Shown here in pieces: positions 1 to 64,000 of a stretch of 64,000 nt of DNA. This stretch comes from Streptomyces cynarae (GTDB lineage Bacteria; Actinomycetota; Actinomycetes; Streptomycetales; Streptomycetaceae): contig NZ_CP106793.1 in assembly GCF_025642135.1 (NCBI RefSeq), positions 6,230,001 to 6,294,000 on the forward strand, read 5' to 3'. How positions within the stretch are numbered: position 1 is the stretch's first letter; each line of letters begins with the position of its first letter. The notes under the pieces are model-generated. The model made no database searches. It worked only from the letters and a program-made list of their open reading frames with translations, and was not told the origin of the DNA. The translations under genes and the position numbers were made by a program.

Positions 1-2
1 CG

Positions 3-503
3 AGCCGGTTCATCGTCCGCAATCGGGTCATCGCCGCACTCACCCGCGGCACCGTCGTCGTCGAGGCCGCCCACCGCAGCGGCTCCCTGGTCACCGCGCG
101 TGCCGCCGGGCGGCTCGGCCGCTTCGTCATGGGCGTCCCCGGCCCCGTCACCAGCGGACTCTCGGCCGGAGTGCACGAACTGCTGCGCGGCGAAGCCCTA
201 CTCGTCACCGACGCAGCCGACGTCGTGGAACTGGTCGGTGACATGGGGGCACTGGCCCCGGACCGACGGGGCCCCGTCCTGCCCCGCGACCTGCTGGAAC
301 CCGCCGCCCGACGGATCCTGGCCGCCCTGCCCGCACGCGGCACCGCGTCCGCGGCCGAGATCGCCCGCGGCGCTCTGACGACCCAGGACGACGCGATCGG
401 GAGACTGTACGAACTCCGATCACTTGGATTCGTCGAACGACACGGCGATGGCTGGAAGTTGACACGCCAGGCCATCACAGCCGGTCGACAAGATCACCTC
501 TGA
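3..503 (+). CDS. dprA: DNA-processing protein DprA, C-terminal part (5' end outside window)
   Basis: The reading frame is open from the left edge and ends in TGA at 503. The first ~45 residues (GTVVVEAAHRSGSLVTARAA, then GRxVMGVPGPVTS) are the end of the Rossmann-like DprA/Smf fold, with the conserved E-A-x-x-x-S-G-S/T-L-x-T-A signature. The last ~60 residues form a winged helix of the type found at the C terminus of DprA. DprA loads RecA on incoming single-stranded DNA in transformable bacteria; in Streptomyces its role is unclear. It lies upstream of whiG, as in other streptomycetes. Only the C-terminal ~166 residues are visible. Confidence 0.9.
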   Translation, partial: SRFIVRNRVIAALTRGTVVVEAAHRSGSLVTARAAGRLGRFVMGVPGPVTSGLSAGVHELLRGEALLVTDAADVVELVGDMGALAPDRRGPVLPRDLLEPAARRILAALPARGTASAAEIARGALTTQDDAIGRLYELRSLGFVERHGDGWKLTRQAITAGRQDHL

Positions 504-781
504 TGCTGACCGAGCGTGTGTCGGCCGTCCGGGCGACCCCCGACAGCCTTGGCGTTTCCCGCAGTTGACCCTTTCCGGCGATCACAGGGGGCTACCACGG
601 CACCCGCGGCAACCGCCCCACACGGCCCGTTCGCGCACGGGTGATCCGTTGCCCTTCGCACACTGCGACACCACAGTCACGCTACGCTCACGAGGTTCCG
701 ACTCAGACAGGCCATCTCGACACCAGACCGACAGCCCACCCAGGCATCACCAGTTCACGGCAGAACGGCACAAGGCAACGA

Positions 782-1624
782 ATGCCCCAGCACACCTCCG
801 GGTCCGACCGGGCGGCGCATCCCCCAGCCGCCCGTGACGGCGGCAGCGTGCGCCCGCCCGCTCCCTCGACACTCGACGAGTTGTGGCGGTCGTACAAGGA
901 GACGGGGGACGAGCGGTTGCGGGAGCAGCTGATCCTGCACTACTCACCGCTGGTGAAGTACGTGGCCGGCCGGGTGAGCGTGGGCCTGCCGGCCAACGTG
1001 GACCAGGCCGACTTCGTGTCATCGGGGGTCTTCGGGCTGATCGACGCGATCGAGAAGTTCGACATCGACCGGGAGATCAAGTTCGAGACGTACGCGATCA
1101 CCCGGATCCGGGGCGCCATGATCGACGAACTGCGGGCGCTGGACTGGATCCCACGATCGGTACGGCAGAAGGCACGCAGCGTGGAGCGGGCGTACGCGAC
1201 CCTGGAGGCGCGCCTGAGGCGGACCCCGACCGAGGCGGAGGTGGCCGCGGAGATGGGCATCGGCGTGGAAGAGCTCCATGCCGTCTTCAGCCAGTTGTCA
1301 CTCGCGAACGTGGTGGCCCTGGAGGAACTGCTGCACGTGGGCGGTGAGGACGGCGACGGGCTGAGCTTCATGGACACGCTGGAGGACACCGCCGCCGACA
1401 ACCCGGTCGAGGTGGCCGAGGACCGGGAACTGCGGAGATTCCTGGCCCGAGCCATCAACACGCTGCCCGAGCGGGAGAAGACCGTGGTCACGCTCTACTA
1501 CTACGAGGGGCTCACCCTCGCCGAGATCGGCAACGTGCTCGGCGTGACCGAGAGCCGGGTGAGCCAGATCCACACGAAGTCGGTCCTGCAGCTGCGCGCC
1601 AAGCTGGCCGCCTTCGGCCGCTGA
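782..1624 (+). CDS. whiG: RNA polymerase sigma factor WhiG (sigma-28/FliA family)
   Basis: This 280-residue sigma factor switches on the start of sporulation in Streptomyces aerial hyphae; whiH and whiI are its known targets. Region 2 lies at about residues 35-110 ([20 protein letters not shown], then [12 protein letters not shown]), region 3 follows at ~110-180, and region 4 with its helix-turn-helix ([20 protein letters not shown]) is at ~220-275. The frame is open upstream to 641, but the ATG at 782 gives [12 protein letters not shown], which matches my memory of S. coelicolor WhiG in start and length. The ribosome binding site is weak. The dprA/rpsB neighbourhood supports orthology. Confidence 0.96.
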
Positions 1625-1689
1625 GGCGCGAACCCGTCAACGGCGCGTGTGACCCGAGTGACTGCCGTCGCCGACGGTCCGTCCGTACA

Positions 1690-2280
1690 GTGGGGGACGT
1701 GCCAAGGATTCGAGCGGCCTCCGTGGCCGAGCACCGGTCGATGCAGCGAGCCGCCCTGCTGGACGCGGCACGGTCCCTGCTGTCCGAGGGAGGCACGGAG
1801 GCACTGACCTTCCCGGCCCTCGCCGAGCGCACGGGCCTCGCCCGCTCCTCCGTCTACGAGTACTTCCGCTCCCGCGCGGCCGTCGTCGAGGAACTCTGCG
1901 CGGTCGACTTCCCCGTATGGGCCGCGGAGGTCGAGGCCGCGATGGCGTCGGCTGAAGGCCCCGAGGCCAAGATCGAAGCGTACGTACGACGGCAGCTCGC
2001 GCTCGTGGGGGACCGGCGGCACCGGGCCGTGGTGGCCATCTCGGCCAGCGAACTCGACGCCGGAGCCCGCGAGAGGATCAGGGCGGCGCACGGCGGGCTC
2101 GTCGCGATGATCGTCGAAGCCCTGCGCGACATGGGCCACCGCGAACCCCGACTGGCCGCGATGCTGCTCCAAGGTGTGGTCGACGCGGCGGTACGGCGGA
2201 TCGAACTGGGCGCGGCGGAGGATCCGGCGGCGATCACGGAGGTTGCGGTGGCGATGGCGCTGCGCGGCGTTCGGGGCTGA
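1690..2280 (+). CDS. TetR/AcrR family transcriptional regulator
   Basis: This 196-residue protein has an N-terminal TetR helix-turn-helix at about residues 22-66 ([20 protein letters not shown], then [20 protein letters not shown]), followed by an all-helical ligand/dimerisation domain. A GTG at 1690 is the first start; a second GTG at 1699 is equally possible. It lies 65 nt after whiG on the same strand and ends just before a long C-rich tract. The ligand and target genes cannot be inferred. It is a conserved neighbour of whiG in Streptomyces, so it probably belongs to the core genome. Confidence 0.88.
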
Positions 2281-2317
2281 ATTTCACCTCTTGGGGCCCT
2301 CCCCCTCCCCTCCCCCT

Positions 2318-2333
2318 CCCCCCCCCCCCCCCC
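2318..2333. repeat. C16 homopolymer in a pyrimidine-rich tract
   Basis: An uninterrupted run of 16 cytosines follows the CCCCCT units of a C-rich stretch (2298-2356) between the convergent TetR and M23 genes. Its exact length is uncertain in any sequencing method. Confidence 0.9.
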
Positions 2334-2372
2334 GCCCACCCCCACCTCCCAAGCCCCCGCCCACAGCCCCGC

Positions 2373-3070
2373 CTACGGCACCGACACAGACACGGATTCC
2401 GGCACAGGCACCGATTCCGGCACAGGCACCCCCTCCACAGGCAGCAACCGAGACGGCCCCGCGCGCAGGAGCCACGGTGGCAGGAGCGACAGCGGGTCCA
2501 GGTACGTGTCCCCTCGGCGCAGGCCCCAGTGCAGGCAGGGGCCCGGGCAGTGGGCCGTCGACGGTTCCAGCACGCCCAGGACGTCGCCCGGGGCCACCTC
2601 GTCCCCTTCCCGTACCGACGCGCGCACCGGCTCGTACGTCGTGCGCAGGGGTGGGTCGCCGGTGCCCGTCAGGTCGACCGAGACCACGCCCCGTCCCGCC
2701 ACCCGGCCCGCGAACGTCACCCGGCCGGCGGCGACCGTCCGTACCGGATCGCCCGCGGCTGCCGCGAGGTCCACGCCGCGGTGGCCCGGGCCGTACGGAG
2801 TCGCCGGGGGTTCCCAGCCCCGTACCACCGTGGGGCGCACACCCACCGGCCACAGCCGGCCCACGGTCGGCACCGAACCGCCGGGGTCCGGCGCGGGCGC
2901 GCCCGGCGAGGGTCCCCGGGCCGCCGCAGGCACCGCTGTCGACGGTCCGCGGGCGGCGTCGGCACCGCCGCGGAAGGCCAGCCGCCCGCCCACGCCGCCG
3001 AGGCCGGGACCGCCGCCGTGACCAGTAGCAGTGCCGTCGGCCATGTCCGCACAGATCGTTTCGTTCGCAT
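2373..3070 (-). CDS. M23 family secreted metallopeptidase (signal peptide and catalytic domain in different frames)
   Basis: The catalytic part, readable from 3044 to 2373, holds [14 protein letters not shown] (the HxxxD zinc motif) and [20 protein letters not shown], the M23/LytM ending. Such enzymes cut peptidoglycan peptide bridges outside the cell. In that frame the first Met (3044) gives no signal peptide. In the neighbouring frame, an ATG at 3070 starts [20 protein letters not shown], a convincing Sec signal peptide ending near ASAAWA. Joining the two needs one extra base between about 2960 and 3030, so a frame error is likely. The C terminus has an 18-nt tandem repeat (VPVPES units, ~2379-2430). 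The gene diverges from rpsB, as in other Streptomyces. Confidence 0.8.
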
Positions 3071-3111
3071 GGGAGTACCGTGCCGGACGACGGGCCGGGC
3101 CTGCCGGAACC

Positions 3112-3138
3112 TGTGGACAACTGCCCGGTTGTGGACAG
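3112..3138. promoter_or_regulatory. Two DnaA-box-like sites
   Basis: TGTGGACAA (3112-3120) is the exact reverse complement of the Streptomyces DnaA box TTGTCCACA. TGTGGACAG (3130-3138) fits the relaxed consensus. Both lie in the divergent promoter region between the M23 gene and rpsB. Function is inferred only. Confidence 0.35.
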
Positions 3139-3317
3139 CGGCGTCACCCGCTGCCCCGGCGGTCCCGTACACTTCTTGTGGCGATCCGGGTCACCGGGTC
3201 GACTTCGCACGCCCCGACAACGGGCCCTCAGGGGCCGGTGTCAGCGCCTCCTCGGTCCTTCGCGGCACGGCGCACGCGGGCGTCAGGGACAACCGAGAAA
3301 ACACAAGGAGAACGGCC

Positions 3318-4196
3318 ATGGCCGTCGTCACGATGCGGGAGCTGCTGGAGAGCGGCGTCCACTTCGGTCACCAGACCCGTCGCTGGAACCCGAAGATGAA
3401 GCGCTTCATCTTCACCGAGCGCAACGGCATCTACATCATCGACCTGCTCCAGTCGCTGTCGTACATCGACCGCGCCTACGAGTTCGTCAAGGAGACCGTC
3501 GCCCACGGCGGCACGGTCATGTTCGTCGGCACGAAGAAGCAGGCGCAGGAGGCCATCGCCGAGCAGGCCACCCGCGTCGGCATGCCGTACGTCAACCAGC
3601 GCTGGCTGGGTGGCATGCTCACCAACTTCTCGACCGTCTACAAGCGTCTGCAGCGCCTGAAGGAGCTGGAGCAGATCGACTTCGAGGACGTCGCGTCCTC
3701 CGGTCTGACCAAGAAGGAGCTCCTCGTCCTCTCCCGCGAGAAGGCCAAGCTGGAGAAGACCCTCGGCGGTATCCGCGAGATGCAGAAGGTGCCGAGCGCC
3801 GTCTGGATCGTGGACACCAAGAAGGAGCACATCGCGGTCGGTGAGGCCCGGAAGCTCAACATCCCGGTCGTCGCCATCCTCGACACCAACTGCGACCCCG
3901 ACGAGGTCGACTACAAGATCCCGGGCAACGACGACGCGATCCGCTCCGTCACCCTGCTCACCCGTGTGATCGCCGACGCGGTCGCCGAGGGCCTCATCGC
4001 CCGTTCCGGCGTGGCCGCCGAGGGCAAGGGCGAGAAGGCCGCCGGCGAGCCGCTCGCCGAGTGGGAGCGTGACCTGCTCGAGGGCGAGAAGAAGGCCGAG
4101 GAGGCCCCCGCCGCCGAGGCCGAGAAGCCGGCCGAGGCTCCGGCTGCCGAGGCTCCGGCCGCCGAGGCTCCGGCTGCCGAGGGCGAGCAGGCCTGA
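3318..4196 (+). CDS. rpsB: 30S ribosomal protein S2
   Basis: S2 is an essential small-subunit protein that binds late and helps recruit S1 and mRNA. The protein has 292 residues and opens [20 protein letters not shown], the classic S2 start; [12 protein letters not shown] and IDLLQSL are also present. The ATG at 3318 follows AAGGAGAACGGCC, a strong ribosome binding site, although the frame stays open far upstream. The C-terminal ~45 residues are a low-complexity extension of Glu/Ala/Pro repeats ([17 protein letters not shown]), usual for streptomycete S2. The next gene is tsf, the widely conserved rpsB-tsf pair. Confidence 0.98.
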
Positions 4197-4320
4197 ACTT
4201 CAGGGCCGTTCGGCTGATGTGAGGGCGGGCGGCGCCGTGTGCGCCACCCGCCGTTCATCCGCAAGCCCTTGGATCTGCTTCAGGCCGACGGATCCGCATC
4301 GGCGGATCTTCACCGGCAGC

Positions 4321-4343
4321 AGATCTACGTAGCCCGTAGATCT
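4321..4343 (+). promoter_or_regulatory. Hairpin in the rpsB-tsf intergenic region
   Basis: AGATCTACG and CGTAGATCT form a perfect 9-bp stem around a 5-nt loop, midway between the rpsB stop and the tsf start. There is no T-tract. It may be a partial terminator/attenuator or an RNA processing site that tunes the S2:EF-Ts ratio; that role is inferred. Confidence 0.45.
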
Positions 4344-4417
4344 TCGGTGGCCGCCCGCCCCCGGGTCGGCGGCTGCCGCTTCGAGACTTCGAACTCCGAG
4401 AAGAGATTCACAGAATC

Positions 4418-5254
4418 ATGGCGAACTACACCGCCGCCGACGTCAAGAAGCTCCGTGAGCTCACCGGCGCCGGCATGATGGACTGCAAGAAGGCGCTGGA
4501 CGAGGCCGAGGGCAACGTCGACAAGGCCGTCGAGGCGCTCCGCATCAAGGGCCAGAAGGGCGTCGCCAAGCGCGAGGGCCGCTCCGCCGAGAACGGCGCC
4601 GTGGTCTCCATCATCGCCGACGACAACTCCTCCGGTGTCCTCGTCGAGCTGAAGTGCGAGACCGACTTCGTCGCCAAGGGCGAGAAGTTCCAGGCCGTCG
4701 CCCAGGCGATCGCCGAGCACGTCGCCAAGACCTCCCCGGCCGACCTCGAGGCCCTGCTCGCCTCCGAGATCGAGCCCGGCAAGACCGTGCAGGCGTTCGT
4801 CGACGAGGCCAACGCCAACCTCGGCGAGAAGATCGTCCTCGACCGTTTCGCGCAGTTCGCCGACGGCTACGTGTTGGCGTACATGCACCGCACGATGCCC
4901 GACCTGCCGTTCCAGATCGGTGTGCTCGTCGAGCTCGACAAGCCGAACGCCGAGGTCGCCAAGGGCGTCGCCCAGCACATCGCCGCCTTCGCGCCGAAGT
5001 ACCTCTCCAAGGAGGACGTCCCGGCCGAGGTCGTGGAGTCCGAGCGCCGCATCGCCGAGGAGACCACCCGCGCCGAGGGCAAGCCCGAGGCCGCCCTGCC
5101 GAAGATCGTCGAGGGTCGCCTCAACGGCTTCTTCAAGGACGCCACGCTGCTCGGCCAGCCCTACGCGCTGGACAACAAGAAGTCCGTCCAGAAGGTCCTG
5201 GAAGAGGCCGGTGTCACCCTGAAGCGCTTCACGCGCATCAAGGTCGGCATCTGA
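4418..5254 (+). CDS. tsf: Translation elongation factor Ts
   Basis: EF-Ts is the guanine-nucleotide exchange factor that recycles EF-Tu-GDP to EF-Tu-GTP. The 278-residue protein starts [20 protein letters not shown], the UBA-like N-terminal domain with the signature [14 protein letters not shown]. The two core-domain signatures follow ([15 protein letters not shown], then [15 protein letters not shown] and [19 protein letters not shown]). The start follows GAGAAGAGATTCACAGAATC. It pairs with rpsB and is followed by pyrH and frr, the usual actinobacterial order. Confidence 0.98.
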
Positions 5255-5361
5255 GTCCGGACCGCGATCGACGCGCGACCCCGGTAGGGTCGAAAGCAGT
5301 CGTCTGCGCACTCGCGTAGGCCGACCCGCACACGCGTGTGGCGGACGACAGCAGATCTGAC

Positions 5362-5419
5362 GAGGAGGCCATTGCCGCGCATGGGATGCGAAACACGCCC
5401 CACCGGCAATGGCCTTCTT
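5362..5419 (+). promoter_or_regulatory. Long nested hairpin in the pyrH leader
   Basis: AGGCCATTGCCG (5366-5377) pairs perfectly with CGGCAATGGCCT (5404-5415), and outer G-U/A-U pairs extend the stem to about 16 bp. A second small hairpin (CGCAT-GGG-ATGCG, 5378-5390) sits inside its loop. The structure ends 26 nt before the pyrH ATG, just ahead of the ribosome binding site. It could terminate tsf transcription or attenuate pyrH. Confidence 0.7.
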
Positions 5420-5445
5420 CGTATGTGCACCACGAGGAGATCTCC

Positions 5446-6204
5446 ATGACCACCAAGGCCGAGAAGAGCGACGACGGCAAAGTTCGCGGCCGGTTCCTGC
5501 TGAAGCTGTCCGGAGAGGCGTTCTCCGGCGGCACCGGACTGGGCGTCGACCCGGACGTGGTGCACGCCATCGCCCGGGAGATCGCCGCCGTGGTGCGCGA
5601 CGGATCCCAGATCGCCGTCGTCATCGGCGGCGGCAACTTCTTCCGCGGCGCGGAACTCCAGCAGCGAGGCATGGACCGGGCCCGCTCCGACTACATGGGC
5701 ATGCTGGGCACGGTCATGAACTGCCTCGCCCTCCAGGACTTCCTGGAGAAGGAGGGCATCGACTCGCGCGTGCAGACCGCCATCACCATGGGCCAGGTCG
5801 CCGAGCCCTACATCCCGCTGCGCGCCGTGCGTCACCTGGAGAAGGGCCGCGTGGTCATCTTCGGTGCCGGTATGGGCATGCCGTACTTCTCCACCGACAC
5901 GACCGCCGCCCAGCGCGCCCTCGAGATCGACGCCGAGGCGCTGCTGATGGGTAAGAACGGTGTGGACGGCGTCTACGACTCCGACCCCAAGACCAACCCC
6001 GAGGCCGTCAAGTTCGACTCGCTCAGCTACGGCGAGGTCATCACCCGCGACCTGAAGGTCGCCGACATGACCGCGATCACGCTGTGCCGGGACAACAAGC
6101 TGCCCATCCTCGTCTTCGAGTTGCTGGCGGAGGGCAATATCGCCCGGGCCGTCAAGGGTGAGAAGATCGGCACACTCGTGGGTGACCAAGGCGGCCGGGA
6201 GTGA
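5446..6204 (+). CDS. pyrH: UMP kinase
   Basis: PyrH phosphorylates UMP to UDP with ATP, the entry to UTP, CTP and dTTP pools. It belongs to the amino-acid-kinase fold and is regulated by GTP and UTP. The 252-residue protein shows [10 protein letters not shown] near the N terminus (phosphate loop), [11 protein letters not shown], and [17 protein letters not shown] [14 protein letters not shown], and [13 protein letters not shown] chose the ATG at 5446 because it follows CGAGGAGATCTCC; the frame is open upstream to 5338 but that part overlaps the leader hairpin. frr lies 168 nt downstream. Confidence 0.97.
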
Positions 6205-6372
6205 CCGGAGGCAGACCCGTCGGGGGTGAACCCCGTCCGGGCGAGGGACCCTGACCGGGGGATGGACAATGTCCTGCCGGTCGGGAACCGTGCAGGAAGA
6301 AGACGCGACGCAGCCGGCCGCAGACCGATGAGGACCGTTGCCGGGCCTACTCAAGACACGCAGGAGCAAGTG

Positions 6373-6930
6373 GTGATCGAAGAGACCCTCCTCGAGGCCG
6401 AGGAGAAGATGGAGAAGGCCGTCGTGGTCGCCAAGGAGGACTTCGCCGCGATCCGCACCGGTCGTGCGCACCCGGCGATGTTCAACAAGATCGTGGCCGA
6501 CTACTACGGCGCACCGACGCCGATCAACCAGCTGGCCTCGTTCTCGGTGCCGGAACCGCGTATGGCCGTGGTGACGCCGTTCGACAAGAGCGCGCTGCGC
6601 AACATCGAGCAGGCGATCCGCGACTCCGACCTGGGCGTCAACCCGAGCAATGACGGCAACATCATCCGTGTGGTGTTCCCCGAGCTCACCGAGGAGCGGC
6701 GCCGCGAGTACATCAAGGTCGCCAAGGGCAAGGGCGAGGACGCCAAGGTCTCGATCCGCTCCGTGCGCCGCAAGGCGAAGGACGCCATCGACAAGCTCGT
6801 CAAGGACGGCGAGGTCGGCGAGGACGAGGGCCGCCGTGCGGAGAAGGAGCTCGACGACACCACCGCGAAGTACGTCGCGCAGGTGGACGAGCTGCTCAAG
6901 CACAAGGAAGCGGAGCTCCTCGAGGTCTGA
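6373..6930 (+). CDS. frr: Ribosome recycling factor
   Basis: RRF splits post-termination ribosomes together with EF-G. The 185-residue protein begins [17 protein letters not shown] and contains [28 protein letters not shown] and the three-helix-bundle end with RREYIKVAK. The start is a GTG at 6373 (a GTG at 6370 is also in frame), preceded by CAGGAG about 8 nt upstream; this gives the family length. The stop codon overlaps the ATG of cdsA (ATGA at 6927-6930 region), suggesting translational coupling. Confidence 0.97.
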
Positions 6931-8057
6931 TGAACGACTCTTCCTGGGGGGCGCCGCCACAGGCCGGGTACTGGGGGCCCACCGAGCAGGGGCCTGGCCA
7001 GGGCGTCGGCCCGGCGGGTCCCGCGTACGATGCGCATGACGCCCAGCAGACTCGCCCCATGCCCATCGTGCCCGAGGTACCCGCGCCCGGCGGAGACCAG
7101 GATGACGACCGGGGGGTCGCCGCCCGTCGACGCGGCCCCTTGTTCCGCGACGAGACGCCGCAGGTGCCGTCCCCGTGGGTGGCGCCGCAGAATACGGAGC
7201 CCATGCCCGACGCCCCGCAGCCGGCACCCGCACCTCAGAAGAAGAGTGCGGGCCGTGACCTGGGTGCGGCCATAGGGGTCGGCGTCGGGCTCGGCGTCGT
7301 GATCGTCGCCTCGTTGTTCATCGTCAAGGCCGTGTTCGTCGGTGTCGTAGCGGTGGCCGTCGTGGTGGGCCTGTGGGAGCTGACGAAGCGGCTGGAGGAA
7401 CGCAAGGGCATCAAGGCGCCGCTGGTGCCGCTCGCGGTCGGCGGCGCGGCGATGGTCGTCGCCGGGTATGTGCGGGGCGCCGAGGGAGCCTGGGTGGCGA
7501 TGGCGCTGACCGCGCTCGCGGCCCTGGTGTGGCGCATGACGGAACCGCCGGACGGCTACCTCCGGGACGTCACGGCAGGCGTCTTCGCAGCCTTCTACGT
7601 GCCGTTCCTGGCCACGTTCGTCGCCATGATGCTCACGGCCCACGACGGCCCGCAGCGCGTGCTGACCTTCCTGCTCCTGACGGTCGTCAGCGACACGGGT
7701 GCGTACGCCGTCGGCTGGCGCTTCGGCCGGCACAAGCTGGCCCCGCGCATCAGTCCCGGCAAGACCCGCGAGGGTCTCGTGGGGGCGGTCACCTTCGCGA
7801 TGGGGGCGGGCGCCCTGTGCATGCAGTTCCTGATCGACGGCGGCTCCTGGTGGCAGGGGTTGCTGCTGGGGCTCGCGGTCGCGGCCAGCGCCACCCTCGG
7901 CGACCTCGGCGAGTCCATGATCAAACGAGACCTGGGCATCAAGGACATGGGCACGCTGCTGCCGGGTCACGGGGGCATCATGGACCGCCTCGACTCCTTG
8001 CTGCCGACGGCACCGGTGGTGTGGCTGCTGATGGTGATCTTCGTCGGGTCGGCCTGA
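6930..8057 (+). CDS. cdsA: Phosphatidate cytidylyltransferase
   Basis: CdsA makes CDP-diacylglycerol from phosphatidic acid and CTP, the branch point to cardiolipin, phosphatidylethanolamine and PI lipids in the cell membrane. The 375-residue protein has a ~105-residue Pro/Gln-rich cytoplasmic N terminus typical of Streptomyces. About seven to eight membrane segments follow from residue ~110. The C-terminal family signature is present: SMIKRDLGIKDMGTLLPGHG followed by GIMDRLDSLL. It overlaps frr by one to four bases and is followed by a strong terminator. Confidence 0.95.
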   Translation: MNDSSWGAPPQAGYWGPTEQGPGQGVGPAGPAYDAHDAQQTRPMPIVPEVPAPGGDQDDDRGVAARRRGPLFRDETPQVPSPWVAPQNTEPMPDAPQPAPAPQKKSAGRDLGAAIGVGVGLGVVIVASLFIVKAVFVGVVAVAVVVGLWELTKRLEERKGIKAPLVPLAVGGAAMVVAGYVRGAEGAWVAMALTALAALVWRMTEPPDGYLRDVTAGVFAAFYVPFLATFVAMMLTAHDGPQRVLTFLLLTVVSDTGAYAVGWRFGRHKLAPRISPGKTREGLVGAVTFAMGAGALCMQFLIDGGSWWQGLLLGLAVAASATLGDLGESMIKRDLGIKDMGTLLPGHGGIMDRLDSLLPTAPVVWLLMVIFVGSA

Positions 8058-8070
8058 CCTGCGCTGTCCG

Positions 8071-8112
8071 GACAGAGGGGCTCGTCGTCCACGGACGGCG
8101 GGCCCCTCTGTC
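8071..8112 (+). terminator. Intrinsic-type terminator after cdsA
   Basis: GACAGAGGGGC pairs with GCCCCTCTGTC (11 bp) about 14 nt after the cdsA stop. As usual in Streptomyces, there is no clear T-tract. Confidence 0.75.
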
Positions 8113-8221
8113 GCGTCGACACCCGGCAGATGGGCCCACCTGTGAAGGTCTGCCGATGAAGGGTCGGGTTTCCTGACCAGCCCTTGCGGGCGCCGGTCGC
8201 CCTGACATAACTACATGCGTC

Positions 8222-8899
8222 ATGAACCTTTTCGGCCGCAGCTCTCCACTCCGACGCGCGGCGGCTCCCGCCGCGCCCGTGGCCCCCGGTGCCCCGCTGA
8301 GCCCCGCCGCTCCGGCGCATACGGGTGCCGGCGTTCTGCCCGATCCCGCCCTGCAGGCCCTCACCGGCGAGTGGATGATCGACCCCGCGCACAGCAGGAT
8401 CGGGTTCTCCGTGCGGCACGCCATGGTGACGACGGTGCGCGGCGCCTTCACGCAGTACGACAGCCGCCTCTACTTCGACGGCCGCGACCCGGCCCGCTCC
8501 CGTGCCGACATCGCTCTGTTCACCGCCAGCGTCGACACCGGTGTCGAGCAACGCGACGCGCACCTGGTCGGTCGCGACTTCCTGGACTCCGCGACCTACC
8601 CGCGGATGATCTTCACCAGTACCGCTGTGCACCTCGTGGGCAGGGACGTCTACCGCATGACCGGTGACCTCACCATCAAGGACACCACCCGCCCCGTCGA
8701 CCTGGAGCTCACCTACATCGGCCATGTGACGGACCCGTTCGGTTACGAGCGCGTCGGCTTCGACGGCACCACCACGATCGACCGTTCCGACTGGGGCCTG
8801 ACCTACAACGCCAGGCTCGCCGAGGGCGGCGCCATGGTGAGCGAGAAGGTCCGCCTCCAGTTCGACATCGCGGCCATCCGCGCCACCGCCACTACCTGA
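8222..8899 (+). CDS. YceI family protein
   Basis: The protein has 225 residues. The first ~45 are an Ala/Pro linker, and residues ~48-222 form a YceI domain: WMIDPAHSRIGFSVRHAMVT, then GRDFLDSATYPRMIFTST and DLTIKDTTRPVDLEL. YceI proteins form lipocalin-like barrels that bind isoprenoid or polyprenyl chains; their biological role is not settled. No signal peptide is visible, so this one is probably cytoplasmic. The ATG at 8222 is the first start after the cdsA terminator. It is the last gene before the island boundary at ~8979. Confidence 0.9.
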   Translation: MNLFGRSSPLRRAAAPAAPVAPGAPLSPAAPAHTGAGVLPDPALQALTGEWMIDPAHSRIGFSVRHAMVTTVRGAFTQYDSRLYFDGRDPARSRADIALFTASVDTGVEQRDAHLVGRDFLDSATYPRMIFTSTAVHLVGRDVYRMTGDLTIKDTTRPVDLELTYIGHVTDPFGYERVGFDGTTTIDRSDWGLTYNARLAEGGAMVSEKVRLQFDIAAIRATATT

Positions 8900-8978
8900 C
8901 GGAGCACACGGGCCGCGCCGGCAGGAGACCGAACCGGCCGTCACGGCCTCGTGAATCTTCGGTCGCGGGCCGCACCAG

Positions 8979-9022
8979 TGGATCTGAGACACCGGGAGAA
9001 CCATGCCCAAGCCCGGAGAACT
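8979..9022 (+). repeat. Left att-like repeat: diverged copy of the rlmN start region
   Basis: This 44-nt stretch matches 16461-16504 at 38 of 44 positions without gaps and includes an ATG and the codons for MPKPGEL, the first seven residues of RlmN. The last 14 bases (AAGCCCGGAGAACT) are identical. Homology stops abruptly on both sides of the ~7.4-kb interval. Confidence 0.85.
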
Positions 9023-9074
9023 GGCAGTGACCATATGCGAACAGGCCCGCCACCTGCGCGTTTCGCACCGGTAG
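9003..9074 (+). pseudogene. Remnant of the rlmN 5' end
   Basis: The ATG at 9003 opens MPKPGELAVTICEQARHLRV and stops at TAG 9072-9074 after 23 codons. Only the first seven residues are RlmN-like. It is best read as the original rlmN start, cut off when the island entered, while the complete gene continues at 16485. Confidence 0.7.
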
Positions 9075-9173
9075 GGGGCCTGGTGTAGGGCGCTGGGCCG
9101 TCTGCGGGCCGTCGACCGAGCCGGTTCGTCGAATGCCGGTGCCCGATGACGGTTCATCAGCCAGGATGTTCCC

Positions 9174-9743
9174 GTGGATGCAGCGGTGTGGGTGGGTGCC
9201 GTAGCCGGCTTCGCTGGCGCACTTGTGGGTGCAGGAGGATCAATAGCAGCAACGCTAGTCGCCCAGCGCAGCCAGCAAGCTATAGCCCGCAGAGAGCAGC
9301 GAGAACGGCTTGTTGGGGAAACCGTCGAGGCGATCTCCCGTGAGTTCGTTTCGCTTCACGAACTAGCCAGGAGCTATCCGGACCAGGATGCGCCGGAAGG
9401 CGTCGTGAGCCCCTATCGTTTACAAGCGAACGAACACCACAACCGCATCTTGCTGGCACTTCCTAGGCTTCCGGATCGCGCGCTGGCTGAGCGTATTGGC
9501 GACATCCTGGTAGCAAGTATGTTGGCCTTTCAAGGAACTGAAGGCACGTACCGCGATCGTCGGCAGGGCGCTTTCAGCGCTCCATTTGAGGGGATAGCGT
9601 GCCTCGGTGCCTTCCTTCGGGGTGACGTACTGCCGCCGCCCACCGACTACACGCAGGCAGTTATGGCACGTCGCCGAGAGCGGGAAGCTGGGGCGGCAAG
9701 CCCATCAGTCGGCATCAGTGGCAACCCCTCGCAGGCTCAATGA
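9174..9743 (+). CDS. Hypothetical protein with one N-terminal membrane segment
   Basis: The protein has 189 residues. Residues 5-30 (VWVGAVAGFAGALVGAGGSI) form a glycine/alanine-rich membrane helix, followed by a basic helical stretch (AQRSQQAIARREQRERLVGE) and a soluble, mostly helical region. The architecture (single TM plus coiled-coil-like arm) is common among unnamed actinomycete proteins. The GTG at 9174 is the likely start. Codon usage is less GC-biased at third positions than in neighbouring core genes, as expected for island DNA. The 3' end overlaps the convergent DUF1254 fragment by 7 nt. I do not recognise a function. Confidence 0.7.
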   Translation: MDAAVWVGAVAGFAGALVGAGGSIAATLVAQRSQQAIARREQRERLVGETVEAISREFVSLHELARSYPDQDAPEGVVSPYRLQANEHHNRILLALPRLPDRALAERIGDILVASMLAFQGTEGTYRDRRQGAFSAPFEGIACLGAFLRGDVLPPPTDYTQAVMARRREREAGAASPSVGISGNPSQAQ

Positions 9744-10213
9744 TCCTGCGCCAAAATCATGTCAACGGCGCGACGATTACGCTCCTGGCTCGACGGCATC
9801 AGGTGTGCGTACACCCGCACCTGTTCACCGGGTGCAATAAGGGTGTAGCTCTGGGTGCCGGTACCCGTGGTGCGTTTGCCCGGCACGGCGAACACATCGG
9901 TCCACGTGTCGAGCATCGGCATCAAGAAATACCTGTCTCCCGTGTCGTCGATGGACACGTCCACCGGTCCGCCGGTCAGGTCCAGCCAGGACGCCGAATA
10001 CAGTGTGTCGAAGTTCGGGCGCACCACGATACGGAAGTCCGCGGACGGGAATTCGCGGATGTGGTGGAACTGGTTCGGCGGTCCGAAGCCGGGTTTGACA
10101 TCCGCCGGAACGCTTACGCACTGCTCACGCGTGACGTCCATCGTCACCAGCGGATACAGATGGACATAGGCCTCGCGACTCAGCGTCCGCAGGTCATCAG
10201 CCGGCTTCGCCAT
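9737..10213 (-). CDS. Truncated DUF1254-type protein with an integrase-like tail
   Basis: Residues 1-130 match the N-terminal half of DUF1254/DUF1214 proteins: YVHLYPLVTMDVTREQ, FHHIREFPSADFRIVVRPNF, then DTLYSASWLDLTGGPVDVSI and DRYFLMPMLDTWTDVFAVPG. Full members have ~450 residues, so about two thirds is missing. The last 27 residues are instead tyrosine-recombinase-like (see 9740-9820). The start ATG follows GAGAGGAGCAGCGGC. The product is probably not a working DUF1254 protein. The function of DUF1254 proteins is unknown. Confidence 0.75.
   Translation of the reverse strand: MAKPADDLRTLSREAYVHLYPLVTMDVTREQCVSVPADVKPGFGPPNQFHHIREFPSADFRIVVRPNFDTLYSASWLDLTGGPVDVSIDDTGDRYFLMPMLDTWTDVFAVPGKRTTGTGTQSYTLIAPGEQVRVYAHLMPSSQERNRRAVDMILAQDH
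9740..9820 (-). pseudogene. C-terminal tail of a tyrosine recombinase (integrase remnant)
   Basis: The codons for VRVYAHLMPSSQERNRRAVD look like the end of phage/AICE integrases, where the Tyr of the Y-x-H-L motif is catalytic and a helix R-x-A-V-D follows. It is in frame with the DUF1254 fragment, apparently through a deletion junction. No other part of an integrase is visible in the window. Confidence 0.6.
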
Positions 10214-10403
10214 GCCGCTGCTCCTCTCCCCCCGGACAAGTGTGAAAACGATGTGCCTCCCCTTGTCAGGCTGTCACTATCCACCCGCGTCAGCGACGCG
10301 AGGCGCCGGCAAGTACCCGCCCTGATCGCCTCCCGAGCCGGCGTACGCCGGGCAGCAACCGGGGAGCCGCCAGACGGAGTCCCGAGTGGATCGGTGACAT
10401 GGC

Positions 10404-10522
10404 ACAGCAGCGGAGTACAGCAACCTCAGCAACCGACCATGACCCACAGCAACCCTGAGGGACCGTATGGCAGCCTCTATGTCCCTCATTGACCGATCTC
10501 TGTGGAACTACGGATCAGAAGG
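10404..10522 (+). repeat. 119-nt direct repeat, copy A (att-like)
   Basis: It aligns without gaps to 12592-12710 (94 of 119 identical). It starts with ACAGCAGCGGAGTACAGCAA and ends with CTACGGATCAGAAGG, which resembles the anticodon arm of tRNA-Arg(ACG). It lies in the otherwise gene-free interval 10214-10552. An AGTACAGCAAC arm-type motif is near its 5' end. Confidence 0.8.
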
Positions 10523-10552
10523 TGATGGCCCCGGCGCGATCCGCGCAAGGCA

Positions 10553-10819
10553 TCACGTCTCCGGGCTCCAGCGTTCCGGCCCTACTCCGCGCCAGTCGAT
10601 CCACGGGGTCCCTGCCACCTCCGCCGGGTCGATCTCCAGCCCGGCCCGGCGCAGAAACTCCGCGACGTCGACCACGCTGTGGGCCAGGCCGAGGGTCTCG
10701 CCGTCCACGCGTACGCGCCGACCCCCCGTGGGAGACGGCGGATGCACGACCACGCGAATCGCGTCGGACATGCCTTCAGGATCATCCGGCGCATGCGGCC
10801 CCACATTCCAGCGCGTCAT
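10553..10819 (-). CDS. Small conserved actinomycete protein, integrative-element cargo type
   Basis: The 88-residue frame starts at the ATG overlapping the stop of the upstream gene (ATGA at 10816-10819). An internal ATG at 10771 gives the more typical 72-residue form MSDAIRVVVHPPSPTGGRRV. It has a compact alpha/beta pattern with DVAEFLRRAGLE and ends WIDWRGVGPERWSP. I recognise the family as a frequent small gene on Streptomyces integrative elements; it has no known function. The 4-nt overlap suggests translational coupling to the gene at 10816-11049. Confidence 0.7.
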   Translation of the reverse strand: MTRWNVGPHAPDDPEGMSDAIRVVVHPPSPTGGRRVRVDGETLGLAHSVVDVAEFLRRAGLEIDPAEVAGTPWIDWRGVGPERWSPET

Positions 10820-11049
10820 CGATGAAGCCGCTCACTCACGTCCCCGTCCGAGCGTCCCAGATCACGCAGTTCCCGCCACGCCGCAGGGCCCGGGCGCTGC
10901 TGCTGCCAGTAGGGATGAAAGAACAGCTGAGCCGACAGCCGGTACAGACGCCTGCGCAACTCGCTACGGGCGGGCCGCTCGGCAAGCTGCTGGTAGGTGG
11001 CACTCCACTCCTGCTGCGCCTGGGCTAGGTCGTCGGGAAACGGTCGCAT
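10816..11049 (-). CDS. Small conserved protein of unknown function
   Basis: The ATG at 11049 gives 77 residues (MRPFPDDLAQAQQEWSATYQ, then a basic helix RRRLYRLSAQLFFHPYW). The frame extends upstream to 11184, but that part lacks conserved character. The family (FPDDL-x-x-AQ-x-x-W-x-x-TY-x-x-L-A) is common on actinomycete mobile elements; no function is known. Its stop overlaps the start of the next gene, so the two form a small operon. Confidence 0.65.
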   Translation of the reverse strand: MRPFPDDLAQAQQEWSATYQQLAERPARSELRRRLYRLSAQLFFHPYWQQQRPGPAAWRELRDLGRSDGDVSERLHR

Positions 11050-11487
11050 GGCCAAATTCAAGCATGTGTTCGATTTTTCGGGCCAGCAAAGATCTCGTGT
11101 CAGGTGGCGGAGGACAGGCCATGGGCACATCTCGGGCGGTACGGCTCGCCCCGACGTCGAACCGAGGCCGAGGTGGCGAGTCACCTTTGAGCGCTCACCA
11201 GGGCAGGAGCACGTACCCGGCCGGTCGCCACCGTCTCAGTTTCCGTCTCATTCACCGCCGTTCACGGACGTTCAGGCGAGACCAGCGGCCCACTCCCGCA
11301 CTCCGACCACCCGCCCATGAACCCAGGTGAACGCTCCCGCACGCACACCAACACCCCACCAGCACAGTTGGATAGCGTGTGGGTCAGCAGCTGCATACTG
11401 CCTCGCCGGGTTGGCCGCAGCCCGCGTATGGTCACGCGTCAGGGGTGACTCGCCGACGGACAGCGGTTGTGCCGGGAACGGGGGACC
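11050..11487. other. Gene-free stretch within the island
   Basis: I see no supported gene here. It is the divergent space between the pair at 10553-11049 and the small gene at 11488. Overlapping open frames on both strands have no family features or ribosome binding sites. It probably holds the divergent promoters. Confidence 0.5.
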
Positions 11488-11676
11488 GTGAGCAGGAGAC
11501 GATACGTCGCCCGGGGCGTACCGGGTGGTTACCGGATCTGGGACAACCGTCGACGTCGATGGTGGGGCGATCTCTACGAGTTGTGTCCTGACGATCTCGT
11601 GGTGGAGCTCAACGGCCAGGCGGACCACGCACGGATCACTGCGCCGATGAAGCGCTACAGCGCGCAGAAGCGGTAG
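11488..11676 (+). CDS. Small basic protein, integrative-element type
   Basis: The GTG at 11488, preceded by ACGGGGGACC, gives 62 residues: VSRRRYVARGVPGGYRIWDN, then RRRRWWGDLYELCPDDLVVE and a basic C terminus. I recognise this as a recurrent small protein near Streptomyces integrative elements (xPGGxRxWDNxxxRWWG). The net charge is strongly positive, which would suit nucleic-acid binding, but that is speculation. Confidence 0.65.
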   Translation: MSRRRYVARGVPGGYRIWDNRRRRWWGDLYELCPDDLVVELNGQADHARITAPMKRYSAQKR

Positions 11677-11888
11677 GTGGCCCCGGAGCATGGATGACGA
11701 GTGCACGCACCACAACCGCACCAGAACTGGCGGGGAACAGCGGGGATTTACGGTGAAAGCTACACCCGCCGATGAAGCCACAGGTCAGCCGTCTGCCCAG
11801 GTCAGCGCTGCAAGCGCCTCCAAATGCTCGCAGCTTCCCAAGCTGATGCTGCCAACGGAGCAACGGAGTGGCACACCGCCATCCAAGG

Positions 11889-12437
11889 TCACATTGCATC
11901 AGACCAGGGCTTGCCCTCGACCCAGTGACGGACCCAGCCGGCGAAGCCGGGCTCGCCGGTGGTGAAACCGAACTCGGACCCAAACGGTCCGGCACCCTCG
12001 CCGCAGATGTTCCAGACGTGTCCACGGTGGGGGCCTGCGACGATCAAGTGCCAGTACATGCCGCAGCCGTCAGTGCCCAGCACGATCGACCCGTGGTCGA
12101 AGACGGGATCCAGCGTCGGACCCAGTTCGTCGTCCGGTATATCGTCCTCTTCCCACAGCCACATCTCCGTGAGCGGGAACGGCTTGGCCAGCTCACGGAC
12201 CGGGCGGTCGTCGCCCCAGTCATCGGGTAGCTCGGCCAGCGGCACCAGGCCGTAGTCGGGCGGGCCGAAGCTGCAGCCGTCGGCTATCTCCGCGACGCAG
12301 GTCCGGTAGGGCTCGGGCAACGTGATTCCGTGTTCCGTCTCGAAGGCGCGGACTGCCTCCCAGCCCAGGGGCTCCCCGGTGTCAAAGGCCGCCCGGAGCA
12401 TGGCCAGGTCTTCGGGGCGAGCGTGCTCGGTGTCCAT
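11889..12437 (-). CDS. SMI1/KNR4 (SUKH) family protein
   Basis: The protein has about 182 residues from the ATG at 12437 (an upstream ATG at 12455 is also possible). The SUKH signature is visible: WEAVRAFETEHGITLPEPYR, then DYGLVPLAEL, SIVLGTDGCGMYWHLIVAGP and HRGHVWNICGEGAGPFG. SUKH proteins often act as immunity proteins against nuclease or ADP-ribosylating toxins in polymorphic toxin systems. No toxin gene is adjacent, so it may be an orphan immunity gene carried by the island. The C-terminal FAGWVRHWVEGKPW fits the family ending. Confidence 0.85.
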   Translation of the reverse strand: MDTEHARPEDLAMLRAAFDTGEPLGWEAVRAFETEHGITLPEPYRTCVAEIADGCSFGPPDYGLVPLAELPDDWGDDRPVRELAKPFPLTEMWLWEEDDIPDDELGPTLDPVFDHGSIVLGTDGCGMYWHLIVAGPHRGHVWNICGEGAGPFGSEFGFTTGEPGFAGWVRHWVEGKPWSDAM

Positions 12438-12591
12438 GGGGCACATAGCTATCACCCGCCACTGTCAGATCACGAGGTGGGTGGCCCCAGACCGTCTATC
12501 AGGCTCGGTGCGGCGAGCCTTCGCCGATTACGTCTGACTCGTGGCAAACACGGGTGCCTAGAAGATCAGGCAGGAGTTCGGCGGCTGCAGT

Positions 12592-12710
12592 ACAGCAGCG
12601 CAGTACAGCAACCACAGCAACTGACCATGACCGGCAGTGCCTCTGACGGGCCTCGCGGCGACCTCTGTGACCGTCGTTGACCAATCTCTGCAGAGCTACG
12701 GATCAGAAGG
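12592..12710 (+). repeat. 119-nt direct repeat, copy B (att-like)
   Basis: Same length and orientation as copy A at 10404-10522, 79% identical, with the last 15 bases (CTACGGATCAGAAGG) unchanged. Just upstream and inside it, GCAGTACAGCA occurs twice (12586-12596 and 12600-12610), like arm-type integrase sites. It fills most of the gene-free interval 12438-12948. Confidence 0.8.
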
Positions 12711-12948
12711 CTTCTGACATCCACGGCTGACATCAACAACGCCGGACGAGGGCGTACACCAGCACCCCTGTCCGGTCGTCGCACCCGTCGATGATGGCCT
12801 CCGGAGCAGGCTCGGATCGAACTCCGAGAGGGGTGGTCACCAAGCCCAGCCCCACACGGGCGTGCCAAGTGCATGCCGGACCAGAACAGGGAGCCCCGGA
12901 CCGTCTGCGAGGCTCCCCGCCGTACTACGCACGCTGCCGCTCAGTCAC

Positions 12949-13245
12949 CTAGGGGTGCCCAGGCGCGGCAGGTCTGCGTCCGCGACTGGTCGCTACGCGC
13001 AGCACGTCCCGCAGGGCGCTGGTCAACTGGGAGGCGAGAAGGCGCAACACCTCCAGGTCTTCGGTGTCGTCGTCGAGTACCTGACGTGCGTGCTCCAGCA
13101 GTTGTGATGCCATCCCGTGCTGGAACGCCTCGATGTGGTCCGCCAGGCGCGACACGTATCCGCCTTGGTCATCGGTGCTCAGGTAGCACGGCTTTCCGTC
13201 AGGCCCCGCCCATGGGAGCAGTCTCAGTTCGTCCCGTGTCGTCAT
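12949..13245 (-). CDS. Conserved hypothetical Streptomyces protein
   Basis: The protein has 98 residues and starts MTTRDELRLLPWAGPDGKPC, followed by YLSTDDQGGYVSRLADHIEA and a helical, Leu-rich second half ending in ALRDVLRVATSRG. I recognise this family as a small gene often found divergent from GntR-type regulators on Streptomyces elements; here too the divergent neighbour is a GntR/UTRA remnant. There is no known function. Confidence 0.72.
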   Translation of the reverse strand: MTTRDELRLLPWAGPDGKPCYLSTDDQGGYVSRLADHIEAFQHGMASQLLEHARQVLDDDTEDLEVLRLLASQLTSALRDVLRVATSRGRRPAAPGHP

Positions 13246-13376
13246 CCCTGCGCTGCCCCCTGGCCTCGATGTCGGGCGCCGGCGTGACGCTGGAAGCCGA
13301 ACTCCTCACCGCGTCACCTCCGGGCCGAGATGGGGCAGATGCCGAGTGGCCTAACGGGTCGCCGTTCCGAGCAGAC

Positions 13377-13868
13377 ATGAAGGCTTTGGGCAGGCAAGGG
13401 GATTGGGAGAGCCGTACCGAGGCCAAGGTGCCGGCTCCGGCGGAGATCGCGGCGCGGCTCGGCATTGCCGAGGGCGACCTCTGCGTCAGGACGTCGTACG
13501 AGTTCCTGGCCGACGGCAGGTCGGTGCAGCTTTCGACGAGTTGGGAGCCGTACGACCTCACCGCCGGCACTCTCGTCGTACTCCCCGAGGGAGGGCCGCA
13601 CGCCGGGGCGGGGGTCGTGAACCGGATGGCGGCCATCGGGGTCACGGTCAGCCACGCCGTGGAGCAGCCGGAGCCGAGGCATGCGACCTCCGAGGAGGCT
13701 TCACTCCTGGGCATCCAGAAGGCCGCGCTCGTGACGCACATCCGGCGGACGTACTACAGCGACCAGGGGCGCCCTGTGGAGACGGCGGACATTGTGGTGC
13801 CCGCCGCGCATTGCGAGGTCGTCTACGAGATCCCGATCAACGCTAACCGTCACTCCGGGGGCGGCTGA
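13377..13868 (+). pseudogene. GntR-family regulator, UTRA domain only (N-terminal HTH missing)
   Basis: From DMKALGRQGDWESRTEAKVP onward, the ~163 residues form a UTRA ligand-binding domain (LAAxLGIxEGDLCVRTSYEF, LSTSWEPYDLTAGTLVVLPE, ALVTHIRRTYYSDQGRPVET), as in GntR/KorSA-like regulators of integrative elements. The winged-helix DNA-binding domain that should precede it is absent in all three frames. The frame upstream of 13377 is open but unrelated. It is a 5'-truncated gene. Confidence 0.75.
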
Positions 13869-14003
13869 CGGCCGCAGCGTGAGGTGCAAAAGGCGTGCGT
13901 CCCGTCGACGAGAGTTGGTCGTCAGCGAGGCGCCACTGCGAGATCAGCGGTCCCTTAGGCCTGCCCGGCGAGGGGATGCCTTCACGTCTTGGCGCGGCGG
14001 AAC

Positions 14004-14744
14004 TTACGGTTTGTGGGTTACCCAGAGCAGTTCCGCCGGCCAGCGGTGTGCCCAGTCGGGTGGGTCGGTTTCGTTGTAGCCGTTGGGTGTTCCGGGTTCG
14101 GGCCGCGGCTCGATGAGGTCGTCGATGACGAGTCCCGCGCCGCGCAGGACCCTGACCCAGTCGCCGTAGGTTTGCTGATAGCTGGTCGCGTCGCCGTCTT
14201 CGGCAATGGTGTTCAGCCCGAAGTATTCCTTCTGCAGCGTCGTGGTCACGCGGCTGGCGGCTTCGTCGTAGCAGACTTCGAACCATGGGCTGGCGACGTT
14301 GAACACCAGGCGCCCGCCTGGGCGCAAGACGCGCGCGGCCTGCGGGACGGCCAGGTGCGGGGGTGCCCAGCTGAGCCCACCGAAGTCGCAGAACACCAGG
14401 TCGAAGCTGTCGGCAGCAAAGGGGAGTCGTTCGGCGGCGCCTTGCACCAGCGGATAGCTGGCCGCTCCCATCGCGCGGCTCGCTGCGGCGAGTTGCGCTT
14501 CGGACAGGTCGAGCCCCACCACAGTGGCACCCTCGGCGGCGAGCGCCCTGGACCACTGGCCGGCGCCGCAGCCCAGTTCGAGGACGCGTTTGCCGGTGAC
14601 GTCGCCCAGGGCGTTCAGGTGCGCGTCGGGGATGGAGTACATGCCCCACAGCCGGGGGGTGGCCCCGATCTGCGGGTCGTGTTCGCGCTGGTAGGCGCTG
14701 CTGATCTGGTTCCAGAGCCGCCGGTTGGCGGGGATGCTGTCCAC
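14004..14744 (-). CDS. Class I SAM-dependent methyltransferase
   Basis: The protein has 246 residues from a GTG at 14744 (VDSIPANRRLWNQISSAYQR); the frame is open upstream to 14834. Motif I is VLELGCGAGQWSRALAAEGA with the VGLDLS acidic turn, followed by FDLVFCDFGGLSW and RVLRPGGRLVFNVASPWFE. It is a Methyltransf_11/25-type enzyme; the substrate is unknown. A similar WNxxSxxYQxxH opening is common in small-molecule methyltransferases of actinomycetes. It lies inside the island with no biosynthetic partner. Confidence 0.85.
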   Translation of the reverse strand: MDSIPANRRLWNQISSAYQREHDPQIGATPRLWGMYSIPDAHLNALGDVTGKRVLELGCGAGQWSRALAAEGATVVGLDLSEAQLAAASRAMGAASYPLVQGAAERLPFAADSFDLVFCDFGGLSWAPPHLAVPQAARVLRPGGRLVFNVASPWFEVCYDEAASRVTTTLQKEYFGLNTIAEDGDATSYQQTYGDWVRVLRGAGLVIDDLIEPRPEPGTPNGYNETDPPDWAHRWPAELLWVTHKP

Positions 14745-14876
14745 GTGCCGACTCCAGCACTGCCTGTCGGGGGCGGTCAACACGATTAGGGCACTGGTCG
14801 GCCCTCGCCTCGGTCCGGCCCTCGCTCGGCCCATGATCCGCCGGCCAGAACACCTAGGCCATGAGCGATGATGGAG

Positions 14877-15293
14877 TCACTCGCCGAGCCGAGCGGCCAG
14901 GAACACCGCTGCCACCGAGGGGCGGACTGCGTACGTCGCGCCCGCGCTCCCCTCGGGTGCCTCCCACCAGTAGAACGGAAGCCGCCGCCCACTGTTGCTG
15001 TGTCCCTTGCTCATCCCGGACAGCACCCCTGCCACGCGCCGCGCCGGATCACTCTCGTTCGGCCCGTCCAGGGCCTTGTCCGCCAGCTCCGTGCAGTGGA
15101 TCCGCCGGCCAGGGTTGCGCGCCAAGTACTCGAGCACCTGCCGGGCCTGCGGTGCGAGTTCAGCCCAGAACACTGCGGCGCGCTGCAAGTCCTCCGGACC
15201 CCATTCCGGGGCGCCGCAGTGCCCCTCTTCGCCCGAGTGCCCAGCCCATCGCGGATCAACCTCAGACAGATACTCCGTCATGCCCGCCCCCAA
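14877..15293 (-). CDS. DUF6416-type hypothetical protein
   Basis: The protein has 138 residues. The central part (AAVFWAELAPQARQVLEYLA, then NPGRRIHCTELADKALDGPN and VAGVLSGMSKGHSNSGRRLP) reads as a winged-helix-like fold, followed by YAVRPSVAAVFLAARL. I recall this as the DUF6416 family. A start at the second Met (MTEYLSEVDPRW, 15281) is also possible. The fold hints at nucleic-acid binding; the function is unknown. It is on the same strand as the methyltransferase but separated by 132 nt. Confidence 0.7.
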   Translation of the reverse strand: MGAGMTEYLSEVDPRWAGHSGEEGHCGAPEWGPEDLQRAAVFWAELAPQARQVLEYLARNPGRRIHCTELADKALDGPNESDPARRVAGVLSGMSKGHSNSGRRLPFYWWEAPEGSAGATYAVRPSVAAVFLAARLGE

Positions 15294-15401
15294 CAGTTAG
15301 TACTCAGCGTGTGTGTCGTTGGCACCGTACAGAGCCACCAGGACACTGCGTGTCGAATCCGTGTCGAAGTTCTACCGACAAGCCGCTCAGCTGAGGAAGA
15401 G

Positions 15402-15857
15402 TCACAGGTCAAGAGGAGGACGGGACGCACCCACAGAGCGCCTTCTAAGCGCCTGCCCCTCGGCTCGCCTCCAGCGCCTGAGCCAATCGGCGAGCACGGA
15501 GAAGTCGGCGTCTTCCAAGCCCTTGGTCGGGTCGACGCGGCGAAGAAGCGACGGCCCAGGATGTCGGGCAGCGACCCACAGGCGGTCCATGCTGCTGATC
15601 TCGTCGTCGACCCAGATGAACGGCCGGCGGTTGGCCCACTCGACGAGATGAGGGGTCTTCCAGTGCAGGCCCCGCGGACTGCTGTCGGTACAGGCGTCCG
15701 GCCACTCGACGACGGGCAGCCGTGGTAGTCCGATGCGTGGGGCGACGGCCTCGTTTGCCTCTTCCATCCACGTCGACGCCCACACGAGATCACAGCCCAG
15801 GGCCGTGAGGCGCGATCCAAGATCGAGCCGCGTTTCGGCACGCCGCTCAGCAGAGTG
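15402..15857 (-). pseudogene. HAD-like hydrolase fragment, 5'-truncated
   Basis: The readable part includes LDLGSRLTALGCDLVWASTW, MEEANEAVAPRIGLPRLPVV, RPFIWVDDEISSMDRLW and a helical end. This matches the second half of actinomycete HAD-domain proteins of the type seen in nucleic-acid repair hydrolases, including the W-x-D-D/E acidic motif. The N-terminal DxDGV/P-L nucleophile motif is missing: the frame hits a stop near 15880, and other frames lack it too. A GTG at 15785 could start a 127-residue product, but it would lack the nucleophile. Probably inactive. Confidence 0.6.
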
Positions 15858-16042
15858 ATCGAACTTGCAGAGCGGCGGTCCGTATCAAGACCCAGACAGC
15901 AATGACGGCAACGCTGACGGCAACGAGCGCGGACGACGACGCTGGGCAGCCTGTAACGGTAGCCCGGCGGACCCGCTGGTCTAGCCTGCCGGGGTGCGCC
16001 CACATTTTCTGAGCACCGGTCCCAGGGCGTCATGATCTACCG

Positions 16043-16360
16043 ATGGATGAGTACGCCTGGCCCACGGGTCCTGAAGTGCCGGCCGCTGATGCGGTCCGGT
16101 CGAACTGGGCGGCAACCGTCGCGGCCCTGCCTGTAGGAACCCGGATCACCGGCGAGGTCGTCGGGCGCCAGCGCTTCGGGGTCTTCATACGTATTGACGG
16201 CGTGCCGAACGCCAGAGCGCTGGCGGAGATCACGGCCATGCCGCACGGGATGGACCTCCCGGCCCTCGGGGCCTCCGTCAGCGGGGAGGTCATCTGGCAC
16301 GCCGCCCACAACCACCAGGTCAAGGTCCGGCTCGATGAGTGGGCGGCAGCCGACAAGTGA
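16043..16360 (+). CDS. Small S1-like RNA-binding (OB-fold) protein
   Basis: The protein has 105 residues. Residues ~28-75 (LPVGTRITGEVVGRQRFGVF, IRIDG) follow the S1/OB-fold pattern, with the F-G-V-F/L-I-x-I-D strand typical of S1 domains. A second strand group (VSGEVIWHAAHNHQVKVRLD) completes the barrel. It stands alone at the right end of the island, about 120 nt before rlmN. It could be island cargo or an original neighbour of rlmN; the left side of the island does not settle this. Confidence 0.75.
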   Translation: MDEYAWPTGPEVPAADAVRSNWAATVAALPVGTRITGEVVGRQRFGVFIRIDGVPNARALAEITAMPHGMDLPALGASVSGEVIWHAAHNHQVKVRLDEWAAADK

Positions 16361-16460
16361 TCTCCGCTGGGCCGTCCCTGGGCCGTCCGAGGCCGCTCAG
16401 CGGCACCGGTGACTACTACTAACGACAGTCGTAGCCAGTGACAGCCCCAGGTCACCCGAT

Positions 16461-16504
16461 TGGATCTGCGACACTGGTTGAGCCATGCCTAAGCCCGGAG
16501 AACT
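16461..16504 (+). repeat. Right att-like repeat at the rlmN start
   Basis: It matches 8979-9022 (38/44) and includes the rlmN ATG at 16485 and its first six and two-thirds codons. Insertion at this point restores an intact gene, as integrative elements that target gene ends usually do. Confidence 0.85.
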
Positions 16505-17591
16505 CACTTTCGTCGCGCCGCGCGGAGCCAAGACGCCGCCGCGGCATCTCGCTGATCTCTCGCCCGCCGAGCGCAAGGAGGCGGTCGCCGCGATCGGCGA
16601 GAAGCCGTTTCGCGCCAAGCAGCTCTCGCAGCACTACTTCGCGCGGTTCGCGCACGACCCGGAGCAGTGGACCGACATCCCCGCGCCCTCCCGCGGCAAG
16701 CTCCAGGAGGCGCTGCTCCCGGAGCTGATGACGGTCGTCCGGCATCTGGCGACGGACCAGGGCACCACCCGCAAGACGCTGTGGCGGCTGTTCGACGGCA
16801 CGCTCGTCGAGTCCGTGCTGATGCGCTACCCGGACCGGGTCACCATGTGCATCAGCTCGCAGGCGGGCTGCGGCATGAACTGCCCGTTCTGCGCCACCGG
16901 CCAGGCGGGCCTGGACCGCAACCTGTCCACCGCCGAGATCGTGCACCAGATCGTGGACGGCATGCGGGCGCTGCGCGACGGCGAGATCCCCGGCGGCCCG
17001 GCGCGGCTGTCCAACATCGTCTTCATGGGGATGGGCGAGCCACTCGCGAACTACAAGCGGGTCGTCGGCGCCGTCCGCGCCCTCACCGACCCCGCGCCGG
17101 ACGGGCTGGGCCTCTCGCAGCGCGGCATCACCGTCTCAACCGTCGGACTGGTGCCGGCCATCCACCGGTTCGCCGACGAGGGCTTCAAGTGCCGTCTCGC
17201 CATCTCCCTGCACGCCCCGGACGACGAGCTGCGCGACACCCTCGTCCCCGTCAACACGCGGTGGAAGGTGCGCGAGGTCCTCGACGCCGGATTCGAATAC
17301 GTCGAGAAGTCCGGACGCCGGCTGTCCATCGAGTACGCCCTCATCCGGGACATCAACGACCAGGCGTGGCGCGGTGACCTGCTGGGCCGGCTGCTCAAGG
17401 GCAAGCCCGTGCACGTCAACCTGATCCCGCTGAACCCGACGCCCGGCTCCAAGTGGACCGCCTCCCGCCCCGAGGACGAGAAGGCGTTCGTCGAGGCGAT
17501 CGCCGCCCACGGTGTGCCGGTGACGATCCGGGACACCCGGGGTCAGGAGATCGACGGGGCGTGCGGTCAGCTCGCCGCCACCGAGCGGTAG
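16485..17591 (+). CDS. rlmN: 23S rRNA (adenine2503-C2)-methyltransferase / dual-specificity RlmN
   Basis: RlmN is a radical-SAM enzyme that methylates C2 of A2503 in 23S rRNA and A37 of some tRNAs. The protein has 368 residues. The [4Fe-4S] motif CGMNCPFC gives Cys129, Cys133 and Cys136, within [28 protein letters not shown], the [17 protein letters not shown] segment and [15 protein letters not shown] near the C terminus (with the mechanistic Cys) are all present. The ATG at 16485 lies inside the island's right repeat. The gene is intact despite the insertion. Confidence 0.96.
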
Positions 17592-17629
17592 TCTGAGGGC
17601 CGTCAGTCAGTACGTACATCTTCATATTC

Positions 17630-17713
17630 CGACAGGGGAGCGCCACAGCGCTGAGAGTGCGGTATCGACCGCAGACCCTCTGAACCTCGCCCAGGTCATT
17701 CTGGGTAGGGAGT
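17630..17713 (+). promoter_or_regulatory. TPP (thi-box) riboswitch
   Basis: The sequence contains GCTGAGAGTG (17650-17659), ACCCTCTGAACCT (17675-17687) and the closing GGTCATTCTGGGTAGGGAG (17693-17711), opening with GGGGAGCGCC. This is the conserved core of the thiamine pyrophosphate aptamer. An imperfect hairpin at 17742-17767 follows, and the ribosome binding site AGGAGGA lies at 17796-17802. High TPP should shut off the downstream thiB-thiP-thiQ transporter. Confidence 0.92.
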
Positions 17714-17808
17714 TCGGTCTTCACTCGAGCTGTTGCGCCCTGCCCGGGACCCTCCGAGGTCCGGGGCGGGGCCGCGTCTCTTCCTGGTCACCCCCAGGAG
17801 GAATCCAG

Positions 17809-18897
17809 TTGAGCATCACCGGTAAGCAGTGGGCGGCCGTGGCCGTCGGGCTGGGCATGGTCACGCTGTCCGCGTGCGGGTCGTCCGGTTCCGCAAGCGG
17901 GAACGGCAGCGGCGACTCAAAGACCGTGACCCTCGTCAGCCATGACTCGTGGGCCGCCTCCAAGAGCGTCATCGCGGCGTTCGAGAAGGAGTCCGGCTAC
18001 ACCGTCAAGGTCCTCAAGGACGGCGACGCGGGCCAGGCCGTCAACAAGGCGATCCTCACCAAGGACAACCCGCAGGGCGACGTCTTCTTCGGCGTCGACA
18101 ACACACTGCTGTCCAGGGCGCTGGACAACGGCCTCTTCCAGCCGTACGAGGCCAAGGGCCTCGACCAGGTCGGCACCCCGTACCAGCTGGACGCCGGCAA
18201 GCACCGGGTCACGCCCATCGACTACGGCGACATCTGCGTCAACTACGACAAGAAGTACTTCGCCGACCACAAGCTGACCCCGCCGGCGTCCTTCGACGAC
18301 CTCGTCAAGCCCGAGTACAAGAACCTCCTCGTCACCGAGAACGCCTCCACGTCCTCGCCCGGCCTCGGTTTCCTGCTCGGCACCGCCGCGAAGTACGGCG
18401 ACGGAGGATGGCCGGACTACTGGAAGAAGCTCAAGGCCAACGGCGTGAAGGTGGTCGACGGCTGGGAGCAGGCCTACAACCAGGAGTTCTCCGGCTCCGC
18501 CGGCGGCAAGAAGGCCAAGGGCGACCGGCCGCTCGTCGTCTCCTACGCCTCCTCGCCGCCCGCCGAGGTCGTCTACGCCGACCCCCGGCCCAAGACCGCG
18601 CCGACCGGTGTCGCCACCGGCACCTGCTTCCGCCAGATCGAGTTCGCCGGTCTGCTGAGCAACGCGCACAACACCAAGGGCGGCAAGGCGTTCCTCGACT
18701 TCCTGATCAGCAGGAGGTTCCAGGAGGACATGCCGCTCAACATGTTCGTCTACCCGGTGGTCGGGGGAGCGAAGGTGCCCGCGGAGTTCACCGCGTACGG
18801 GCCCGCGGCCAAGGACCCCGAGACCATGACCCCGACGAAGATCGCCGCCAACCGTGACCAGTGGGTCAAGTCGTGGACGTCGCTCGTACTGAAGTGA
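17809..18897 (+). CDS. thiB: Thiamine ABC transporter substrate-binding lipoprotein
   Basis: The 362-residue protein starts at a TTG after a perfect AGGAGGA site. The N terminus has a lipoprotein signal with lipobox LSAC (Cys23). The rest is an iron/thiamine-type periplasmic-binding fold (TVTLVSHDSWAASKSVIAAF, VFFGVDNTLLSRALDNGLF, DYGDICVNYDKKYF, then FLDFLISRRFQEDMPLNMFV), as in E. coli ThiB. It captures thiamine or TPP at the outer membrane face. It is controlled by the TPP riboswitch and overlaps thiP by 4 nt. Confidence 0.92.
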   Translation: MSITGKQWAAVAVGLGMVTLSACGSSGSASGNGSGDSKTVTLVSHDSWAASKSVIAAFEKESGYTVKVLKDGDAGQAVNKAILTKDNPQGDVFFGVDNTLLSRALDNGLFQPYEAKGLDQVGTPYQLDAGKHRVTPIDYGDICVNYDKKYFADHKLTPPASFDDLVKPEYKNLLVTENASTSSPGLGFLLGTAAKYGDGGWPDYWKKLKANGVKVVDGWEQAYNQEFSGSAGGKKAKGDRPLVVSYASSPPAEVVYADPRPKTAPTGVATGTCFRQIEFAGLLSNAHNTKGGKAFLDFLISRRFQEDMPLNMFVYPVVGGAKVPAEFTAYGPAAKDPETMTPTKIAANRDQWVKSWTSLVLK

Positions 18898-20537
18898 CCC
18901 CACGCGGGCGGGGGAACGCGGCGCGGCTCGGGCTGATGGCCCTGCCCGTCGCGTTCTTCGCGGTCTTCTTCGCCTACCCCGTCGCCGCGATCGTCGCACG
19001 CGGTCTGAAGGCGGACGGGGTCTGGCGGCTCGGGCGGGTCATGGACGTGCTCGCCGAGCCGGACATGCGGCACGTGCTGTGGTTCACCACCTGGCAGGCG
19101 CTCGTCTCCACCGCTCTGACCCTGCTGATCGCGCTGCCCGGCGCGTATGTCTTCGCGCGCTACGACTTCCCGGGCAGGCACGTGCTGCGTGCCGTCGTCA
19201 CCGTCCCGTTCGTGCTGCCCACGGTCGTCGTCGGCACCGCCTTCCTGGCGCTGGTGGGTCGCGGCGGCCTCCTCGACGACCTGTGGGGCGTACGGCTCGA
19301 CACCACCGTGTGGGCCATCCTGCTCGCCCACGTCTTCTTCAACTACGCCGTCGTCGTCCGCACGGTCGGCGGGCTGTGGGCGCAGCTCGACCCCCGCCAG
19401 GAGGAGGCCGCGCGCGTGCTCGGCGCCTCCCGGCTCACGGCCTGGCGGACGGTGACGCTGCCCGCGCTCGCACCGGCGGTGGCCGCCGCCGCGCTGATGG
19501 TGTTCCTGTTCACCTTCACCTCCTTCGGCGTCGTGCAGATCCTCGGCGGCCCCACCTTCTCCACCCTCGAGGTGGAGATCTACCGGCAGACCTCGGAGAT
19601 CTTCGACCTGTCCACCGCCGCGGTGCTGACGATCGTCCAGTTCGCCGCGGTGGGCGCGATCCTCGGGGTGCACGCCTGGACGGTGCGCCGCCGGGAGAGC
19701 GCGCTGAAGCTGGTCGACCCGTCGCGCACGGCGCGCAGGCCGCGCGGCGCCGCACAGTGGGCGCTGCTCGGCGCGGTCCTCGCGACCGTCGCCCTCCTAC
19801 TCGTCCTGCCGCTCGCCGTCCTCGTCCAGCGCTCGCTCGACGCGCCCGGCTTCGCCTACTACAAGGCGCTGACCCGCAGCGACGACAGCACCTTCCTCGT
19901 CCCGCCCGTCGACGCCATCGTGAACTCCCTCCAGTACGCCGTCGCGGCCACACTCATCGCGGTACTGATCGGTTCGCTCGCCGCCGCGGCCCTCGCCCGC
20001 AGGGACGCCGGCCGGCTCGTACGGGGCTTCGACGCGCTGCTGATGCTGCCGCTCGGCGTGTCCGCGGTGACCGTCGGGTTCGGCTTCCTCATCGCGCTCG
20101 ACGAACCGCCGCTGGACCTGCGCGGCTCCTGGATCCTGGTGCCGCTCGCGCAGGCGCTGGTGGGCGCCCCCTTCGTCGTGCGCACCATGTTGCCCGTGCT
20201 GCGGGCCGTGGACGAACGGCTGCGGGAGGCGGCCGCCGTGCTCGGCGCGTCGCCGTGGCGGGTGTGGCGCGAGGTCGATCTGCCGATCGTGCGGCGGGCG
20301 TTGCTGATCGCGGCCGGGTTCGCGTTCGCCGTGTCGCTGGGCGAGTTCGGGGCGACCGTGTTCATCGCGCGGCCCGACAACCCGACGCTGCCGGTGGCCG
20401 TGGCGCGGCTGCTCGCCCGGCCCGGCGACCTCAACTACGGGCAGGCGATGGCCCTGTCGACGATTCTGATGGTGGTGTGCGCGGTGGCGCTGGGAGTGCT
20501 GGAGAGGCTGCGGACCGATCGGACGGGGGAGTTCTGA
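18894..20537 (+). CDS. thiP: Thiamine ABC transporter permease
   Basis: The protein has about 547 residues and is a tandem fusion of two BPD-type permease domains (about six membrane helices each). EAA loops are visible at EEAARVLGASRLTAWRTVTL and REAAAVLGASPWRVWREVDL. The GTG at 18894 overlaps the thiB stop as GTGA, the usual coupled start; in-frame GTGs at 18861 and 18873 are alternatives. It forms the membrane channel for ThiB-ThiQ. E. coli ThiP has the same fused layout at a similar length. Confidence 0.9.
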   Translation: MTPRGRGNAARLGLMALPVAFFAVFFAYPVAAIVARGLKADGVWRLGRVMDVLAEPDMRHVLWFTTWQALVSTALTLLIALPGAYVFARYDFPGRHVLRAVVTVPFVLPTVVVGTAFLALVGRGGLLDDLWGVRLDTTVWAILLAHVFFNYAVVVRTVGGLWAQLDPRQEEAARVLGASRLTAWRTVTLPALAPAVAAAALMVFLFTFTSFGVVQILGGPTFSTLEVEIYRQTSEIFDLSTAAVLTIVQFAAVGAILGVHAWTVRRRESALKLVDPSRTARRPRGAAQWALLGAVLATVALLLVLPLAVLVQRSLDAPGFAYYKALTRSDDSTFLVPPVDAIVNSLQYAVAATLIAVLIGSLAAAALARRDAGRLVRGFDALLMLPLGVSAVTVGFGFLIALDEPPLDLRGSWILVPLAQALVGAPFVVRTMLPVLRAVDERLREAAAVLGASPWRVWREVDLPIVRRALLIAAGFAFAVSLGEFGATVFIARPDNPTLPVAVARLLARPGDLNYGQAMALSTILMVVCAVALGVLERLRTDRTGEF

Positions 20538-20539
20538 CG

Positions 20540-21571
20540 ATGCTCACGCTGCAAGGCGCGACCGTACGCTTCGACGGGCGCACCGCGCTCGACGGAGTGG
20601 ACCTCGAGGTCGCCGAGCAGGAGATCGTGTGCGTGCTCGGGCCGAGCGGCAGCGGCAAGTCGACGCTGCTGCGGACGGTGGCCGGGCTGCAACCCCTCGA
20701 CGCGGGGCGGCTTTTCCTCGACGGCCGTGACCTGGACGGGGTGCCCGCGCACCGGCGCGAGGTGGGCCTTATGTTCCAGGACCATCAGCTGTTCCCGCAG
20801 CGGGACGTCGGCGGGAACGTCGCCTTCGGACTGCGTATGCACAACACCGCGCGCGCCGAACGGGAGGCACGCACAGCGGAGTTGCTCGACCTGGTCGGAC
20901 TTCCGGGGGCCGCGCGCAGGGCGGTGTCGGAGCTCTCCGGCGGCGAACAGCAGCGCGTCGCGCTCGCCCGCGCCCTCGCGCCCCGGCCGCGGCTGCTGAT
21001 GCTGGACGAGCCGCTGGGCCAGCTCGACCGGTCCCTGCGCGAGCGGCTCGTCGTCGAACTGCGCGACCTGTTCGGCCGCTTGGGCACGACCGTGCTCGCC
21101 GTCACCCACGACCAGGGCGAGGCCTTCGCGCTCGCCGACCGGGTCGTGGTGATGCGCGACGGACGGATCGCCCAGTCGGGTACGCCGCTCGAGGTGTGGC
21201 AGCGGCCCGCGAACGAGTTCGTGGCGCGCTTCCTCGGCTTCGACAACGTGGTGGAGGCGACCGTCGCCGGCGAGGCCGCGGACACCCCGTGGGGCAAGCT
21301 GCCGGTCCCGGAAGGCTCCCCGCAGGGGCCCGGCACGCTGCTCGTGCGTCCCGGGGGCGTACGGCTGACGAACCCCACCGAGGGCCTGGGCTGCACCGTG
21401 ACCGCCCGCACCTTCCGCGGCACCCACGTCGCCGTACGCCTGCGACCGGAGGAGGCCCCCGCACTGGAGGCGGCCTGCCCGCTGCGGTCGGCGCCGGAAC
21501 CCGGGGACGAGGTCGGGGTCGTGTTCGACGCAGCGGAAATCGTGGTGCTCGGCGGCGCGTCCGCCACCTAG
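20540..21571 (+). CDS. thiQ: Thiamine ABC transporter ATP-binding protein
   Basis: The 343-residue ATPase has Walker A GPSGSGKSTLL, Q-loop MFQDHQLFPQRDV, ABC signature LSGGEQQRVALARAL, Walker B LLMLDEPLGQLD and switch His VTHDQGEA. The C-terminal ~110 residues form a TOBE-like domain, longer than in E. coli ThiQ. The ATG is 2 nt after the thiP stop. With ThiB and ThiP it completes a riboswitch-controlled thiamine importer. Confidence 0.92.
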   Translation: MLTLQGATVRFDGRTALDGVDLEVAEQEIVCVLGPSGSGKSTLLRTVAGLQPLDAGRLFLDGRDLDGVPAHRREVGLMFQDHQLFPQRDVGGNVAFGLRMHNTARAEREARTAELLDLVGLPGAARRAVSELSGGEQQRVALARALAPRPRLLMLDEPLGQLDRSLRERLVVELRDLFGRLGTTVLAVTHDQGEAFALADRVVVMRDGRIAQSGTPLEVWQRPANEFVARFLGFDNVVEATVAGEAADTPWGKLPVPEGSPQGPGTLLVRPGGVRLTNPTEGLGCTVTARTFRGTHVAVRLRPEEAPALEAACPLRSAPEPGDEVGVVFDAAEIVVLGGASAT

Positions 21572-21581
21572 GGTGGCGATC

Positions 21582-22022
21582 ATGGCGGAGTGGCACATGC
21601 GCCCGGCGTCGGTGTCGGACGTCGAGGCGGTGGTCGAGTTGCGTGCCGTGGTGATGCGGGCGGACCTGGAACGGCTCGGACGGTACGACGAGCAGCGGGT
21701 GCGGCAGCGGCTGCGGGACCGATTCGACCCGGCCCACACATGGGTGATCGAGGTGGGCGGCGCGTTCGCCGGCTGCGTGGCGCTGCGACCGGCCGAGGAC
21801 GCCCACTGGCTCGAGCACTTCTACCTGGCGCCGGACCTCCAGGGCAGCGGCATCGGTTCGGGAGTGCTGCGCGAGCTGCTGGAGCGGTGTGACTCCCGCG
21901 GTGTCCTCGTCCGGTTGAACGTGCTCCAGGGCAGTCCCGCCCGACGGCTCTACGAGCGGCACGGGTTCACAGCGGAGAGCGAGGATCCGGTGGACGTGTT
22001 CATGGTTCGCAAGCCGGACTGA
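21582..22022 (+). CDS. GNAT family N-acetyltransferase
   Basis: The protein has 146 residues and a single GNAT fold. Motif A is HFYLAPDLQGSGIGSGVLRE with the acetyl-CoA-binding Q-x-x-G-x-G, and the C-terminal motif B is LNVLQGSPARRLYERHGFTA. A GTG at 21573 is an alternative start. It is 10 nt after thiQ, so it may be co-transcribed and thiamine-regulated. The substrate is unknown. Confidence 0.87.
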   Translation: MAEWHMRPASVSDVEAVVELRAVVMRADLERLGRYDEQRVRQRLRDRFDPAHTWVIEVGGAFAGCVALRPAEDAHWLEHFYLAPDLQGSGIGSGVLRELLERCDSRGVLVRLNVLQGSPARRLYERHGFTAESEDPVDVFMVRKPD

Positions 22023-22036
22023 TGTGCGGCACGCAC

Positions 22037-22069
22037 GACGGCCCGCCCCCGCAGAAGGGGCGGGCCGTC
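22037..22069. terminator. Bidirectional terminator
   Basis: GACGGCCCGCCCC and GGGGCGGGCCGTC form a perfect 13-bp stem with a 7-nt loop between the convergent GNAT and sortase-substrate genes. Confidence 0.85.
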
Positions 22070-22091
22070 GATGCGTACGGGCGCGGAGGCG

Positions 22092-22778
22092 TCAGTTGCC
22101 CTTCGACGCGCTGCCGCGGCGGCGCATGCCGAAGAACACCGCGCCGCCACCGATGACGACCAGGCCGCCGGCGATACCGGCGATCATGGGCGTGCTGGAG
22201 CTGGCACCGGTCTCGGCGAGGTTGGAGCTGCCCGCCGCGGGCGAGGGGGAGTTGTCCCCGGCCGTGGCGGGAGCCGTGGTCTCCGCCTGCGACGGCGTGG
22301 CGGACGAGGACGGGGTGGCCGACGGGGTCGGGGTGTCCGAGGCCGGCGGGGTGGACTCGGAGGCCGGCGGAGTGGTCTCCGAGGTGGCGCAGGCCTTCGA
22401 CGGGGTGGTCAGGATGTCGAGGTCCTGGTGGAGGATGCCCTCGACGTCGATGCGGACGCGGTACTTGGCGTTCGCCGCCCAGTCCTCGGAGAACGTGACG
22501 ATCGCACCGTCCTTGGACCCGGTGACCGTCTTCTCACCGACCTTCTTCGCGTCAGCGCCGTTCTCTTCCAGGTAGACGGTGACGGTCGCCTCCTTGCGCG
22601 AGGCGTCCGTGTCGGTGACGGTGATGCTGCCCTTCCCGCTGTCGCAGGAGGCGACGGCCGAGAAGTCACGGATGTTGCAGGCGAGCGCGTTGCCGGCGAC
22701 GCCGAGTGCGAGCGCGGCGGAGGCCGAGGCGACGCCGAGGATGCGCACCGTTCGAGCGGTGCGGGAGGATATGGACAC
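22092..22778 (-). CDS. LAxTG-anchored cell-wall surface protein
   Basis: The 228-residue protein has a Sec signal peptide (ILGVASASAALALGVAGNAL, cleavage near residue 33) and a small beta domain at ~35-130. This is followed by a Ser/Thr/Pro/Ala wall-spanning stretch, the sorting signal LAETG, a hydrophobic segment (PMIAGIAGGLVVIGGGAVFF) and a basic tail. LAxTG is the class E sortase motif of Streptomyces (used by chaplins). The beta domain has two Cys pairs (ACNI, SCDS and KACATS). The role is unknown; it may be a structural or display protein of the hyphal wall. Confidence 0.88.
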   Translation of the reverse strand: MSISSRTARTVRILGVASASAALALGVAGNALACNIRDFSAVASCDSGKGSITVTDTDASRKEATVTVYLEENGADAKKVGEKTVTGSKDGAIVTFSEDWAANAKYRVRIDVEGILHQDLDILTTPSKACATSETTPPASESTPPASDTPTPSATPSSSATPSQAETTAPATAGDNSPSPAAGSSNLAETGASSSTPMIAGIAGGLVVIGGGAVFFGMRRRGSASKGN

Positions 22779-23003
22779 GATTGCCCTTCACGGGATGCGC
22801 AACTGCGGGGGGTTCAGGGGACGTTGCGCTGCAATCACAACATCCCCGCGAGGCTCACAGGTTTATAAGCGGTAGCTAAGTGCTGTCAACGCCGATGTCC
22901 GGCATGACGGCCGTCTTTGCCTGCTCATTAACCGCCCATGCGTTTGAAATCCGAAGAGCCGTCTCAACCCCCCGCCGGGGCAGGCCCGTTCACCCGCGTG
23001 TGC

Positions 23004-23411
23004 TCAGCCCTGCACCGCCGCCGGGTCCATCCACATGACCTCCCAGGTGTGACCGTCCGGGTCGTCGAAGGCACGGCCGTACATGTGGCCGTAGTCCTGC
23101 GCCTCGCCGGACTCCGTGCCGCCCGCGGCGACCGCCCGGTCGACCAACTCGTCGACCTTCTCGCGGCTTTCGGCGCTCAGGCACAGCAGCACCTCGCTGG
23201 TCCTGGTGGCGTCCGCGATCTCCTTCTTGGTGAAGTTGGCGTAGTGCCGGTGGCTCAGCAGCATCGCGATGATGGTGTCGCTGATCACGACGCAGGCGCA
23301 GTCGTCCGTCGTGAACTGCGGGTTGATGGTGTAGCCCAGCTCCGTGAAGAACTTCTTCGACGTCTCGACGTCGGCGACGGGCAGGTTCACGAAGATCATC
23401 TGCCGGTACAT
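23004..23411 (-). CDS. VOC (glyoxalase/bleomycin-resistance-like) family protein
   Basis: The ATG at 23411, preceded by AGAGAGGCCGCCC, gives 135 residues: MYRQMIFVNLPVADVETSKK, then FFTELGYTINPQF, YGRAFDDPDGHTWEVMWMDP. This is the extended VOC subgroup with the DPDGHxWE motif carrying a metal ligand. Members are often annotated as glyoxalases, but the reaction is not established. Divergent/convergent neighbours give no clue. Confidence 0.87.
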   Translation of the reverse strand: MYRQMIFVNLPVADVETSKKFFTELGYTINPQFTTDDCACVVISDTIIAMLLSHRHYANFTKKEIADATRTSEVLLCLSAESREKVDELVDRAVAAGGTESGEAQDYGHMYGRAFDDPDGHTWEVMWMDPAAVQG

Positions 23412-23514
23412 GGGCGGCCTCTCTTTCAACGTGGCGGATGAGCCGTACGCAGAGATGGACCGCGCGCCGATGCCAAACTCATCGCCGGTCGCGAAAAAAC
23501 CTTCCGGGAGGTTC

Positions 23515-24722
23515 TCAGCCCGTCAGCGGCATGGCCGCCAGCTCCGCGACGACCCAGGTCAGCGGCGTGAACACCGCCGCCAGAGCGCCCGCGCGCAGCA
23601 GTGCCGCGGTGCGCAGCACGGTGGCCGGGGCGCCGAGTCGCACCAGCGCGGCGACCGTGTCGGTGCGCGCCTGCCTCGCCTCGACCGCGGCCGTCGCCAA
23701 GGCCGCGACGGCGCAGCCCCCACCACCGCCGCGCCCAGCGTCGTCAGCGGCCCCGGGGACGGGCGCGTGTCGGCGTACAGCGCCGCCATGGCGTAGAAAC
23801 CCGACGCCACCGCGCACACCACCCCCAGCGGCCGGCCGATCCGCCGTGCCTCCTCCTGCAGACCGCGCCCGGCCAGCAGCCGCACGGCACCCGGGCGCAC
23901 CGCCTGCAACAGCCACCCGCACAGATGTGTCAGCGCGGGCCCCGCCAGCGCGAGTCCCAGAGCGGTCAGCGCCCAGCCCGCGAGCACCGCCACGGGCCCG
24001 CCCGTGAGCCCGCCGGGCAGCGGAGCACTCGGTGCCGGGCCCGGCCGGCTCGCGTGCGCCTCGACGGCGAACCCCGCGGCGAGGGCGGCCACACCCCAGG
24101 GAAGGCCGCCGGGGGCGGGCTGGGGGGCGGTGGGAGGCTCTGGTACCGCATCCTCGGCCGGCACCTCGTGGGAGTCGTCGCGGTCGGCGTCGCCGCCGTG
24201 CGGTGGCCGTTCGCCCCGCGGGCGCAGCGCCACCGCGGTCGCCGCGGACGCCGTGAACGGCACCAGCGCCAGCAGCGTGAGCGCCGCGGGGACGGGCAGG
24301 GGCTGGTCGGCGGCGAGGAGGTCCGCCGCCGCGCCGTCCAGCGGCATCCCCGTCGGGTCGCCGCGCAAGTGCAGGAAGCCCAGCAGAGCCAGCAGCGAGC
24401 CGAGCGAGGTCGTGAGGGCCGTGGTGGTCGCCGAAAGGACCATCAGCCGGGCCGGGCCGAGGCCGATCGCCGCCAGACCGGACCGTGGACGGGTGCCGGG
24501 GTCCGTGCGGGCGACGGCGACCGCGAGGTACACGGTGGCCGCGATCGGCGCGAGGCACCAGGCGAGACGCAGTGTCGAGCCGTCCGCCGCCTCGGGGTGC
24601 CCCAGCGCGTACCCCAGCGTGAAGAGCAGCAGGAAGCCCGTGCCCGCCGAGGCCGCGACGACCAGGAGCCGGCGGAGCTGGACCAGGGGGCGCGCCCCGC
24701 GGGCTAGGCGGAGAGCGAGCAC
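23515..24722 (-). pseudogene. FtsX-like ABC transporter permease, one frameshift
   Basis: The GTG at 24722 (overlapping the ATPase stop) opens VLALRLARGARPLVQLRRLL. The protein reads through several membrane segments (FLLLFTLGYALGH, LGSLLALLGFLHL, VLAGWALTALGLALAGPALT) to GAAVVG, where it leaves frame. One extra base in the C5 run at 23717-23721 restores GCAVAALATAAVEARQ and the ending TWVVAELAAMPLTG, giving ~402 residues. Together with the ATPase at 24704 it would form a MacB/LolCDE-like exporter. The lesion may be a consensus error. Confidence 0.75.
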
Positions 24723-25441
24723 GTCTGACGGCCTTCCGTCTCGGAAACCGGTGGCAGGTGGACGGTGTTCACGCGCCGACCGTCCAGCAGCGACACCGTC
24801 CGGTCGGCGAGGTCCGCGGCCTGGGCCGGGTGGGTGGCGATGACGACGGTGATGCCGTGCGAGCGGGCCGCCGTGGTGAGCGTGCGCAGCACCTGGGCGC
24901 CGTCGGCGCGGTGCAGGGAGGCGGTCGGCTCGTCCGCGAAGAGCACGGTCGGGCAGGTGGCGAGCGCCCGGGCGACGGCGACCCGCTGCCGCTGCGCCTG
25001 GGTCAGCTCGTGGGGGCGCTTGCGGGCGCTGTCGCCGATGTCGAGGCGTTCCAGCCACTCCAGCGCGGCGGTCTTGGCGCGGCGGCGGCTGGTGCCGCGC
25101 AGCAGCAGCGGCAGCGCCGCGTTCTCCCAGGCGTTCAGCTCGGGGACCAGCATCGGCACCGGGTCGATCCAGCCGAACCGGTCGCGCCGCAGCCTCTCGC
25201 GGGTGAGCGGGCCCATGGTGTGCACGGGCGTGCTGTTGAACCAGACCTCGCCCTGCTGGGCGGGCAGCAGCCCCGCCAGACACTGCAGCAGGGTCGTCTT
25301 GCCGCTGCCGCGCGGGCCGGTGACGGCCAGGATCTCACCCTCGCGCACCCCGAGGGAGACCCCGCGCAGCGCGGGTGAGCCGTTGTGCTGGAAGTGCAGG
25401 GCGCGTGCCCAGAGCACGTCGTTGTCCGGCGGGGCCACCAT
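24704..25441 (-). CDS. ABC transporter ATP-binding protein (LolD/MacB type)
   Basis: The ATG at 25441 gives 245 residues (MVAPPDNDVLWARALHFQHN). Walker A is GPRGSGKTTLLQCLAGLLPA, Walker B TVLFADEPTASL and the switch His VIATHPAQ. The ABC signature is unusual: LTQAQRQRVAVARAL in place of LSGGQ. It overlaps the start of the FtsX-like permease by 19 nt, so the two are coupled. The substrate is unknown. A terminator (25575-25620) separates it from the aminotransferase upstream on the same strand. Confidence 0.87.
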   Translation of the reverse strand: MVAPPDNDVLWARALHFQHNGSPALRGVSLGVREGEILAVTGPRGSGKTTLLQCLAGLLPAQQGEVWFNSTPVHTMGPLTRERLRRDRFGWIDPVPMLVPELNAWENAALPLLLRGTSRRRAKTAALEWLERLDIGDSARKRPHELTQAQRQRVAVARALATCPTVLFADEPTASLHRADGAQVLRTLTTAARSHGITVVIATHPAQAADLADRTVSLLDGRRVNTVHLPPVSETEGRQTCSLSA

Positions 25442-25574
25442 CGCGTACACCTCGGTTCTGATCCGTTTTCCCGTGCCGATCCCCGTCCGGGGGACCCGTT
25501 CGGGCGAACGATGGCAAGGGCGATCGGTCACCTCGCACGCTAAGCAGGAGGAACCCGTGAGCCGGGACAGCGAA

Positions 25575-25620
25575 CGGCCCCGGACCCCCGTTTCTCACTC
25601 GAACGGGTGGCCCGGGGCCG
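25575..25620 (-). terminator. Terminator after the class III aminotransferase
   Basis: CGGCCCCGG (25575-25583) pairs with CCGGGGCCG (25612-25620) in the interval between the aminotransferase stop and the downstream ABC ATPase. Confidence 0.6.
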
Positions 25621-25659
25621 CTGCCGGTCATCCGGGAGGACGAACCCCGCACCGACGGG

Positions 25660-27024
25660 TCACAGCTTGGTCCATGCCTCCGTGAGGGTGGCCCGCAGGA
25701 TCTGCTCGATCTCGTCGAAGGTCTCCTGGTTCGAGATCAGCGGCGGGGCGAGCTGGACGACCGGGTCGCCGCGGTCGTCGGCGCGGCAGTACAGGCCGTT
25801 GTCGAACAGCGCCTTGGACAGGAAGCCGTACAGGACGCGCTCGGTCTCCTCCTCGTCGAAGGACTCCTTGGTCGCCTTGTCCTTGACGAGCTCGATGCCG
25901 TAGAAGAAGCCGTTGCCGCGGACGTCGCCGACGATCGGCAGGTCGTGCAGCTTCTGCAGGGTGGAGAGGAACGCGGCCTCGTTGTCCAGCACGTGCTGGT
26001 TCAGGCCCTCGCGCTCGAACAGGTCGAGGTTGGCCAGGCCCACCGCGGCGGAGACCGGGTGGCCGCCGAAGGTGTAGCCGTGCAGGAAGGTGTTGTCGCC
26101 CTTGTAGAAGGGCTCGGCGAGGCGGTCGGAGACGATGCACGCGCCGATGGGGGAGTAGCCAGAGGTCATGCCCTTGGCGCAGGTGATCATGTCCGGGACG
26201 TAGCCGAACTTGTCGCACGCGAACATCGTGCCGAGGCGGCCGAAGGCGCAGATGACCTCGTCGGAGACCAGCAGTACGTCGTACTGGTCGCAGATCTCGC
26301 GCACCCGCTGGAAGTAGCCGGGCGGCGGCGGGAAGCAGCCGCCGGCGTTCTGCACCGGCTCCAGGAAGACCGCGGCGACCGTGTCCGGGCCCTCGAAGAG
26401 GATCTGCTGCTCGATCTGGTCGGCGGCCCAGCGGCCGAAGGCCTCCGGGTCGTCGCCGAAGATCGGGGCCCGGTAGATGTTGGTGTTGGGGACCTTGTGC
26501 GCGCCCGGCACCAGCGGCTCGAACGGGGCCTTCAGGCCCGGCAGTCCGGTGATGGACAGGGCGCCCTGCGGGGTGCCGTGGTAGGCGACCGCGCGGGATA
26601 TGACCTTGTGCTTGGTGGGCTTGCCGACCAGCTTGAAGTACTGCTTGGCGAGCTTCCAGGCGGTCTCTACCGCCTCGCCGCCGCCGGTGGTGAAGAAGAC
26701 CTTGTTCAGGTCGCCCGGCGCGTGGTCGGCGAGCCGCTCCGCGAGCTCGACGGCCTTGGGGTGGGCGTAGGACCACACCGGGAAGAACGCCAGCTCCTGT
26801 GCCTGCTTGAACGCCGTCTCCGCCAGCTCCGTGCGTCCGTGGCCCGCCTGGACCACGAACAGACCGGCGAGACCGTCGAGGTAGCGCTTGCCCTTGTCGT
26901 CGTAGATGTAGGTGCCCTCGCCCCGGACGATGGTGGGGACGGGCGCGTTCTCGTACGAGGACATGCGGGTGAAGTGCATCCACAGGTGGTCGTACGCGGT
27001 CTTGCTGAGGTCCTTGGTACTCAC
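25660..27024 (-). CDS. Class III aminotransferase, probably putrescine/polyamine-directed
   Basis: The 454-residue PLP enzyme starts at a GTG (VSTKDLSKTAYDHLWMHFTR). Typical features are GTYIYDDKGKRYLDGLAGLF, FTTGGGEAVETAWKLA, LLVSDEVICAFGRLG and the PLP lysine in ITCAKGMTSGYSPIGA (about residue 284). The family includes putrescine:pyruvate and beta-alanine/GABA aminotransferases. It sits between an Lrp regulator and an aminobutyraldehyde-type dehydrogenase, so the inferred reaction is putrescine to 4-aminobutanal. Its S. coelicolor counterpart lies in the polyamine-use region. Confidence 0.88.
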   Translation of the reverse strand: MSTKDLSKTAYDHLWMHFTRMSSYENAPVPTIVRGEGTYIYDDKGKRYLDGLAGLFVVQAGHGRTELAETAFKQAQELAFFPVWSYAHPKAVELAERLADHAPGDLNKVFFTTGGGEAVETAWKLAKQYFKLVGKPTKHKVISRAVAYHGTPQGALSITGLPGLKAPFEPLVPGAHKVPNTNIYRAPIFGDDPEAFGRWAADQIEQQILFEGPDTVAAVFLEPVQNAGGCFPPPPGYFQRVREICDQYDVLLVSDEVICAFGRLGTMFACDKFGYVPDMITCAKGMTSGYSPIGACIVSDRLAEPFYKGDNTFLHGYTFGGHPVSAAVGLANLDLFEREGLNQHVLDNEAAFLSTLQKLHDLPIVGDVRGNGFFYGIELVKDKATKESFDEEETERVLYGFLSKALFDNGLYCRADDRGDPVVQLAPPLISNQETFDEIEQILRATLTEAWTKL

Positions 27025-27026
27025 GG

Positions 27027-27527
27027 CTATCGGGTTCCCCACATGTAGGTCTGCTTCTTCAGCTTGAGGTAGACGAAGCTCTCGGTGGAGCGCACTCCGG
27101 GGACGGCCCGGATGCGTTTGTTGATGACTTCCAGCAGGTGGTCGTCGTCCTCGCAGACGATCTCCACCATCAGGTCGAAGGAGCCCGCGGTCATCACGAC
27201 GTACTCGCACTCGTCCATGGCGGCCAGCGTGTCGGCCGCGGCCTCCACGTCGCCCTCGACGTTCACCCCGACCATCGCCTGCCTGCGGAACCCCACGGTG
27301 AGCGGGTCCGTGACGGCGACGATCTGCATCACGCCCTGGTCGAGCAGCTTCTGGACGCGCTGGCGCACCGCCGCCTCGGACAGGCCGACGGCCTTGCCGA
27401 TCGCGGCGTACGGCCGGCGGCCGTCCTCCTGGAGCTGTTCGATGATGGCGAGGGAGACGGCGTCCAGCTGGGGTGTGCCGTTCTTGGACTCGCGGGAGTC
27501 CCTCTGGTCTGCGCTTCGACTGGCCAC
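27027..27527 (-). CDS. Lrp/AsnC family regulator of polyamine-type genes
   Basis: The protein has 166 residues from a GTG at 27527; upstream in-frame GTGs exist. The helix-turn-helix is at ~22-65 (LDAVSLAIIEQLQEDGRRPY, AVGLSEAAVRQRVQKLLDQG), followed by a RAM domain (TAGSFDLMVEIVCEDDDHLL). It ends 2 nt before the aminotransferase start and diverges from the dehydrogenase at 27708. The syntenic S. coelicolor gene has been described, as I recall, as EpuRI, a polyamine-related regulator; this link is from memory. A CTGCG-GATTT-CGCAG dyad lies in the divergent promoter. Confidence 0.9.
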   Translation of the reverse strand: MASRSADQRDSRESKNGTPQLDAVSLAIIEQLQEDGRRPYAAIGKAVGLSEAAVRQRVQKLLDQGVMQIVAVTDPLTVGFRRQAMVGVNVEGDVEAAADTLAAMDECEYVVMTAGSFDLMVEIVCEDDDHLLEVINKRIRAVPGVRSTESFVYLKLKKQTYMWGTR

Positions 27528-27602
27528 GACCTCACTGTGCACGACGTATCGACAGTTCCGCAAGGCAGGATCGATGAAATTCGTTGTTTCTGTGATCTCA
27601 GT

Positions 27603-27617
27603 CTGCGGATTTCGCAG
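27603..27617. promoter_or_regulatory. Lrp-type 15-nt dyad
   Basis: CTGCG-GATTT-CGCAG is a perfect 5-bp inverted repeat with an A/T centre, of the length and form of Lrp-family sites, in the divergent region between the Lrp gene and the dehydrogenase. Confidence 0.5.
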
Positions 27618-27637
27618 TACTGACGCAATCAAGGGTG

Positions 27638-27665
27638 TTGAAAACGTCGGCCTTCGGACTAGGGT
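27638..27665 (+). promoter_or_regulatory. HrdB-type promoter for the aminobutyraldehyde-type dehydrogenase
   Basis: TTGAAA (27638-27643), a 16-nt spacer and TAGGGT (27660-27665) fit the Streptomyces vegetative promoter. The start codon is 43 nt beyond the -10 box. Confidence 0.55.
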
Positions 27666-27707
27666 GGGTGTCTCAGCGATTGGACACCCGAACTTGGAGG
27701 GCCCGCA

Positions 27708-29147
27708 GTGAGCACCGAGCTGCGTCGTCTGCGCAACTACATCGACGGCGAATACCGTGACGCCGCCGACGGACGGACCACTCAGGTGGTCAACCCCGCG
27801 ACCGGTGAGGCGTACGCGACCGCCCCGCTGTCCGGGCAGGCGGACGTCGACGCCGCGATGGCGGCCGCCGCGGCGGCCTTCCCCGGCTGGCGCGACACCA
27901 CGCCCGCGGAGCGGCAGAAGGCCCTGCTGAAGATCGCTGACGCGTTCGAGGAGCGCGCCGAGGAACTGATCGCGGCCGAGGTCGAGAACACGGGCAAGCC
28001 GATCGGGCTGACCCGGTCGGAGGAGATCCCGCCGATGATCGACCAGATCCGCTTCTTCGCGGGCGCGGCCCGGATGCTCGAGGGCCGCTCGGCCGGCGAG
28101 TACATGGAGGGCATGACCTCGATCATCCGCCGCGAGCCGGTCGGCGTCTGCGCGCAGGTCGCGCCGTGGAACTACCCGATGATGATGGCCGTGTGGAAGT
28201 TCGCCCCGGCGATCGCGGCGGGCAACACGGTCGTGCTGAAGCCGTCGGACACCACCCCGGCGTCCACGGTCCTGATCGCCGACATCATCGGTTCGATCCT
28301 GCCCAAGGGCGTCTTCAACGTCATCTGCGGCGACCGGGAGACCGGCCGCATGATGGTGGAGCACCCGACCCCGGCGATGGCCTCCATCACCGGCTCCGTC
28401 CGCGCCGGCATGTCGGTCGCCGAGTCCGCGTCCAAGGACCTCAAGCGCGTCCACCTGGAGCTGGGCGGCAAGGCGCCGGTCGTCGTCTTCGAGGACACCG
28501 ACATCGCCAAGGCCGTCGAGGACATCTCGGTCGCGGGCTTCTTCAACGCCGGCCAGGACTGCACGGCCGCCACCCGCGTCCTGGTCCACGAGTCGATCCA
28601 CGACGAGTTCGTGGCCGCGCTCGCCAAGGCCGCCTCCGAGACCAAGACCGGGCAGCCGGACGACGAGGACGTGCTCTTCGGCCCGCTGAACAACCCGAAC
28701 CAGCTCAAGCAGGTCACCGGCTTCATCGAGCGTCTGCCCGCCCACGCCAAGGTCGAGGCCGGCGGTCACCCGGTCGGCGACAAGGGCTACTTCTACGCCC
28801 CGACCGTCGTCTCGGGCCTCAAGCAGGACGACGAGATCATCCAGAACGAGGTCTTCGGCCCGGTCATCACCGTGCAGTCGTTCTCCGACGAGGAACAGGC
28901 CGTCGAGTACGCGAACGGCGTCGACTACGCCCTCGCCTCCTCGGTGTGGACCAAGGACCACGGGCGCGCGATGCGCATGTCCAGGGCCCTCGACTTCGGC
29001 TGCGTGTGGATCAACACGCACATCCCGCTGGTCGCGGAGATGCCGCACGGCGGCTTCAAGAAGTCCGGCTACGGCAAGGACCTGTCGGCGTACGGCTTCG
29101 ACGACTACACGCGGATCAAGCACGTGATGACGTCGCTGGACGCGTGA
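27708..29147 (+). CDS. Gamma-aminobutyraldehyde-type dehydrogenase
   Basis: The 479-residue protein starts at a GTG after TTGGAGGGCCCGCA. ALDH hallmarks are APWNYPMMMAVWKFAPAIAA, the catalytic Glu in HLELGGKAPVVVFED and the catalytic Cys285 in NAGQDCTAATRV. Closest in style are PatD/PuuC-type enzymes that oxidise 4-aminobutanal to GABA. It is divergent from the Lrp/aminotransferase pair and is followed by a strong terminator. Together these would turn putrescine into GABA. Confidence 0.9.
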   Translation: MSTELRRLRNYIDGEYRDAADGRTTQVVNPATGEAYATAPLSGQADVDAAMAAAAAAFPGWRDTTPAERQKALLKIADAFEERAEELIAAEVENTGKPIGLTRSEEIPPMIDQIRFFAGAARMLEGRSAGEYMEGMTSIIRREPVGVCAQVAPWNYPMMMAVWKFAPAIAAGNTVVLKPSDTTPASTVLIADIIGSILPKGVFNVICGDRETGRMMVEHPTPAMASITGSVRAGMSVAESASKDLKRVHLELGGKAPVVVFEDTDIAKAVEDISVAGFFNAGQDCTAATRVLVHESIHDEFVAALAKAASETKTGQPDDEDVLFGPLNNPNQLKQVTGFIERLPAHAKVEAGGHPVGDKGYFYAPTVVSGLKQDDEIIQNEVFGPVITVQSFSDEEQAVEYANGVDYALASSVWTKDHGRAMRMSRALDFGCVWINTHIPLVAEMPHGGFKKSGYGKDLSAYGFDDYTRIKHVMTSLDA

Positions 29148-29161
29148 CGGACCGTCACGCA

Positions 29162-29194
29162 GAGGCCCCGGCCGGGGTGTCCCGGCCGGGGCCT
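29162..29194 (+). terminator. Terminator after the dehydrogenase
   Basis: GAGGCCCCGGCCGG and CCGGCCGGGGCCTC form a 14-bp GC-rich stem 15 nt after the stop codon. Confidence 0.85.
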
Positions 29195-29358
29195 CGGCGT
29201 TCCCGTCTCTCCGCCATCGCTGCGAGCGGTGGGTCCGCAGCGGTACGAGTCGCCTGTTATGGCCGCTGATGCCTGATTTTCTTGTTTCGCCGCTTTTCGC
29301 TTCGTCGCGCGATGGGTAGTGCTTCCTCAAGTCCCGGTCGGTGGATGGGGGGAGCGCC

Positions 29359-29718
29359 GTGGATCTCGTGGCGATCATCGCAGCCGCGGTCATCGCGGGT
29401 GTGGCGGCAGGCATGCAGACGGGGGTGAGCGGTGTGGTCGCGGGCTGGTTCCGGCGCGGGCGCAGGGGTGACGAAGCACAGGCGGTACCCCAGCAGCCCC
29501 CCGCAGTGGCCGGTTCGGGGAGCGGCGAGCAGAGCGGGAGTGACGGGCTGGTGGTCCACGCCAACGGCACCGCCCACAGGGTCGACGGGACCGGCTCGGC
29601 GCCGCTCCCCCCGAAAGTGGTCCACAACCACGTCTTCGGCAACACGAACGTGGCGAACGGCGACTTCACCGTCATGAATATCCACACGTCGTCCTCTCCG
29701 GACACCAGGCAGAACTGA
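29359..29718 (+). CDS. Small membrane-anchored protein with a Gly/Asn-rich C-terminal motif
   Basis: The GTG at 29359, preceded by GGGGGGAGCGCC, gives 119 residues. Residues 2-22 (DLVAIIAAAVIAGVAAGMQT) form a single membrane helix, then a basic stretch (WFRRGRRGDEAQ), a Ser/Gly linker and a conserved-looking segment at ~87-108 (VVHNHVFGNTNVANGDFTVM). The Asn/Gly/Val pattern recalls short amyloid-signalling motifs (BASS type) at the tips of bacterial NLR partners; this is a visual resemblance only. It is 52 nt upstream of the RHIM-like protein and probably shares its transcript. No function is known. Confidence 0.6.
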   Translation: MDLVAIIAAAVIAGVAAGMQTGVSGVVAGWFRRGRRGDEAQAVPQQPPAVAGSGSGEQSGSDGLVVHANGTAHRVDGTGSAPLPPKVVHNHVFGNTNVANGDFTVMNIHTSSSPDTRQN

Positions 29719-29770
29719 CCCCGGACGCGTCGGAGTTCCCCCGGGACCGGGGGAGGGGGGAGCGCGGGGC

Positions 29771-31324
29771 ATGCGCGAGCGGCGCCCGGCGGCAAAGGTG
29801 TTCGTGGCCGTGTGCATCGTCGCGTGGCTGCTCGCCCGGACCGACCATGTACGCCGCGTCGTTCTGCCCGCGCTGCGGGACGGTCTCTTGCACGTCGGTC
29901 TCTTCGCGGGCGGTGTCCTCGCGGCAGTCGTCACGGGCATGCTCGTGATCCGGGGAGCGCGGACGGCGAGGCGCGGCCTGCTCAGCCGCCGTGCCGTGCG
30001 GGCAGCCGGTAGGGGGTCCCGGAGCGGCGCCGTCGCCGTGCGGACGGCCGGGGACGCCCCGGCGCGGGCACCGGGTACCCCGGCCCGGCCTTCCGCCATG
30101 ACGCCCGCCCACCGCGTGCCGGCACCACCGGACCAGGTCCGGTCCGAGGACCGGGCGCAGAGCGCGTCCGGCTCCCCGACCGCCGAGCGGCGGGACGACG
30201 ACCGCCGCGCGACGGCGGGCACCGCGCAGCTCGATGCCCTCGGCGTCGCCTTCGGCCCCATACCGGCCCCGGCCGTCGGCGGCCCTCCGGCCCCGCGCAC
30301 GGACCTGCCGCGACGGTCCCCCGCGCGGGCCGCCGATACCACGCCGGCTGCGGGCGCAGTGGACGGCGCACGGGCCGCGAGCACGCGGGAGACCTCGCCG
30401 ACGTCGCCGAAGGTGATGGTGATCGGGTGCCGTGCCGTCCAGGTGGGAAGCCACAACTGGCAGTTCCTGCACTTCCGGTGCGACCTGAGGGCCCAGGTGG
30501 ACTTCGGGTCCGTGCTGCGGCGCCCCGACGTGCAGGAGGATCTCGCTGAGCTGGCACTGGACCCGGAGAACGGAAAGCTGCGTGACCGGGTGATGAGGCA
30601 CCTGTGCCACCGCTGGCAGTTCCTCGGATCGAAGGCACTGGAGCTGCGGCGGGTGGAGCGGCTGAACGGTTCCGGCTACGCGCAGGTGACACCCGGCGAG
30701 AGGGTCCTGGACCGCCTGTGCGAACCGGACACCGGGAGCATGGTGGTGGTGCGCGACTGCGACGGGGTGCAGATCGGCGACCACTGCCGCCAGACGGCCG
30801 AGTTCGCCTACGTGTGCAAGCGTCCCCGGATCGACGAGGTCACGCTGCTCGAGGAGAACCCGGCCGTCGCCGGCGCACTCGTGGACATGATGATCGGCGG
30901 CGCGGAACCCGGCCCCACCGACGCCCTGCACGCGGAACTCGACAGTGCCCTGCGCTCGTACGAGGTCCGCTTCTGGGAGCCCGGCACGGTGAGCCGGGGC
31001 CGCGACGGGTTGTGCGTGGAGGGGTTGGAGGGCGTCAGCGTCGGGTGGGACAACGTCGTGGTCTGCTCCGAGGAGCTACGACCGGAGGTCCACGTGTCCT
31101 CGATCGCCCCCGCATACAACCGCCTCACGGAGCGAGTGATGCGGAAGGTGGCGCTTTTGCCGGACGAGGAGGCGAGGCGGGCAGTGGTACGGGATGCTCC
31201 GCAGGCGGGGGGCACGGACGAACTCGGCCGACTGCCGGATGACGCACCGAGTCCTCCCGAGGTGCCGGACGCGCACGGTCCCGACCGACCGTCGGGCCTC
31301 GGCTTGGGAGGAGGGGGGATATGA
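29771..31324 (+). CDS. Membrane protein with RHIM-like amyloid motifs
   Basis: The protein has 517 residues. Residues ~8-25 and ~37-61 are two membrane helices, followed by a ~130-residue Ala/Pro/Arg disordered linker and a folded region from ~210. Residues 223-231 read VQVGSHNWQ and 333-341 read VQIGDHCRQ, both fitting the RHIM core (I/V)Q(I/V)GxxN; a weaker VSVGWDNVV is near 422. RHIM motifs nucleate amyloid signalling in animal RIP kinases, and RHIM-like (BASS3-type) motifs occur in actinobacterial NLR systems. The small gene at 29359 is probably co-expressed. The tail is Pro/Gly-rich. No enzymatic domain is recognised. Confidence 0.7.
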   Translation: MRERRPAAKVFVAVCIVAWLLARTDHVRRVVLPALRDGLLHVGLFAGGVLAAVVTGMLVIRGARTARRGLLSRRAVRAAGRGSRSGAVAVRTAGDAPARAPGTPARPSAMTPAHRVPAPPDQVRSEDRAQSASGSPTAERRDDDRRATAGTAQLDALGVAFGPIPAPAVGGPPAPRTDLPRRSPARAADTTPAAGAVDGARAASTRETSPTSPKVMVIGCRAVQVGSHNWQFLHFRCDLRAQVDFGSVLRRPDVQEDLAELALDPENGKLRDRVMRHLCHRWQFLGSKALELRRVERLNGSGYAQVTPGERVLDRLCEPDTGSMVVVRDCDGVQIGDHCRQTAEFAYVCKRPRIDEVTLLEENPAVAGALVDMMIGGAEPGPTDALHAELDSALRSYEVRFWEPGTVSRGRDGLCVEGLEGVSVGWDNVVVCSEELRPEVHVSSIAPAYNRLTERVMRKVALLPDEEARRAVVRDAPQAGGTDELGRLPDDAPSPPEVPDAHGPDRPSGLGLGGGGI

Positions 31325-31362
31325 GATCCCGCCGGCCGAACCCGCGGGGTCGCCGGCGGCCG

Positions 31363-32517
31363 TCAGCGGTTGAACGCGGGGAACCCGAACCGCTGCGCGA
31401 CGGCCGCGCCGTCGCCCTTCGCGTCGGTGGCGTTGACGGAGTAGACGAGAGTCCGGGACAGGTCGCGGGTGGCGGCGATCACCGTGGCGTAGCCGGGGCG
31501 GGAGCCCGTCTTGCCCCAGATCACCCTGCCGGTCAGCTCGAACCGCTCCAGCCCCGCCCCGTACCGCGCCCCCGGCACGTCGGGGAGCGTGAACATCTCC
31601 TTCAGCTGCGGCCCGGGCACGACGCGGCCGCGGAACAGCGCCACCAGCAGCCGTTCCAGGTCGGCGGTCGTCGAGATCATGTCGCCGGCCGCCCACCGGT
31701 CGGACATGTTCCAGTCGGTCACGTCGACCAGCCTGCCGTCGATCCAGTCGTATCCGCGGTTGTGCGGACCGTGGATACGCGGGTCGGACCCGTTCGGGAA
31801 CGAGGTCTCCCGCATGCCGAGCGGCCGGAAGATCCGTACGGCCGCCTGGTGCGCGTACGAGTCGCCGGTGATCTTCTCGATCAGCATGCCGAGGACGGTG
31901 TAGTGGATGTTGGAGTAGTCCTGTTGCATGCCGGGCGCGAACTCCGGGCCCTTGGCGACCGAGGCCGCCACGACTTGACGTGGCGTCAGCGTCTCGAAGC
32001 GGTGCGCGTATCCCTCCTCCACCGTCTCCCCGAGGGACGCTCCGGGTTGGAGTCCGCTCGTGTAGTTGAGCAACTGCCGTACGGTGACGGGCTCGAAGTC
32101 CTCGGTCAGCAGCCCGGGCAGATACTGCTGCACGGTGCCGTCCAGGCTGATCCGCCCCTCGGCGGCGAGCTGCAGCACGATCGCCGCGGTCACCACCTTG
32201 GTCACCGAACCGGCCCGGAAGCGGGCGTTGTCCAACGCCGGCGCCCCCGTCCGGACATCGCGCACACCCGCGACGCCGCGCCAACTGCCCTTGCCGCCCA
32301 CGCGGATGAGCGCGGCGGTGGCGTCGTGGTCGGGCAGCCCGGCGATCGCGGCGCGCAGGGCCTCGGTGTCGGGTCCCTCGGTCGCGGACGGCGGGGTCAT
32401 CCGTGCCGAGGACGACGGGGCCGCGGAGTTCGCGGAGGCGACTCCCGCCAGGGGGAGGGCGGTCGGGCTCAGGGCGAGGGCGGCGGCGAGGGCGACGGCG
32501 GTCGGACGTAACTGCAT
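31363..32517 (-). CDS. Secreted serine hydrolase (beta-lactamase / D-Ala-D-Ala carboxypeptidase fold)
   Basis: The ATG at 32517 gives 384 residues with a Sec signal (MQLRPTAVALAAALALSPTA). Class C-type motifs are present: SVTK (about residue 102), YSN in QQDYSNIHYTVLGMLIEKIT, and the HxG-like WGKTGSRPGYATVI. LLNYTSGL and FRAGSVTK are typical of the beta-lactamase-related D-alanyl-D-alanine carboxypeptidases such as the Streptomyces R61 enzyme. It acts outside the cell on peptidoglycan or peptides. It is convergent with the RHIM-like gene (38 nt apart). Confidence 0.9.
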   Translation of the reverse strand: MQLRPTAVALAAALALSPTALPLAGVASANSAAPSSSARMTPPSATEGPDTEALRAAIAGLPDHDATAALIRVGGKGSWRGVAGVRDVRTGAPALDNARFRAGSVTKVVTAAIVLQLAAEGRISLDGTVQQYLPGLLTEDFEPVTVRQLLNYTSGLQPGASLGETVEEGYAHRFETLTPRQVVAASVAKGPEFAPGMQQDYSNIHYTVLGMLIEKITGDSYAHQAAVRIFRPLGMRETSFPNGSDPRIHGPHNRGYDWIDGRLVDVTDWNMSDRWAAGDMISTTADLERLLVALFRGRVVPGPQLKEMFTLPDVPGARYGAGLERFELTGRVIWGKTGSRPGYATVIAATRDLSRTLVYSVNATDAKGDGAAVAQRFGFPAFNR

Positions 32518-32756
32518 GGGATGCTCCCTGATCGAGGGGATGTCGGTGATCATCCTGCGGACCGTTCAGGCGGTGGGGGATCCTCTCGAAGGAGGGCGCG
32601 GCCCCTGGCATGGGACCGGGGGTCGCCCCTAGGGGGCCGGATCCGGCCCCGGCACGGGAGCGTGTGGTCCACGTCGGGCCCGAAAAACTGTTATCCCGGT
32701 ACCCGTCCCTCCGTCTCCCTCAGCGCCGCAGATCCCGACGCACAGGAGCGAAACGC

Positions 32757-32894
32757 GTGAGGCATGGTCACGGCGACCGCACCCGCCCCCACCGCCGGCC
32801 ACGACCGGTGATCCGTCCCGGTACCGACGGATATCCGGCGTTGTGCCGTGAGCCGTCGTGGACCGCCCGTCCCGTGGATCCCGGCCGTGGCTGA
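32757..32894 (+). CDS. Possible small upstream ORF
   Basis: The GTG at 32757 follows CACAGGAGCGAAACGC, a good ribosome binding site, and opens a 45-codon Arg/Pro-rich peptide ending 46 nt before the ECF sigma gene. There is no conserved feature. It could be a leader peptide; otherwise the interval 32518-32940 contains only promoter DNA. Confidence 0.25.
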   Translation: MRHGHGDRTRPHRRPRPVIRPGTDGYPALCREPSWTARPVDPGRG

Positions 32895-32940
32895 GACTGT
32901 ACGTCCGCAGGGCGGTACGACGACCAGGGAGAGGACGCAC

Positions 32941-34593
32941 GTGGACAGCCGGCAGTGGCGTTCCACCATCGCGGCGGCGCAGGCCGGTGACCGGCATGCG
33001 CTGGACCAGCTGGTCGCGGGCTGGCTGCCGCTCGTCTACAACATCGTCGGCCGCGCGCTCAACGGCCATGCCGACGTCGACGACGTCGTGCAGGAGACGA
33101 TGCTGCGCGCCGTCGGCAACATCGGCGCCCTGCGCGATCCGGACAGTTTCCGCTCCTGGCTGGTCGCCATCGCGATGCGGCAGATACGGGAGCGGGCGCG
33201 CCGCAGGACGTCCGAGCCGCTGGCCGGGGACGCGGCGGACCGGGCCGCCGACTTCGCCGAACTCACCGTGCTGCGGCTGCAGTTGGAGGGTCAGCGGCGC
33301 GAGGTCGCGGAGGCGGTGCGCTGGCTCGACGACGAGGACCGGCAGCTGCTGTCGCTGTGGTGGCTGGAGGTCGCGGGTGAACTCACCCGCCGGGAGCTGG
33401 CCGCCGCCGTCGGCATCAGCCGCCAGCACGCCGCCGTCCGGGTGCAGCGGATGAAGGCGCGCCTGGAGGTGGCGCGCGGCATCATACGGGCGCTGGAGGG
33501 CTCCTGCCCCGAGCTGGCCGCCGTTACCGCCCGCTGGGACGGCCGGCCCGGATCCGTGTGGCGCAAGCGGCTGGCCCGGCACATCCGCGGCTGCCCGGTC
33601 TGCGCCGGGGCCGAGAAGGCCGTCGTGCCCGCCGAACGGCTACTCGCCGGGATCGCGCTCGTCCCCGTCCCGGCCGGCTTCGCCCTGTCGCTGGCGCTGG
33701 GCGGTAAGACGTCCGCGGCGGCAGTCTCCGTCGGCTGGTCCGCCAAGGTGCTCGGCGCGCTCACCAAGCCCGCCGTCGTCGTCACGGCGGGCGCGACGAT
33801 CGCCGCGGGCGGCGCGTACGTCGTGACCCGGACGCCACAGGCGCCGCCCGCCCCTCAGATCTCACCCACCGCGGCGAGCACGGCCCGCCCGCCCGCGCAC
33901 ACCCCGCCGAGTCTCCTGCCCTCCCCGTCCACGGCCGCCCCCACACCGTCGAAGACGGCGGACCTGTACGGCACGGTCGTCGACGCCGTCGACAACGCCC
34001 CCGCCGCGAACGTCCCGCCGGGGCCGCTGCCGCACCGCCCCGAGTCCGGGATCACCAGCAGCGGCGGCCCGAGGACCGTCATGCAGCACCGCGGGGAGAG
34101 CGTCACCCTCAGGGGTCAGGGCTACGTCCTGGTGCGCTGGTACATCGCGCCGGCGCACCGGCCGGGCAACCTGGTCATGCCGGCCTGGACCGGCCTGAAG
34201 GGAAAGCTGTTCCACGTGGCGTCCGGCGGCGGCCGCCGGATGGACGACCCTCTCGTCGGAAGCCCCGGCGGCTACGCCACCGGCATGGGCGGACCGACCA
34301 TCGGGTACGCCGTCCTGCCGGCGGGCACCCAGCAGATGTGGCAGAACGAGTACTTCTACCTCGACGGTTCCGTCACCCTCACCCTCAACGAGCACGGCTG
34401 CGACTACGGCGTCACCGTCTTCCCGTCGAGCTGGGACGCGGTGGACAAGGACATCCGGACGGGCCCCGCCCAGGGCGTGATCCGTTACGGCATGGTCCGT
34501 GACAACGGCAAGGACACCGCACCGGTGCCGCAGTACGTCACCCGCGCGACCCCGGCCGATCCGGCGACCGTCCCTCAGCGTTCCCGCGTGTAG
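32941..34593 (+). CDS. ECF sigma factor fused to a zinc-finger/transmembrane/extracytoplasmic domain
   Basis: The GTG at 32941 follows AGGGAGAGGACGCAC and gives 550 residues. Sigma region 2 is at ~20-95 (ALNGHADVDDVVQETMLRAV, SFRSWLVAIAMRQIRERARR) and region 4 at ~130-185 (LTRRELAAAVGISRQHAAVR). HIRGCPVCAGAEK (~219-231) has the H-x3-C-x2-C zinc motif of anti-sigma factors. It is followed by hydrophobic segments (~245-300), a Pro/Ser/Thr linker and an outside domain with WYIAPAHRPGNLV and QMWQNEYFYLDGSV. Sigma, anti-sigma-like and sensor parts sit in one chain, as in some fused actinobacterial ECF groups. The last 19 nt overlap the convergent GDPD gene. Confidence 0.88.
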   Translation: MDSRQWRSTIAAAQAGDRHALDQLVAGWLPLVYNIVGRALNGHADVDDVVQETMLRAVGNIGALRDPDSFRSWLVAIAMRQIRERARRRTSEPLAGDAADRAADFAELTVLRLQLEGQRREVAEAVRWLDDEDRQLLSLWWLEVAGELTRRELAAAVGISRQHAAVRVQRMKARLEVARGIIRALEGSCPELAAVTARWDGRPGSVWRKRLARHIRGCPVCAGAEKAVVPAERLLAGIALVPVPAGFALSLALGGKTSAAAVSVGWSAKVLGALTKPAVVVTAGATIAAGGAYVVTRTPQAPPAPQISPTAASTARPPAHTPPSLLPSPSTAAPTPSKTADLYGTVVDAVDNAPAANVPPGPLPHRPESGITSSGGPRTVMQHRGESVTLRGQGYVLVRWYIAPAHRPGNLVMPAWTGLKGKLFHVASGGGRRMDDPLVGSPGGYATGMGGPTIGYAVLPAGTQQMWQNEYFYLDGSVTLTLNEHGCDYGVTVFPSSWDAVDKDIRTGPAQGVIRYGMVRDNGKDTAPVPQYVTRATPADPATVPQRSRV

Positions 34594-35291
34594 TCGTCCA
34601 CCGGTCCTTGCAGCGCGCACAGCGCGTCGATGCGGTTGGTGGTGATGGAGTCCACGCCCGCCTCGAGCAGGCGCCGCATCGAGCGGCGGGTGTCCGGCGT
34701 CCACACGGACAGCAGATGGCCGCCCCGGTGCACCCGGGCGGCCATGTCCCGGTCGACCAGGCCGAAGCGGTAGTTGAGCCAGCGCGGGCGCACCGCGTCG
34801 AGCAGCGCGGGCCGTGGCGGGGCGAGGGTCGTCCAGGTCAGGGCGATCTCCGCCGCGGGGTCGGCGGCCCGCAGCGCCAGCATGGTCTCGGCTCCCGCGC
34901 AGTAGTACACGCGCTCCGCCGCCCCGCAGTCCCGCACGATGTCGACGATCCGGCGTACGGCCCGGGACGAGGGGCCGCCCGGCAGGTCGATCATCACCCG
35001 GCTGCCGTCGGTCGCCGCGAGCGCGTCCGCCAGCGTCGGCACACCGCCGGCCGTCAGGCCCCGCACCTCGTCCGCGGAGAGCGCCGCGAGCGGGCGGTCC
35101 TGCTCCCACAGACGCTTCAGCGTCCCGTCGTGCAGCAGCACAGGCACACCGTCCCGGGCGAGCCGTACGTCGATCTCGACCGCGTCCGCGCCACGCCGGA
35201 GCGCGGAACGCAGCGAGTCGATCGTGTTCTCACGGTGACGGTAGGGGTCGCCGCGATGGGCCACGGCGGTCACGGTACGCATGGGGCTCAT
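34575..35291 (-). CDS. Glycerophosphodiester phosphodiesterase
   Basis: The 238-residue protein opens MSPMRTVTAVAHRGDPYRHR; the HRG, ENT and E-x-D (VEIDVRLARDGVPVLLHDGT) motifs of the GDPD TIM barrel are all present. Such enzymes release glycerol-3-phosphate from deacylated phospholipids. There is no signal peptide, so it acts in the cytoplasm. The alternative start at 35282 would remove three residues. It is probably in one unit with the upstream adenosine deaminase (62 nt apart, same strand). Confidence 0.9.
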   Translation of the reverse strand: MSPMRTVTAVAHRGDPYRHRENTIDSLRSALRRGADAVEIDVRLARDGVPVLLHDGTLKRLWEQDRPLAALSADEVRGLTAGGVPTLADALAATDGSRVMIDLPGGPSSRAVRRIVDIVRDCGAAERVYYCAGAETMLALRAADPAAEIALTWTTLAPPRPALLDAVRPRWLNYRFGLVDRDMAARVHRGGHLLSVWTPDTRRSMRRLLEAGVDSITTNRIDALCALQGPVDDYTRER

Positions 35292-35353
35292 TGTGACGGT
35301 GCGGCGCCGCGCAGCGGCCCGCCGGGGGTGGTGGCCGGGAGACGGTCGGGCCG

Positions 35354-36412
35354 TCAGGGCGCCAGCCAGGCGGCGGTGTACGCGTCGATCTCGGCCGACA
35401 GCGCCGCCTTTCCGGCGTCGTCGAGGAACGACGCCTCGACCGCGTTCCCGGCGAGTGCGGCCAGACCCCGCTCGTCGAGGTCGAGGAGCCGCGCGGCGAC
35501 CGCGTACTCGCTGTTGAGGTCGGTGCCGAACATCGGCGGGTCGTCGGAGTTGATCGTGACGAGGACCCCGGCGCGCACGAACTCCTTGATGGGGTGCTCG
35601 TCGAGCGAGCGGACCGCGCGCGTGGCGATGTTGGAGGTCGGGCACACCTCCAGCGGGATGCGGTGCTCGGCGAGGTGGGCGAGCAGCTTCGGGTCGCGGG
35701 CGGAACTGGTGCCGTGCCCGATGCGCTCGGCCCGCAGCTCGTTCAGCGCGTCCCAGACCGTCTCGGGCCCGGTCGTCTCGCCCGCGTGCGGAACGGAGCG
35801 GAGGCCCGCCGCTATGGCCTGGTCGAAGTAGGGCTTGAACTGCGGCCGCGGTACGCCGACCTCGGGACCGCCGAGCCCGAACGAGACCAGCCCCTCGGGA
35901 CGCAGCCGGTCGTCGGTGGCGAGCCGGGCCGTCTCCTCGGCCGATACGAGCCCGGCCTCGCCGGGGATGTCGAAGCACCAGCGCAGCACGGTCCCGAAGT
36001 CGGCCTCCGCGGCCTTGCGGGCGTCCTCGATGGCGTCCATGAACGCGCGCTCGTCGATACCGCGGCGGGTGGACGAGTACGGGGTGATGGTCAGCTCCGC
36101 GTAGCGGACCTGCTGGCGGGCCATGTCACGGGCGATCTCGTACGTCAGCAGGCGGACGTCCTCGGGGGTCCGGATCAGGTCGACGACCGACAGGTACACC
36201 TCGATGAAGTGGGCGAAGTCCGTGAACGTGAAGTAGTCGACCAGGGCCTCGGGGTCGGTGGGCACCTTGGAGTCGGGGTGGCGGGCGGCCAGTTCGGAGA
36301 CGATGCGGGGGGAGGCGGAGCCGACGTGGTGCACGTGCAGTTCGGCCTTGGGCAGTCCGGCGATGAAGGCGTGCAGGTCGCGCACGGCGGGAGCGTCGCG
36401 GTGGTCGGTCAA
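35354..36412 (-). CDS. add: Adenosine deaminase
   Basis: The protein has 352 residues from a TTG at 36412, which follows GGGAGGGACC. It converts adenosine to inosine in purine salvage. The N-terminal metal motif is written LPKAELHVHHVGSASP (usually HLHLDG), and SVPHAGETTGPETVWDAL, AERIGHG and LEVCPTSNI and TINSDDPPMFGTDL supply the other zinc and catalytic residues. HVHHVG is an unusual variant of the family motif; it keeps both His but changes the following residues, so specificity for another purine-like amine is possible. Confidence 0.88.
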   Translation of the reverse strand: MTDHRDAPAVRDLHAFIAGLPKAELHVHHVGSASPRIVSELAARHPDSKVPTDPEALVDYFTFTDFAHFIEVYLSVVDLIRTPEDVRLLTYEIARDMARQQVRYAELTITPYSSTRRGIDERAFMDAIEDARKAAEADFGTVLRWCFDIPGEAGLVSAEETARLATDDRLRPEGLVSFGLGGPEVGVPRPQFKPYFDQAIAAGLRSVPHAGETTGPETVWDALNELRAERIGHGTSSARDPKLLAHLAEHRIPLEVCPTSNIATRAVRSLDEHPIKEFVRAGVLVTINSDDPPMFGTDLNSEYAVAARLLDLDERGLAALAGNAVEASFLDDAGKAALSAEIDAYTAAWLAP

Positions 36413-36580
36413 GGTCCCTCCCCGGGAACGGCGTCCCGGCGCCGGGCGGTGGAGCCACGCTCGGGCGGGACGCGGGTGATCGGCTGATCGGTGACGTGCG
36501 GGATCATCGTAGGACGCGGGCCGACGCCGGGGAGACGCGGCCGTAGCATGACGGGACATTCGACAGAGGGGGACCCACGC

Positions 36581-37452
36581 ATGTCCGACGACGCCCAGCG
36601 CCCGGGAACACCTCAGGACGCGGCCCCGGACGGGTGGGCCTTCCCGGGTCACGGGACGGACGGGGCGGCGGGCGGACAGGCGCCGGGCACCCCGGACAGT
36701 GCGGGCGGCCGGATACCGGGTGCGCCTGCCGCCCCCGCCGATCAGCCCTCCGGGGTACGGCTCGACAAGCCCGCCCACGACCCGTGGGCGCCCCCGTCGA
36801 CCCCCGGGGCACCGTGGCCTCCGGCGGCGGTGCCCCCTCAGTGCACGCCCGGCCCACGGCCGCACCGCCGCCGGGTCCCGTCCTGCCAGGCACCCCGCCC
36901 CAGGGGCCCTGGGCCGGCCCGTACGCCGCTCCGGGCCCCGGCATCGCAGCCCCCGGCAACCCCTTCGCTCCTTCGCACGCCGCCCAGGGCGGGCCCGTGC
37001 CGCCGCCCCCCGTCGGGCCCGAGGGGCCGGGGCAGGTGCCGTACGGCTATCCCCAGTACCCCGGACATCCGGGGTACGGCGCGCCCCACGGCTCCCAGGG
37101 CGCCGGCTACGGCTGGCCCGGTCTGCCCCTCCCGCCGAGCAACGGCATGGGGATCGCCTCGCTGGTGCTCGGCGTCATCTCCCTCGTCCTGTTCTGCCTC
37201 TGGCCGGTGGCCCTGATCGTCGGTGTGCTCGCCGTGATCTTCGGCATCATCGGCCGCCGCAAGGCGCGCCGGGGCGAGGCGACGAACGGAGGCATGGCCC
37301 TGGCCGGCGTCATCTGCGGAGCGGTCGGCTTCGTCCTGAGCGCCGTCCTGCTCATCGTCCTCCTCGCCATCCCGGACGACAGCGGCGACGACCCGTGGAC
37401 GGGCACCGACGACGGCTACTCGACCTCACTGGTGACGGGCGCCGCCGGCTGA
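36581..37452 (+). pseudogene. DUF4190 membrane protein with Pro/Gly-rich N terminus, one frameshift
   Basis: The ATG at 36581 (after GAGGGGGACCCACGC) opens MSDDAQRPGTPQDAAPDGWA and a long Pro/Gly/Ala stretch. At VPPQ the frame is lost; one more C in the C5 run at 36833-36837 gives VPPSVHARPTAAPP and continues to the C-terminal domain. That domain has two membrane helices (GMGIASLVLGVISLVLFCLW, GMALAGVICGAVGFVLSAVL) separated by GRRKARRGEATNGG, a DUF4190 pattern. The function is unknown. A consensus error is likely, so the gene may be intact in the organism. Confidence 0.75.
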
Positions 37453-38025
37453 GCCACCGGACGCCCCCTGACCCGCGGTCAGTCGCTCCCGCGCCTCCAT
37501 CAGCGCGAACCCCAGAAGGTTCGGCCCCCGCCACCGCTCCGGATCCGCCGCCCGTTCGTCGTCCGCGGCGAGCCCGATGCCCCACACCCGGTCCAGCGGG
37601 CTCGTCTCCACGAGCACACGCTCCCCGGTGCCCAGCAGAAAGTCGCGCAGCGCCTCATGCGCGGCGAACTTGTGCACGCTGCCCTCGACCACGATGCCGA
37701 ACCGCTCGCGCTCCCATATGGCCTCGTCGAAGCCGCGCACCAGCCGCCCCGCCTTCTTCGCGAGCGCGGGCTCCGGCGACTGAAGCACCTTCCGCTCCGC
37801 CTCCGCGTCGTCGAAGAGGCGCGCCTTCGACGCCATCATCCAGTGCTCCGCCGTCGCGTAGTCCACGCCGTCCACGGTGAACGGCGAGGGCCACCACTGG
37901 CTGAGGCAGCTCGCCCCGATCCGCCCGTCCCCGCGCGGCCGGTGCCCCCAGAAGTGGAGGTACTTGATCCTCGCCCCCGCGCGGACCTCCCTGATCAGGG
38001 CGTCCCAAGAATCGATCTTCTCCAT
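37426..38025 (-). CDS. NADAR family N-glycosidase-like protein (YbiA type)
   Basis: The ATG at 38025 gives 199 residues. The NADAR domain shows HFWGHRPRGDGRIGASCLSQ, WWPSPFTVDGVDYATAEHWM, MASKARLFDD and WGIGLAADDERAADPERWRG, then PNLLGFALMEARERL. NADAR enzymes remove damaged riboflavin intermediates (YbiA) or ADP-ribose from modified bases or proteins. The 3' end overlaps the convergent DUF4190 gene by 27 nt. Confidence 0.9.
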   Translation of the reverse strand: MEKIDSWDALIREVRAGARIKYLHFWGHRPRGDGRIGASCLSQWWPSPFTVDGVDYATAEHWMMASKARLFDDAEAERKVLQSPEPALAKKAGRLVRGFDEAIWERERFGIVVEGSVHKFAAHEALRDFLLGTGERVLVETSPLDRVWGIGLAADDERAADPERWRGPNLLGFALMEARERLTAGQGASGGSAGGARHQ

Positions 38026-38097
38026 GCCGCCGAGTCTGGCACGCACCACTGACATTCCGTCCCCCGTTTACGGGCAGCACTCGACACCTGGTCGACA

Positions 38098-38133
38098 GAT
38101 TCCGTCGCGTAACCAAAAGGCAACAACGGAATC
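38098..38133 (+). promoter_or_regulatory. Inverted repeat upstream of the polyamine dehydrogenase/transport genes
   Basis: GATTCCGT (38098-38105) and ACGGAATC (38126-38133) are perfect arms separated by 20 nt, just ahead of a TTGACC element (38139-38144). It is a possible operator for the operon that begins at 38237. Confidence 0.4.
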
Positions 38134-38236
38134 ACTTGTTGACCTCCCCTCCCTCTGTCAGGATCGGCACTCACATCGAGCCGAAGCTACGCCGACCCCT
38201 GCAGCGCACGCGGGGACGGCGGCGGAGGAGAGCGAC

Positions 38237-39793
38237 ATGCAGAACCCCGGCAACGCCGGCGACGCCGACACCCGCCTGATGATGCGTGACGACGTACAGG
38301 AACGTTTCGCGGACGGTGCGCAGTACATCGCGGGCCGGCCGGCCACGGGCACCTCGGGCCGTACGCACTCGGTGATCGACCCGTCCACCGGCACCGAGGT
38401 GTACACCTACGAACTGGCCGGCACCGACGACGTCGACCGTGCCGTGGCCGCAGCCCGCGCAGCCTTCCCCGAGTGGTCCGCGGCGACCCCGGGCGAACGC
38501 TCCGACGCCCTGCACCGGTTCGCCGCCGTCCTCGCCGACCGCGCCGAGGATGTCGCCCGCGTCGAATCGCTCCAGTGCGGGAAACCGCTGAAGCTCACGC
38601 GGGAGTTCGACGTACCCGGCACGATCGACAACACCGCCTTCTTCGCCGGTGCCGCCCGCCACCTGCAAGGGCAGTCCGCCGGTGAGTACTCCGGCGACCA
38701 CACCTCCTACGTCCGCCGCGAACCCATCGGCGTCATCGGTTCCATCGCGCCCTGGAACTACCCCCTCCAGATGGCCGCCTGGAAGATCCTCCCGGCGATC
38801 GCCGCGGGCAACACGATCGTCCTGAAACCGGCCGAGCTGACCCCGCTGACCTCCCTGCTCTTCGCGCGGGCCGCCACGTACGCCGGCATCCCGGACGGTG
38901 TCATCAACATCGTGACCGGCACCGGCAAGGAGGCCGGCGAGCATCTCGTCGGTCACCCCGACGTGGCCATGACCTCCTTCACCGGTTCGACCACGGTCGG
39001 CAGGCGCGTCGCCGAGATCGCCACCGCGACCGTCAAGCGCCTCCACCTGGAACTCGGCGGCAAGGCCCCCTTCGTCGTCTTCGACGACGCGGACCTGGAG
39101 GCCGCCGTGCACGGCGCGGTCGCGGGCGCCCTCATCAACACCGGCCAGGACTGCACGGCCGCCACGCGCGCGTACGTGCAACGGTCTCTCTACGAGGAGT
39201 TCGTCGCGCGGACCGCCGCCCTCATGGAGACCGTCCGGCTCGGCGACCCGTTCGCTCCCGGCACCGACCTGGGCCCGCTGATCTCGCACGTCCAGCGGGA
39301 CCGTGTGGCCGGCTTCGTCGACCGGGCGCGTGCCTACGCGCGCGTGGTGACCGGCGGGGAGGCCCCCGGGGGCGACCTCAAGGACGGCGCGTACTATCGG
39401 CCCACCCTGATCGCCGACGCACCCCAGGACAGCGAGATCGTCCAGTCCGAGATCTTCGGGCCCGTGCTGGTCGTCCTGCCCTTCGACAGCGATGACGAGG
39501 GCATCCGGCTCGCCAACGACACCCCTTACGGCCTCGCCGCCTCCGCCTGGACGCGGGACGTCTACCGGGCGAACCGCGCGACCCGCGAGATCAGATCGGG
39601 CTGCGTCTGGGTCAACGACCACATCCCGATCATCAGCGAGATGCCCCACGGCGGCTTCGACGCGTCCGGCTTCGGCAAGGACATGTCCTCCTACTCGTTC
39701 GAGGAATACACCCAGATCAAGCACGTCATGTTCGACAACACGGCGGTGGCCCGCAAGGACTGGCACCGCACGATCTTCGGGGACCGCCAATAG
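38237..39793 (+). CDS. Aldehyde dehydrogenase, aminobutyraldehyde-type, leading the polyamine uptake operon
   Basis: The protein has 518 residues from an ATG after GGAGGAGAGCGAC. The ALDH core shows APWNYPLQMAAWKILPAIAA, catalytic Glu in HLELGGKAPFVVFDD and Cys306 in NTGQDCTAATRA. It is a second, diverged copy of the PatD-like enzyme at 27708, with an extended N terminus. It is first in the operon with potD-potA-potB-potC and a PuuB-like oxidase, so it probably oxidises the aldehyde released from imported polyamines. Confidence 0.9.
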   Translation: MQNPGNAGDADTRLMMRDDVQERFADGAQYIAGRPATGTSGRTHSVIDPSTGTEVYTYELAGTDDVDRAVAAARAAFPEWSAATPGERSDALHRFAAVLADRAEDVARVESLQCGKPLKLTREFDVPGTIDNTAFFAGAARHLQGQSAGEYSGDHTSYVRREPIGVIGSIAPWNYPLQMAAWKILPAIAAGNTIVLKPAELTPLTSLLFARAATYAGIPDGVINIVTGTGKEAGEHLVGHPDVAMTSFTGSTTVGRRVAEIATATVKRLHLELGGKAPFVVFDDADLEAAVHGAVAGALINTGQDCTAATRAYVQRSLYEEFVARTAALMETVRLGDPFAPGTDLGPLISHVQRDRVAGFVDRARAYARVVTGGEAPGGDLKDGAYYRPTLIADAPQDSEIVQSEIFGPVLVVLPFDSDDEGIRLANDTPYGLAASAWTRDVYRANRATREIRSGCVWVNDHIPIISEMPHGGFDASGFGKDMSSYSFEEYTQIKHVMFDNTAVARKDWHRTIFGDRQ

Positions 39794-39824
39794 ACGGCCG
39801 CCCGACCCGCGGCCGCACACCCTC

Positions 39825-39856
39825 CCGAAAGGGCACCACCTCCGAAAGGGCACCAC
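39825..39856 (+). repeat. Tandem duplication in the potD leader
   Basis: CCGAAAGGGCACCAC occurs at 39825-39839 and 39842-39856 (17-nt period). Each copy has an AAAGGG that can act as a ribosome binding site; the second is the one nearest the potD ATG at 39861. Confidence 0.8.
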
Positions 39857-39860
39857 GCGC

Positions 39861-41108
39861 ATGGAGCAGTACGAGCCCGACCGCCTGACCCCGGCCCAAG
39901 TGGCCGCCATGCGGCGCAGTTTCCGCAGCGGCAGGGCCGCCCTGACCCGCCGTTCGCTGCTGCGCGCCTCCGCGGGCGGTGTGCTCGCCGTGGGCGGCCT
40001 GGGGGCGCTGAGCGCCTGCGGCATCCCGCCGGCCGGCAAGACACAGGGCGGCACGTCCACCCAGGACTTCTCGGCGAAGGAGAAGGTCGTCAACTTCTCC
40101 AACTGGCCCGAGTACATCGACGTGGACGACAGCGGCAAGCACCACCCGACGCTCGACACGTTCGCCCGGCGGACCGGGATCAAGGTCAAATACACCGAGG
40201 ACATCAACGACAACAACGAGTTCTTCGGCAAGATCAAGCCGCAGCTCGCCGCGGGCCAGGACACCGGCCGCGACCTCATCGTCCTCACCGACTGGCTGGC
40301 CGCCCGGCTGATCCGCCTGGGCTGGGTGCAGAAACTGGACCCGTCCAACCTGCCGCACGCCTTCGCCAACCTGTCGGCCCAGTTCCGAAGCCCCGACTGG
40401 GACCCCGGCCGCGCCTACTCCTACCCCTGGCAGGGCATCGACACGGTCATCGCCTTCAACAAGAAGGCGCTCGACGGCATCGAGGTCAGGTCGGTGTCCG
40501 ACCTGCTCGACAACCCCAAGCTCAAGGGCCGAGTCGGCTTCCTGTCGGAGATGCGCGACAGCGTCGGCATGACGATGCTCGACATGGGCAAGGACCCCGC
40601 GAAGTTCACCGACGACGACTTCGACGCGGTGATGGCCCGCCTGCAGAAGGCCGTCGACAAGGGCCAGATCCGCCGCTTCACCGGCAACGACTACACGTCC
40701 GACCTCACCAAGGGCGACCTGGCCGCCTGCGTCGCCTGGGGCGGCGACGTCGTCCAGCTCAAGGCGGACAGCCCGGACGTCGACTACGTCATCCCGGACA
40801 GCGGCTACATGACGTCGACCGACAACCTGCTGATCCCCAACAAGGCGCGCCACAAGAGCAACGCCGAGAGGCTCATCGACTTCTACTACGAGCCCGAGCA
40901 GGCCGCCGCGCTCGCCGCCTACATCAACTACGTGTCCCCCGTCGACGGCGTGAAGGACCACCTCGCGAAGATCGACAAGTCGGCGGCGAACAACCCGCTG
41001 ATCATTCCCGACAAGGCCATGGCCGCCAAGTCCCACGCCTTCCGCTCGCTGACGCAGAAGGAAGAGACGGCCTACGAAGAGAAGTTCGCGAAGCTCACAG
41101 GGGCGTGA
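39861..41108 (+). CDS. potD: Spermidine/putrescine ABC transporter substrate-binding lipoprotein
   Basis: The protein has 415 residues. It carries a twin-arginine signal (LTRRSLLRASAGGVLAVGGL) and lipobox LSAC (Cys53), so it is a Tat-exported lipoprotein. The binding domain has VVNFSNWPEYIDVDD, AYSYPWQGIDTVIAFNKKAL and VAWGGDVVQLKADSPDVDYV, as in PotD/PotF proteins. It captures polyamines for PotABC. The ATG is chosen because it follows the duplicated AAAGGG box. Confidence 0.92.
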   Translation: MEQYEPDRLTPAQVAAMRRSFRSGRAALTRRSLLRASAGGVLAVGGLGALSACGIPPAGKTQGGTSTQDFSAKEKVVNFSNWPEYIDVDDSGKHHPTLDTFARRTGIKVKYTEDINDNNEFFGKIKPQLAAGQDTGRDLIVLTDWLAARLIRLGWVQKLDPSNLPHAFANLSAQFRSPDWDPGRAYSYPWQGIDTVIAFNKKALDGIEVRSVSDLLDNPKLKGRVGFLSEMRDSVGMTMLDMGKDPAKFTDDDFDAVMARLQKAVDKGQIRRFTGNDYTSDLTKGDLAACVAWGGDVVQLKADSPDVDYVIPDSGYMTSTDNLLIPNKARHKSNAERLIDFYYEPEQAAALAAYINYVSPVDGVKDHLAKIDKSAANNPLIIPDKAMAAKSHAFRSLTQKEETAYEEKFAKLTGA

Positions 41109-41113
41109 CGACG

Positions 41114-42298
41114 ATGACCACCACGACAGACACCGGCGCCGACGTCCGCCTGACGGGCATCAGCAAGACCTACGGCTCCTTCACCGCCGTGCACCCGCTC
41201 GACCTGACCGTGCCGCAGGGCTCCTTCTTCGCCCTGCTCGGCGCCTCCGGCTGCGGCAAGACCACGACCCTGCGCATGATCGCCGGCCTGGAGGAGCCCA
41301 CGAGCGGCGCCGTCCACCTCGGCGACCAGGACGTCACCCACCTGCCGCCGTACAAACGCCCGGTGAACACGGTCTTCCAGTCCTACGCCCTCTTCCCGCA
41401 CCTGGACATCTTCGAGAACGTCGCCTTCGGCCTGCGCCGGCGCGGCATCAAGTCGGTGAAGAAGCAGGTCGAGGACATGCTGGAGCTGGTGCAGCTCGGC
41501 GAGCAGGCGCGCAAGAAGCCGCACCAGCTCTCCGGCGGGCAGCAGCAGCGCGTCGCCGTGGCCCGTGCGCTGATCAACCACCCCAAGGTGCTCCTCCTGG
41601 ACGAGCCGCTCGGCGCCCTCGACCTCAAGCTGCGCCGCCAGATGCAACTGGAGCTCAAGCGGATCCAGACCGAGGTCGGCATCACCTTCATCCATGTCAC
41701 GCACGACCAGGAGGAGGCCATGACGATGGCCGACACGGTCGCCGTGATGAACGCGGGCCGGGTCGAGCAACTCGGCTCGCCCACCGACCTGTACGAGAAC
41801 CCGCGGACGACGTTCGTCGCCAACTTCCTCGGCACCTCCAACCTGATCGAGGCCGAGGTCGACTCCAGATACGGCGAGGAGATCGTCCTCAAGGCGGGCG
41901 GCGGCAAGCTGACCCTGCCCAAGGCGCGCTGCTCCGCGCCGACGAGCCCCGGCGGCAAGGTCCTGGTCGGGGTCCGCCCGGAGAAGGTCTCCCTCACCCA
42001 CGCCGACGACGCGGGCGAGGTCCCCGAGGGCCGCAACCGCATCACCGGCAAGATCGCCGACGCGAGTTTCATCGGCGTCTCAACCCAGTACGTCGTCGAC
42101 AGCCCGGTCTGCCCGGAGTTCGCGGTCTACGCCCAGAACATCGACCGTGACCCCCGTCTGGTGCCCGGCGCGGAGGTCGTCCTGCACTGGAGCCCGGCCC
42201 ACACCTTCGGCCTGGACGCCGCCCAGTCCCTGCTTGCCGGGACGACGGGCGACGCCGGCGTCGAGACCGTGGAGCCGGAAGAGGGGGTGGCCGCCTGA
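41114..42298 (+). CDS. potA: Spermidine/putrescine ABC transporter ATP-binding protein
   Basis: The protein has 394 residues. Walker A is GASGCGKTTTLRMIAGLEEP, signature LSGGQQQRVAVARAL, Walker B LLLDEPLGALDLKLR, His loop VTHDQEEA, then a TOBE_2 domain at the C terminus (KVLVGVRPEKVSLTH). I prefer the ATG at 41114 because AGGGGC is well spaced from it; the GTG at 41105 overlaps the potD stop but is too close to the site. Its stop overlaps the potB start (TGATG). Confidence 0.93.
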   Translation: MTTTTDTGADVRLTGISKTYGSFTAVHPLDLTVPQGSFFALLGASGCGKTTTLRMIAGLEEPTSGAVHLGDQDVTHLPPYKRPVNTVFQSYALFPHLDIFENVAFGLRRRGIKSVKKQVEDMLELVQLGEQARKKPHQLSGGQQQRVAVARALINHPKVLLLDEPLGALDLKLRRQMQLELKRIQTEVGITFIHVTHDQEEAMTMADTVAVMNAGRVEQLGSPTDLYENPRTTFVANFLGTSNLIEAEVDSRYGEEIVLKAGGGKLTLPKARCSAPTSPGGKVLVGVRPEKVSLTHADDAGEVPEGRNRITGKIADASFIGVSTQYVVDSPVCPEFAVYAQNIDRDPRLVPGAEVVLHWSPAHTFGLDAAQSLLAGTTGDAGVETVEPEEGVAA

Positions 42299-43230
42299 TG
42301 GCCGCCGTCACCGAGGCGCCCCCGCCCCTCGCGCCCACCGCCCCCCGGAAGCAGAAGCCCCCGCGCAGACGGGGCCGCCTCACGCCGTACTGGCTGCTGC
42401 TGCCCGGCATCCTGTGGCTGCTGGTCTTCTTCGCGCTGCCGATGATCTACCAGGCGTCCACGTCGGTGCAGACGGGCTCCCTGGAGCAGGGATACAAGGT
42501 CACCTGGCACTTCGCCACCTACTGGGACGCGCTGTCCGCGTACTGGCCGCAGTTCGTGCGGTCCGTCCTCTACGCGGCCGCCGCGACACTGCTGTGTCTG
42601 CTCCTCGGCTACCCGCTCGCGTACCTCATCGCCTTCCGCGCGGGCCGCTGGCGGAACCTGATCATGATCCTGGTGATCGCGCCGTTCTTCACCAGCTTCC
42701 TGATCCGTACGCTCGCCTGGAAGACGATCCTCGCGGACGGCGGACCGGTCGTCGGCGCCCTGAACACCCTGCACGTCCTGGACGTCACCAACTGGCTCGG
42801 CTGGACCTCCGGCGACCGCGTGCTCGCCACCCCGCTCGCGGTGGTGTGCGGACTGACGTACAACTTCCTGCCGTTCATGATCCTGCCGCTGTACACCTCG
42901 CTGGAGCGCATCGACCCGCGCCTGCACGAGGCGGCCGGCGACCTGTACGCCCGGCCCTTCACCACCTTCCGGAAGGTCACCTTCCCGCTGTCGATGCCGG
43001 GCGTGGTCTCCGGCACCCTGCTGACCTTCATCCCGGCGGCCGGCGACTACGTGAACGCCGATCTCCTCGGCTCCACGGACACCCGCATGGTCGGCAACGT
43101 CATCCAGACACAGTTCCTGACCGTCCTCGACTATCCGAAGGCCGCAGCCCTCTCCTTCATCCTGATGGCCGCGATCCTCGTCATGGTCACGGTCTACATC
43201 CGCAGGTCCGGCACGGAGGATCTGGTTTAA
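42298..43230 (+). CDS. potB: Spermidine/putrescine ABC transporter permease
   Basis: The 310-residue membrane protein has six helices and the EAA loop RLHEAAGDLYARPFTTFRKV followed by TFPLSMPGVVSGTLLTFIPA. The N-terminal ~30 residues are Pro/Arg-rich and cytoplasmic. PotB and PotC form the channel heterodimer. The ATG overlaps the potA stop. Confidence 0.92.
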   Translation: MAAVTEAPPPLAPTAPRKQKPPRRRGRLTPYWLLLPGILWLLVFFALPMIYQASTSVQTGSLEQGYKVTWHFATYWDALSAYWPQFVRSVLYAAAATLLCLLLGYPLAYLIAFRAGRWRNLIMILVIAPFFTSFLIRTLAWKTILADGGPVVGALNTLHVLDVTNWLGWTSGDRVLATPLAVVCGLTYNFLPFMILPLYTSLERIDPRLHEAAGDLYARPFTTFRKVTFPLSMPGVVSGTLLTFIPAAGDYVNADLLGSTDTRMVGNVIQTQFLTVLDYPKAAALSFILMAAILVMVTVYIRRSGTEDLV

Positions 43231-43232
43231 AG

Positions 43233-44033
43233 ATGACCTTCCTCAACTGGCTCAAGCGCCATCTCGTCGTCATCGCCGGGCTGCTGACGCTCGGATATCT
43301 CCTGCTTCCGAACGTCGTCGTCACGGTGTTCTCCTTCAACAAGCCGACGGGCCGCTTCAATTACGAGTGGCAGCAGTTCTCCATGGAGGCCTGGAAGGAT
43401 CCGTGCGGCGTCGCCGGAATGTGCGGCTCGCTGGCGGTCAGCCTCCAGATCGCCGTGTGGGCGACGCTCGGCGCCACGGTCCTCGGCACGATGATCGCCT
43501 TCGCGCTGGTCCGCTACCGCTTCCGCGCGCGCGGTGCCGTGAACTCGCTGATCTTCCTGCCGATGGCGATGCCCGAGGTCGTCATGGCGGCCTCGCTGCT
43601 CACCCTGTTCCTCAACATGGGTGCTCAGCTCGGCTTCTGGACCATCCTGATCGCGCACATCATGTTCTGCCTCAGCTTCGTCGTCACCGCGGTCAAGGCC
43701 CGCGTGATGTCGATGGACCCGAGGCTGGAACAGGCGGCGCAGGACCTGTACGCGGGCCCGGCACAGACGTTCCTGAGGGTCACGCTCCCCATCGCCGCCC
43801 CCGGAATCGCCGCGGGCGCGCTGCTGGCCTTCGCACTGTCCTTCGACGATTTCATCATCACCAATTTCAACGCGGGCTCCACCGTCACCTTCCCCATGTT
43901 CGTGTGGGGTTCGGCGCAGCGCGGCACGCCCGTCCAGATCAATGTCATCGGCACGACGATGTTCATCGTCGCCGTCCTGTTCGTGCTGGCGTCCATGACC
44001 GTCGGCAACCGCAGAAAGCGCCAGAAGGCGTAG
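43233..44033 (+). CDS. potC: Spermidine/putrescine ABC transporter permease
   Basis: The 266-residue permease has six helices and the EAA loop RLEQAAQDLYAGPAQTFLRV followed by TLPIAAPGIAAGALLAFALS and SFDDFIITNFNAG, the typical PotC ending. The ATG is 2 nt after the potB stop. It completes the potDABC importer. Confidence 0.92.
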   Translation: MTFLNWLKRHLVVIAGLLTLGYLLLPNVVVTVFSFNKPTGRFNYEWQQFSMEAWKDPCGVAGMCGSLAVSLQIAVWATLGATVLGTMIAFALVRYRFRARGAVNSLIFLPMAMPEVVMAASLLTLFLNMGAQLGFWTILIAHIMFCLSFVVTAVKARVMSMDPRLEQAAQDLYAGPAQTFLRVTLPIAAPGIAAGALLAFALSFDDFIITNFNAGSTVTFPMFVWGSAQRGTPVQINVIGTTMFIVAVLFVLASMTVGNRRKRQKA

Positions 44034-44070
44034 TCCACCGTTCCTTGGAATTCCGTAGGGAGTTGACATC

Positions 44071-45489
44071 ATGGCCCCGAGCGCCATGACCCGTTGGACG
44101 AGATCCCTCTCCGAAGCCCGGCCGGTCCCGTACTGGCTGGACGACCCCGCAAGGCCCGGCCCCGAGCCCGCGCTCACCGGCGCCGAGACCTGCGACCTGC
44201 TGGTCGTCGGCGGCGGCTACAGCGGACTGTGGACCGCGCTGACCGCCAAGGAGCGCGACCCCGGACGGGACGTGGTGCTGGTGGAGGGCCGTGAGGTGGG
44301 CTGGGCCGCCTCCGGCCGCAACGGAGGCTTCTGCGCCGCCTCCCTCACCCACGGCCCGGCCAACGGCCTTGCCCGCTGGCCGGACGAGATCCACAAGCTG
44401 CAGGAACTGGGCGCCCGCAACCTCGACGAGATCGAGAAGACGGTCGCCCGCCACTCGCTGGACTGCGACTTCGAGCGCACCGGCGAGATCGACGTGGCGA
44501 CCGAGACGTACCAGGCGTGGGAACTGAAGGACTGGCACGAGGAGATGGAACGCCGGGGCCTCGCCGACGGCGTCGAGTACCTGGACACGGACGCGGTACG
44601 GGAACAGGTCGACTCGCCGACCTTCCTGGCGGGCCTGTACGACCGCCGGGGCGTGGCCCTGGTGCACCCGGCGAAGCTCGCCTGGGGCCTCAAGCGGGCC
44701 TGCCTGCGGCTCGGCGTCCGCATCCACGAGCACACGCCCGCCCTCACCCTGAAGCCGTACGGCGCCGGCATGGCCGTCCGCACCCCGTACGGCGAGGTGC
44801 GCGCGCGGCGCGTCGCGCTCGGCACGAACGTCTTCCCGAACCTGGTGCGGCGCGTCCGCTCGTACACGATCCCGGTCTACGACTACGCGCTCATGACCGA
44901 GCCGCTCACCGCCGACCAGCTGGCCTCGGTCGGCTGGAAGAACCGCCAGGGCCTCGGGGACTCGGCGAACCAGTTCCACTACTTCCGGCTCTCGGCCGAC
45001 AACCGCATCCTGTGGGGCGGCTACGACGCGATCTACCCGTACGGCGGCCGGGTGCGCGCCGAGTACGACGACCGTCCGGAGACGTACGCCAAGCTCGCCG
45101 GGCACTTCTTCACCTGCTTCCCGCAGCTGGAGGGCGTCCGCTTCACCCACGCGTGGGGCGGGGCGATCGACACCTGCTCGCGCTTCTCGCCGTTCTTCGG
45201 CACGGCCCACCAGGGGCGGGTGGCGTACGCGGCCGGCTACACGGGCCTCGGCGTCGGCGCGACCCGCTTCGGCGCGGAGGTGATGCTCGACCTGCTGGCG
45301 GGGGAGCGCACCGAGCGGACCGAACTCCAGATGGTCCGCAGGAAGCCACTGCCGTTCCCGCCGGAGCCGTTCGCCTGGACGGGCATCGCGCTGACGAAGT
45401 GGTCGCTGGCGCGGGCGGACGCGCACGCGGGGCGGCGCAATCTGTGGCTGAGGACCATGGACAGACTGGGCCTGGGCTTCGACAGCTGA
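44071..45489 (+). CDS. FAD-dependent oxidoreductase (PuuB-like gamma-glutamylputrescine oxidase family)
   Basis: The 472-residue protein has an N-terminal FAD-binding motif CDLLVVGGGYSGLWTALTAK and the GR-NGGF segment (ASGRNGGFCAAS) typical of PuuB-like DAO enzymes. The C-terminal GYTGLGVGATRFGAEVMLDL is the second FAD contact. It is 37 nt after potC and preceded by GTAGGGAGTTGACATC. In context it probably oxidises a polyamine or its gamma-glutamyl derivative to the aldehyde used by the dehydrogenases. No puuA/glnA-like ligase is in the window. Confidence 0.9.
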   Translation: MAPSAMTRWTRSLSEARPVPYWLDDPARPGPEPALTGAETCDLLVVGGGYSGLWTALTAKERDPGRDVVLVEGREVGWAASGRNGGFCAASLTHGPANGLARWPDEIHKLQELGARNLDEIEKTVARHSLDCDFERTGEIDVATETYQAWELKDWHEEMERRGLADGVEYLDTDAVREQVDSPTFLAGLYDRRGVALVHPAKLAWGLKRACLRLGVRIHEHTPALTLKPYGAGMAVRTPYGEVRARRVALGTNVFPNLVRRVRSYTIPVYDYALMTEPLTADQLASVGWKNRQGLGDSANQFHYFRLSADNRILWGGYDAIYPYGGRVRAEYDDRPETYAKLAGHFFTCFPQLEGVRFTHAWGGAIDTCSRFSPFFGTAHQGRVAYAAGYTGLGVGATRFGAEVMLDLLAGERTERTELQMVRRKPLPFPPEPFAWTGIALTKWSLARADAHAGRRNLWLRTMDRLGLGFDS

Positions 45490-45506
45490 GGACCTGCCGC
45501 CGACCC

Positions 45507-46163
45507 CTACGGTCTGTCCTGTCGGGTGAGGAACACCGCGAGCCCGGTCAGCAGCACGGCGCACAGGCACCAACTGGCCATGACGTCCAGGGGCCAGTGA
45601 TAGCCGTGGCGGACCAGGCCGAAGGCCACACCGAGGTTGAGGGCGAGGCAGGCGAGGAGCACGCCGCGGCGGGCGTACGCAGTGCGCAGCCAGGGCCACA
45701 GGACGAGGGCCGCAGCACCGTAGGCGACGGCGGCGGTGGCCGTGTGGCCGGAGGGAAAGAAGCCGGTGGCCGGGCCCATCAGGGGTGGGCCCGGCCGGGC
45801 GACGAGGTCCTTGAGCGGGACGACGACCACCGGGACGACGGCCATCAGGACGGCCGCGGCGACGGACGGCAGCCACCACCGCCGCGTACCGGCGCGCCGG
45901 GCACGCCAGGCGGCGCAGGCGAGCACCGCGGCGAGGACCGGGACGGCGACGGAGACGTTCCCCAGGTCGGCGAGAACCCCGGAGACCCGGTCGGGCCGGA
46001 CCAGGTCCCCGCTCAGCCGCCGGTCCGCCCGCGCGAGCGGCCCCTGAGTGACGACCTGCCAGGTGAGGAGGAGGAAGAGGAGGACGGCGGTGGCCAGGAC
46101 ACAGGCCGGCCACCTGCGGTGGGGGGCGGGTTCTCGTGACGACGACACGTCTGACAGCTTCAC
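45507..46163 (-). CDS. PAP2-superfamily membrane phosphatase
   Basis: The protein has 218 residues and about five to six membrane helices. The PAP2 catalytic motifs are KDLVARPGP (form of KxxxxxxRP), PSGHT and GLVRHGYHWPLDVMASW (SRxxxxxHxxxD-like). Substrates of such enzymes are phosphatidate, undecaprenyl diphosphate or similar lipids. It is convergent with the PuuB-like gene (17 nt apart). Confidence 0.9.
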   Translation of the reverse strand: MKLSDVSSSREPAPHRRWPACVLATAVLLFLLLTWQVVTQGPLARADRRLSGDLVRPDRVSGVLADLGNVSVAVPVLAAVLACAAWRARRAGTRRWWLPSVAAAVLMAVVPVVVVPLKDLVARPGPPLMGPATGFFPSGHTATAAVAYGAAALVLWPWLRTAYARRGVLLACLALNLGVAFGLVRHGYHWPLDVMASWCLCAVLLTGLAVFLTRQDRP

Positions 46164-46252
46164 ACCGGCCGGCCGGGCCGCCGTGGTCGGGTCCCGCCCG
46201 GTGTCGGTGGCGGCGGTTAGTGTGGGGCAGCACTCGAGTGGGGGAGGCTGGA

Positions 46253-46681
46253 ATGGCCGATGCGCCGATCGACCTGATGCGCCTGGAAGGCGAGGGCAAC
46301 AGCGTCGTGCTCAGGATCACCGGTATGGAGCCGCGGAAGGATCCGGAAGCGGCCCCTGTACTGACCGGGGAGTTCCTGGTGGACACACCGTTCGTGCGGG
46401 GCAGTGTCGCCGCCTGGCTCCTGCCCGAGGACCTGCGGCAGTGGCAGCAGGCCCTGGACGCGCTGGACGCCGGCCGGGACATCGCCTGGCGTGAGGGCAC
46501 ACGGGGTCCCCGGCTGTTCGTCGAACGCGCCGAGGACGGCGAGCGGTGCCGCGTCACCGTCGAGGACGCCTCGACGTCGTTGACCACGGTGACCGTGACG
46601 GTCCCCTTGAAGGACGAGTGGTTCGACGACGCGTACCACCGCCTGGACCTGATCTGGGACGCCTGGCCGCTGAACGGGTGA
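46253..46681 (+). CDS. DUF5959-type protein
   Basis: The ATG at 46253 follows GGGGGAGGCTGGA and gives 142 residues: PIDLMRLEGEGNSVVLRITG, then SVAAWLLPEDLRQWQQALDA and LDAGRDIAWREGTRGPRLFV, ending DEWFDDAYHRLDLIWDAWPL. The pattern fits the actinomycete DUF5959 family, which is frequent next to immunity-like or regulatory genes. The function is unknown. A perfect terminator follows 14 nt later. Confidence 0.75.
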   Translation: MADAPIDLMRLEGEGNSVVLRITGMEPRKDPEAAPVLTGEFLVDTPFVRGSVAAWLLPEDLRQWQQALDALDAGRDIAWREGTRGPRLFVERAEDGERCRVTVEDASTSLTTVTVTVPLKDEWFDDAYHRLDLIWDAWPLNG

Positions 46682-46694
46682 GGCGGGACGCGGG

Positions 46695-46736
46695 ACGGCC
46701 GCCCCGGAACAGGGGGGGTGGTTCCGGGGCGGCCGT
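46695..46736 (+). terminator. Strong terminator after the DUF5959 gene
   Basis: ACGGCCGCCCCGGAAC and GTTCCGGGGCGGCCGT form a perfect 16-bp stem with a 10-nt loop. Confidence 0.9.
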
Positions 46737-46871
46737 AGTGACCGGGTTGCCGCCCGCCCCGGGGGGTTTGGGGCGTGCGGCCGTCCGATCATGAGGAGAT
46801 CCGGAGCCGAAGGCTCCTTGTGTGCGCGAGGGCACGACCAGGTCGAAGCTGGGGAGGCCCCGGCCCAGTGC

Positions 46872-46893
46872 CGCCCACAGTCCCCTGTGGGCG
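46872..46893. terminator. Hairpin downstream of gabT
   Basis: CGCCCACAG and CTGTGGGCG form a perfect 9-bp stem with a 4-nt loop about 110 nt beyond the gabT stop. The rest of 46737-47005 shows nothing else. Confidence 0.5.
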
Positions 46894-47005
46894 GGTGTAT
46901 CTCTCATCTGGGTAGAACCTACGGCAGGGAAAACCGCTCCGACAGTCGGAATCGCGTCCCGCCATGCACCTCGCACACCTTCTTCACACCCCCTGACCTT
47001 GGTGG

Positions 47006-48340
47006 TCAGATGCGTGCGAACGCCTGCTCGATGATGTCCAGTCCCTCGTTCAGCAGATCCTGACCGATCACCAGCGGCGGCAGGAAGCGCAGCACGTTGC
47101 CGTAGGTGCCACAGGTCAGGACCAGCAGGCCCTCCTGGTGGCAGGCCTTGGCGAGCGCCGAGGTCGCCTCCGGGTTCGGCTCCTTCGTCGTACGGTCCTT
47201 CACCAGCTCGATCGCGATCATCGCGCCGCGGCCGCGGACGTCGCCGATCACGTCGAACTTCTCGGCCATCGCCGTCAGGCGGGCCTTCATGGTGTCCTCG
47301 ATCTCCTTCGCCCGGGCGTTGAGGTCGAGCTCCTTCATCGTCTCGATCGCGCCGAGCGCGCCCGCGCAGGCGACCGGGTTGCCGCCGTAGGTGCCGCCCA
47401 GGCCGCCCGCGTGCGCGGCGTCCATGATCTCGGCGCGGCCGGTGACCGCGGCGAGCGGGAGGCCGCCCGCGATGCCCTTGGCCGTGGTGATCAGGTCCGG
47501 GACGATGCCCTCGTCCTCGCACGCGAACCACTGGCCGGTGCGGCAGAAGCCCGACTGGATCTCGTCGGCGACGAAGACGATGCCGTTGTCCGTGGCGAAC
47601 TTCCGCAGCGCGGGCAGGAAGCCCTTCGCCGGCTCGATGAAGCCGCCCTCGCCGAGCACCGGCTCGATGATGATCGCGGCCACGTTGTCCGCGCCGACCT
47701 GCTTGGTGATCTGGTCGATGGCCTGCGCGGCGGCCTCGGGGCCGCAGTTCTCCGGGCCGGTCGGCCAGCGGTAGGCGTACGCCATCGGCATCCGGTAGAC
47801 CTCGGGCGCGAACGGGCCGAAACCGTGCTTGTACGGCATGTTCTTCGCCGTGAGCGCCATCGTGAGGTTCGTGCGGCCGTGGTAGCCGTGGTCGAAGACG
47901 ACGACCGCCTGGCGCTTGGTGTACGCGCGGGCGATCTTGACCGCGTTCTCGACGGCCTCGGCGCCCGAGTTGAACAGCGCCGACTTCTTGGCGTGGTCAC
48001 CCGGCGTGAGCTCGGCCAGCGCCTCGGCGACGGCCACGTAGCCCTCGTACGGCGTGACCATGAAACAGGTGTGCGTGAAGTCCTGCAGCTGGGCGGAGGC
48101 CCGGCGTACGACGGCCTCGGCGGAGGCGCCCACGGACGTCACGGCGATGCCGGAGCCGAAGTCGATCAGCCGGTTGCCGTCGACGTCCTCGATGATCCCG
48201 CCGCCCGCGCGCGTGGTGAAGACCGGCAGCACGGAGCCCACGCCCTGCGCGACCGCGGCGGTGCGACGGGCCTGCAGCTCGAGCGACTTCGGGCCGGGGA
48301 TGGCGGTGACGACGCGACGCTCCTGCGGAAGTGCGGTCAT
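47006..48340 (-). CDS. gabT: 4-aminobutyrate (GABA) aminotransferase
   Basis: The 444-residue class III PLP enzyme starts MTALPQERRVVTAIPGPKSL. FGSGIAVTSVG, ALFNSGAEAVENAVKIARAY, FVADEIQSGFCRTG and the PLP lysine in TTAKGIAGGLPLAAVTG (~residue 286) are standard for GabT. It converts GABA and 2-oxoglutarate to succinate semialdehyde and glutamate. The succinate-semialdehyde-type dehydrogenase and a PucR regulator follow ~2.5-4.5 kb away on the other strand. Length and start match streptomycete orthologues. Confidence 0.93.
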   Translation of the reverse strand: MTALPQERRVVTAIPGPKSLELQARRTAAVAQGVGSVLPVFTTRAGGGIIEDVDGNRLIDFGSGIAVTSVGASAEAVVRRASAQLQDFTHTCFMVTPYEGYVAVAEALAELTPGDHAKKSALFNSGAEAVENAVKIARAYTKRQAVVVFDHGYHGRTNLTMALTAKNMPYKHGFGPFAPEVYRMPMAYAYRWPTGPENCGPEAAAQAIDQITKQVGADNVAAIIIEPVLGEGGFIEPAKGFLPALRKFATDNGIVFVADEIQSGFCRTGQWFACEDEGIVPDLITTAKGIAGGLPLAAVTGRAEIMDAAHAGGLGGTYGGNPVACAGALGAIETMKELDLNARAKEIEDTMKARLTAMAEKFDVIGDVRGRGAMIAIELVKDRTTKEPNPEATSALAKACHQEGLLVLTCGTYGNVLRFLPPLVIGQDLLNEGLDIIEQAFARI

Positions 48341-48594
48341 GAGGGCTCCCTGATGATCTTGCGTTCGGCATGTCGACGGTCGTGTCGACGTAGGTGTTTT
48401 TCGGACGCTTGCCTTCTTTTCTCGCAGGCTAAGACGGGCCGCAGAGGGTGGGCATGCTCCATGTGGGCGCCTTGCGCGCGCCCGCTTGTCCGCCGTGGAC
48501 ATAGCGGTGGACCCGACGGAAGGGGACGCGTCACCGGACACCCGGTCGCGTATGCGGTGAACTCCCCTTGCGCAGACGTTAGATTGACTCGCTG

Positions 48595-50747
48595 ATGGTG
48601 GACGGAGCGGCTGGTCAGGGGGCGAAGGCGATGGACAGCGACGGAACGCAGGACGCACGGAGCACACGGGCCGGTCCCGTGCCGCGTCCGGCGGGGCCGC
48701 CCCCGGTGCCGCCCCGCCCGGCGCACGCCCCGGGGCTGCCGCCGCGGCCGGACGGCTCGGCGTTCCTGGCCTGGCTGCGGGCGCCACGGCCGCCCGCGCT
48801 GCCCGGCGTGTGGCGCTTCGGGCACCGGCCACGGCCCGAGCAGGAACCGGAGCTGATCCCGACGCGGCAGCTGCTCAGCGGAGCGCTGATCGCCTTCCTG
48901 GTCGGCTGGCTGATCTGGTCGCTGCTGTGGAACGGCTACCTCGGCGGCTGGTGGGTGGTACCGCTGGACCTCTTCACCCCCGACTCCTGGCGGCACAGCA
49001 ACGACCGCGTCGGCAACGCCGTCCTCTGGTACGGCTACTACACGGTGATCGCCCTGGCCATCATGTTCACGGTCGGCAAGCTCGGCCGCTGGGGCGAGGT
49101 CTGGCGCCGCTTCGGACCGCCCGCCTGGCGCCCCGCCGCCCCCGCGGCCGAGAAGCCCCCGGCGCCCGAGGACGACCCCGCCCGTTTCAACCAGCTCCGC
49201 GCCGCCGGGGCGCACGAGGCCGCCGACCGGCTCGCCGCCGAAGCGCACTCCGGGCTGATGCGCGACGTCGACCACGCCCGCATCACCCGCGCCTGGCAGG
49301 GCGTGCTCAGCGGGCGGCACGACCTGGCCACGTTCACAGGGGCGGTACTCAAGGACGGCGCCGCCGCCTGCCCGCACCCCTCCGGGGAGCGGGATCTGCC
49401 CGCCCGGCTCGCCCGCCACGACCTGTTCACCGGCCAGGTCCGGCTCGGCACCGCCGTGGACGACCCCCGCAACCCCTACGCCTACCGCGGCAGCGGACTC
49501 GCCCTCGGCCCCGACCTGCTCGCCACCTCCCTGGTCGCCGTGGGGCCCGCCGGGTCCGGCAAGACCAGCTCGCTGGTGTGGCCGCTCGCCGAGTCGCTGT
49601 GCCTGCAGGCGCTCACCGGGCGGGCCGCCGTCGTCGTGGTCGGTGCGGCGGCGCCGGGCTCGGACCGGCGGACGCCTACGACGTCGTCGTACGCGTCGGA
49701 CACCCCGAATCCGTGTACGACCTGGACCTGTACGGCGGGACCACCGACCCGGACGAGGCGGCGTCCGTGCTCGCCGAGGCGCTCGTCGGCGACCTCGCCG
49801 ACCCGCACCCCGGCGGGGACAGCCGCCGCTCCACCACCGTCCTCGCCCAGCTCCTCGGGCCCTACCGGGCCGTCCACGGCCGCTTCCCGTCCGTACCGGA
49901 GCTGCGCCAGCTCCTCGACGGCGCACCCGGGCCCCTCGCCGCCCTGCGCAAGGCCCTTCAGGACACCGGGCAGGACGCCCTGCTGCGCGAACTGGACGCG
50001 CGGGAGCGCCAGTCCCGGCACCCCGGTGACGTCGGCGGCGTCCTCGCCGACCGGGTCGCGCTGCTCGACCGGCCCGCCTTCGCACAGTTCTTCGACACCT
50101 CCGGGCAGACCCGGCCGTTCTCCCTGCGCGCCCTCGACCACCCGGTGCGGGTCCGCATCGACCTGCCCGAGCGCGGTCACGCCGACGCCTCGCGGATCCT
50201 CGCGCGACTGGTGCTCGCCCAGTTCACGGCCAGTGTCGCCACCCGTGAGGACCGGTCGCTGTTCGCCTGCCTGCTCCTCGACGACGCGAGCGGGATCGTC
50301 ACGCCCGAGGCCGTCCGCGGGATCCAGCGGCTCAGGTCCGCGAACGCCGGTGTCGTCCTCACCCTGCGCACCCTGGACGACGTGCCCCGACCGCTGCGCG
50401 GGCCCCTGCTCGGCGCCACCGGGTGCCGGATGGCGCTGTCCGGCCTCACCCCATGGGACGGCCAGGACTTCGCCGAGGTGTGGGGCAAGGAGTGGACCGA
50501 GACCCGGGACGTCACCGATCGGCAGATCATCGCCGAGACCCCGGCGGGCAAGGCCCTGCACATGCTGCGCCGGGTGATCACCGGCCACGCGCCGACCGCG
50601 CGGGCGGTGACCGTCCGCCAGGTCGAGCGCGAGCGGTGGTCCGCGTCCGAACTGGCGCACGCCGTGCCGCCGGGGCACGCGGTGCTCTCCCTGACGAACG
50701 TGAAGGGCGAGCACGCCCCGCCGCTGCTGGTGGATCTACGGAACTGA
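48595..50747 (+). pseudogene. Membrane-anchored ATP-binding protein, one frameshift
   Basis: The first frame (ATG 48595, or ATG 48631 after GGGGGCGAAGGCG) has a Pro-rich start, two membrane helices (~92-115 and ~140-162) and Walker A VGPAGSGKTSSLVW near residue 318. At VVVVGAA the frame is lost; one base more at about 49648-49660 gives GAGLGPADAYDVVVRVG and reads to 50747. The second part has LFACLLLDDASGIVTPEAVR (Walker-B-like). The layout resembles FtsK/TraSA/VirD4-like actinomycete ATPases with an unknown role. It is a conserved neighbour of pucR in Streptomyces. The lesion may be a consensus error. Confidence 0.75.
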
Positions 50748-50820
50748 GGGGGCTCAGGGCACGCGCCGACCGTACGGTGAGGCAGAATCGGCATAGGTCG
50801 TTCATACGCGGCGGCCAAAG

Positions 50821-50867
50821 GATCACAACGATCACACAATGATCGCACCGATCGCAGAGATCACACA
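50821..50867 (+). repeat. Five GATCRCA iterations upstream of pucR
   Basis: GATC(A/G)CA occurs at 50821, 50830, 50841, 50850 and 50859 (spacing 9, 11, 9 and 9 nt), ending 16 nt before the pucR ATG. It is a candidate operator or phase-variable leader. Confidence 0.75.
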
Positions 50868-50882
50868 GGACCCGAAGGCCCC

Positions 50883-52562
50883 ATGCCCCTCACCCTCGCC
50901 TCGCTCGTCCACCACTCCGCGCTCAAGCTGACCGTGCGCGCGGGCGAGGACCGCCTGGACGTCCCCGTCCGCTGGGCACACGTCAGCGAACTCGCCGACC
51001 CCGTGCCCTACATGGAGGGCGGCGAACTGCTCCTGATCACCGCGCTGAAGCTGGACGCGGAGGACCCGGAGGCCATGCGCCGCTATGTGAAGCGGCTGGT
51101 GGGCGCAGGCGTGGTCGGCCTCGGCTTCGCCGTCGGCGTCAACTACGACGAGGTCCCCAAGGCCCTCGTGGACGCGGCCCGCGAGGAGGGGCTCCCGCTG
51201 CTCGAGGTGCCGCGCCGCACCCCGTTCCTCGCCATCAGCAAGGCCGTCTCCGCCGCGCTCGCCGCCGACCAGTACCGGGCCGTGACCGCAGGGTTCGCCG
51301 CGCAGCGCGAGCTGACCAGACAGGCCCTCATCGACGGCCCGGAGGGGCTCCTCGCCGCGCTCGCCGCCCAGGTCGACGGCTGGGCCGCGCTGTACGACGC
51401 CTCCGGCGCCGTCGTCGCCGCCGCGCCCGAGTGGGCGGGACGGCGCGCGGCACGGCTCACCCCCGACGTGGAGCGCCTGCGGGAGCGGTCCGCGCCGGCC
51501 ACGTCCGTGGTCGGCGGGTCGAACGGAGAGGCGAACGGAGAGGACCGGGTCGAACTGCACTCCTCGGCACCGGACGGCGCCCGCGCGCCGCGCTCGCCGT
51601 GGGCACGGCCGCCCCGCTGGGCACCGCCGAGCGGTACGCCGTGCACTCCGCCATCGCCCTGCTCACCCTCACCACCGAACGCTCCGGGTCCCTGCACGCC
51701 GCCGAGCAGCGGATCGGCGGGGCCGTGCTGCGCATGCTGCTGGCCGGGCAGCCGGACCACGCCCGTGCCGTGGCCGGGGACCTGTACGGCGACCTGCTGG
51801 ACGCGCCCTTCCGGGTGATCGTCGCCGAGTCGGCGTCCGCGTCGGCCGCCCGGGCGCACGCGGACGGGCACGCGCGCGTGGTGACCGCGCAGCCGACCGC
51901 CGCCGCGCTCGCGGCGGCCGACACGGACGGCGACCCTCTGGAAGGGCTCGCGGAGACCGTGGAGTCCGCCGCCGCCCGCACCGGCGAGGCCGTGCTCGTC
52001 GTGCCCGAGGGGAGGCCCGGCTCGTGATCCTCGCCGCCGACGGGGCGCCGCCGTCGCCGCCTGCCAGCAGTACGCGCCGGCGGTCCAGGCGGCCCGGGCC
52101 GCCGCCCGCGAGCAGTCGGCCACCGACGAGGACGAACTGGTGGTCGGGATGTCGGCGCCCGCGGGGCCGATAGCCGCGGCTGCCGCCTACAAACAGGCCG
52201 AACAGGCGCTCTCGGTGGCCCGGCGGCGCGGCCGGGCGCTGGTCGAGCACGAGGAACTGGCGACCGGATCGGTGCTGCCGCTGCTCCAGGACGACGCCGT
52301 CCGCGCCTTCGCCGACGGACTGCTGCGCGCCCTGCGCGAACACGACGCGACGGGCCGCGGCGACCTGGTCGCCTCGCTGCGGGCCTGGCTGTCCCGCCAC
52401 GGCCAGTGGGACGCGGCGGCGGCCGACCTCGGCGTCCACCGCCACACGCTGCGTTACCGGATGCGCCGGGTCGAGGAGATCCTGGGCCGCTCCCTGGACG
52501 ACCCGGACGTCCGGATGGAACTGTGGCTCGCGCTCAAGGCCACGGCAGCGGCGGGGGAGTGA
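50883..52562 (+). pseudogene. PucR-family transcriptional regulator, three frameshifts
   Basis: The PucR N-terminal domain (LTLASLVHHSALKLTVRAGE, VPVRWAHVSELADPVPYMEG) is read from 50883. One base more near 51560 continues through GTAERYAVHSAIALLTLTTE, and one more in each of the GGGG runs 52009-52012 and 52042-52045 reaches the C-terminal GGDEF-like/HTH_30 part (HGQWDAAAADLGVHRHTLRY, RMRRVEEILGRSLDDPDVRM). With three inserted bases a normal ~560-residue PucR results. PucR proteins control purine or GABA/polyamine catabolism; between gabT and a succinate-semialdehyde-type dehydrogenase this one probably responds to GABA or polyamine derivatives. Confidence 0.85.
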
Positions 52563-52757
52563 CGCCACCACCGGACGGCGGTCACCGCCGTACGGCACCG
52601 CCGGACGGCCCTGCGCGCAGCCCCGCTGTACATCGCGTAGAAGCCCGTCCGGGCAGTGCTACTCCCCGGACAAACGACCCCCGGACATCCCGGCCCTACC
52701 GTGGACCACGCAACCCCCAAGCACCAGCCAACCTCGGAAGGGCCGGGACTGAACGCT

Positions 52758-54203
52758 ATGACTTCCACCCACGCCTTCTGGCTCGCCGGCCGCCAGGCCA
52801 CCGGTGAGACCACCTTCGACGTCACCTCGCCGTGGGACGGCCGGCTCGTCGGCAAGGTCAGTGTCCCGACCGAGGCGCAGGTCGAGGAGGCCGTGGCCGC
52901 CGCGTACGCCGTGCGCGACGAGTTCGCCGCCACCCCGGCCCACGTCCGTGCCGCCGCCCTCGACCACGTCTCGAAGCGGCTCGCGGAGCGCACGGAGGAG
53001 ATCGCGCAGCTGATCTCCGCCGAGAACGGCAAGCCCATCAAGTGGGCGCGCGGCGAGGTCGGCCGTGCCGTCTCCGTCTTCCGCTTCGCCGCCGAGGAGG
53101 CCCGCCGCTTCAACGGCGGCGAGGCCCAGCGCCTCGACACGGACGCCGGCGGCCAGGGCCGTCTGGCGCTGACCCGCCGCTTCCCCAAGGGCGTCGTCCT
53201 CGGCATCGCGCCGTTCAACTTCCCGCTGAACCTGTGCGCCCACAAGGTCGCCCCGGCGATCGCCGCCGGCGCCCCCATCATCCTCAAGCCCGCCCCGGCC
53301 ACCCCGCTGTCCGGCCTGATCATCGGCGAGCTGCTCGCCGAGACCGAGCTGCCCGCCGGCTCCTGGTCGATCCTGCCGGTCCCCAACGACCGCATGCCCG
53401 CCCTCGTCCAGGACGAGCGCCTGCCGGTCATCTCCTTCACCGGCTCCGAGAAGGTCGGTTACGCGATCATGGACTCGGTGCCGCGCAAGCACTGCACGCT
53501 GGAACTGGGCGGCAACGGCGCGGCCGTCGTGCTCGCCGACTACGCGAGCGACGAGGACCTGGACTGGGCCGCGAACCGCATCGCCACCTTCTCCAACTAC
53601 CAGGGCGGCCAGTCCTGCATCTCCGTGCAGCGCGTGATCGCCGACGCCTCGGTGTACGACCGGCTGCTGCCGCGCATCGTCGCCGCCGTCGAGGCCCAGG
53701 CCACCGGCGACCCCTCCGACGGCGCGACCGATGTCGGCCCGCTGATCAGCGAGGACGCCGCCAAACGCGTGGAGTCCTGGGTCGAGGAGGCGGTGAACGC
53801 GGGCGCCACGCTGCTCACCGGTGGCAAGCGGGACGGCGCCTCCTACGCGCCGACCGTCCTCACCGACGTCCCCGCCGATGTGACCATCTCCTGCGAGGAG
53901 GTCTTCGGGCCCGTCCTCACCGTGCAGAAGGTGGACGGCGAGGCGGCGGCGTTCGACGCGGTCAACGACTCCAAGTACGGCCTCCAGGCGGGCGTGTTCA
54001 CCCACGACCTCCAGGTCGCCTTCCGCGCCCACCGCGCCCTCGAGGTCGGCGGCGTGGTCGTCGGCGACGTGCCGTCCTACCGCGCCGACCAGATGCCCTA
54101 CGGCGGTGCCAAGCTGTCCGGTGTCGGGCGCGAGGGCGTGAAGTTCGCGATGGAGGACTACACCTACGAGCGGGTCCTGGTCCTGACGGGCCTCGCCCTC
54201 TGA
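52758..54203 (+). CDS. Aldehyde dehydrogenase, succinate-semialdehyde-type
   Basis: The 481-residue enzyme has APFNFPLNLCAHKVAPAIAA, Glu in CTLELGGNGAAVVLADY and catalytic Cys287 in YQGGQSCISVQRVIAD. This subgroup (GGQSCI) differs from the two PatD-like copies (GQDCTAA) and is close to succinate-semialdehyde and lactaldehyde dehydrogenases. With GabT it would complete GABA to succinate. The interval 52563-52757 between pucR and this gene is probably its promoter. Confidence 0.88.
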   Translation: MTSTHAFWLAGRQATGETTFDVTSPWDGRLVGKVSVPTEAQVEEAVAAAYAVRDEFAATPAHVRAAALDHVSKRLAERTEEIAQLISAENGKPIKWARGEVGRAVSVFRFAAEEARRFNGGEAQRLDTDAGGQGRLALTRRFPKGVVLGIAPFNFPLNLCAHKVAPAIAAGAPIILKPAPATPLSGLIIGELLAETELPAGSWSILPVPNDRMPALVQDERLPVISFTGSEKVGYAIMDSVPRKHCTLELGGNGAAVVLADYASDEDLDWAANRIATFSNYQGGQSCISVQRVIADASVYDRLLPRIVAAVEAQATGDPSDGATDVGPLISEDAAKRVESWVEEAVNAGATLLTGGKRDGASYAPTVLTDVPADVTISCEEVFGPVLTVQKVDGEAAAFDAVNDSKYGLQAGVFTHDLQVAFRAHRALEVGGVVVGDVPSYRADQMPYGGAKLSGVGREGVKFAMEDYTYERVLVLTGLAL

Positions 54204-54218
54204 CCCCACCTGCTTGAC

Positions 54219-54257
54219 CGACGGCCGGAGCCCGCTGTGCGGGGGCTCCGGCCGTCG
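54219..54257. terminator. Bidirectional terminator
   Basis: CGACGGCCGGAGCCC and GGGCTCCGGCCGTCG form a perfect 15-bp stem with a 9-nt loop between the convergent dehydrogenase and GH3 genes. Confidence 0.9.
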
Positions 54258-54279
54258 GTGCGTCGGCTGGTCCGGACCC

Positions 54280-57111
54280 TCAACCGGAGAAGCCGACGTG
54301 CGCGAGCCGCAACGGGCCGCGCAGCCTGAGACGGACGTCGTGCACACCTGAGGCGGTGAAGGCGGCGTCCACGGTGGTGTAGTCGTACGGTCCGGTGGGT
54401 GCGGCGAGCGTGAGCACGGCCGGCGGATCGCCCCCGTCCAAGAGGACCTCGAGGGTCCCCTCGCCCGCGAGCTGCGCCGTCACGCCCGTGACGCCGTCCC
54501 CGAAGTCGCAGCGACGGAAGAGCAGTTCGCCCGTCCTGTCCTCCGCCGGTGCCACGGAGTCCCCCGACACCTTCGTACGGTCGACGATCAGCGTGTCCCG
54601 CTGCTCGTCGAAGTCGGCGGCCTCCAGGCCGCGTTCGCGCACCGGGCGCGGTCCGGCCGGCTCACCCGGCGGCTCGATCGTCGTTCGCAGCCGGATGTCC
54701 TCGCTCGACGCGCCCACCAGGATCTCGTACGGACCCGGTTCGAGCCGCCACCGCCCGTGCGCCACGTCCCAGAACTCCAAGGCGCTGAGCGGCACCTCGA
54801 AGGCCAGCTCCGCCGAGGCACCGGGCGCCAGGTGCACGCGCCGGTGGGCGACCAGCTCGCGGCGCGGACGCGGGACCGAGGGATCGACGGCCCGGGTGTA
54901 CACCTGGGCGACCTCGTCGGCGGCCCGTGTGCTCGTGTTGGTCACCGTGAAGGAGACCGCCACCCGCCCGTCCCCCACCCGGGCGGCGAGGTCGCCGTAG
55001 GCGAAGGACGCGTACGACAGCCCGTGCCCGAACGGGAACAGCGGTGTTCCCTCGAAGTACAGATACGTCTGACGGCTGCCGATCACGTCGTAGTCGAGCA
55101 GATCGGGCAGGTCCGCGTCGTCCGCGTACCAGGTCTGGGGCAGACGGCCCGCGGGGGAGACGTCGCCGGACAGCACCCGGGCCAGCGCGGTGCCCGCGGC
55201 CTGGCCGCCGTGTGCCGTCCACAGCACGGCCGGGAGTTCCGTGGGATCGACCGCGTACGGGTACGCGGACACCAGCACCAAGGCCGTGCGCGGGTTCGCG
55301 GCGCGGGCCGCGCGCAGCAGCCGCTCCTGGTGATCGGGCAGGCGCAGCGTCGTGCGGTCCTCGGTCTCGCGGCCGTTCAGGTGGGGGTCGTTGCCCGCGA
55401 ACACGAGCACCACGTCAGCACCCGCGGCCGCCCGGGTGACCGCGTCCTCGCCGCTCTCGACGACCTCCAGTTCGAAGACTTCCCTCTGGTCCTCGGCAAC
55501 CTTCACGCCGTCGGCGGCGACCGACACGTACCCGCCCGTCCCGACATGCTTCAGGAGGTGGCCGCTGCCATGGGGTTCCAGGCGGAACGTCTCCTGGACG
55601 ACCCAGCCGCCGGGCTGGTCCGCGGAGGCGCGGACGTAGCCGTCGTCGGCGACCGAGAGGTACCGCCCGTCGGGGGCGCGGAAGGTCAGCAGGCCCTCGC
55701 CCCAGTCGATCAGCGCGAGTTCGCTGCCGTGCTCGTCGGCGGTGAGCGGCGGCAGGTCCGTGCGGCCCTGCAGCAGCGCCGGGTCCAGGGCACCCTCGGC
55801 GCCGCGCACCTCGTCGTCGGCGTCGGCCACGGGCACCCGCAGATACGCACCGGTGGAGGTCTTCAGACGTACCCGGTCCACACCCTCCGCGAACTCCACG
55901 CGATCGGCGCCGAAGCGTTCGTACAGACCCTCCAGAGGCGTGGACCGGTGGATCAGCGTGCCGCTGTACCAGTCGAGCTTGCACTCGTCGGCGAGCAGCC
56001 CGACCGCCGCGACGCGCACGTCGTCGGCGAGGGGCAGCAGGCCGTCGTTCTTCAGCAGCACGACCGCCTGCTCGGCGGTCTCCTGGGCGAGTGCCCGATG
56101 GGCCGGGGTGTCGAAGTCCCGGGTCGCCGCATGCGGGTCCAGACGCGGGTCGAACTCCCCCAGCCGGAACCGCACCGAGAGCTGCCGGCGCACCGCCTGG
56201 TCGATGTCCTCCTCGGTCAGCAGACCCTTCACCAGCGCGTCCTTGATCCGCGCGACGATCGTCGAGCTGTCCGTGCCGTGATCGGTGAAGCTGTCGACGC
56301 CGGCCCGGACCGCCGCGGCCGTCGCCTCCTCGTGCGTGTCGAAGTAGTGCTCGGAGTCGACCAGGTTGGACGGCGCGCCCGCGTCCGAGCAGACCAGCAA
56401 CTCCTGGTCGGTCCAGCGGCGCAGGTGCTCGCGCAGATACGGCGAGACATGGTTGGGGCGGCCGTTGACCAGGTTGTAGGCGGGCATCACCCCGGCCACC
56501 GAGCCCGCCTGAACGGCCTCACGGAACGCCCGCAGGTCGTACTCGTGCAGCACACGCGGACGGACCGAGGAGGAGGTGGTGTCGCGGTTCGTCTCGTTGT
56601 TGTGGGCGAGCCAGTGCTTGAGGACCGGGGCGGTGCGCCAGTACGTCGGATGGTCGCCGCGCAGACCGCGCGTGTACGCCGTCGCGATCGCAGAGGTCAG
56701 CTGCGGGTCCTCCGAGTAGCCCTCCTCGTTGCGGCCCCAGAGCGGGTGGCGCAGCAGGTTGACCGTGGGCGCCCAGACGTTCAGGCCGACGCGCTCGTCG
56801 CGGGCCCGCATCGCGCGGACCTCCTTGGAGACCGCTTCGCCGACCCGGCGCACCAAGTTGTCGTTCCAGGTCGCGCCGAGCCCGACCGCCTGCGGGAACA
56901 CCGTCGCCGGGCCCATCCACGCCACTCCGTGCAGGGCCTCCTGGCCGGTGCGGAACGCGGCGATGCCGAGGCGCTCGACGGCCGGCACGAACTGGTGCAG
57001 GATCGCGATCCTCTCATCGAGCGTCAGCCGCGCCACCAGGTCGTCGATGCGCTTCACGAACGGCAGCTGCGGATCACGGAAAGAGGGTGCGGGCGGCGTC
57101 TGTGCGGTCAC
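54280..57111 (-). CDS. GH3 glycosidase (beta-glucosidase/xylosidase type) with inserted beta-trefoil and C-terminal CBM6-like module
   Basis: A GTG at 57111 gives 943 residues. The GH3 N-terminal barrel contains RNEEGYSEDPQLTSAIATAY, VLKHWLAHNNETN and the nucleophile Asp243 in LLVCSDAGAPSN. A ~140-residue insert (~410-552: RLKTSTGAYLRVPVADADDE, GHLLKHVGTGGYVSVAADGV) has the repeat form of a fascin-like beta-trefoil and could bind sugar. The second GH3 domain and FN3-like part (TRAADEVAQVYTR) follow, then ~855-943, similar to CBM6. There is no signal peptide, so it probably cleaves imported oligosaccharides. It diverges from the sugar importer. Confidence 0.9.
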   Translation of the reverse strand: MTAQTPPAPSFRDPQLPFVKRIDDLVARLTLDERIAILHQFVPAVERLGIAAFRTGQEALHGVAWMGPATVFPQAVGLGATWNDNLVRRVGEAVSKEVRAMRARDERVGLNVWAPTVNLLRHPLWGRNEEGYSEDPQLTSAIATAYTRGLRGDHPTYWRTAPVLKHWLAHNNETNRDTTSSSVRPRVLHEYDLRAFREAVQAGSVAGVMPAYNLVNGRPNHVSPYLREHLRRWTDQELLVCSDAGAPSNLVDSEHYFDTHEEATAAAVRAGVDSFTDHGTDSSTIVARIKDALVKGLLTEEDIDQAVRRQLSVRFRLGEFDPRLDPHAATRDFDTPAHRALAQETAEQAVVLLKNDGLLPLADDVRVAAVGLLADECKLDWYSGTLIHRSTPLEGLYERFGADRVEFAEGVDRVRLKTSTGAYLRVPVADADDEVRGAEGALDPALLQGRTDLPPLTADEHGSELALIDWGEGLLTFRAPDGRYLSVADDGYVRASADQPGGWVVQETFRLEPHGSGHLLKHVGTGGYVSVAADGVKVAEDQREVFELEVVESGEDAVTRAAAGADVVLVFAGNDPHLNGRETEDRTTLRLPDHQERLLRAARAANPRTALVLVSAYPYAVDPTELPAVLWTAHGGQAAGTALARVLSGDVSPAGRLPQTWYADDADLPDLLDYDVIGSRQTYLYFEGTPLFPFGHGLSYASFAYGDLAARVGDGRVAVSFTVTNTSTRAADEVAQVYTRAVDPSVPRPRRELVAHRRVHLAPGASAELAFEVPLSALEFWDVAHGRWRLEPGPYEILVGASSEDIRLRTTIEPPGEPAGPRPVRERGLEAADFDEQRDTLIVDRTKVSGDSVAPAEDRTGELLFRRCDFGDGVTGVTAQLAGEGTLEVLLDGGDPPAVLTLAAPTGPYDYTTVDAAFTASGVHDVRLRLRGPLRLAHVGFSG

Positions 57112-57147
57112 GTGGTGATCCTTCGGAGGTCGAGCGGCGGGGCGCTT

Positions 57148-57161
57148 TCGAAGCGCTTCGA
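57148..57161. promoter_or_regulatory. LacI-type operator, GH3 side
   Basis: TCGAAGCGCTTCGA is a perfect 14-bp palindrome with the CG centre typical of LacI-family operators in Streptomyces. It lies 37 nt upstream of the GH3 start and is identical to the site at 57331. Confidence 0.85.
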
Positions 57162-57330
57162 TGCTCATTCGACTTCAGGGCGGGTGTCAAGACACCCAGC
57201 CGCAACAACTCCGTTTCCTCACCGTCGTTCCAAGCCTTCCAACCGGTTCAACCGGTATCTCCGAGGCTGGGAGGAATCTTGGAAGTGACCCTTGTGCACC
57301 CCCAGGTGTTCACTTAACCTCGCAGCAACA

Positions 57331-57344
57331 TCGAAGCGCTTCGA
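57331..57344. promoter_or_regulatory. LacI-type operator, importer side
   Basis: An identical second TCGAAGCGCTTCGA sits 137 nt before the solute-binding protein gene. The two sites are 183 nt apart. The LacI gene itself is not in the window. Confidence 0.85.
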
Positions 57345-57481
57345 CTGTGGAGGGCCCCTCAGCGGTGCTCACCGTTCCCTCCCATGTCACCGCCGCTTCA
57401 GCTCAGCCAAGTTCCACTCGAGACACCGCAGCCGACGGCTCTTCCGCCGGGTGTCCTGGTGCGCCACGAAGGGTTGACGCA

Positions 57482-59161
57482 ATGACGCCGAACTCCGCTT
57501 CCGCTTCTTCCGGGCCCAGCCGGAGAAGCTTCCTCGCCTCCACGGCGGTCGCCACCGCAGCGGTGGCCGGTGGTATGCCGCTGCTCGCCGCCTGTGGCGG
57601 TTCGGACGGCGGCTCGCGTGAGGGCACCACGTCGGGCAAGGCCGCGGACAAGCTGCTCCCGACATACATCGCCAGCACGGTCGCCAAGCCGGACATTCCG
57701 TCGAAGAACGGGTCGGCCGCCGGCTTCACCAGCAAGATCGATCTCGCGTCCCTGGCCACGTCGGTCCCGGACAAGCTCGGCACCGGCGCCCCCTTCACGA
57801 TCCTGTCCCCGCTCTGGGGCACCCCGCCGAAGCCCGACTGCGCGTACTACAAGGCACTCGACGCGGCCGCCGGCACCAAGATCACCTGGCAGAACCAGGA
57901 CGGCAACACCTACGGCCAGAAGCTCGGCGCGGTCCTCGCCTCCAGCTCCATACCCGACATGGTGGTCGTGCCCAGCTGGAACCTGGTCGGCAAGATCGCG
58001 AGCGCCGTCAGCGCGAAGTTCATGGACCTCGGCCCCTACCTGGCGGGCGACAAGATCAAGAAGTACCCGAACCTGGCCGCGATACCGTCCGACTCCTGGC
58101 GCATGAGCATCTTCGGCGGCGCGCTGCGCGGCATCCCGATGCCCGCCGCCCCCGTGACCAACATCGTGCCCTTCTACCGCAAGGACATCTTCGACAAGAA
58201 GGGCTACACCGTTCCCAAGTCGGCCGACGAGTTCCTCAGCTGGGCCAAGGAGGCCACCAGCGCCAAGGCCAAGGTGTGGGCCTGTGGCGACATGAGGTGG
58301 GCGGCGGCGTCCATCTTCGGTCTCCTCCCCGCCGGGCCCCTCGGCTGGAACATCGGGGCCGACGGCAAGCTCACGTACCGCATCGAGCACCCCGAGTACC
58401 TCGAACACCTGGAGTGGGTCCGCAAGCTGTTCGACGCGGGCGTGGTCCATCCCGACGACAAGGCCAACACGGGAGACCCCACCCAGCGGTTCACCGCCGG
58501 GCAGACCCTGGTCGTCAACAGCGACATGTCCGGCTGGTACGGCTTGACCGCCCAACAGGCCAAGTCCAACCCCGGCTTCGAGATGGACGGCATGGACTAC
58601 TTCGCCGCCGGCGGCGGCAACCCGACGCTGTACGCCGTCCCGCCCGCCAGCATCTGGTCGATGATCCGCAAGGGCGCCTCGAAGGAGACGATCGAGAACG
58701 CGCTGGCCGCCGCCAACTTCGCGGCAGCCCCCTTCGGCACCAAGGAGCGGATGTTCGTCGACTACGGCGTCGAGGGCACCCACTACACGGTCAAGAACGG
58801 CGTCCCGGTCAAGACCGACCTGGGCAACCAGGAGGTCAACAACGCCTGGGTGCTGCTGGCCGCCCCGGCTCCCTACCTCGCCCACCCCGACTTGCCCGAG
58901 GTCACCCGCAAGCAGGTCGAGTGGCAACAGCGGCAGGGTGCCTTCGTGAAGAAGACGTCCACCTACGGCATGAACATCATCGAGCCGAGCCGCTACGCCA
59001 ATCTCTCCAGCCCGTTCGAGCAGCTGGAGATCGACTACGTGCGCGGCAACAAGAGTCTGTCCGACGTGCAGCAGGCCATCTCCACCTGGAAGTCCTCCGG
59101 CGGCGACAAGCTGCGCGACTGGTACAAGCAGCTCCTCGACAAGAACGGCAGTGGCAACTGA
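57482..59161 (+). CDS. Oligosaccharide ABC transporter solute-binding lipoprotein
   Basis: The 559-residue protein has a Tat-type signal (SRRSFLASTAVATAAVAGGM) and lipobox LAAC (Cys38). The large binding fold (TILSPLWGTPPKPDCAYYKA, SIPDMVVVPSWNLVGK, GNPTLYAVPPASIWSMIRKG) is of the LipO/LplA type for long oligosaccharides, longer than simple sugar-binding proteins. The ATG follows GAAGGGTTGACGCA. It is the first gene of a three-gene importer. Confidence 0.88.
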   Translation: MTPNSASASSGPSRRSFLASTAVATAAVAGGMPLLAACGGSDGGSREGTTSGKAADKLLPTYIASTVAKPDIPSKNGSAAGFTSKIDLASLATSVPDKLGTGAPFTILSPLWGTPPKPDCAYYKALDAAAGTKITWQNQDGNTYGQKLGAVLASSSIPDMVVVPSWNLVGKIASAVSAKFMDLGPYLAGDKIKKYPNLAAIPSDSWRMSIFGGALRGIPMPAAPVTNIVPFYRKDIFDKKGYTVPKSADEFLSWAKEATSAKAKVWACGDMRWAAASIFGLLPAGPLGWNIGADGKLTYRIEHPEYLEHLEWVRKLFDAGVVHPDDKANTGDPTQRFTAGQTLVVNSDMSGWYGLTAQQAKSNPGFEMDGMDYFAAGGGNPTLYAVPPASIWSMIRKGASKETIENALAAANFAAAPFGTKERMFVDYGVEGTHYTVKNGVPVKTDLGNQEVNNAWVLLAAPAPYLAHPDLPEVTRKQVEWQQRQGAFVKKTSTYGMNIIEPSRYANLSSPFEQLEIDYVRGNKSLSDVQQAISTWKSSGGDKLRDWYKQLLDKNGSGN

Positions 59162-60213
59162 TGTCCCTCACGGCCGGGAGCAGGCCTGACGGGACACGTC
59201 CCCCCGCGGCCGTCGAGGAACCGACGGCCGCGGTCGCCGCCGCCACCGTGAAGGAGAGCGTGCCGCGCAGAGCCGGCAAGGCGGACAAGGTTCCCTTCCG
59301 GGTTCGGTGGCGCCGCGACCGCGCGCTGATCCTGATGACGCTGCCCGTCATCGTCCTGCTCCTGATCTTCAACTACGTCCCGCTGCTCGGCAACGTCGTC
59401 GCCTTCCAGGACTACGACCCGTACACCTCCAGCAACGGCATCACGGCGATCTTCCACAGCCCCTGGGTCGGCGTGGAGCAGTTCTCGCGGATGTTCGACG
59501 ACCCGCTGTTCTGGGGCGCCGCGAAGAACACCATCGTCCTGTTCGTGCTCCAGCTGGTGCTGTTCTTCCCGATCCCCATCGCCCTCGCGCTGGTCATCAA
59601 CAGCGTGATCCGGCCCCGGGTGCGGGCCGTGGCCCAGGCGATCATGTATCTGCCGCACTTCTTCTCCTGGGTCCTCGTGGTCACCGTCTTCCAGCAGATC
59701 TTCGGCGGTGCGGGCATCATCGCCCAGACCCTGGAAGACCACGGGTGGAGCGGCTTCGACCTGATGACCAACGCGAGCCTGTTCAAGTACATGGTCACCG
59801 CGCAGGCCGTGTGGAAGGACGCCGGCTGGGGGATCATCGTCTTCCTCGCCGCGCTGGCCGCCGTCAGCACCGATCTGTACGAGGCCGCCGCCATGGACGG
59901 CGCGGGGCGCTGGCGACGCATGTGGCACGTGACGCTGCCCGCGTTGCGCCCGGTGGTCGCACTGCTGCTGGTCCTGCGGGTGGGCGACGCGCTGAGCGTC
60001 GGGTTCGAGCAGTTCCTGCTCCAGCGGTACGCGGTCGGTGCGGGGGCCAGCGAGGTCCTCGACACCTATGTGTGGAACGTCGGTATCCAGCACGGCGACT
60101 TCAGCTACGCGGCCGCGGTCGGCCTCGCCAAGGGAGTCATCGGAGTGTGTCTCGTCCTGGGCGCGAACAGGGTCGCGCATCTGCTCGGCGAGCAGGGGGT
60201 GTATCAGAAGTGA
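59161..60213 (+). CDS. Oligosaccharide ABC transporter permease (LplB type)
   Basis: The 350-residue permease has six helices after a ~55-residue cytoplasmic N terminus. The EAA loop is YEAAAMDGAGRWRRMWHVTL followed by LPALRPVVALLLVLRVGDAL; PYTSSNGITAIFHSPWVG and FNYVPLLGNVVAFQDY are LplB-like. The start overlaps the previous stop by 1 nt (TGATG). Confidence 0.9.
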   Translation: MSLTAGSRPDGTRPPAAVEEPTAAVAAATVKESVPRRAGKADKVPFRVRWRRDRALILMTLPVIVLLLIFNYVPLLGNVVAFQDYDPYTSSNGITAIFHSPWVGVEQFSRMFDDPLFWGAAKNTIVLFVLQLVLFFPIPIALALVINSVIRPRVRAVAQAIMYLPHFFSWVLVVTVFQQIFGGAGIIAQTLEDHGWSGFDLMTNASLFKYMVTAQAVWKDAGWGIIVFLAALAAVSTDLYEAAAMDGAGRWRRMWHVTLPALRPVVALLLVLRVGDALSVGFEQFLLQRYAVGAGASEVLDTYVWNVGIQHGDFSYAAAVGLAKGVIGVCLVLGANRVAHLLGEQGVYQK

Positions 60214-61136
60214 GCCTCAACACGACGCTCATCCGCAGCCTCAAGGCACCCGCCCGCCCCGTGTGGGAGGAGCCGCCCAGCAAGGCCGGACTCACCGCCA
60301 AGGGCGGATTCCTTCTGCTGTGCTGTCTGGGAGTCCTCGGTCCGCTGTGGATCGTGATCGTCACCAGCCTCTCGCCCAAACCGGTGATCGACCGGGTCGG
60401 CGGTCTGGTCGTGATCCCCCAGGGCATCACCTTCGTCAACTACAAGGAACTGCTCAGCGGTGGCCAGGTCAGCCGGGCGATCATGGTCTCGGTCGGTGTC
60501 ACGCTCTGCGGCACGCTGTTCTCGATGACGGTGTCGGTCCTCGCGGCCTACGGTCTGTCCCGGCGGGGCACTCTGGGCCACCGGTTCTTCCTGATGACCA
60601 TGATGGCGACCATGTTCTTCGGGGCCGGCCTCATCCCGACGTACCTTCTGGTGCAGTCGCTGCATCTCACCGACACCTATCTGTCGCTGATCCTGCCGAG
60701 CGCGGTCAGCATCTTCAACATCCTCGTCCTGCGGGCCTTCTTCATGGGGATCTCCCCCGAACTCACCGAGTCCGCCCGCATCGACGGGGCCAGTGACCTG
60801 CGCATTCTGCTGACCATCATCATGCCGCTGTCGAGGGCGGTGCTGGCCGTCATCTCGCTGTTCTACGCGGTCGGGTACTGGAGCGCCTGGTTCAACGCCT
60901 CCATCTACCTCACCGACCAGCGGATGATGCCGCTGCAGAACGTGCTCATCCAGCTGGTCCAGAAGAACACCGAGGCGCCGGCCGGCCTCCAGCAAGCGGT
61001 CGCAACCGGTCACCTCTCGTCCTTGGGACTGCAGATGGCGGTCATGGTCCTCGCCCTGATCCCCGTCGGGATCGCCTCCCCCTTCGTCCAGCGGCACTTC
61101 AAGAAGGGCATGCTCACCGGAGCCATCAAGGGCTGA
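60210..61136 (+). CDS. Oligosaccharide ABC transporter permease (YtcP type)
   Basis: The 308-residue permease starts at a GTG in a GTGA overlap. It has six helices and the EAA loop TESARIDGASDLRILLTIIM followed by PLSRAVLAVISLFYAVGYWS. It is the partner of the LplB-type permease. No ATPase gene is present; such importers use a shared MsiK-type ATPase in Streptomyces. Confidence 0.9.
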   Translation: MSLNTTLIRSLKAPARPVWEEPPSKAGLTAKGGFLLLCCLGVLGPLWIVIVTSLSPKPVIDRVGGLVVIPQGITFVNYKELLSGGQVSRAIMVSVGVTLCGTLFSMTVSVLAAYGLSRRGTLGHRFFLMTMMATMFFGAGLIPTYLLVQSLHLTDTYLSLILPSAVSIFNILVLRAFFMGISPELTESARIDGASDLRILLTIIMPLSRAVLAVISLFYAVGYWSAWFNASIYLTDQRMMPLQNVLIQLVQKNTEAPAGLQQAVATGHLSSLGLQMAVMVLALIPVGIASPFVQRHFKKGMLTGAIKG

Positions 61137-61240
61137 GCCACCCCTTTCGACTCCGCCGCGGCCGACCTGCCCCCATCAGCGGTCGGCCGCGGCGGGCCCA
61201 AACCTCCCCCTTGTCCCCACCGCACGGAACGAGGTATGTC

Positions 61241-63466
61241 ATGCCCGCGTCCACTCCGAGCCGACGTGTCGTTCTCGCCGGTACCGCGGCGACCGCCGCG
61301 CTCACCGCCGTCCCGTTCGTCCCCGGACAGGCGCTGGCCGCGGCATCGACCGCCACCACCACGCCGGCCTACCGCTGGCGCAACGCCGTCATAGGCGGTA
61401 CAGGTTTCGTCACCGGCGTTCTCTTCCACCCCGCGGTCCGCGGCCTCGCCTACGCCCGTACCGACATCGGCGGCGCCTACCGCTGGGACGACCGCACCGC
61501 GCTCTGGACCCCGCTGACCGACCACCTCGGTTCGGACGACTGGAACCTCCTCGGCGTCGAGGCCATCGCCGTCGACCCCGCCCACCCCGACCGCGTCTAC
61601 CTCGCCCTCGGCACCTACACCCAGTCCTGGGCCGGCAACGGGGCGATCCTGCGGTCCGACGACCGCGGTGCCACCTGGACCCGCACCGACCTCGGCGTCA
61701 AGCTCGGCGCCAACGAGGACGGCCGGGGCACGGGCGAGCGGCTGCTCGTCGATCCGCGGGACAGCAACACCCTGTGGCTGGGCACCCGGCACGACGGGCT
61801 GCTCAAGTCGACCGACCGGGGCGCGACCTGGGCGGCCGTGACCGGATTCCCGGCGTCCCCGAGCGCCACCGGGCAGGGGGTCACCTTCCTCGTCGCCGCG
61901 GGACGCACCCTCTACGCCGGCTGGGGCGACGGTGACGGTACGGCCGGTGCAAAGAACCTTTACCGCACCGCCGACGGCACCACCTGGGAAGCCGTCCCCG
62001 GCCGGCCCTCCGGCACCGCCGCCGAGGTCCCGATCCGGGCGGCCTTCGACCGGGGCACCGGCCACCTGTACGTGACCTACGCCAACGCGCCCGGCCCCAA
62101 CGGCCAGTCCGACGGCAGCGTGCACAAGCTCTGCACCCTCAACGGCAAGTGGACCGAGGTCACGCCGGTCAAGCCGGGCGGGACCGCCGCCGACGGATCC
62201 GCCGACACCTTCGGATACGGGGGTGTCGCCGTCGACGCCCGCCACCCGGGCACCGTCGTCGTCTCCACCAACAACCGGTGGGCGGACGTCGACACCCTGT
62301 ACCGGACGACCGACGGCGGCCGTACCTGGATATCCCTGAAGGACACGGCCGTCCTCGACGTCTCCGAGACCCCCTACCTCAAGTGGGGCCAGGCCAAGCC
62401 GAAGTTCGGCTGGTGGATCCAGGCTCTCGCCCTCGACCCGTACGACTCGCGGCACATCGTCTACGGCACCGGCGCCACCCTCTACGGCACGCGGGATCTG
62501 AAGAACTGGGCCCCGCAGATCCGCGGCCTGGAGGAGACGGCCGTGCGCCTGCTGATCTCGCCTCCGGTCGGGGAGGCGCACCTGATCAGCGGGTGCGGGG
62601 ACATCGGCGTGATGTACCACGAGTCGCTCACGGCATCGCCCTCGCGCGGCATGGCGTCGAACCCGGTCTTCGGGTCGGCCATGGGGCTCGCCCAGGCCGC
62701 GGCCAGGCCGGCGTACGTCGTCCGTACCGGCTGGGGCGACCACGGCAACGGCGCTTACTCGAACGACGGCGGGCAGACCTGGGCGCCCTTCACGGCCCAG
62801 CCCTCCATCGCCAAGGACGCACCGGGGCCGATCGCCACCAACGCCGACGGCAGTGTGCTGCTCTGGGTCTTCGTGCACTCTGACGGCACGAAGTTCCCCG
62901 CCTACCGCTCCGCGGACAACGGCGTCACCTGGTCCGAGGTCACCTCCTTCCCGAAGGGCGCCACGCCGGTCGCCGACCCGGCCGACCCGACGCTCTTCTA
63001 CGCGTACGACACCGAAACAGGAACGCTGTACGCCAGCACTGACAGTGGCCGTACCTTCACCGCCCGCGCGACCGGACTGCCCTCCGGGGACAGCCAGTTC
63101 AAGCTGGTCGCGTCGCCGGGCAGGTCCGGCGACCTGTGGCTGAGCGCCAAATGGGAGGGCCTGCACCGGTCCACCGACGGCGGCGCGAGCTTCTCGAAGA
63201 CCGTCGGCGTCGCAGCCTCGGAGTGTCTCGGTTTCGGCAGGGCCGCGGACGGCGCCGACCACCCCGCCATCTATCTGGTGGGCAGGATCGGGACCGTCAC
63301 CGGCGTCCACCGCTCCGACGACGAGGCCAAGACCTGGGTGCGGATCAACGACGACCAGCACCAGTGGGGTTGGATCGGCACGGCCGTCACCGGTGACCCG
63401 CGCGTCTACGGCCGTGTCTACCTGGCCACGAACGGCCGGGGCATCCAGTACGGGGAGCCGTCCTGA
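61241..63466 (+). CDS. GH74 xyloglucanase-type glycosidase, Tat-secreted
   Basis: The 741-residue protein has a Tat signal (PSRRVVLAGTAATAALTAVP, cleavage near 33) and two seven-bladed propellers of repeated BNR/Asp-box motifs (SDDRGATWTRTDLG, STDRGATWAAV, SNDGGQTWAPF, STDSGRTFTA). Asp75 in ARTDIGGAYRWDDR is the conserved GH74 catalytic position. It cuts the beta-1,4-glucan backbone of xyloglucan. It follows the importer on the same strand, so the products would be taken up by it. No carbohydrate-binding module is attached. Confidence 0.9.
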   Translation: MPASTPSRRVVLAGTAATAALTAVPFVPGQALAAASTATTTPAYRWRNAVIGGTGFVTGVLFHPAVRGLAYARTDIGGAYRWDDRTALWTPLTDHLGSDDWNLLGVEAIAVDPAHPDRVYLALGTYTQSWAGNGAILRSDDRGATWTRTDLGVKLGANEDGRGTGERLLVDPRDSNTLWLGTRHDGLLKSTDRGATWAAVTGFPASPSATGQGVTFLVAAGRTLYAGWGDGDGTAGAKNLYRTADGTTWEAVPGRPSGTAAEVPIRAAFDRGTGHLYVTYANAPGPNGQSDGSVHKLCTLNGKWTEVTPVKPGGTAADGSADTFGYGGVAVDARHPGTVVVSTNNRWADVDTLYRTTDGGRTWISLKDTAVLDVSETPYLKWGQAKPKFGWWIQALALDPYDSRHIVYGTGATLYGTRDLKNWAPQIRGLEETAVRLLISPPVGEAHLISGCGDIGVMYHESLTASPSRGMASNPVFGSAMGLAQAAARPAYVVRTGWGDHGNGAYSNDGGQTWAPFTAQPSIAKDAPGPIATNADGSVLLWVFVHSDGTKFPAYRSADNGVTWSEVTSFPKGATPVADPADPTLFYAYDTETGTLYASTDSGRTFTARATGLPSGDSQFKLVASPGRSGDLWLSAKWEGLHRSTDGGASFSKTVGVAASECLGFGRAADGADHPAIYLVGRIGTVTGVHRSDDEAKTWVRINDDQHQWGWIGTAVTGDPRVYGRVYLATNGRGIQYGEPS

Positions 63467-64000
63467 TGCCGGACCTCAGTGCCGCCACCCGCGGCCGCAT
63501 CCTCTTCGGTGGCGACTACAACCCCGAGCAGTGGCCCGAGGAGACCTGGCACGAGGACGTCCGGCTGATGAAGGACGCCGGCGTCAACTCCGTGACGCTC
63601 GGTGTTTTCTCCTGGGCGAAGTTCGAACCGCACCCGGGCGCACGGGAGTTCGACTGGCTGGACACGCTGATGGACCTGATGCACGGCAACGGCATCGGCG
63701 TCGTCCTCGCCACCCCCACCTCATCGCCGCCGCCCTGGATGGGCCGGCTGCACCCCGACACCCTGCCCGTCACCGAGGACGGCCGCACCGAGTGGTGGGG
63801 CGGCAGGCAGCACTTCTCGCACTCCAGCGCCACCTACCGGCGCTACGCCGCCGCCATCACCGAGGACCTGGCCGCCCGCTACGGCGGCCACCCCGCCCTC
63901 ACGATGTGGCACATCAACAACGAGTACTGCACCTTCGACCACGGTGACCAGGCGGCGGTGGCCTTCCGCCGCTGGCTCCGGGAGAAGTACGGCACCCTCG
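63466..64000 (+). CDS. GH42 beta-galactosidase, N-terminal part (runs off the window)
   Basis: The ATG overlaps the GH74 stop (TGATG). The first 178 residues show GRILFGGDYNPEQWPEETWH, FSWAKFEPHPGAREFDWLDT, ATPTSSPPPWMGRLHPDTLP, TEWWGGRQHFSHSSATYRRY and the acid/base Glu in MWHINNEYCTFDHG. This is the GH42 start, cytoplasmic (no signal). It would remove galactose side chains from xyloglucan oligosaccharides. The rest lies to the right of the window. Confidence 0.9.
   Translation, partial: MPDLSAATRGRILFGGDYNPEQWPEETWHEDVRLMKDAGVNSVTLGVFSWAKFEPHPGAREFDWLDTLMDLMHGNGIGVVLATPTSSPPPWMGRLHPDTLPVTEDGRTEWWGGRQHFSHSSATYRRYAAAITEDLAARYGGHPALTMWHINNEYCTFDHGDQAAVAFRRWLREKYGTL

Follow-up and report, generated by a model that had tools for sequence, protein, structure and literature searches.

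The window analysed here is a stretch of 64,000 nucleotides from Streptomyces cynarae, and it raises the question of what a RHIM-like motif might do when it is repeated within one putative membrane protein and no NLR gene lies beside it. RHIM is the short motif by which animals assemble cell-death signalling amyloids. The locus consists of two genes on the + strand, the small one first, with a spacing of 52 bp (Table 1), and both open reading frames have a coding-like third-position GC content (0.87 and 0.88). As the flanking genes encode an aldehyde dehydrogenase (27708-29147, +) and a beta-lactamase-family protein (31363-32553, -), the pair is located in convergent intergenic space. No NLR gene was found among the four nearby genes scanned (aminotransferase, aldehyde dehydrogenase, beta-lactamase-family protein and sigma-factor-like protein), and neither protein of the pair matched any PADLOC family at E<=1.

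Table 1. Features of the two-gene locus, in window coordinates.
Feature	Position	Strand	Basis
Small gene (GTG start, 119 aa: N-terminal hydrophobic helix, linker, Gly/Asn/Val tail)	29359..29718	+	ORF, hydropathy, relatives P0005, P0006, L065, L066
Hydrophobic helix of small protein (aa 1-33), weakly like first BELL helix	29359..29457	+	BELL profile, shuffles
C-terminal tail of small protein (aa 84-113), at the position of the RHIM-like tails in L066, L074, L076, L077	29608..29697	+	Alignment by position
Large gene (ATG start, 517 aa; RHIM array after two hydrophobic segments and a linker that looks disordered)	29771..31324	+	ORF, Pfam, hydropathy
Two hydrophobic segments of large protein (aa 4-61; about 4-25 and 42-61)	29780..29953	+	Hydropathy; also in P0002, P0003
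RHIM-like core 1 (aa 215-235; VQVGSHNWQ at 223-231)	30413..30475	+	Pfam RHIM, BELL-derived and 11-motif profiles, conservation
Stretch following core 1 (aa 236-297; belongs to module 1)	30476..30661	+	Alignment, module comparison; helices in P0009 model
RHIM-like core 2 (aa 324-348; VQIGDHCRQ at 333-341)	30740..30814	+	Pfam RHIM, BELL-derived and 11-motif profiles, conservation
Stretch following core 2 (aa 346-402; belongs to module 2)	30806..30976	+	Module profile comparison
Degenerate third core (aa 414-431; VSVGWDNVV at 422-430)	31010..31063	+	Alignment, core comparison, relatives
Variable cassette, exactly the two genes	29206..31360		Missing in same-species genome G234

The two principal cores that the initial annotation had proposed for the large protein are found where it had placed them, and Pfam RHIM (PF12721) matches this protein in two stretches with 24.7 bits (E 1.6e-5), the curated cut-off being 20 bits. 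RHIM is the sole Pfam family found in the large protein at E<=10, and NCBIfam returned no family. The cores share the V-Q-(V/I)-G core of the animal RHIM proteins RIPK1/RIPK3 and ZBP1; unlike these, the large protein contains no kinase, Z-nucleic-acid or death domain detectable with Pfam, and has further modules between its cores. In a genome search the single cores score 18.0 and 15.2 bits, each below the cut-off, and they are the only RHIM matches at E<=1 across the 9.36-Mb genome of S. cynarae. The same search gave a RHIM match in four of 14 control genomes, none of them above the cut-off. At E<=1, RHIM was matched in 18/101 Streptomyces genomes; a single genome exceeded the cut-off, so that high-scoring RHIM is uncommon there. 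By our reading, several of these 18 matches lie in plainly unrelated proteins or frames. A BELL-derived profile scored 20.3 bits over the two cores, which none of 3000 shuffles equalled, and both cores were recovered (0/2000 shuffles) with an 11-motif profile made from other Streptomyces RHIM/BASS3-type motifs alone, members of the array family being left out. RHIM- and BASS-type profiles thus outscore background on this protein, and the RHIM-like cores go beyond chance, which confirms the initial observation.

Relatives of the large protein were collected by a full-length search, yielding one 99% identical entry and three relatives, and by an array-only search, yielding six more, including P0009 (S. 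scabiei), P0011 (S. albogriseolus) and P0012 (Amycolatopsis); both searches scored the 8000 candidates with most shared words, and the relatives are accordingly a lower bound. Three of the entries (P0003, P0004 and P0009) carry the NCBI label 'RIP homotypic interaction motif-containing protein'. An alignment of the window protein with nine relatives (30-78% identity to the window) contains 21 invariant columns, 12 of which fall within cores 1 and 2 (Q224, G226, N229 and Q231; V325, R328, V333, Q334, G336, Q341, F345 and Y347) and two within core 3 (G421 and G425). Of the (G/A)-V-Q-(V/I)-G core, the Q-x-G part is therefore kept in relatives: none of the ten sequences departs from Q or G in either of the first two cores. 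Pfam RHIM was matched at E<=1 in each of the ten (best 4.1e-8); for P0010 and P0011 the precomputed list of the source holds no RHIM. A chance motif in a low-complexity protein could be invoked, given that RHIM is short, that single cores stay below the Pfam cut-off and that matches at E<=1 occur in 18/101 Streptomyces genomes, several of them plainly unrelated. We regard it as extremely improbable because of the conservation in ten sequences, and the shuffle results and the placement of the two cores in homologous modules also speak against it.

Comparison of module 1 with module 2, using profiles of seven sequences, gave a score of 58.1 (P 3.3e-11) over 49 aligned columns spanning the core and the first helix region, whereas the maximum among 200 column shuffles was 19.95. 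With four close orthologues only, the comparison was weaker (P 2.7e-4). Modules 1 and 2, each headed by a core, are thus homologous products of an internal duplication. The initial annotation had suggested perhaps three cores: the third does align in register, but it is degenerate, with S in place of Q in the window protein, and core comparisons are weak (P 0.0008 and 0.0014). Distant relatives have a third core closer to the canonical form (GVSAGRHNKQ in P0012; GVMIGTANRQ and GIVIGRDNKQ in L074), and the array was perhaps ancestrally one of three cores. A tandem-RHIM scaffold layout is known in animals from ZBP1.

The pair was expected to be kept as neighbours, and the small gene does adjoin the array gene in all six loci read, namely the window, L065 (S. 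scabiei 87.22), L066 (S. griseoflavus JCM 4479), L074, L076 and L077. L065 and L066 are the two loci found in a GTDB scan with a scabiei-type profile; the small gene is directly upstream in both, and in L065 the two genes overlap by 4 nt. As P0003 and P0006 are from one strain, both entries having a longest contig of 186254 bases, they are probably neighbours too. The small gene is a genuine conserved partner of the array gene. By hydropathy, the small protein begins with a single hydrophobic segment, and this helix is kept in five Streptomyces-type members (window, P0005, P0006, L065 and L066); the proteins of L065 and L066 have the helix and the basic stop in common with the window protein (MEILALVAAALVAGVVAGTQTGVSEGVVEWFRR vs VDLVAIIAAAVIAGVAAGMQTGVSGVVAGWFRR). 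No Pfam family matched the small protein at E<=10.

The Gly/Asn/Val-rich tail described in the initial annotation is present in the window small protein, though without a RHIM signal of its own: shuffles match it in 988/2000 cases with the 28-motif model and 857/2000 with the 11-motif model, and its score against the BELL model is equalled by 1090/5000. The tails of L065 and L066 (NVSVGDGTQINY and NVSVGNGTQINH) are equalled by 35 and 19 of 2000 shuffles with the 28-motif model and by 78 and 27 with the 11-motif model, suggesting a weak RHIM-like signal; the corresponding counts are 115 and 1036 for P0005, and 226 and 182 for P0006. The window tail is RHIM-like by position only, and may have diverged or lost that function.

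In three loci of another actinobacterial family (L074 in genome G716, L076 in G619 and L077 in G824) the array gene has a divergent neighbour that encodes an EAD1 domain (E 6.3e-19, 9.9e-17 and 3.9e-19, respectively). The RHIM-like tails of these partners read GVMVGSGNVQTLNFG, VVVGSHNRV and GVMVGTGHTQTLNFG in the same order. Each was equalled by 0/2000 shuffles with the 28-motif model, which includes the array cores of L074 and L076, and by 0, 10 and 4 of 2000 with the 11-motif model. Judged by these profiles, a RHIM-like tail is clear only in the EAD1-type partners. The arrays of L074 and L076, which are outside the ten-sequence alignment, have M or V replacing the core Q, and neither matched Pfam RHIM. 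No EAD1 gene was found directly beside the further array genes or pieces (L074 6279-8078, L076 near 2400-3812, and L075). L075 and L077 probably flank one contig break within a single genome. Taken together, the partner is conserved while its front end is swapped, a weakly BELL-like helix in Streptomyces being exchanged for EAD1 in the other family.

An AlphaFold model of the window large protein from four sequences was unusable (pLDDT 35); the model of the relative P0009 from ten sequences was of moderate confidence (pLDDT 65.1, pTM 0.41). It predicts one strand-turn-strand unit per core, at residues 17-44, 126-152 and 209-235, with short helices after the first two cores and one long helix after the third. 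A fold search with the P0009 model gave no match. In a PDB profile search the RIPK3 RHIM (7dac) was the third of three hits, in register and not significant (E 2.3), with two glutathione transferases ranked ahead of it. Conceivably, the cores are ordinary beta-arch elements packed within one molecule of a folded, non-amyloid scaffold that serves as a platform without templating. This would suit the predicted strand-turn-strand units followed by helices, the degenerate third core, and the location of the cores, which sit inside conserved modules and not at a free end, where BASS motifs are placed in the portion of PMC7889193 consulted. However, the independent free-tail motifs of BELL proteins and the tails of the EAD1 partners match the same profile, as heterotypic pairing needs, and the P0009 model is of moderate confidence only; we consider a folded scaffold of this kind unlikely.

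The two N-terminal hydrophobic segments ascribed to the large protein, and the one ascribed to the small protein, were recovered by hydropathy analysis. The description as a membrane pair stands in part: it holds for the small-protein helix in the five Streptomyces-type members, but in the large protein an anchor of two helices was seen in P0001-P0003. By hydropathy, no clear membrane segment was seen in P0004 and P0007-P0012, where the best 19-residue mean was 1.49 (P0010) and some sequences may start late, or in the large proteins of L065 and L066 in a stop-to-stop reading. The anchor is thus not conserved across array proteins and is seen only in close relatives. The N-terminus of the array protein varies by clade, consisting of two helices, a Pro-rich region or a stretch of roughly 90 aa (P0012), and this variable part could be where input is received.

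When aligned to the BELL N-terminal profile, the window small protein matches from its first residue, which pairs with residue 1 of the profile. The real score of the helix was equalled by 4/5000 shuffles for the window, 0/5000 for P0006 and 6/5000 for P0005, and, with about 2000 shuffles each, by one for the window, three for P0005, one for P0006 and none for L065 and L066. In a ranking of 253 hydrophobic segments taken from the same DNA, three BELLs are at the top, followed by the window (15.6 bits) in fourth place, with L065 (14.3 bits) sixth and L066 (12.7 bits) seventh; an unrelated L044 segment is fifth at 15.1 bits and another unrelated one scores 11.8 bits. The profile is low-scoring on the small protein (7.6 bits, E 0.25 for 1000 sequences) and aligns residues 1-30 only, the BELL helical bundle being absent. 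The resemblance to BELL over about 30 residues is weak and at most suggestive.

The array is rare in the genomes sampled. A close-clade DNA pattern was found in 1/392 Streptomyces genomes, a close-clade profile in at least 1/150 genomes and an array profile in at least 1/200 genomes of the family, in each case that of S. cynarae itself. At class level at least 5/296 genomes matched (S. cynarae, G716, G824 and G619 (one other family), and G657). The G657 match was discarded as an artefact. The scans of 150, 200 and 296 genomes scored 10 to 14 candidates per genome, and their counts are lower bounds. Presence also differs within the species. Genome G234, listed as the same species, aligns to window positions 26000-29205 at 98% and 31361-34500 at 94%, and carries 274 other bases instead of 29206-31360; none of the 33 matches listed falls inside the cassette (best 40 of 776 first-look candidates scored). 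The 274 bases gave no significant match to the cassette; as the best match (70% over 107 columns of linker-coding DNA, E 0.057) neither shows nor rules out a remnant, they may or may not derive from it. The base composition of the cassette (0.726) is near that of the downstream flank (0.68 and 0.729 for the two flanks). The two genes are a cassette gained or lost as a unit within the species, and their joint presence or absence fits a functional pair.

Such a cassette would also be expected of a toxin-antitoxin-like pair, in which toxicity resides in the small membrane protein by itself and the array protein restrains rather than activates it; the small hydrophobic first gene and the 4-nt overlap in L065 point the same way. 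We judge this quite unlikely, since elsewhere the array is paired with proteins that have EAD1, an adaptor domain, instead of a membrane helix, and the large protein has no Pfam domain except RHIM. Alternatively, the proteins might form a sensory or developmental membrane complex with no link to cell death, using the cores for clustering only. The location between metabolic and enzyme genes and the lack of a PADLOC match would agree with that, yet patchy presence together with BELL-like and EAD1 partners fits conflict systems better, making a purely sensory or developmental role improbable.

For comparison with known systems, Streptomyces BELL genes were reached through the RHIM scan and named by us after the descriptions in PMC7889193. 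With one BELL protein as query, 16/150 genomes gave a match at E<=1e-3, the S. cynarae genome not among them. Among the loci read, a RHIM-like tail is present in seven BELL proteins (L037, L039, L041, L042, L046, L049 and L050) and absent from seven BELL relatives (L038, L040, L043, L044, L045, L047 and L048). Four of the seven RHIM-tailed loci encode, downstream, a long protein of NLR type whose N-terminus bears a RHIM-like motif; it was identified as STAND_TPR by PADLOC in L039, L041 and L042 and as NB-ARC plus TPR in L046. L049 has a 469-aa protein with an N-terminal motif two genes upstream. In the other two (L037 and L050) the NLR is replaced by a membrane protein with RHIM, and replacement of the NLR by another RHIM protein is thus not unique to the window. 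By architecture these two pairs resemble ours, differing in their single N-terminal RHIM and one TM segment. An AAA-ATPase-like gene lies about 2.3 kb from the large gene of L065 on the opposite strand, and an NTPase may therefore be encoded near that pair.

In the excerpts considered, bacterial BASS/RHIM motifs are mostly tied to NLRs and their effectors (PMC7889193, PMC8086366, PMC12261475, PMC7885112, PMC12881547); RHIM may also act centrally, and searches so far have been biased to NLR architectures, as the excerpted part of PMC7889193 suggests. The window pair is like the BELL/NLR BASS3 signalosomes (Dyrka et al. 2020, as cited in parts of PMC7889193, PMC8086366 and PMC7885112) in having two genes, with a small hydrophobic-helix effector first and a RHIM-like partner. 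It differs in the lack of an adjacent NLR and in a motif that is repeated and internal in the large protein; unlike BELL effectors, its small protein has no helical bundle and no detectable motif in the tail. The EAD1-type loci recall the EAD-coupled conflict systems (Kaur et al. 2020, PMC7159879; 2021, PMC8195603) by the N-terminal position of EAD1 in L074, L076 and L077 and by the modular adaptor swap. The EADs described in the portions consulted couple to NTPase, peptidase and other cores, and 'RHIM' occurs 0 times in the main texts of both papers. The two-gene EACC1 membrane system (System 4 in the relevant part of PMC7159879) likewise has a 5' gene with a single TM helix; no EACC1 or caspase-type domain was found in the window pair with Pfam at E<=10. 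Among the listed titles and abstract openings of the open-licence literature we found no NLR-free multi-RHIM bacterial system, which is weak evidence of absence.

Based on these comparisons, we give a probability of roughly one half to the reading that the two genes form a variant of BASS3/RHIM signalling that works without an NLR, in which the large RHIM array would be a scaffold or sensor and the small protein a membrane effector or adaptor. More tentatively, it may represent a distinct NLR-free actinobacterial amyloid signalosome, in which a multi-RHIM array is joined through a RHIM-like tail to a swappable small partner with either a BELL-like helix or EAD1 at its front. By the positive-inside rule, applied by eye, the array cores and the small tail would lie on the cytosolic side, given that basic residues follow the helices, and we therefore propose that the array might collect, template or cluster the small protein at the membrane. 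In the window clade the array would be held at the membrane by its two helices, and upon a trigger its molecules would stack through their cores. Tails of the small protein could then be templated or clustered by the stacked array, which would bring the helices of the small protein together in the membrane; a likely result would be permeabilisation along with growth arrest or cell death. At the EAD1 loci, the array would likewise recruit the EAD1 adaptor, and then further effectors through homotypic EAD1 contacts of the kind proposed in the excerpted part of PMC7159879. Amyloid formation or stacking, direct contact of the two proteins, membrane damage, cell death and a role in defence are what we infer from the comparisons above.

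Beyond the initial annotation, the analysis adds the internal duplication, the weakly BELL-like N-terminus of the small protein, the replacement by EAD1 and the empty site within the species. The locus holds a genuine, conserved and rare RHIM-array gene with a conserved small partner, apparently a new variant of bacterial RHIM/BASS signalling. The pair offers small testable proteins, and its presence and absence within one species provide a natural strain pair for comparison. Few signalling elements have been described from animals and fungi as well as bacteria, and RHIM-like motifs belong to them. If the more tentative reading is true, tandem-RHIM scaffolds would be placed in bacterial conflict systems and RHIM would be linked to the EAD network; a recurring RHIM array with swappable partners and no adjacent NLR suggests that amyloid-type signalling in multicellular bacteria extends beyond NLR pathways.

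Two of the Streptomyces loci carrying BELL genes, which encode small effectors with an N-terminal hydrophobic helix, have a membrane protein at the NLR place beside a RHIM-tailed BELL gene (L037 and L050; see the table). These membrane proteins combine an N-terminal RHIM and a single transmembrane segment with another domain. At a further locus (L049), a 469-residue protein with VQLGNHNTQHNHF at its N-terminus is encoded two genes upstream of the BELL-RHIM gene. BELL-type genes lacking the RHIM tail were identified in L038, L040, L043, L044, L045, L047, and L048, and in six of these seven loci, the exception being L045, the BELL-type gene and a neighbour encoding a ~1000-residue protein point in divergent directions. 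The tailless genes may use another signalling route or may be remnants.

Among relatives of the 517-residue RHIM-array protein, P0012 from Amycolatopsis has a soluble-looking N-terminal stretch of ~90 residues in place of the transmembrane helices, and its third core is near-canonical (GVSAGRHNKQ). In S. scabiei 87.22, the AAA-ATPase-like gene on the strand opposite the large gene, at a distance of ~2.3 kb from it, matches AAA_16 below the family cut-off; it is possibly unrelated to the pair, or possibly an NTPase component. In genome G234 of the same species, the 274 GC-rich bases at the empty site gave no significant match to the cassette.

Coordinates of the loci and features described
Locus	Coordinates	Strand	Feature
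L037	3902-5268		BELL-RHIM gene beside a membrane protein
L050	3950-5065		BELL-RHIM gene beside a membrane protein
L049	2138-4381	reverse-strand numbering	region with the 469-residue protein upstream of the BELL-RHIM gene
L065	3522-5507	-	AAA-ATPase-like gene
L064	G234:C11:249775-250048		empty site, 274 bases
L074	3056-8078		EAD1-type locus
L076	2400-7075		EAD1-type locus
L075	291-3571		locus of the other actinobacterial family

In another actinobacterial family, loci (L074, L076, L075) join an EAD1-RHIM protein and a conserved transmembrane/coiled-coil protein beginning VNTALFVVYLLVLIAI with array proteins that have several cores, either one or two such proteins being present. This gene combination possibly represents a larger system.
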